Source: Lachnospiraceae bacterium
GTDB taxonomy: Bacteria > Bacillota > Clostridia > Lachnospirales > Lachnospiraceae
Assembly (NCBI GenBank): GCA_900751785.1
Contig: CAADSM010000057.1
Coordinates: 1 to 17,735 of the forward strand
Direction of reading: 5' to 3'
DNA length: 17,735 nt
Positions 1-17,735 of this stretch are shown here, in pieces (the first letter of the stretch is position 1; every line of letters starts with the position of its first letter). The notes beneath the pieces were generated by a model. It saw nothing but the letters and a program-made list of their open reading frames with translations. It was not told where the DNA came from and ran no database searches. The translations under genes and the position numbers were made by a program.

Positions 1-771
1 ATCAATGGTGGGCCGGTTAGGGGGGCAGCTGTTTTTTTATCCCCACGCGCGGCATATACAGTTGGAGCCGGTCTGGTCCGGGTCTATACGGCGGAAGAGA
101 ACAGGAGCGTTCTGCAGGAACTGCTCCCCGAGGCAGTCATTTCGTGCTGGAGCGGGTATGATGAGGAAGAGCTGGAACGTCTTCTCGACTGGGCGGATGT
201 GGTATGTATCGGATGCGGACTGGGGCAGACTGCTGTGTCAGAGCAGATCCTTATCCATACAGTGCGCAGTGTGAAAAAGCCCTGTGTGATCGACGCAGAC
301 GGACTCAACCTGCTGAGCGGTCACATGGAGCTCCTGGAGCAGACAGAGGGGCCGATCATCCTGACTCCGCATATGCGGGAGATGTCAAGGCTGACGGGAA
401 GAACAGTAGAAGAGATCGCAGACAGAAGGATAGAGATCCTGGATCAGTTTGCGGAAAAATATCCCGCTGTATGCGTCCTCAAGGACAGCAGGACAGTGGC
501 TGCGTGCCGGGGATATCACAAGTTTGTCAATCTGGCCGGAAACAGTGCCATGGCGAAGGCGGGATCAGGTGACGTGCTGGCGGGAGTGATTACAGGGCTT
601 CTCGCGCAGGGAATGGAGCCGTTCCACGGAGCCGCGCTGGGAGTCTGGCTGCATGCATGCGGCGGAGATGCGGCGAGAGAGGAGAAGGGCGCTTACAGCG
701 TCCTGGCCGGCGATCTGATCGACGGGATACAAAAGTGTATAAAAAACGCAGAGGAGTGCATTGAAAAATGA
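1..771 (+). CDS. nnrD: ADP-dependent NAD(P)H-hydrate dehydratase, C-terminal part (5' end outside window)
   Basis: The frame is open from base 1 to the TGA at 769-771, giving 256 visible residues; the start lies upstream. The ribokinase-like NnrD fold is recognised from DADGLNLL, the ILTPHMREM stretch, and near the C-terminus NSAMAKAGSGDVLAG, where the Asp at visible residue 191 is the expected catalytic base. The family uses ADP to dehydrate the damaged hydrated cofactors NADHX and NADPHX back to NADH and NADPH in the cytoplasm. In many Firmicutes this domain is fused behind an NnrE epimerase domain; whether that is so here cannot be seen. The stop overlaps the alr start (ATGA at 768-771), so the two are translationally coupled. 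The first ten visible residues fit the family poorly (see findings). Confidence 0.93.
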   Translation: MNGGPVRGAAVFLSPRAAYTVGAGLVRVYTAEENRSVLQELLPEAVISCWSGYDEEELERLLDWADVVCIGCGLGQTAVSEQILIHTVRSVKKPCVIDADGLNLLSGHMELLEQTEGPIILTPHMREMSRLTGRTVEEIADRRIEILDQFAEKYPAVCVLKDSRTVAACRGYHKFVNLAGNSAMAKAGSGDVLAGVITGLLAQGMEPFHGAALGVWLHACGGDAAREEKGAYSVLAGDLIDGIQKCIKNAEECIEK

Positions 772-1934
772 AACAGTACAGCAGAGTGTATGCAGAGATC
801 GATCTGGATGCCATTGCATATAATATGGAGCAGATGAAGAAGCGGATCGGCGGAGATTCCCGCCTGATCGCGGTCATCAAGACAGATGGATACGGGCATG
901 GGGCCGTGCCTATTGCGAAAATGTTTGAAAGCGTCCCTTATGTATGGGGATATGCGACCGCCTGTATAGGCGAGGCAGTCGTTCTGAGAGATCACGGGAT
1001 CAAAAAACCGATCCTTGTACTTGGCTGTGTGTTCCCCGATGAATATGAAGCGATGGTGCAGAACGAGATCCGGGCGGCTGTTTATACAGAAGAGATGGCG
1101 CAGGGAATCTCTGAGACTGCGGTCAGATTGAATAAAACAGCATACTTTCACATTAAGATCGACACAGGAATGGGGCGGATCGGTTTCCCGGTCAAGGAGG
1201 AGTCGGCAGACGCCATAGAGCGCATCAGCCGCCTGCCGGGCGTATACATGGAGGGAATGTTTACACACTTCGCAAAGGCGGATGAAATAGATAAGACCTA
1301 TACGCTCGTTCAGCATGAAAAGTTTCTCTGGATGAAGCAGATGCTTGAGGAACGGAAGGTTTCCATCCGCTACTTTGACTGTGACAACAGCGCCGGGATC
1401 ATTGATTTCCCGGATATGAAGCATGACCTTGCGAGAGCAGGGATCTCCACATACGGGATGTACCCGTCAGATGAGGTGGATAAAAGCGCTGTGGACCTAA
1501 AGCCCGCGCTCAGGCTGGTGAGCCACGTCAGCTTTGTAAAGGAAGTGGAGCCGGGAACATCCATCAGCTATGGCGGGACCTTTACGGCTCCGAAAAAGAT
1601 GCGGATCGCAACCATACCTGTGGGGTACGGCGACGGCTATCCGCGCTCGCTCTCTAATAAAGGCGAGGTGCTGATCCGGGGAAAACGCGCGAAGATACTC
1701 GGAAGAGTCTGCATGGATCAGTTCATGGTCGATGTGACAGATATCCCCGAGGCCGGCTTTATGGACGAAGCCGTTCTGATCGGAGCGGACGGAGAAGACA
1801 GGATCACAGTGGAGGAGCTTGCGGATTTAAGCGGAAGGTTCAACTACGAGTTCGTATGCTGTCTCGGAAAAAGGATCCCGCGTCAGTATCGCTCTGGCGG
1901 CAGGATCGTAGAACAGATCGATTTCTTTTCATAG
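768..1934 (+). CDS. alr: Alanine racemase
   Basis: The 388-residue product has the length and motifs of a fold-type III PLP alanine racemase, which interconverts L- and D-alanine to supply peptidoglycan synthesis in the cytoplasm. Lys38 in VIKTDGYGHGA is the PLP-binding lysine. The usual KANAYGHG is varied to KTDGYGHG, but the lysine and GYGHG core are kept. Tyr268 in SISYGGTF is the opposing catalytic base, followed by VGYGDGYPR and GRVCMDQFMVDV of the C-terminal beta domain. The start ATG overlaps the nnrD stop, with GAGGAG at 751-756 as ribosome site. The nnr-alr-mazF order resembles the B. subtilis alr-ndoAI-ndoA locus, except for the antitoxin. Confidence 0.96.
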   Translation: MKQYSRVYAEIDLDAIAYNMEQMKKRIGGDSRLIAVIKTDGYGHGAVPIAKMFESVPYVWGYATACIGEAVVLRDHGIKKPILVLGCVFPDEYEAMVQNEIRAAVYTEEMAQGISETAVRLNKTAYFHIKIDTGMGRIGFPVKEESADAIERISRLPGVYMEGMFTHFAKADEIDKTYTLVQHEKFLWMKQMLEERKVSIRYFDCDNSAGIIDFPDMKHDLARAGISTYGMYPSDEVDKSAVDLKPALRLVSHVSFVKEVEPGTSISYGGTFTAPKKMRIATIPVGYGDGYPRSLSNKGEVLIRGKRAKILGRVCMDQFMVDVTDIPEAGFMDEAVLIGADGEDRITVEELADLSGRFNYEFVCCLGKRIPRQYRSGGRIVEQIDFFS

Positions 1935-2005
1935 AGAAAACAGACTCCGTCTCTGACCATACAATTTCAACTGAATACATCCGACAAAACTGGAAATACT
2001 GAAGT

Positions 2006-2107
2006 ATGCTTTCCATTAACAAAGGGAAGCTCAAGTATGAAAAACAGCGGCATTCCGGCGCGGATGCAGATCTGCACTATGCGAACGCCGTGAAAATCGG
2101 AGTGTGA
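2006..2107 (+). CDS. Small ORF (33 codons) between alr and the MazF-type toxin; unrecognised
   Basis: ATG at 2006 to TGA at 2105-2107, in the position where an antitoxin gene would normally lie. The translation begins MLSINKGKLKYEK and ends HYANAVKIGV. It is too short for the roughly 90-residue ribbon-helix-helix antitoxin of B. subtilis EndoA and shows no motif I recognise. The upstream ribosome site is weak, and an in-frame stop (2000-2002) sits just before the ATG. It ends 6 bp before the toxin start. It could be a real small peptide, a remnant of an antitoxin gene, or chance. Nothing in the other frames of the 1935-2113 gap looks better. Confidence 0.28.
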   Translation: MLSINKGKLKYEKQRHSGADADLHYANAVKIGV

Positions 2108-2113
2108 AAAAAA

Positions 2114-2461
2114 TTGGTGATCAGACGCGGAGATATCTATTATGCCGATTTAAGTCCGGTCGTGGGGTCTGAGCAGGGCGGGATCCGCCCGGTGCTCGTT
2201 ATCCAGAATAATGTCGGGAACCGCCACAGTCCCACGATCATCTGTGCGGCTATCACATCAAAGATGAACAAGGCGAAGCTGCCTACCCATATAGAGATCA
2301 GTGCAAAAAATTATAAGATCGTAAAAAATTCGGTCATACTCCTGGAACAGATCAGGACGATAGACAAAAAGCGCCTGAAAGAGTATGTCTGCCATATCGA
2401 TCCTGCGATGATGAGGAAAGTGGACGAGGCAATCTGCATCAGTCTTGAGCTTCCTACATAA
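2114..2461 (+). CDS. mazF: MazF/PemK/EndoA-family mRNA interferase
   Basis: The 115-residue product is a close match in length and sequence to B. subtilis EndoA, a sequence-specific single-strand endoribonuclease. It carries [20 protein letters not shown] near the N-terminus, then [12 protein letters not shown] and [16 protein letters not shown]. Counting from the TTG at 2114, Arg25 and Thr48 fall exactly where the EndoA active-site residues lie, which supports TTG over the GTG one codon later. GGAG at 2099-2102 is a plausible ribosome site. A ribbon-helix-helix antitoxin would be expected immediately upstream, but only a 33-codon ORF is there. The gene is probably cotranscribed with alr and ends at the nested hairpin 2467-2541. 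Confidence 0.93.
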
Positions 2462-2466
2462 GACGC

Positions 2467-2541
2467 AGCAGATCTGCCGTGGTCAAGCAGCCGCTGTCTG
2501 CGTTATCGTTCACAGCGGCCATAAGGGATGACAGATCTGCT
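2467..2541 (+). terminator. Nested hairpin downstream of mazF (probable terminator)
   Basis: An outer perfect 10-bp pair, AGCAGATCTG (2467-2476) with CAGATCTGCT (2532-2541), encloses an inner perfect 8-bp pair, GCCGCTGT (2490-2497) with ACAGCGGC (2512-2519). The U-tract after it is poor (TTCTTT, 2541-2546), so it is not a textbook intrinsic terminator. It does separate two transcription units, because a promoter begins three bases after the outer arm. Confidence 0.55.
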
Positions 2542-2543
2542 TC

Positions 2544-2572
2544 TTTACAGATTGTAAAAAGAATGCTAAAAT
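2544..2572 (+). promoter_or_regulatory. Sigma-A-type promoter for yebC operon
   Basis: TTTACA (2544-2549), a 17-bp spacer, then TAAAAT (2567-2572) preceded by TGC, giving an extended -10. Transcription would begin near 2579, leaving a leader of about 60 nt before yebC. Confidence 0.7.
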
Positions 2573-2639
2573 TGTATGGCGTAATATGGGTTTTACAGAA
2601 ATCTTATGATCATAGAAAGAAAAAGGAGAATCAAAAGAC

Positions 2640-3371
2640 ATGTCAGGACATTCTAAATTCGCGAATATCAAGCACAAAAAAGAGAAAAATGATGCTGCCA
2701 AGGGTAAGATCTTCACAAAGATCGGCCGTGAGCTGGCGGTTGCCGTGAAGGAAGGCGGCGGTGCGGATCCGGCAAACAACAGCAGGCTCCGCGATGTTAT
2801 CGCGAAGGCAAAGTCAAACAATATGCCAAACGATACGATCGAGAGAAATATCAAGAAAGCAGCGGGAGAGGGCTCTGCAGATAATTACGAGCATATTACA
2901 TATGAGGGTTACGGCCCGAATGGAACGGCGATCATCGTCAAGACGCTGACAGACAACAAGAACAGAACAGCGTCCAATGTAAGAAATGCATTTACAAAAG
3001 GAAGCGGAAATGTAGGCACCCCGGGCTGCGTTTCTTTCATGTTTGACGAGAAAGGGCAGATCTTCGTTGCCAAGGAAGACTGCTCCATGGACGCAGATGA
3101 GCTGATGATGCTTGCGCTGGATGCGGGTGCAGAGGACTTCAGCGAGGACGAAGAGAGCTTCGAGATACTGACTGATCCGGATTCCTTCAGTGATGTACGC
3201 CTGAAACTGGAAGAGGCCGGGATCGCGATGGCATCTGCAGAAGTGACGATGATCCCTCAGACTTACGTGGAGCTCACGAACGAGGAGGATATCAAAAATA
3301 TCCAGAAAACACTGGATCTTCTTGAAGAGGATGACGATGTTCAGGATGTATACCACAACTGGAACGAATAG
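2640..3371 (+). CDS. yebC: YebC/TACO1-family protein
   Basis: The 243-residue product has the full YebC length and the signature start [22 protein letters not shown], followed by [37 protein letters not shown] and GCVSFMF. The family is often annotated as a DNA-binding transcriptional regulator. More recent work on YebC/TACO1 supports a role on the ribosome in translating polyproline-type stretches, so the regulator label should be treated with care. AAGGAG at 2623-2628 is the ribosome site. It is first in a likely three-gene operon with the CFI-box gene and metY, driven from the promoter at 2544-2572. The acidic C-terminus ([15 protein letters not shown]) is typical. Confidence 0.95.
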
Positions 3372-3410
3372 AACAGCTCTATATAATAGAAGAAAGGTGT
3401 GATCCGTGGC

Positions 3411-4163
3411 GTGGAGATCAATGTACTCAAGGAACAAATGATAACTCTGTACAAAGAGACCATGACATATAAGTTTGATAAAGAGACTTACGAGTCGGAA
3501 ATAGAGAAACTGAAGAAAAAATACCGTGATCTTTTAAATGACATCGCGGAAGCCTGTGAGTCATCGGAAGAAATCCCCGGAGAGCTTATATCATGCATTC
3601 CGGATTATGTATCCGAAGAACTGCGCACAGCCGGATCAAAGAGGAAAAAGGAACTTGCCGCGCTGGATCACAAGCTGAATATGGTCTCCTTTTTCATGCC
3701 GCTGATCGGCGAAGCTCCGTCGGACAGGGCGAAGGAGCTTACCAGACAGATGACTGATGCATGGAACAAAAAAATGTCTGGGAACAAGATCGGGCATTCT
3801 ACATACGAGAGCATCAACGGTGGTTTCAGGAGAGGACTTTCCTGCTACATTTCCACAGCTGTATACAGGAGCCTGAACAAGCCGGATGACTGCTATGAGC
3901 TGACAACGCTGAGAAAATACAGGGATACCTATCTCATGGAAAGTGAAGAGGGAAGAGAGATCGTAAAGGAGTATTATAATATCGCTCCTACGATCGTCAA
4001 GCGGATCGGGCGCAGAGAGAACGCGGATGAGATCTATCACGGAATATGGGACAGTTATCTCGAACCTTGCATCCGTCTGATCGAGACGGACAAAAAGGAA
4101 GAGTGCAGGGATTTGTACATTACTATGGTCAGGACACTGGAAAAAGAATATCTATATTCATAG
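3411..4163 (+). CDS. CFI-box C-terminal domain protein of unknown function
   Basis: A soluble protein of about 250 residues with no signal peptide or membrane segment. Residues 1-140 are charged and helical, with likely coiled coil around KETYESEIEKLKKKYRDLL. From Cys145 the sequence CYISTAVYRSLNKPDDCYEL, then TLRKYRDTYL, EYYNIAPTIV and the terminal helices match what I know as the CFI-box C-terminal domain. Four Cys occur in it (145, 161, 220, 232), which could bind metal or disulfide-bond. The start is uncertain: GTG at 3411 has AAAGGTG 11 bp upstream, GTG at 3399 abuts the ribosome site too closely, and ATG at 3438 is also possible. It lies 12 bp upstream of metY and is surely cotranscribed. 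No function is assigned. Confidence 0.85.
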   Translation: MEINVLKEQMITLYKETMTYKFDKETYESEIEKLKKKYRDLLNDIAEACESSEEIPGELISCIPDYVSEELRTAGSKRKKELAALDHKLNMVSFFMPLIGEAPSDRAKELTRQMTDAWNKKMSGNKIGHSTYESINGGFRRGLSCYISTAVYRSLNKPDDCYELTTLRKYRDTYLMESEEGREIVKEYYNIAPTIVKRIGRRENADEIYHGIWDSYLEPCIRLIETDKKEECRDLYITMVRTLEKEYLYS

Positions 4164-4175
4164 GAGGAAGAGCAG

Positions 4176-5450
4176 ATGAGCAACTACAAGATCGAAACGA
4201 AATGTATACAGTCCGGATATGAGCCGGGAAATGGAGAGGCGCGTGTGCTTCCGATCTACCAGAGCACGACCTTCCGCTATACCAGCAGTGAGCAGATGGG
4301 CAGACTTTTTGACCTGGAGGAGTCGGGATATTTTTATACCAGGCTCCAGAACCCGACGAATGACGCGGTGGCTGCAAAGATCTGCGATCTGGAGGGCGGC
4401 GTTGCTGCCATGCTGACTTCCTCTGGCCAGGCGGCTAATTTCTACGCGATCATGAATATCGCACAGGCAGGAGACCACATTGTGTGTGCTTCCGCTCTTT
4501 ATGGCGGGACATATAATCTCTACGCGCACACTATCAAAAAGATGGGCGTGGACGCCACATTCGTAGACCCGGACTGCACCCCGGAAGAACTGGAGGCTGC
4601 ATTTCAGGATAACACGAAGGCGGTATTCGGTGAATCCATCGCCAATCCGGCCCTTGTAGTCCTGGATTTTGAGAAATTCGCCGCTGCTGCGCACAGGCAC
4701 GGTGTTCCGCTGATCGTGGACAATACTTTTGCCACACCGATCAACTGCCGTCCTTTCGAGTGGGGCGCAGATATCGTGACACATTCAACGACAAAATATA
4801 TGGACGGCCATGCTGCCTGCGTGGGCGGAGCGATCGTCGACAGCGGAAACTTCGACTGGGAGGCATATGGGGATAAATTCCCGGGACTGACCACTCCCGA
4901 TGAGACCTATCACGGGATTGTCTACACGAAGAAATTCGGAAAAGGCGCTTATATCACAAAGGCAACTGCACAGCTCATGCGCGATCTCGGATCCATCCAG
5001 GCGCCGCAGAATGCATTCCTCCTCAATATCGGACTTGAGACGCTCCACTTGAGGATGCCCCGCCATTGTGAGAACGCGCTGAAGGTCGCACAGTACCTGC
5101 AGTCTCACGAGAAGGTTGCGTGGGTGAGCTATCCGTCCCTGCCGGGCGACAAGTATTATGACCTGGCTCAGAAGTATATGCCGAACGGCACATGCGGAGT
5201 CCTTACCTTCGGCCTGAAAGGCGGAAGAGACGCTGCAGTCGAGATGATGGACAAGCTGAAGCTGGTGGCGATCGTGACACACGTTGCGGATGCAAGGAGC
5301 TGTGTCCTCCATCCGGCAAGCCACACACACCGCCAGATGAATGAGCAGGAGCTGCTTGAGGCAGGAGTACAGCCGGATCTGATCCGTTTCAGTGTCGGAA
5401 TCGAGAATGCAGACGACATCATTGCCGATGTAGAACAGGCATTGCGATAG
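4176..5450 (+). CDS. metY: O-acetylhomoserine aminocarboxypropyltransferase (sulfhydrylase)
   Basis: The 424-residue product is a PLP enzyme of the Cys/Met metabolism family, at the length typical of MetY. It makes homocysteine from O-acetyl-L-homoserine and sulfide in the cytoplasm. Visible features are LPIYQSTTFRY, YFYTRLQNPTNDAV, TSSGQAANFYAI for phosphate binding, VDNTFATPINCRPFEWGAD, and Lys207 in HSTTKYMDGH as the PLP lysine. The C-terminal HVADARSCVLHPASHTH motif is also characteristic. TAGGAGGAAG at 4163-4172 is the ribosome site and overlaps the upstream stop. Only 12 bp separate it from the CFI-box gene, so there is no room for an S-box or T-box leader; any sulfur control must act at the operon promoter. 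A methionine gamma-lyase or cystathionine synthase activity is less likely on sequence. Confidence 0.93.
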   Translation: MSNYKIETKCIQSGYEPGNGEARVLPIYQSTTFRYTSSEQMGRLFDLEESGYFYTRLQNPTNDAVAAKICDLEGGVAAMLTSSGQAANFYAIMNIAQAGDHIVCASALYGGTYNLYAHTIKKMGVDATFVDPDCTPEELEAAFQDNTKAVFGESIANPALVVLDFEKFAAAAHRHGVPLIVDNTFATPINCRPFEWGADIVTHSTTKYMDGHAACVGGAIVDSGNFDWEAYGDKFPGLTTPDETYHGIVYTKKFGKGAYITKATAQLMRDLGSIQAPQNAFLLNIGLETLHLRMPRHCENALKVAQYLQSHEKVAWVSYPSLPGDKYYDLAQKYMPNGTCGVLTFGLKGGRDAAVEMMDKLKLVAIVTHVADARSCVLHPASHTHRQMNEQELLEAGVQPDLIRFSVGIENADDIIADVEQALR

Positions 5451-5456
5451 AAAAGA

Positions 5457-5494
5457 ATGGTATGGATGCATACAACCGCATCCATGCCATTTTT
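5457..5494 (+). terminator. Intrinsic terminator after metY
   Basis: Thirteen-base arms at 5457-5469 and 5478-5490 pair with one G-U wobble around an 8-nt loop (ATACAACC). The right arm runs straight into TTTTT (5490-5494). It ends the yebC operon seven bases after the metY stop. Confidence 0.88.
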
Positions 5495-5531
5495 CCATGT
5501 CTTCCGGAGAAATACGGGATGCTTTTCCCTG

Positions 5532-5587
5532 TATAAAATGTCCGCCCGTTCCAAATAATATGGACAGCCGATCAGGCGGAAAGGAGG
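5532..5587 (+). promoter_or_regulatory. Leader of tepA: weak promoter candidate, hairpin and ribosome site
   Basis: TATAAA at 5532-5537 is a fair -10 box, but no good -35 hexamer is seen 16-18 bp upstream. Within the leader TCCGCC (5541-5546) can pair with GGCGGA (5575-5580), which abuts the strong ribosome site AAAGGAGG (5580-5587). This could modulate access to the ribosome site. The evidence is weak. Confidence 0.3.
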
Positions 5588-5596
5588 AGATGGAGA

Positions 5597-6325
5597 ATGG
5601 AGAAAGAGACAAAGGGAACGGAAGAAGCCCAGAATGAGAGAAATCAGGAGAATGAAGAGATCAAGGAAATGGGAACGCTCGATCTGGCAAAGAAGAGCGG
5701 GAGACATGGGATCAAGCTCCTGACGATCATCGGGGAGATCGAAGGGCATGAGGCTGTTTCCGGCAATACAAAGGCTACAAAATATGAGCATCTTCTTCCG
5801 AGGCTGGCAGAGATGGAGGAAGATCCCGAGACGGAGGGGATCCTGATCCTGCTGAACACGCTCGGAGGCGATGTGGAGGCAGGACTGGCGATCGCTGAGA
5901 TGATCGCGTCGCTGAGCAAGCCCACAGTGTCGCTTGTGCTCGGCGGGAGTCATTCCATAGGCGGTCCGCTTGCTGTTTCTGCTGATTATTCTTTTATTGT
6001 TCCGACAGGGACAATGATCGTGCATCCGGTGCGGTCCACCGGCATGTTCATCGGAGTGATCCAGAGCTATCGAAACATGGAGAGGACGCAGGACAGGATC
6101 GCGCGCTTTATTTCCGAGCATTCCAGGATCTCACAGGAGAGGCTGGTGGAGCTCATGCTGGATTCCACACAGCTCGTAAAAGACGTTGGGACTATGCTTG
6201 AGGGGGAGGACGCAGTGAGCGAGGGGCTGATCGACGAGGTTGGAGGGATCAGCCAGGCTCTTGCCAAACTGCATGATATGATCAGTGAACGCCGCAAAAA
6301 TACTGATGACACATTTTTCAAATAA
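5597..6325 (+). CDS. tepA: ClpP-class protease-like protein, TepA homologue
   Basis: The 242-residue product belongs to the ClpP/crotonase fold and resembles B. subtilis TepA (translocation-enhancing protein). After a charged, mostly acidic N-terminal 40 residues come TIIGEIEGHE, LNTLGGDVEAGLAIAEMIA, LGGSHSIGGPLAVSADY, MIVHPVRSTG, and finally AVSEGLIDEVGG. By alignment to ClpP, Ser120 (in SHSIGG) and His143 (in VHPVR) take the nucleophile and base positions; I could not place the third triad residue with confidence. The TepA role is only inferred from family and from position before ftsK/spoIIIE, as in Bacillus. The start ATG is 9 bp after AAAGGAGG; an out-of-frame ATG at 5590 is too close to that site. 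No terminator follows. Confidence 0.88.
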   Translation: MEKETKGTEEAQNERNQENEEIKEMGTLDLAKKSGRHGIKLLTIIGEIEGHEAVSGNTKATKYEHLLPRLAEMEEDPETEGILILLNTLGGDVEAGLAIAEMIASLSKPTVSLVLGGSHSIGGPLAVSADYSFIVPTGTMIVHPVRSTGMFIGVIQSYRNMERTQDRIARFISEHSRISQERLVELMLDSTQLVKDVGTMLEGEDAVSEGLIDEVGGISQALAKLHDMISERRKNTDDTFFK

Positions 6326-6334
6326 TGCTATACT
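6306..6334 (+). promoter_or_regulatory. Sigma-A-type promoter for ftsK operon, inside the tepA 3' end
   Basis: ATGACA (6306-6311), 17 bp, then TATACT (6329-6334) preceded by TGC as an extended -10. The -35 and most of the spacer lie in the last codons and stop of tepA. Transcription would begin near 6341, just upstream of the GGGGGA ribosome site of ftsK. Confidence 0.7.
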
Positions 6335-6369
6335 AGATTTAATATGTGTAATTAGCAAGGGGGAATTAT

Positions 6370-8922
6370 ATGGCTGCAAAGTCAACAAAAAGAAAAAAAA
6401 GTACAAAAAGTACACCCAGAAAAAAGCAGCAGAATACAGAGATCCAGAGCGAGATCATTATCCTTGCCACGCTTGCGGTCTCTATTCTGCTGGTATTAAG
6501 CAACTTCGGAGCAGGAGGGATTGTTGGGGAGGCAGTCTCATCCTTTTTCTTCGGGCTTTTCGGTTTTATGGCATATATCCTGCCGTTTCTTTTATTCTGC
6601 GGAGTCGCTTTCCAGATTTCCAACAGAGGAAACGCGCATGCCTACATAAAGATCGCAGCTGCCGTGGCGCTGTTTCTTGTCATTACAGCCATACTGGAGC
6701 TGCTCATCAACCAGTATGACCCGGGTACCTCAATCTTATCCTACTACCGCGCGTCCAGCGAGCATAAGAATGCAGGGGGATTGACCGGAGGGTGCATCAT
6801 CAGTCTTTTCTGTCCTCTTATCGGAGAGATAGGGACTTATGTCGTCCTTTTCATCATAGCCGTCATCTGTATCATCCTGATCTCAGAGAGGACGCTGCTC
6901 GCACCACTTGGCAGAAAGAGCAAAAAAGCCTATGAGGAGGCGAGGCGCAGGCGTCAGGAGACAGCTGTGATCAGAGCAAAGGAGCGGGAAGAGCAGAGAA
7001 AAGAGAGGAAGGCGGCCGCAGCTGAGAAAAATGCGGACGCAAAAAGCGGAAGGCGTGCGGATAAAAAGGTTTCAGGCGTATCATTCGCTACTACGCTGAC
7101 CCAGGAGGATTCTGGAAATGCCGGCGGAAGACGGAGAAAGAGAAAATCTCCGGAGGTGCAGGAGCTCTCTCCGGACATGGCTTTTGACGAGCCTGCCTCC
7201 GACGTATTTTCCGACAACTTTGTGATCCACAGGGCGGAAGAAGAGGAGATACGGCCGACAGAACTGTTCTCTGAGCCAGCAGAACCAGAATTTTCAGAGG
7301 CAGCGGAGCCGACGGATCTTATGGATACACAGGAGATGCCGCTGCAGCCCAAGAAGCCTTCAAGACGGAAGAACAGGCAGGATGTACATGAGCTGACTGT
7401 CGAGACTGAGAACGTAGCCGCGGAGGTTAAAGCTCAGGAGGAGGAAAAACGTCCTGTGTACCATACCCCTCCGCTCAGCCTTCTCAAACGTGGGAAGAAG
7501 ACAGGCGGCGATTCGGATTCGCATCTAAAGGCAACGGCGGCAAAGCTGGAACAGACGCTGCGGAACTTCGGAGTGGGTGTCCATGTCACGAACGCAAGCT
7601 GTGGCCCGTCTGTCACGCGGTATGAGCTCCAGCCGGAGCAGGGCGTCAAGGTCAGCAGGATCGTGGGACTGGCTGATGATATCAAGCTGAACCTGGCGGT
7701 GGCAGATCTGAGGATAGAGGCGCCGATCCCGGGGAAAGCAGCTGTCGGCATCGAAGTACCGAACAGCGAGAACACCGCTGTCATGCTGAGGGATCTGCTG
7801 GAATCAAAGGAATTTCAGGCCAGCAGTTCACCGATCTCTTTCGCAGTGGGAAAAGACATTTCAGGAAAAGTCATCGTCTCGGATATCGCAAAGATGCCTC
7901 ACCTTCTTGTGGCAGGAGCAACCGGTTCAGGAAAATCAGTATGTATCAACACGCTGATCATGAGCATCATCTACAAGGCAGATCCGGATGAGGTGAAGCT
8001 GATCCTGGTGGATCCCAAGGTGGTTGAGCTGAGCGTATATAACGGGATCCCGCATCTGATGATCCCGGTCGTCACAGATCCGAAAAAGGCGGCGGGAGCG
8101 CTCAACTGGGCAGTGGCAGAGATGGAGAAACGATATAAGCTTTTCGCTGACTACAATGTGAGAGATCTCAAAGGATTCAATGAAAAGGTAGAGAGAGGCG
8201 AGACTGGGGAAGAGGTGAAGAAGAAGCTTCCGCAGATCGTGATCATCATAGACGAGCTCGCCGACCTGATGATGGTGGCGCCCGGAGAGGTGGAAGGCTC
8301 TATCTGCCGTCTCGCACAGCTTGCCAGGGCGGCGGGACTGCACTTGATCCTTGCAACACAGAGGCCTTCCGTGAACGTCATCACGGGTCTGATCAAGGCA
8401 AATATGCCTTCCAGGATCGCGTTTTCTGTATCATCGGGCGTGGATTCCCGAACGATCATCGATATGAACGGTGCGGAGAAGCTGCTCGGAAAAGGAGACA
8501 TGCTGTTTTACCCGGCAGGTTATCCGAAGCCGGTGCGCGTCCAGGGATCCTTTGTTTCTGATGCTGAGGTGCAGGCGGTCGTGGATCACCTGATCAGCCA
8601 CAGTGCCGGCGCTTCATACAGTAACGAGCTGGAGGAGCATATGAATGCAAATCTCCCGGGTGAGAGCGATACCCCGGCTGCGGAGGCAAAATCAGAACGC
8701 GATGCGTACTTCGCAGATGCCGGAAAGCTCATCATCGACAAGGAGAAGGCATCGATCGGAATGCTGCAGCGGATGTTTAAGATAGGGTTCAACCGAGCCG
8801 CGCGGATCATGGACCAGCTTGCCGACGCAGGCGTGGTAGGCCCGGAAGAGGGGACGAAGCCCCGCAAAGTTTTGATGACAAAGGAAGAATTTGAACAGTA
8901 CATAGAAAATCAGGAAGATTAG
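6370..8922 (+). CDS. ftsK: FtsK/SpoIIIE-family DNA translocase
   Basis: The 850-residue product pumps double-stranded DNA through the division or sporulation septum. After a Lys-rich start come about four membrane segments (roughly residues 27-45, 56-80, 94-112 and 135-170), then a charged, low-complexity linker to about residue 370. The alpha and beta motor domains follow: Walker A GATGSGKS at 516-523, Walker B IVIIIDEL with Asp628-Glu629, and [20 protein letters not shown]. The gamma winged-helix (about 778-845, with [20 protein letters not shown]) reads KOPS/SRS-type DNA sites. Sequence alone does not separate FtsK from SpoIIIE duty; the adjacent tepA recalls the Bacillus spoIIIE locus. 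The stop is followed after 20 bp by fhs, which shares the transcript. Confidence 0.96.
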
Positions 8923-8942
8923 CAGTCAGAGGAGGAAAAGAA

Positions 8943-10613
8943 ATGAAAACAGATATTCAGATCGCACAGGAAGCTGAAATGAAACATATCCGCGAGGTTG
9001 CCGGAACTATTGGGATCTCAGAGGATGAGCTTGAGTTTTACGGAAAGTATAAGGCGAAGCTTTCCGATGAACTCTGGGATAAGATCAAGGAAAGAAAGGA
9101 CGGCAAACTGGTGCTCGTGACTGCGATCAATCCTACGCCGGCCGGAGAAGGAAAGACAACGACTACAGTAGGGCTCGGAGAAGCGCTGGCAAAACTGGAT
9201 AAAAAAGCGCTGATCGCGCTCCGCGAACCGTCTCTGGGACCCTGCTTCGGGATCAAGGGCGGTGCGGCCGGCGGCGGTTATGCCCAGGTGGTTCCGATGG
9301 AGGACCTCAACCTCCATTTCACAGGTGATTTTCACGCGATCACTTCAGCGAACAACCTTCTGGCGGCAATGCTGGACAATCACATCCAGCAGGGCAACGC
9401 TTTGGGGATCGATCCGAGGCAGATCGTATGGAAACGCTGCGTCGATATGAACGACCGCGTGCTGCGCAATATCGTGGTAGGGCTCGGAAGCAAGATGGAC
9501 GGCATGGTGAGGGAGGATCATTTTGTCATCACCGTTGCATCAGAGATCATGGCGATCCTCTGTCTTGCTGACGACCTCGCAGACCTGAAGCGCAGGCTGG
9601 GAAGGATCATCGTGGCTTACACATTTGCCGGAGATCCTGTGACGGCCGATGATCTTCAGGCGACCGGAGCAATGACAGCGCTTCTTAAGGACGCCATCAA
9701 GCCGAATCTCATCCAGACACTGGAGCACACACCGGCTCTCGTGCACGGAGGTCCGTTTGCAAATATCGCCCACGGATGCAACAGTGTCCGCGCTACAAAG
9801 ATGGCTCTGAAGCTGAGTGATATTGCGATCACAGAGGCGGGATTCGGAGCAGATCTCGGCGCAGAGAAATTCTTTGACATCAAATGCCGGATGGCAGGAC
9901 TTAAGCCGGATGCGGTAGTTCTTGTTGCAACTGTTCGTGCTTTGAAGTATAATGGTGGCGTTGCTAAGAGCGATCTCGCTGAGGAGAATCTGGAAGCTCT
10001 TGCAAAGGGAATTGTCAATCTTGAGAAACATATTGAAAATATACAGAAATATGATGTGCCTGTGATCGTGACACTCAACTCCTTTGTCACAGATACAGAT
10101 GCGGAGAACGAGTTTATCAGGAAATTCTGCGAAGAGCGCGGCTGTGAGTTTGCGCTCTCCGAAGTATGGGAAAAGGGCGGAGAAGGCGGAATCGAGCTGG
10201 CGAAGAAGGTGCTCGATACGCTCGAAAATAAGGAGAGTCATTTCCATACGCTTTACAGCGATGAGCTGTCTCTGAAAGAGAAGATCGAGACGATCTCAAA
10301 AGAGATTTACGGCGCCCGCGGCGTCGTCTACGAGCCGGCTGCAGAGAAACAGCTTGCGAAGATCGAGGCTATGGGATTCTCTTCCTTCCCGGTATGTATG
10401 GCGAAGAACCAGTACTCCCTCTCCGATGAGGCGAAAAAGCTGGGCAGACCGGAGGGCTTTGATATCCATATCCGTGAAGTCTATGTCAGCGCAGGCGCGG
10501 GCTTTGTAGTCGCGCTCACCGGAGCTGTAATGACGATGCCCGGACTTCCGAAGGTTCCGGCAGCCAACGGGATCGACGTGGCAGAAGACGGCAGGATCAC
10601 AGGATTGTTTTAA
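8943..10613 (+). CDS. fhs: Formate--tetrahydrofolate ligase
   Basis: The 556-residue product has the exact family length. It joins formate to tetrahydrofolate at the cost of ATP, giving 10-formyl-THF for purines, or for the methyl branch of the Wood-Ljungdahl pathway in acetogens. The P-loop [20 protein letters not shown] is at 63-82, followed by [38 protein letters not shown], and near the C-terminus [24 protein letters not shown] at 8929-8936 is the ribosome site. folD begins 11 bp after the stop, and the pair carries consecutive one-carbon steps. The window contains no other acetogenesis genes, so a catabolic role is not shown. Confidence 0.97.
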
Positions 10614-10624
10614 AGGAGAAATCA

Positions 10625-11464
10625 ATGGCGCAGTTAATTGATGGGAAACAGATCTCAAAAGAGATCAAAGATGAATTGAAGGCTGAGGTACAGAAGTTAA
10701 AAGAGCAGGGCAGGGAAATCTGCCTGGCAGTGGTGCAGGTGGGAGAAGATTCCGCCTCCACCGTCTACGTGAACAACAAGAAAAAGGCCTGTGCCTATAT
10801 CGGCATTGAGTCAAGGGCATACGAGCTCCCGGAGACGACATCCGAGGAAGAGCTTGTCTCTCTTGTGGAAGAACTGAACGGAGATGACAGCGTAAACGGC
10901 ATCCTTGTCCAGCTCCCCCTTCCAAAGCAGATCGATGAAGATAAGATCATCCGCACGATCTCGCCGGAGAAGGATGTAGACGGATTTCATCCGGTCAGCG
11001 TGGGACGCCTCTGGATCGGAGAAAAAGGCTTTCTCTCCTGTACTCCGGCCGGGATCATACAGCTCTTAAAGCGCTCCGGCATTGAGATAGAAGGAAAGGA
11101 GTGCGTCATCATCGGAAGGAGCAATATCGTCGGAAAACCGATGGCAGCGCTCCTGCTCAGAGAAAACGGGACAGTAACAGTAGCCCATTCGAGGACAAAA
11201 GATCTTGCGGAGATCACGAGACGTGCAGATATCCTGATCGTGGCGATCGGAAAAGAGAGATTCATCACTTCAGAGTATGTGAAGGAAGGTGCTGTTGTGA
11301 TCGATGTCGGTATGCACCGCGATTCGCAGAATCATCTGTGCGGGGATGTAGATTTTAATGATGTGGAACCTAAAGTTTCTGCGATCACGCCAGTTCCGGG
11401 CGGAGTCGGGCCGATGACGATTGCCATGCTGATGAACAACTGCGTGGAAACAGCGCGCGGGTAG
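10625..11464 (+). CDS. folD: Bifunctional methylenetetrahydrofolate dehydrogenase / methenyltetrahydrofolate cyclohydrolase
   Basis: The 279-residue product interconverts 10-formyl-, methenyl- and methylene-THF, normally with NADP+. Tyr48 and Lys52 in YVNNKKKAC match the catalytic Tyr/Lys pair of E. coli FolD (50/54). Other signatures are GILVQLPLPKQID, KDVDGFHPVSVGRL, CTPAGIIQLL, the Rossmann segment IIGRSNIVGKPMAALLL, and PVPGGVGPMTIAMLMNN. AAAGGAG at 10613-10619 is the ribosome site. It follows fhs by 11 bp and uses the Fhs product, so the two work in sequence. Confidence 0.97.
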   Translation: MAQLIDGKQISKEIKDELKAEVQKLKEQGREICLAVVQVGEDSASTVYVNNKKKACAYIGIESRAYELPETTSEEELVSLVEELNGDDSVNGILVQLPLPKQIDEDKIIRTISPEKDVDGFHPVSVGRLWIGEKGFLSCTPAGIIQLLKRSGIEIEGKECVIIGRSNIVGKPMAALLLRENGTVTVAHSRTKDLAEITRRADILIVAIGKERFITSEYVKEGAVVIDVGMHRDSQNHLCGDVDFNDVEPKVSAITPVPGGVGPMTIAMLMNNCVETARG

Positions 11465-11475
11465 GAGGAAGCAGT

Positions 11476-12885
11476 ATGAGATGTACACATTGCGGAGCAG
11501 ATATTCCTGATGACCAGATGTTCTGCCCTGTATGCGGCGCCGAGGTCCAGATCGTTCCGGACTATAATCCGCTGGATGACGTCCTCGCCAGGGAAGTAAG
11601 GGGCTCTGTAGAGGGAGCGACAAGGCCGCTCGCATCGGATGATATAAGGAGATACCGCAGAGATATCGGCGCTCAGAATGAAAATTCCACGCGAGTGCTC
11701 AGTCAGGGAGAGATGGATCGGATACGCGAGGAGAGAAGAGCAGCTCTCCGCCGTTCCGGATCACAGAACCAGCAGGGCGGATCAGGAAGGAATACAGGCA
11801 GGATGCGCCAGGGCACCGGCACAGGGAGAATGAGGCAGGACTCCGAGACCGGGAGGATGCGAAGCGCTTCTGAGAACGGGAGAAACCGGCAGAACCAGGG
11901 CGCACCAAGACGAAGTCCGGAGGAAAGGCGCCGACAGCAGGAGAAACGTCTTCAGGCAGCGCGCAGAAAGAGGAGGAACCTTCTTCTCTTCCTTTTTGTC
12001 ATGCTTGTGCTGATCGCGCTGGGAGTCTATGTGATCTATCAAAATTCTTATACCGGAGTAGTGCGGAAAGGGTATCGCGCCCTTCAGACTGACAGCTACA
12101 CAGAGGCGGAAAATTATTTTAACCGTGCGATCACAAAAGATGAGTCGCGCGCGGAGGCATACGTAGGTCTTTCCGAGATCTATATCGATCAGGATGATCT
12201 CGACAGTGCGGAATCTGTATTCCTTACGGCACTGGAGACTCAGACCTCCAACGTCGGGCTCTATCAGGCTGTTATCAGCTTCTATATGGATACAGAACAG
12301 CAGGCGAAGATATCGACCCTTCTGGAGAACTGTGAGGACAGCAGCGTCCTGGAGGCTGTCTCGGATTATGTTTCAAAAGCGCCTGAGTTCGCGCTTGAGC
12401 CGGGCACATATGATGAAGTGCAGGAAGTAGCATTAGAGTCTGAGACCGGCGGAACGATTTACTATACAACGGATGGGACTGATCCGACCGCATCGAGTAC
12501 GAAATACACGGAACCGATCCTCCTTCAGGACGAAGGGACTACCGAGATCCGTGCGATCGCCGTGAATAAGAATGAGATCCCGAGCGTTGTATCTTCCGGC
12601 ACATATACGATAGAGTTTCCTATTGCCAGTGCGCCGACTGTGGTTCCGGCCACGGGAAGCTATGATGAGCCGGCGCAGATCACGATAACAGTTCCAGACG
12701 GCTACACGGCATATTATACGCTGGACGGAACGACTCCCACTGCAGAGTCTTCTAAGTATACAGGTCCGGTCACTATGCCGGAGAACCAGCGCACGATCTT
12801 CAGCGCAGTGCTCATCAATGATCAGAACGGCAAGGCGACGGCGGTGACGATCCGGAGTTACACGACAGGTTCGGCAATTTCATAG
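11476..12885 (+). CDS. Membrane protein: zinc ribbon, Arg-rich repeat linker, one TM helix, TPR-like repeats, two chitobiase-C-terminal-like domains
   Basis: A modular 469-residue protein without an assigned function. Cys3, Cys6, Cys17 and Cys20 (CTHCGAD and FCPVCGAE) form an N-terminal zinc ribbon. A basic, low-complexity linker (about 75-165) holds a 9-residue repeat. One hydrophobic helix (about 168-190, LLLFLFVMLVLIALGVYVIY) follows Arg/Lys-rich residues, so the N-terminus should be cytoplasmic and the rest outside. TPR-like helices span about 195-290 (GYRALQTDSYTEAENYFNRA, then AEAYVGLSEIY). Two similar CHB_HEX_C-type beta domains end it, marked by YYTTDGTDPTASSTKYTEP and YYTLDGTTPTAESSKYTGP. 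TAGGAGG overlapping the folD stop is the ribosome site. A role in sensing or binding the envelope is an inference from architecture only. Confidence 0.85.
   Translation: MRCTHCGADIPDDQMFCPVCGAEVQIVPDYNPLDDVLAREVRGSVEGATRPLASDDIRRYRRDIGAQNENSTRVLSQGEMDRIREERRAALRRSGSQNQQGGSGRNTGRMRQGTGTGRMRQDSETGRMRSASENGRNRQNQGAPRRSPEERRRQQEKRLQAARRKRRNLLLFLFVMLVLIALGVYVIYQNSYTGVVRKGYRALQTDSYTEAENYFNRAITKDESRAEAYVGLSEIYIDQDDLDSAESVFLTALETQTSNVGLYQAVISFYMDTEQQAKISTLLENCEDSSVLEAVSDYVSKAPEFALEPGTYDEVQEVALESETGGTIYYTTDGTDPTASSTKYTEPILLQDEGTTEIRAIAVNKNEIPSVVSSGTYTIEFPIASAPTVVPATGSYDEPAQITITVPDGYTAYYTLDGTTPTAESSKYTGPVTMPENQRTIFSAVLINDQNGKATAVTIRSYTTGSAIS
11797..11904 (+). repeat. Four 27-bp in-frame tandem repeats coding an Arg-rich 9-residue unit
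   Basis: Units at 11797-11823, 11824-11850, 11851-11877 and 11878-11904 encode GRMRQGTGT, GRMRQDSET, GRMRSASEN and GRNRQNQGA. The first three keep GRMR; the fourth has decayed. The array lies in the cytoplasmic linker between zinc ribbon and membrane helix, and the unit length is a multiple of three, so copy number could change without a frameshift. Confidence 0.75.
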
Positions 12886-12923
12886 CGAAAAAATATTCAA
12901 ATTTAATAGTAAATTTTGCTAAT

Positions 12924-12992
12924 ATGCAACCGTGATTTTTGTTTAACATTTATTTATTTTTTACAGAAATCCGGTTGCATTCTTTATTTTTT
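12924..12992 (+). terminator. Long-loop hairpin with U-rich tail ending the ftsK-fhs-folD run
   Basis: ATGCAACCG (12924-12932) pairs perfectly with CGGTTGCAT (12972-12980). After a one-base bulge (T12933), GATTT (12934-12938) pairs with AAATC (12967-12971), giving 14 bp around a 28-nt AT-rich loop. TCTTTATTTTTT follows (12981-12992). The loop is long for an intrinsic terminator, so an operator or attenuator role is also possible. Confidence 0.6.
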
Positions 12993-13003
12993 GGAGTTAT
13001 AAT
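12975..13003 (+). promoter_or_regulatory. Promoter of the alcohol dehydrogenase gene
   Basis: TATAAT (12998-13003, perfect -10) lies 17 bp after TTGCAT (12975-12980), a weak -35 that sits in the right arm of the preceding hairpin. The spacer is the U-rich tail of that hairpin. The start of transcription would be near 13010, inside the Rex-like site. A weak -35 is common in promoters under control. Confidence 0.65.
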
Positions 13004-13008
13004 ATTCG

Positions 13009-13024
13009 TGTTAAAAAAATAACA
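13009..13024 (+). promoter_or_regulatory. Candidate Rex (NADH/NAD+ sensor) operator
   Basis: TGTTAAAAAAATAACA matches the clostridial Rex core TGTTAANNNNTTAACA at 11 of 12 fixed positions, with TGTTA/TAACA arms perfectly symmetric. It begins five bases after the -10 box and covers the expected start of transcription, the right place for a repressor. Rex is known to repress alcohol dehydrogenase genes in Clostridia when NADH/NAD+ is low. The rex gene itself is not in the window. Confidence 0.65.
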
Positions 13025-13049
13025 ATATAACATAAAGGAGATGCTTGAG

Positions 13050-14231
13050 ATGAGCAGATTTTGTTTACCAAGAGACATTTATCACGGAAAAGGCTGTCTG
13101 GAAGAGTTAAAAAATCTGAAGGGCAGGAAAGCGATCCTTGTCGTAGGCGGCGGCTCCATGAGGCGTCAGGGATTCCTCGACAGAGCTGTAAACTATCTGA
13201 AAGAGGCAGGGATGGAAGTTGAGCTGTTCGAGGGCGTAGAGCCGGATCCGTCAGTCGAGACAGTCATGAAGGGCGCCGAGGCGATGAGAGCATTCGAGCC
13301 TGACTGGATCGTGGCAATGGGCGGCGGTTCACCGATCGACGCAGCAAAGGCAATGTGGGCCTTCTACGAGTATCCGGAGACGTCTTTCGAAGATCTCTGT
13401 ACACCGTTCAACTTCCCGGAGCTCAGGACAAAAGCAAAATTCGCTGCAATCCCTTCTACATCCGGAACAGCGACAGAAGTTACGGCATTCTCTGTCATCA
13501 CAAACTATCAGACAGGCGTAAAGTATCCGCTGGCTGACTTCAACATTACGCCGGATGTAGCTATCGTAGATCCAGATCTTGTATCAGGACTTCCTGTGAA
13601 ACAGGTTGCGTACACAGGCATGGATGCGCTGACACATGCGATCGAGGCATATGTATCTACACTCCACGGACCGTTTACAGATCCGCTCGCGCTCCAGGCG
13701 ATCGAGATGGTGCTGGATTATCTGCCGGCATCCTACAACTGCAACATGGAGGCGAGAGAGCAGATGCACTATGCACAGTGCCTTGCTGGAATGGCGTTTT
13801 CAAACGCTCTGCTGGGAATCGTTCACTCTATGGCGCATAAGACAGGCGCGGCATTCTCAACAGGACACATTCCGCACGGATGCGCAAACGCGATCTATCT
13901 TCCTTATGTAATCGCATATAATGCAAAAGATCCGACAGCGGCAAGCCGCTATGCCGAGATCGCACGCAGGATGGGACTTCCGGGAACCTCCGAGAAAGCT
14001 CTGATCAACAGCCTGAGAGCGAAGATCGACGAGTTCAATGTAAAACTCAACATTCCGAAGACGCTGAAAGAGTTCGGCATTAACGAGGATGAGTTTAAAG
14101 AGAAGGTGGCTCATATCGCAGAGCTGGCAGTCGGAGATGCATGTACAGGCTCCAACCCGCGTCCGATCGATCCGGCGGCGATGGAGAAGCTGCTCACTTG
14201 TACATACTACGGAACAGAGGTCGACTTCTAA
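13050..14231 (+). CDS. Iron-containing (type III) alcohol dehydrogenase
   Basis: The 393-residue product belongs to the Fe-ADH family that reduces aldehydes to alcohols with NAD(P)H in the cytoplasm. MGGGSPIDAAKA binds the nucleotide; IPSTSGTATEVTAFSVI follows. The metal ligands read as Asp192 and His196 (GMDALTHAIEAY), His259 (VHSMAHKTGAA) and His276 (HIPHGCANA), equivalent to the FucO set. Residues 259-276 resemble the AdhE alcohol domain. I chose ATG at 13050 because AAGGAG (13035-13040) abuts the ATG at 13041 but is 9 bp from 13050. It is a single-gene unit between its own promoter and terminator, with a Rex-like operator. The substrate (ethanol, butanol or another) cannot be told. Confidence 0.95.
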   Translation: MSRFCLPRDIYHGKGCLEELKNLKGRKAILVVGGGSMRRQGFLDRAVNYLKEAGMEVELFEGVEPDPSVETVMKGAEAMRAFEPDWIVAMGGGSPIDAAKAMWAFYEYPETSFEDLCTPFNFPELRTKAKFAAIPSTSGTATEVTAFSVITNYQTGVKYPLADFNITPDVAIVDPDLVSGLPVKQVAYTGMDALTHAIEAYVSTLHGPFTDPLALQAIEMVLDYLPASYNCNMEAREQMHYAQCLAGMAFSNALLGIVHSMAHKTGAAFSTGHIPHGCANAIYLPYVIAYNAKDPTAASRYAEIARRMGLPGTSEKALINSLRAKIDEFNVKLNIPKTLKEFGINEDEFKEKVAHIAELAVGDACTGSNPRPIDPAAMEKLLTCTYYGTEVDF

Positions 14232-14258
14232 AATCTGTAAATACGGTATCTTTAACGA

Positions 14259-14290
14259 ACAGGCTGTCCGGAAACGGACGGCCTGTTTTT
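14259..14290 (+). terminator. Intrinsic terminator after alcohol dehydrogenase
   Basis: Twelve-base arms (14259-14270 and 14275-14286) pair with one G-U wobble around a GAAA tetraloop and run into TTTTT (14286-14290). This is a classic strong intrinsic terminator. Confidence 0.93.
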
Positions 14291-14323
14291 CTGCAGATGC
14301 CCAAATATACTGTTACTGTTTAA

Positions 14324-14340
14324 TGCAATAAATTGTTGCA
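14324..14340. promoter_or_regulatory. 17-bp imperfect palindrome at the nfnAB promoter (candidate operator)
   Basis: TGCAATAAATTGTTGCA is symmetric at 14 of 17 positions, including the central base as a mismatch, with perfect TGCAA/TTGCA ends. Its right half overlaps the -35 box TTGCAG (14336-14341) of the nearest promoter. The cognate regulator is unknown; it does not match the Rex core. Confidence 0.4.
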
Positions 14341-14365
14341 GTATAATCCAGAAGCATGGTATAAT
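14336..14365 (+). promoter_or_regulatory. Candidate promoter 1 for nfnAB
   Basis: TTGCAG (14336-14341), 18 bp, TATAAT (14360-14365) preceded by TGG, so a perfect extended -10. Transcription would begin near 14372, a leader of about 58 nt. Confidence 0.65.
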
Positions 14366-14368
14366 AAC

Positions 14369-14397
14369 TTGCTATTCAAAGATTTATGGCGTATTAT
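14369..14397 (+). promoter_or_regulatory. Candidate promoter 2 for nfnAB
   Basis: TTGCTA (14369-14374), 17 bp, TATTAT (14392-14397). Transcription would begin near 14404, about 26 nt before the nfnA start. It may be used together with or instead of promoter 1. Confidence 0.5.
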
Positions 14398-14429
14398 ATT
14401 GAAAGAGTGAATTTATAAGGAGGAAGACC

Positions 14430-15317
14430 ATGTATCAGATAATGAAAGCAGAAAAACTGGCCGACAAGATCTTTCTGATGGACGTACATGCGCCTCGTGT
14501 TGCACAGCACTGCGAGCCAGGTCAGTTTGTTATTGTTAAACTGGATGAAAAAGGCGAGCGTATCCCGCTGACGATCTGCGACTATGACAGAGAAGCCGGA
14601 ACGATCACGATCGTGGTACAGGAAGTGGGAGCTTCCACAACGAAGATGGGAAGCTTGAAAGAGGGCGATTACTTCCGTGATTTTACAGGACCGCTGGGAT
14701 GTCCGTCTGAATTTGTCCACGAAGATATCGAGACTCTGAAGAACAAGAAGATGCTGTTCGTCGCAGGAGGCGTCGGAGCAGCTCCGGTTTATCCGCAGGT
14801 GAAGTGGCTCAAGGAGCACGGGATCGATGTAGATGTCATCGTCGGATCCAAGACAAAGGACATGCTGATCCTTGAGGATGAGATGAAGGCGGTAGCCGGA
14901 AACTACTATCCGTGTACGGACGACGGTACATACGGTCACGCCGGAATGGTGACGACCATGGTGGAAGAGCTTGTGAACGAAGGAAAGAAATATGACGTCT
15001 GCATTGCTATCGGACCGATGATCATGATGAAGTTCGTCTGTCTGCTGACAAAGAAGCTCGGGATCCCGACGATCGTCAGCATGAACCCGATCATGGTAGA
15101 TGGAACAGGAATGTGCGGCGCGTGCCGTCTTCAGGTCGGCGATGAGATAAAATTCGCCTGTGTGGACGGACCGGAGTTCGACGGACATCTTGTAGACTTT
15201 GATCAGGCGATGAAGAGAAGCCAGATGTATAAGACAGAGGAAGGCCGTGCAATGCTGAAACTCCAGGAGGGGGATACACATCACGGCGGATGCGGACATT
15301 GCGGAGGTGACGAATAA
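14430..15317 (+). CDS. nfnA: NADH-dependent ferredoxin:NADP+ oxidoreductase subunit A (sulfide dehydrogenase/PyrK-like)
   Basis: The 295-residue product is a ferredoxin-NADP-reductase-type FAD/NAD subunit. The FAD-binding barrel carries PLTICDYDREAGTITIVVQE; the NAD-binding half starts at LFVAGGVGAAPVYPQVKWL and includes GPMIMMKFV. A [2Fe-2S] site is formed by Cys229, Cys232 and Cys244 (MCGACR and FACVDG); Asp224 is the candidate fourth ligand, as described for Nfn enzymes. A Cys/His tail (HHGGCGHCGGDE) is present. AAGGAGG at 14418-14424 is the ribosome site. The partner nfnB overlaps by one base. Together they form the cytoplasmic bifurcating transhydrogenase coupling NADH, reduced ferredoxin and NADPH. 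Alone, it could be mistaken for PyrK, but no pyrD is near. Confidence 0.92.
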   Translation: MYQIMKAEKLADKIFLMDVHAPRVAQHCEPGQFVIVKLDEKGERIPLTICDYDREAGTITIVVQEVGASTTKMGSLKEGDYFRDFTGPLGCPSEFVHEDIETLKNKKMLFVAGGVGAAPVYPQVKWLKEHGIDVDVIVGSKTKDMLILEDEMKAVAGNYYPCTDDGTYGHAGMVTTMVEELVNEGKKYDVCIAIGPMIMMKFVCLLTKKLGIPTIVSMNPIMVDGTGMCGACRLQVGDEIKFACVDGPEFDGHLVDFDQAMKRSQMYKTEEGRAMLKLQEGDTHHGGCGHCGGDE

Positions 15318-16711
15318 TGGCAGATATGTTGAAGAAAGTTCCTGTAAGAGAGCAGGATCCTAAGGTACGTGCGACAAACTTTGATGAGGTCTGCCTCGGC
15401 TACAATCTGGAAGAAGCCATGGACGAGGCGGCGAGATGCCTGAACTGCAGGAATGCGAAATGCATCCAGGGATGTCCGGTAGCGATCGATATCCCGGCGT
15501 TCATCCATGAAGTGAAAGAAGGAAATATCGAGGAAGCATATAAGGTGATCGGAAAGTCCAGCGCCCTGCCGGCGATCTGCGGACGTGTCTGCCCTCAGGA
15601 GTCACAGTGCGAGGGGAAATGTATCCGCGGAATCAAGGGCGAGCCGGTTTCCATCGGAAAGCTGGAGAGATTCGTTGCCGACTATGCGCTTGAAAATGAT
15701 ATCAAACCTGTCGGAGCAGAGACACAGAACGGACATAAGGTCGCTGTGATCGGATCTGGTCCGTCCGGTCTCACCTGTGCGGGCGATCTTGCGAAAAAAG
15801 GATACGACGTTACTGTATTCGAGGCGCTCCACGAACTTGGCGGAGTGCTCGTATACGGGATTCCGGAGTTCCGTCTTCCGAAGCAGAAGGTCGTAGCGAA
15901 AGAGATCGAGAAGGTAAAAGAGCTCGGTGTGAAGTTTGAGACAAATGTAGTCATCGGAAAGTCTACGACGATCGATCAGCTCATGGAAGAGGAAGGATTC
16001 GAGGCTGTCTTCATCGGTTCAGGCGCCGGACTTCCGATGTTCATGGGAATCCCTGGTGAGAACTCGAACGGAGTATTTTCTGCAAACGAATATCTGACAA
16101 GAAGCAATCTGATGAAAGCTTTTGATGATTCCTATGACACACCGATCATCGCAGGAAAGAAAGTTGCTGTCGTCGGCGGCGGAAACGTTGCTATGGATGC
16201 GGCGAGGACTGCGCTCAGACTGGGGGCAGATGTCCATGTCATTTACAGACGCAGCGAGGCAGAGCTTCCGGCCAGAGTAGAAGAAGTACATCACGCCAAG
16301 GAAGAAGGCGTTGTCTTCAACCTGCTGACGAACCCGAAGAAGATCAATGTGGATGAGAACGGTAATATCTCGAGCGTTACAGTGATCAAGATGGAACTGG
16401 GAGAGCCGGATGCATCCGGAAGAAGACGTCCTGTGGAAATCCCGGGATCCGAGTATGATATCCAGGTCGATACAGTTATCATGGCGCTCGGAACCTCTCC
16501 GAATCCGCTGATCTCCTCTACGACAAAGGGACTCGAGACGAACCGCAGAAAATGTATCGTTGCCGACGAAGAGAATGGCCAGACCTCCAAAGAAGGCGTA
16601 TTTGCCGGCGGAGATGCCGTGACAGGCGCTGCTACCGTGATCCTTGCCATGGGCGCTGGAAAAGCGGGCGCAAAGGGCATTGACGAATATCTGTCGGGCA
16701 GAGAAGGCTGA
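15317..16711 (+). CDS. nfnB: NADH-dependent ferredoxin:NADP+ oxidoreductase subunit B (glutamate synthase small-subunit-like)
   Basis: The 464-residue product has the length of NfnB. Two [4Fe-4S] clusters are supported by Cys41, 44, 49, 53 (CLNCRNAKCIQGC) and Cys88, 92, 98, 102 (CGRVCPQESQCEGKC). An FAD Rossmann motif VAVIGSGPSGLTCAGDLAKK and an NADPH-binding motif VAVVGGGNVAMDAARTALRL follow, with the C-terminal GGDAVTGAATVILAMGAGK typical of the GltD fold. The ATG shares its A with the nfnA stop; its ribosome site GGAGGTGA (15303-15310) lies in the last codons of nfnA, so translation is coupled. Many databases label it glutamate synthase small subunit; the nfnA partner and the lack of a gltA large subunit nearby favour Nfn. 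It hosts the bifurcating FAD in known structures. Confidence 0.94.
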   Translation: MADMLKKVPVREQDPKVRATNFDEVCLGYNLEEAMDEAARCLNCRNAKCIQGCPVAIDIPAFIHEVKEGNIEEAYKVIGKSSALPAICGRVCPQESQCEGKCIRGIKGEPVSIGKLERFVADYALENDIKPVGAETQNGHKVAVIGSGPSGLTCAGDLAKKGYDVTVFEALHELGGVLVYGIPEFRLPKQKVVAKEIEKVKELGVKFETNVVIGKSTTIDQLMEEEGFEAVFIGSGAGLPMFMGIPGENSNGVFSANEYLTRSNLMKAFDDSYDTPIIAGKKVAVVGGGNVAMDAARTALRLGADVHVIYRRSEAELPARVEEVHHAKEEGVVFNLLTNPKKINVDENGNISSVTVIKMELGEPDASGRRRPVEIPGSEYDIQVDTVIMALGTSPNPLISSTTKGLETNRRKCIVADEENGQTSKEGVFAGGDAVTGAATVILAMGAGKAGAKGIDEYLSGREG

Positions 16712-16729
16712 GAATACGAGAAGTGAAAA

Positions 16730-17431
16730 ATGACAGTTTCTGAGATAAAAGAGCGTCTCTTAAGCCTTGCGGAGGACGATTACAAAGAATTTAATCAAAA
16801 GCTGCTTCCAGGGGTGGAGCATGTGTTAGGGGTACGTCTTCCTGCCATGAGAAAGCTTGCGAAGGAAGCAGCAAAGGGAGATTTTCGCTCCTATCTGAAT
16901 GAAGCACGGAAAGCGGTCGGTCCGGATTCTCTCCACGAAGAGATCATGATGCAGGGTCTGGTCATTGGATATGCGAAAATGGAGCGTGAAGAGCGCGCGG
17001 CATATCTCGATGAATTTGTCCCGAAGATCAAAAACTGGGCCGTGTGCGACAGCTGTGTCACCGCATATAAGTTTATGGAGAAAGAACCGGAGTACTGGTT
17101 TGGCTATCTCCGGAAATTCCGTGACAGCACGGAAGAATTTGAACTGAGGTTCATGATCGTTGCGATGATGTCACATTTTGTGGATGACGCGCATATCGAC
17201 GAGATCCTCAGATACTGCAATGAGATCAGGCACGACGGGTATTACACGAAAATGGGAACTGCCTGGACTGTCCAGGTGTGCTATGTGAAATTTCCCGAAA
17301 AGACAAGACGTTTTTTGGAGACAGATAAGATGGATGACTTTACCCATAATAAAGCGATCCAGAAAATACGCGAATCCTACCGGGTGAGCAGGGAAGAAAA
17401 AGAAGAATTGAATCTGCTGAAGCGGAGGTAA
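16730..17431 (+). CDS. AlkD-family DNA alkylation repair glycosylase
   Basis: The 233-residue, all-helical HEAT-like protein matches AlkD, which excises N3- and N7-alkylated purines. Trp103 and Asp107 in NWAVCDSC and Trp179 in GTAWTVQVCY reproduce the Trp109/Asp113/Trp187 set of Bacillus cereus AlkD with the same or nearly the same spacing. Further typical stretches are LGVRLPAMRKLAKE near the N-terminus and FTHNKAIQKIRESYRVS near the end. The ribosome site is weak (GAGAAG, 16719-16724). It starts 18 bp after nfnB with no terminator between, so it is probably read from the nfn promoters at modest level; a functional link to NfnAB is not evident. Confidence 0.92.
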   Translation: MTVSEIKERLLSLAEDDYKEFNQKLLPGVEHVLGVRLPAMRKLAKEAAKGDFRSYLNEARKAVGPDSLHEEIMMQGLVIGYAKMEREERAAYLDEFVPKIKNWAVCDSCVTAYKFMEKEPEYWFGYLRKFRDSTEEFELRFMIVAMMSHFVDDAHIDEILRYCNEIRHDGYYTKMGTAWTVQVCYVKFPEKTRRFLETDKMDDFTHNKAIQKIRESYRVSREEKEELNLLKRR

Positions 17432-17508
17432 ATTCGGAGTTGTCGGCGGAAACTTCTGGATGGATTAACGTCCGAAACCGGCAGGGCAGAGAGAAAATCG
17501 AAGACATA

Positions 17509-17721
17509 TTCTGAGAGGAGGGGCGGGGGATCCAAGCTCCGTTCCGAAGGGTAAGAAAAGCTAAAAGCTCCGAAAGGTGGCTAAAAACAATCTGAAAAGC
17601 AGCACAACTCGCCATTGGCTCAAACAGTGCTGCTTTTCAGATTAACGCCATCTTATGGAGCTTTAAGATTTTCTAGACCCTTCTCCAAAGTCGCCGGGAT
17701 CCCCCGCCCCTCATCTCAGAA
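17509..17721. repeat. 213-bp near-palindromic element (long hairpin; MITE-like or structured RNA)
   Basis: Four nested complementary blocks share almost one centre near 17615. Outer arms 17509-17533 and 17697-17721 pair over 25 bp with one mismatch. Arms 17546-17571 and 17657-17683 pair over most positions, with three mismatches, a G-U wobble and one bulge. GGTGGC (17576-17581) pairs with GCCATC-side bases 17647-17652. Inner arms 17589-17605 and 17627-17643 are a perfect 17-bp pair around a 21-nt loop. No ORF with recognisable content lies in it, and no clear target duplication flanks it. The rest of the gene-free stretch (17432-17508) holds only a 6-bp pair, TTCGGA/TCCGAA, and nothing else I can support. 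Confidence 0.8.
17583..17643 (-). terminator. Inner hairpin with a U-tract on the minus strand
   Basis: Read on the minus strand, the perfect 17-bp inner stem (17627-17643 with 17589-17605) is followed almost directly by GTTTTT (complement of 17583-17588). This could terminate a convergent gene lying beyond the right edge. On the plus strand no U-tract follows the stem, so it is not a good terminator for the alkD-type gene. Confidence 0.4.
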
Positions 17722-17735
17722 AGGCTGTCGCATCC

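Follow-up and report, generated by a model that had tools for sequence, protein, structure and literature searches.

A near-palindromic, probably mobile element downstream of alkD in a Lachnospiraceae bacterium and its relatives in Clostridia

Introduction

What is the long near-palindrome that directly follows an alkD gene at the end of a Lachnospiraceae contig, and is it mobile DNA, a structured RNA or a module of gene ends? The stretch of DNA analysed here, hereafter the window, comprises the 17,735 nucleotides of contig CAADSM010000057.1. A first-pass annotation, made from the letters alone, described a 213-bp hairpin at 17509–17721 and suggested that it could be a MITE mobilised by a transposase encoded elsewhere, a substrate for a recombinase or for single-strand transposition, or a structured non-coding RNA. 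We examined the hairpin itself, its copies in other genomes, the manner in which its arms remain paired and the genes beside it; alkD and the parts of the element in the window are given on the forward strand.

Results

The hairpin is real and longer than first described

The near-palindrome at 17509–17721 is real: positions 17500–17735 fold at −129.1 kcal/mol, compared with a mean of −64.95 (sd 5.03) for 200 shuffled sequences (z −12.75), none of which folded as well (0/200). The same fold contains 76 arm pairs within 17509–17721 (79 counting three in the loop), close to the 'about 70' of the first-pass annotation, and the finer anatomy that it gave is reproduced. The outer arms (17509–17533 and 17697–17721; 25 nt each) are 96% complementary with one mismatch, the inner stem (17589–17605 with 17627–17643) is perfect over 17 bp, and the loop at its apex has 21 nt (17606–17626), reading AACTCGC-CATT-GGCTCAAACA. 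Also as claimed, no protein gene is recognisable in the element copies read.

The limits 17509–17721 proved too narrow. The ORF named alkD by the first-pass annotation (233 aa, 16730–17431; ORF table and relatives) ends with the stop codon 17429–17431, which forms the left end of the element, and in aligned copies the right arm continues beyond 17735. Because the copies in G007 and G001 reach a stop codon on their left and, on their right, go beyond the point at which the window ends, we take the element in the window to run from 17429 to the cut at 17735 (alignment with L001, L061–L068 and others). Its outermost left arm (17432–17508; alignment and fold) has its partner beyond the window end, where it is visible in the G007 and G001 copies; in an intact relative, the G007 copy L062, the fold spans 365 nt. 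Nor are the mismatches simply scattered, since several belong to internal loops whose sequence is shared by copies in other genomes. From copies and fold, the outer internal loop sets GTTCCGAAG (17541–17549; GGTTTCGG-like in other genomes) opposite CTCCAAAGTC (17683–17692; CTGCAAAGTC-like in other genomes), and in many copies the outer internal loops resemble GTTTCG opposite CTGCAAAGTC. The conserved internal loop has CTAAAAACAA on its left side (17581–17590) and TTAACG on its right (17642–17647). Elsewhere in the window, an ORF at 2114–2461, MazF/EndoA-like by eye, lies 3′ of an alanine racemase-like ORF.

Copies are dispersed among related genomes

Further copies, which the first-pass annotation had proposed seeking, were found, as were alkD loci without the element. 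Amongst 18 alkD loci in named genomes, blastn matched the hairpin at one (L001; 85% identity over 218 nt), where it lies directly 3′ of alkD as in the window; at L013 and L014 such an element begins after alkD just before the contig ends, as judged by eye and with no confirmation from the model. In four other alkD relatives (L002, L004, L009 and L011), the site that holds the element in L001 is a short stretch of ordinary sequence. G001, the genome of L001 and the closest relative, contains 14 matching stretches, both strands of the palindrome being counted, after alkD and elsewhere. More widely, the window query matches 18 of 195 relatives' genomes. R1, a covariance model built from 22 copies and covering the inner 123 positions, has matches in 29 of the 397 family genomes searched; R2, built from 25 copies of greater diversity, has them in 39 of 392 genomes at the level of the order and in 17 of 398 at that of the phylum. 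Each of these tallies includes G001, and copy numbers within genomes are lower bounds because four candidates per genome were scored in the search with the window query and at most eight in those with the models.

Copies at other loci exclude the case that would have spoken against mobility, a solitary copy retained only next to alkD; a flank specific to alkD was likewise rejected, given these copies and several alkD relatives without the element. We see multiple dispersed copies that lack a protein gene, as in MITEs, with lengths of 200–365 nt. Hairpin queries gave no match in phages and, in plasmids, nothing apart from one 23-nt chance match. A second repeat, a hairpin around a GGCACTTAGAGCGCGTCTTTTGCGCTCTTA-like sequence (L078:1416–1593), occupies the same intergenic gaps as the palindrome, and similar stretches lie 3′ of the hairpin in L072, L073, L076 and L077.

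Insertion repeats indicate movement

In G104 and G493, two relatives with 6.9-Mb genomes, the element measures 287–291 bp and ends in GTTACAGTTC or GTAACAGTTC. An earlier, loose parse resolved 50 of 52 core matches there and gave 37 repeat calls, but as some of these lay at non-canonical ends we relied on a strict test in which the ends are set solely by GTWAC on both sides, for which 24 of the 52 core matches qualify. Exact 8-bp direct repeats flank 15 of these 24 copies, compared with 0 of 1320 shifted controls, and the other nine have a repeat with 1–8 mismatches. The element moves, as these direct repeats in G104 and G493, the target site duplications of MITEs, attest; in the window's own clade no clear insertion repeat was seen. 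In G003, an 873-bp stretch that includes the hairpin occurs at two places, 99% identical and with different flanking genes.

The sequence TAA-ATTCGG at stop codons had prompted us to consider insertion at a TA target (IS630-like); this was rejected, as relatives have TAG or TGA there and the G104 and G493 copies show 8-bp repeats. The terminal sequences GTTACAGTTC and GTAACAGTTC recur on shorter G493 repeats, and no transposon with such ends was found. Shorter repeats of approximately 50–150 bp, some of them near-perfect palindromes, are present at L285, L286, L287, L288, L291 and L295 of G493 and at L267 and L268 of G104; they have the ends GTAACAGTTC/GTTACWGTTC in common with the 289-bp element and lack its core. 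A further genome of 3.3 Mb, G733, contains 36 exact apical motifs, several of them at the ends of contigs, as would happen if the palindrome interrupted assembly.

An unpaired core is conserved on differing stems

Alignment A3 comprises 25 of 34 representatives; eight loci judged degenerate or doubtful had been removed manually. Its 25 copies are invariant at AACTC, at TCANACA, at two A's of CTAAAA and at AAC of AACGC, and AACTC..TCANACA is matched, on stems that differ, at 21 of the 23 loci checked after the model searches. Among 299 phylum genomes, 12 contain the exact motif AACTCGCTNCGCTCARACA and none contains its reversed control; of the 35 occurrences examined, 34 have 15 or more pairs around them. 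G001, whose loops are longer, is without the exact motif. Copying of one arm from the other would erase mismatches, yet these unpaired motifs persist, from which we infer a protein that recognises the folded DNA.

In viral contigs, a looser motif pattern gave 30 stretches, none with an R1 match (R1 gave none in L002–L018 either). A stricter pattern gave 87 stretches, and among 79 occurrences examined 42 lie within hairpins of 15 or more enclosing pairs and 37 do not. The apical motif tops hairpins in the viral contigs L353, L371, L380, L417 and L427; GCTAAA and TTAACGC flank it in the last four, and in the L425-type group the motif lies outside a hairpin context.

No transposase is linked to the copies

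Inspection of 214 loci revealed no transposase evident near the copies, and the recurrent neighbour families among their 695 ORFs look like ordinary genes on a reading of the largest 25 clusters. At L284 of G493, where a pair of ends spans 2.5 kb, no transposase was found on reading the ORFs. IS66 was considered as the mobiliser and rejected: it was found in three of the five carriers tried, G001 and G007 being the exceptions, and no IS66 copy has matching ends. A Y1 transposase of the RAYT kind was rejected also, since Y1 was found in 11 of 13 carriers tried (the exceptions being G496 and G1137), R2 matches lie beside only one of 30 Y1 loci (L478 in G1093), and RAYT flanks are unrelated to the element; the co-occurrence expected of a RAYT partner is not what these genomes display. 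In G007 and G001 (L463 and L464), a single RAYT-like Y1 ORF of 275 aa, stop to stop, has on either side GGGGACGTAG palindromes that bear no relation to the element, and lies between ORFs that look, by eye, like those for glycyl-tRNA synthetase and an aminopeptidase.

The MITE suggestion of the first-pass annotation is supported by the dispersed copies, the alkD loci without the element and the exact 8-bp repeats in two related genomes, although no transposase was linked to the element. Its suggestion of a recombinase or single-strand transposition substrate may also hold: unpaired motifs are conserved, but no enzyme was linked to them.

Pairing and placement under alternative readings

If the element were a structured RNA, either a long 3′ UTR hairpin or a small RNA, its fold would be selected, it would have spread by duplication, and its stems would covary because the RNA must pair. 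The compensatory changes that the first-pass annotation proposed looking for are indeed abundant. In A3, two-sided changes occur at all 43 of 43 pairs (333 cells, compared with 96.5 in shuffles), with a covariation of 0.810, whereas sliding the structure gives 0.179 at most. In a second alignment, A1 (22 of 27 copies), 25 of 28 pairs have such changes, but the pair types are not exceptionally many, 121 of 500 shuffles reaching the observed number. Such strong covariation, together with conserved loops and a like-oriented upstream neighbour in 69 of all 98 rows (by a crude ORF caller), favours an RNA. However, were RNA from the read strand selected, G.U should outnumber A.C, and this is not observed. 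In the outer arms of 73 representatives (drawn from 115 copies, 100 of which have at least 25 outer pairs), G.U numbers 32 and A.C 46, beside 54 other isolated mismatches (p 0.14); in the inner stems of 44 representatives (from 91 copies), the counts are 20 and 28 (p 0.31), some mismatches recurring at one core position. Relatives were collapsed in both counts, and the absence of a G.U excess makes the pairing look DNA-based rather than selected in RNA. With relatives not collapsed, A.C exceeds G.U by 31 to 12 in the G493 and G104 copies, and by 19 to 8 in a recent burst within them; as A.C is G.U on the other strand, an antisense RNA may be read there, a point in favour of RNA. Against it stand the insertion repeats of G104 and G493, copies between divergent genes (12 of the 98 rows, same caller) and the outcome with Rfam, in which no family reached its cut-off in 17400–17735 or in 15 related loci tried, and matches to FMN and S4-Clostridia adjoin the hairpins without falling inside them. 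The RNA reading of the first-pass annotation is therefore not supported, and we consider it improbable.

A recent burst of the element offers a view of how pairing is kept. Among its 15 copies with near-identical arms, 13 of which have mismatch-free insertion repeats, differences from the consensus are two-sided in 42 cases and one-sided in 31, some of the two-sided changes being common to several copies. Arm-to-arm template switching is described for other hairpins in two reports (PMC8794818, PMC8604942). The two-sided changes in recent copies fit such switching, whose occurrence here we infer; strong selection on DNA pairing would yield a similar pattern. Programmed diversification of copy-specific arms was also entertained and dropped, since copies sharing arms were seen.

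Placement relative to genes bears on another reading, in which the element is a large terminator working in both directions, or a module at the 3′ ends of convergent genes, and stays where it is, homogenised by gene conversion between loci instead of being transposed. In L001 and L042–L080, a stop codon lies 105–131 nt before the core in 26 of 32 rows (orthologous loci counted separately), and 17 of the 32 rows were called convergent, by an ORF caller crude enough that orthologous loci are sometimes classed differently. At L001, neither of the two convergent genes has lost its C-terminus and each ends in TAA. The space between their stops is taken up entirely by the element and a second, degraded hairpin; in alkD relatives it is short and ordinary. 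At one locus (L072, L073, L076 and L077) the element is present in four genomes. All this is as a gene-end module would have it. Such a module is nevertheless hard to reconcile with the G104 and G493 copies, which also occupy gaps other than convergent ones and have insertion repeats, or with hairpins that, in the copies read, end without a T run, and we judge it unlikely. The stop-codon placement in the window's clade is explained neither by plain insertion nor by gene conversion alone.

Discussion

Our analysis favours the reading that the feature in the window is a cut-off copy of a non-autonomous, MITE-like mobile element, palindromic over nearly its full length and without a protein gene; we consider this probable. 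In the mechanism that we propose, an enzyme encoded elsewhere would move the copies in trans. The palindrome would fold once it is single-stranded or extruded, and that enzyme, or a helper, would recognise the fixed motifs of its apical and internal loops. Pairing of the arms may be restored by arm-to-arm template switching during replication, such that the arms would drift together whilst the motifs are held by selection.

A bolder form of this proposal is that mobile palindromes throughout the phylum are defined by a folded-DNA core (the AACTC..TCARACA apex and the CTAAAA/AACGC internal loop) and not by their ends: a trans-acting enzyme would read the core, lineages would freely swap terminal sequences and stems, and the arms would be copied from each other. 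We regard this extension as speculative, possible but rather doubtful.

Known systems resemble the element in part. Bacterial MITEs such as ERIC (reviewed in PMC10969869) are similarly short, devoid of a protein gene, dispersed and mostly intergenic. The likeness is closest for the G104 and G493 copies, with their terminal inverted repeats and direct repeats. In contrast to the anatomy of ERIC and other MITEs, our element is palindromic over nearly its whole length, its arms differ between lineages while the unpaired core is kept, its terminal sequences vary from lineage to lineage, and no parent transposon was found. The attC sites of integrons are likewise folded sites in which unpaired features are conserved while the stem sequence varies, but they would not be expected to have insertion repeats such as those of the G104 and G493 copies of the element. 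REPs and REPINs are repeated extragenic palindromes as well, some of them in head-to-head pairs, but a REP measures 20–40 bp (PMC3733652, PMC6006769), has stems of 5–13 bp and bears a GTAG or CGTC tag, as against the 200–365 nt of our element.

A literature search found no description of the family or its motif, and three papers with short matching strings were unrelated by title; as subscription papers were mostly outside the scope of the search, novelty is provisional. The element nonetheless constitutes a repeat family widespread in Clostridia, many of them gut Clostridia, that lies below every Rfam cut-off tried and was not found described. It also cautions against taking very strong covariation as proof of a functional RNA: here it comes with no G.U excess and with two-sided changes within a recent burst, as template switching in DNA would give. 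Finally, the unpaired motifs kept across lineages provide concrete bait for the putative hairpin-binding enzyme.
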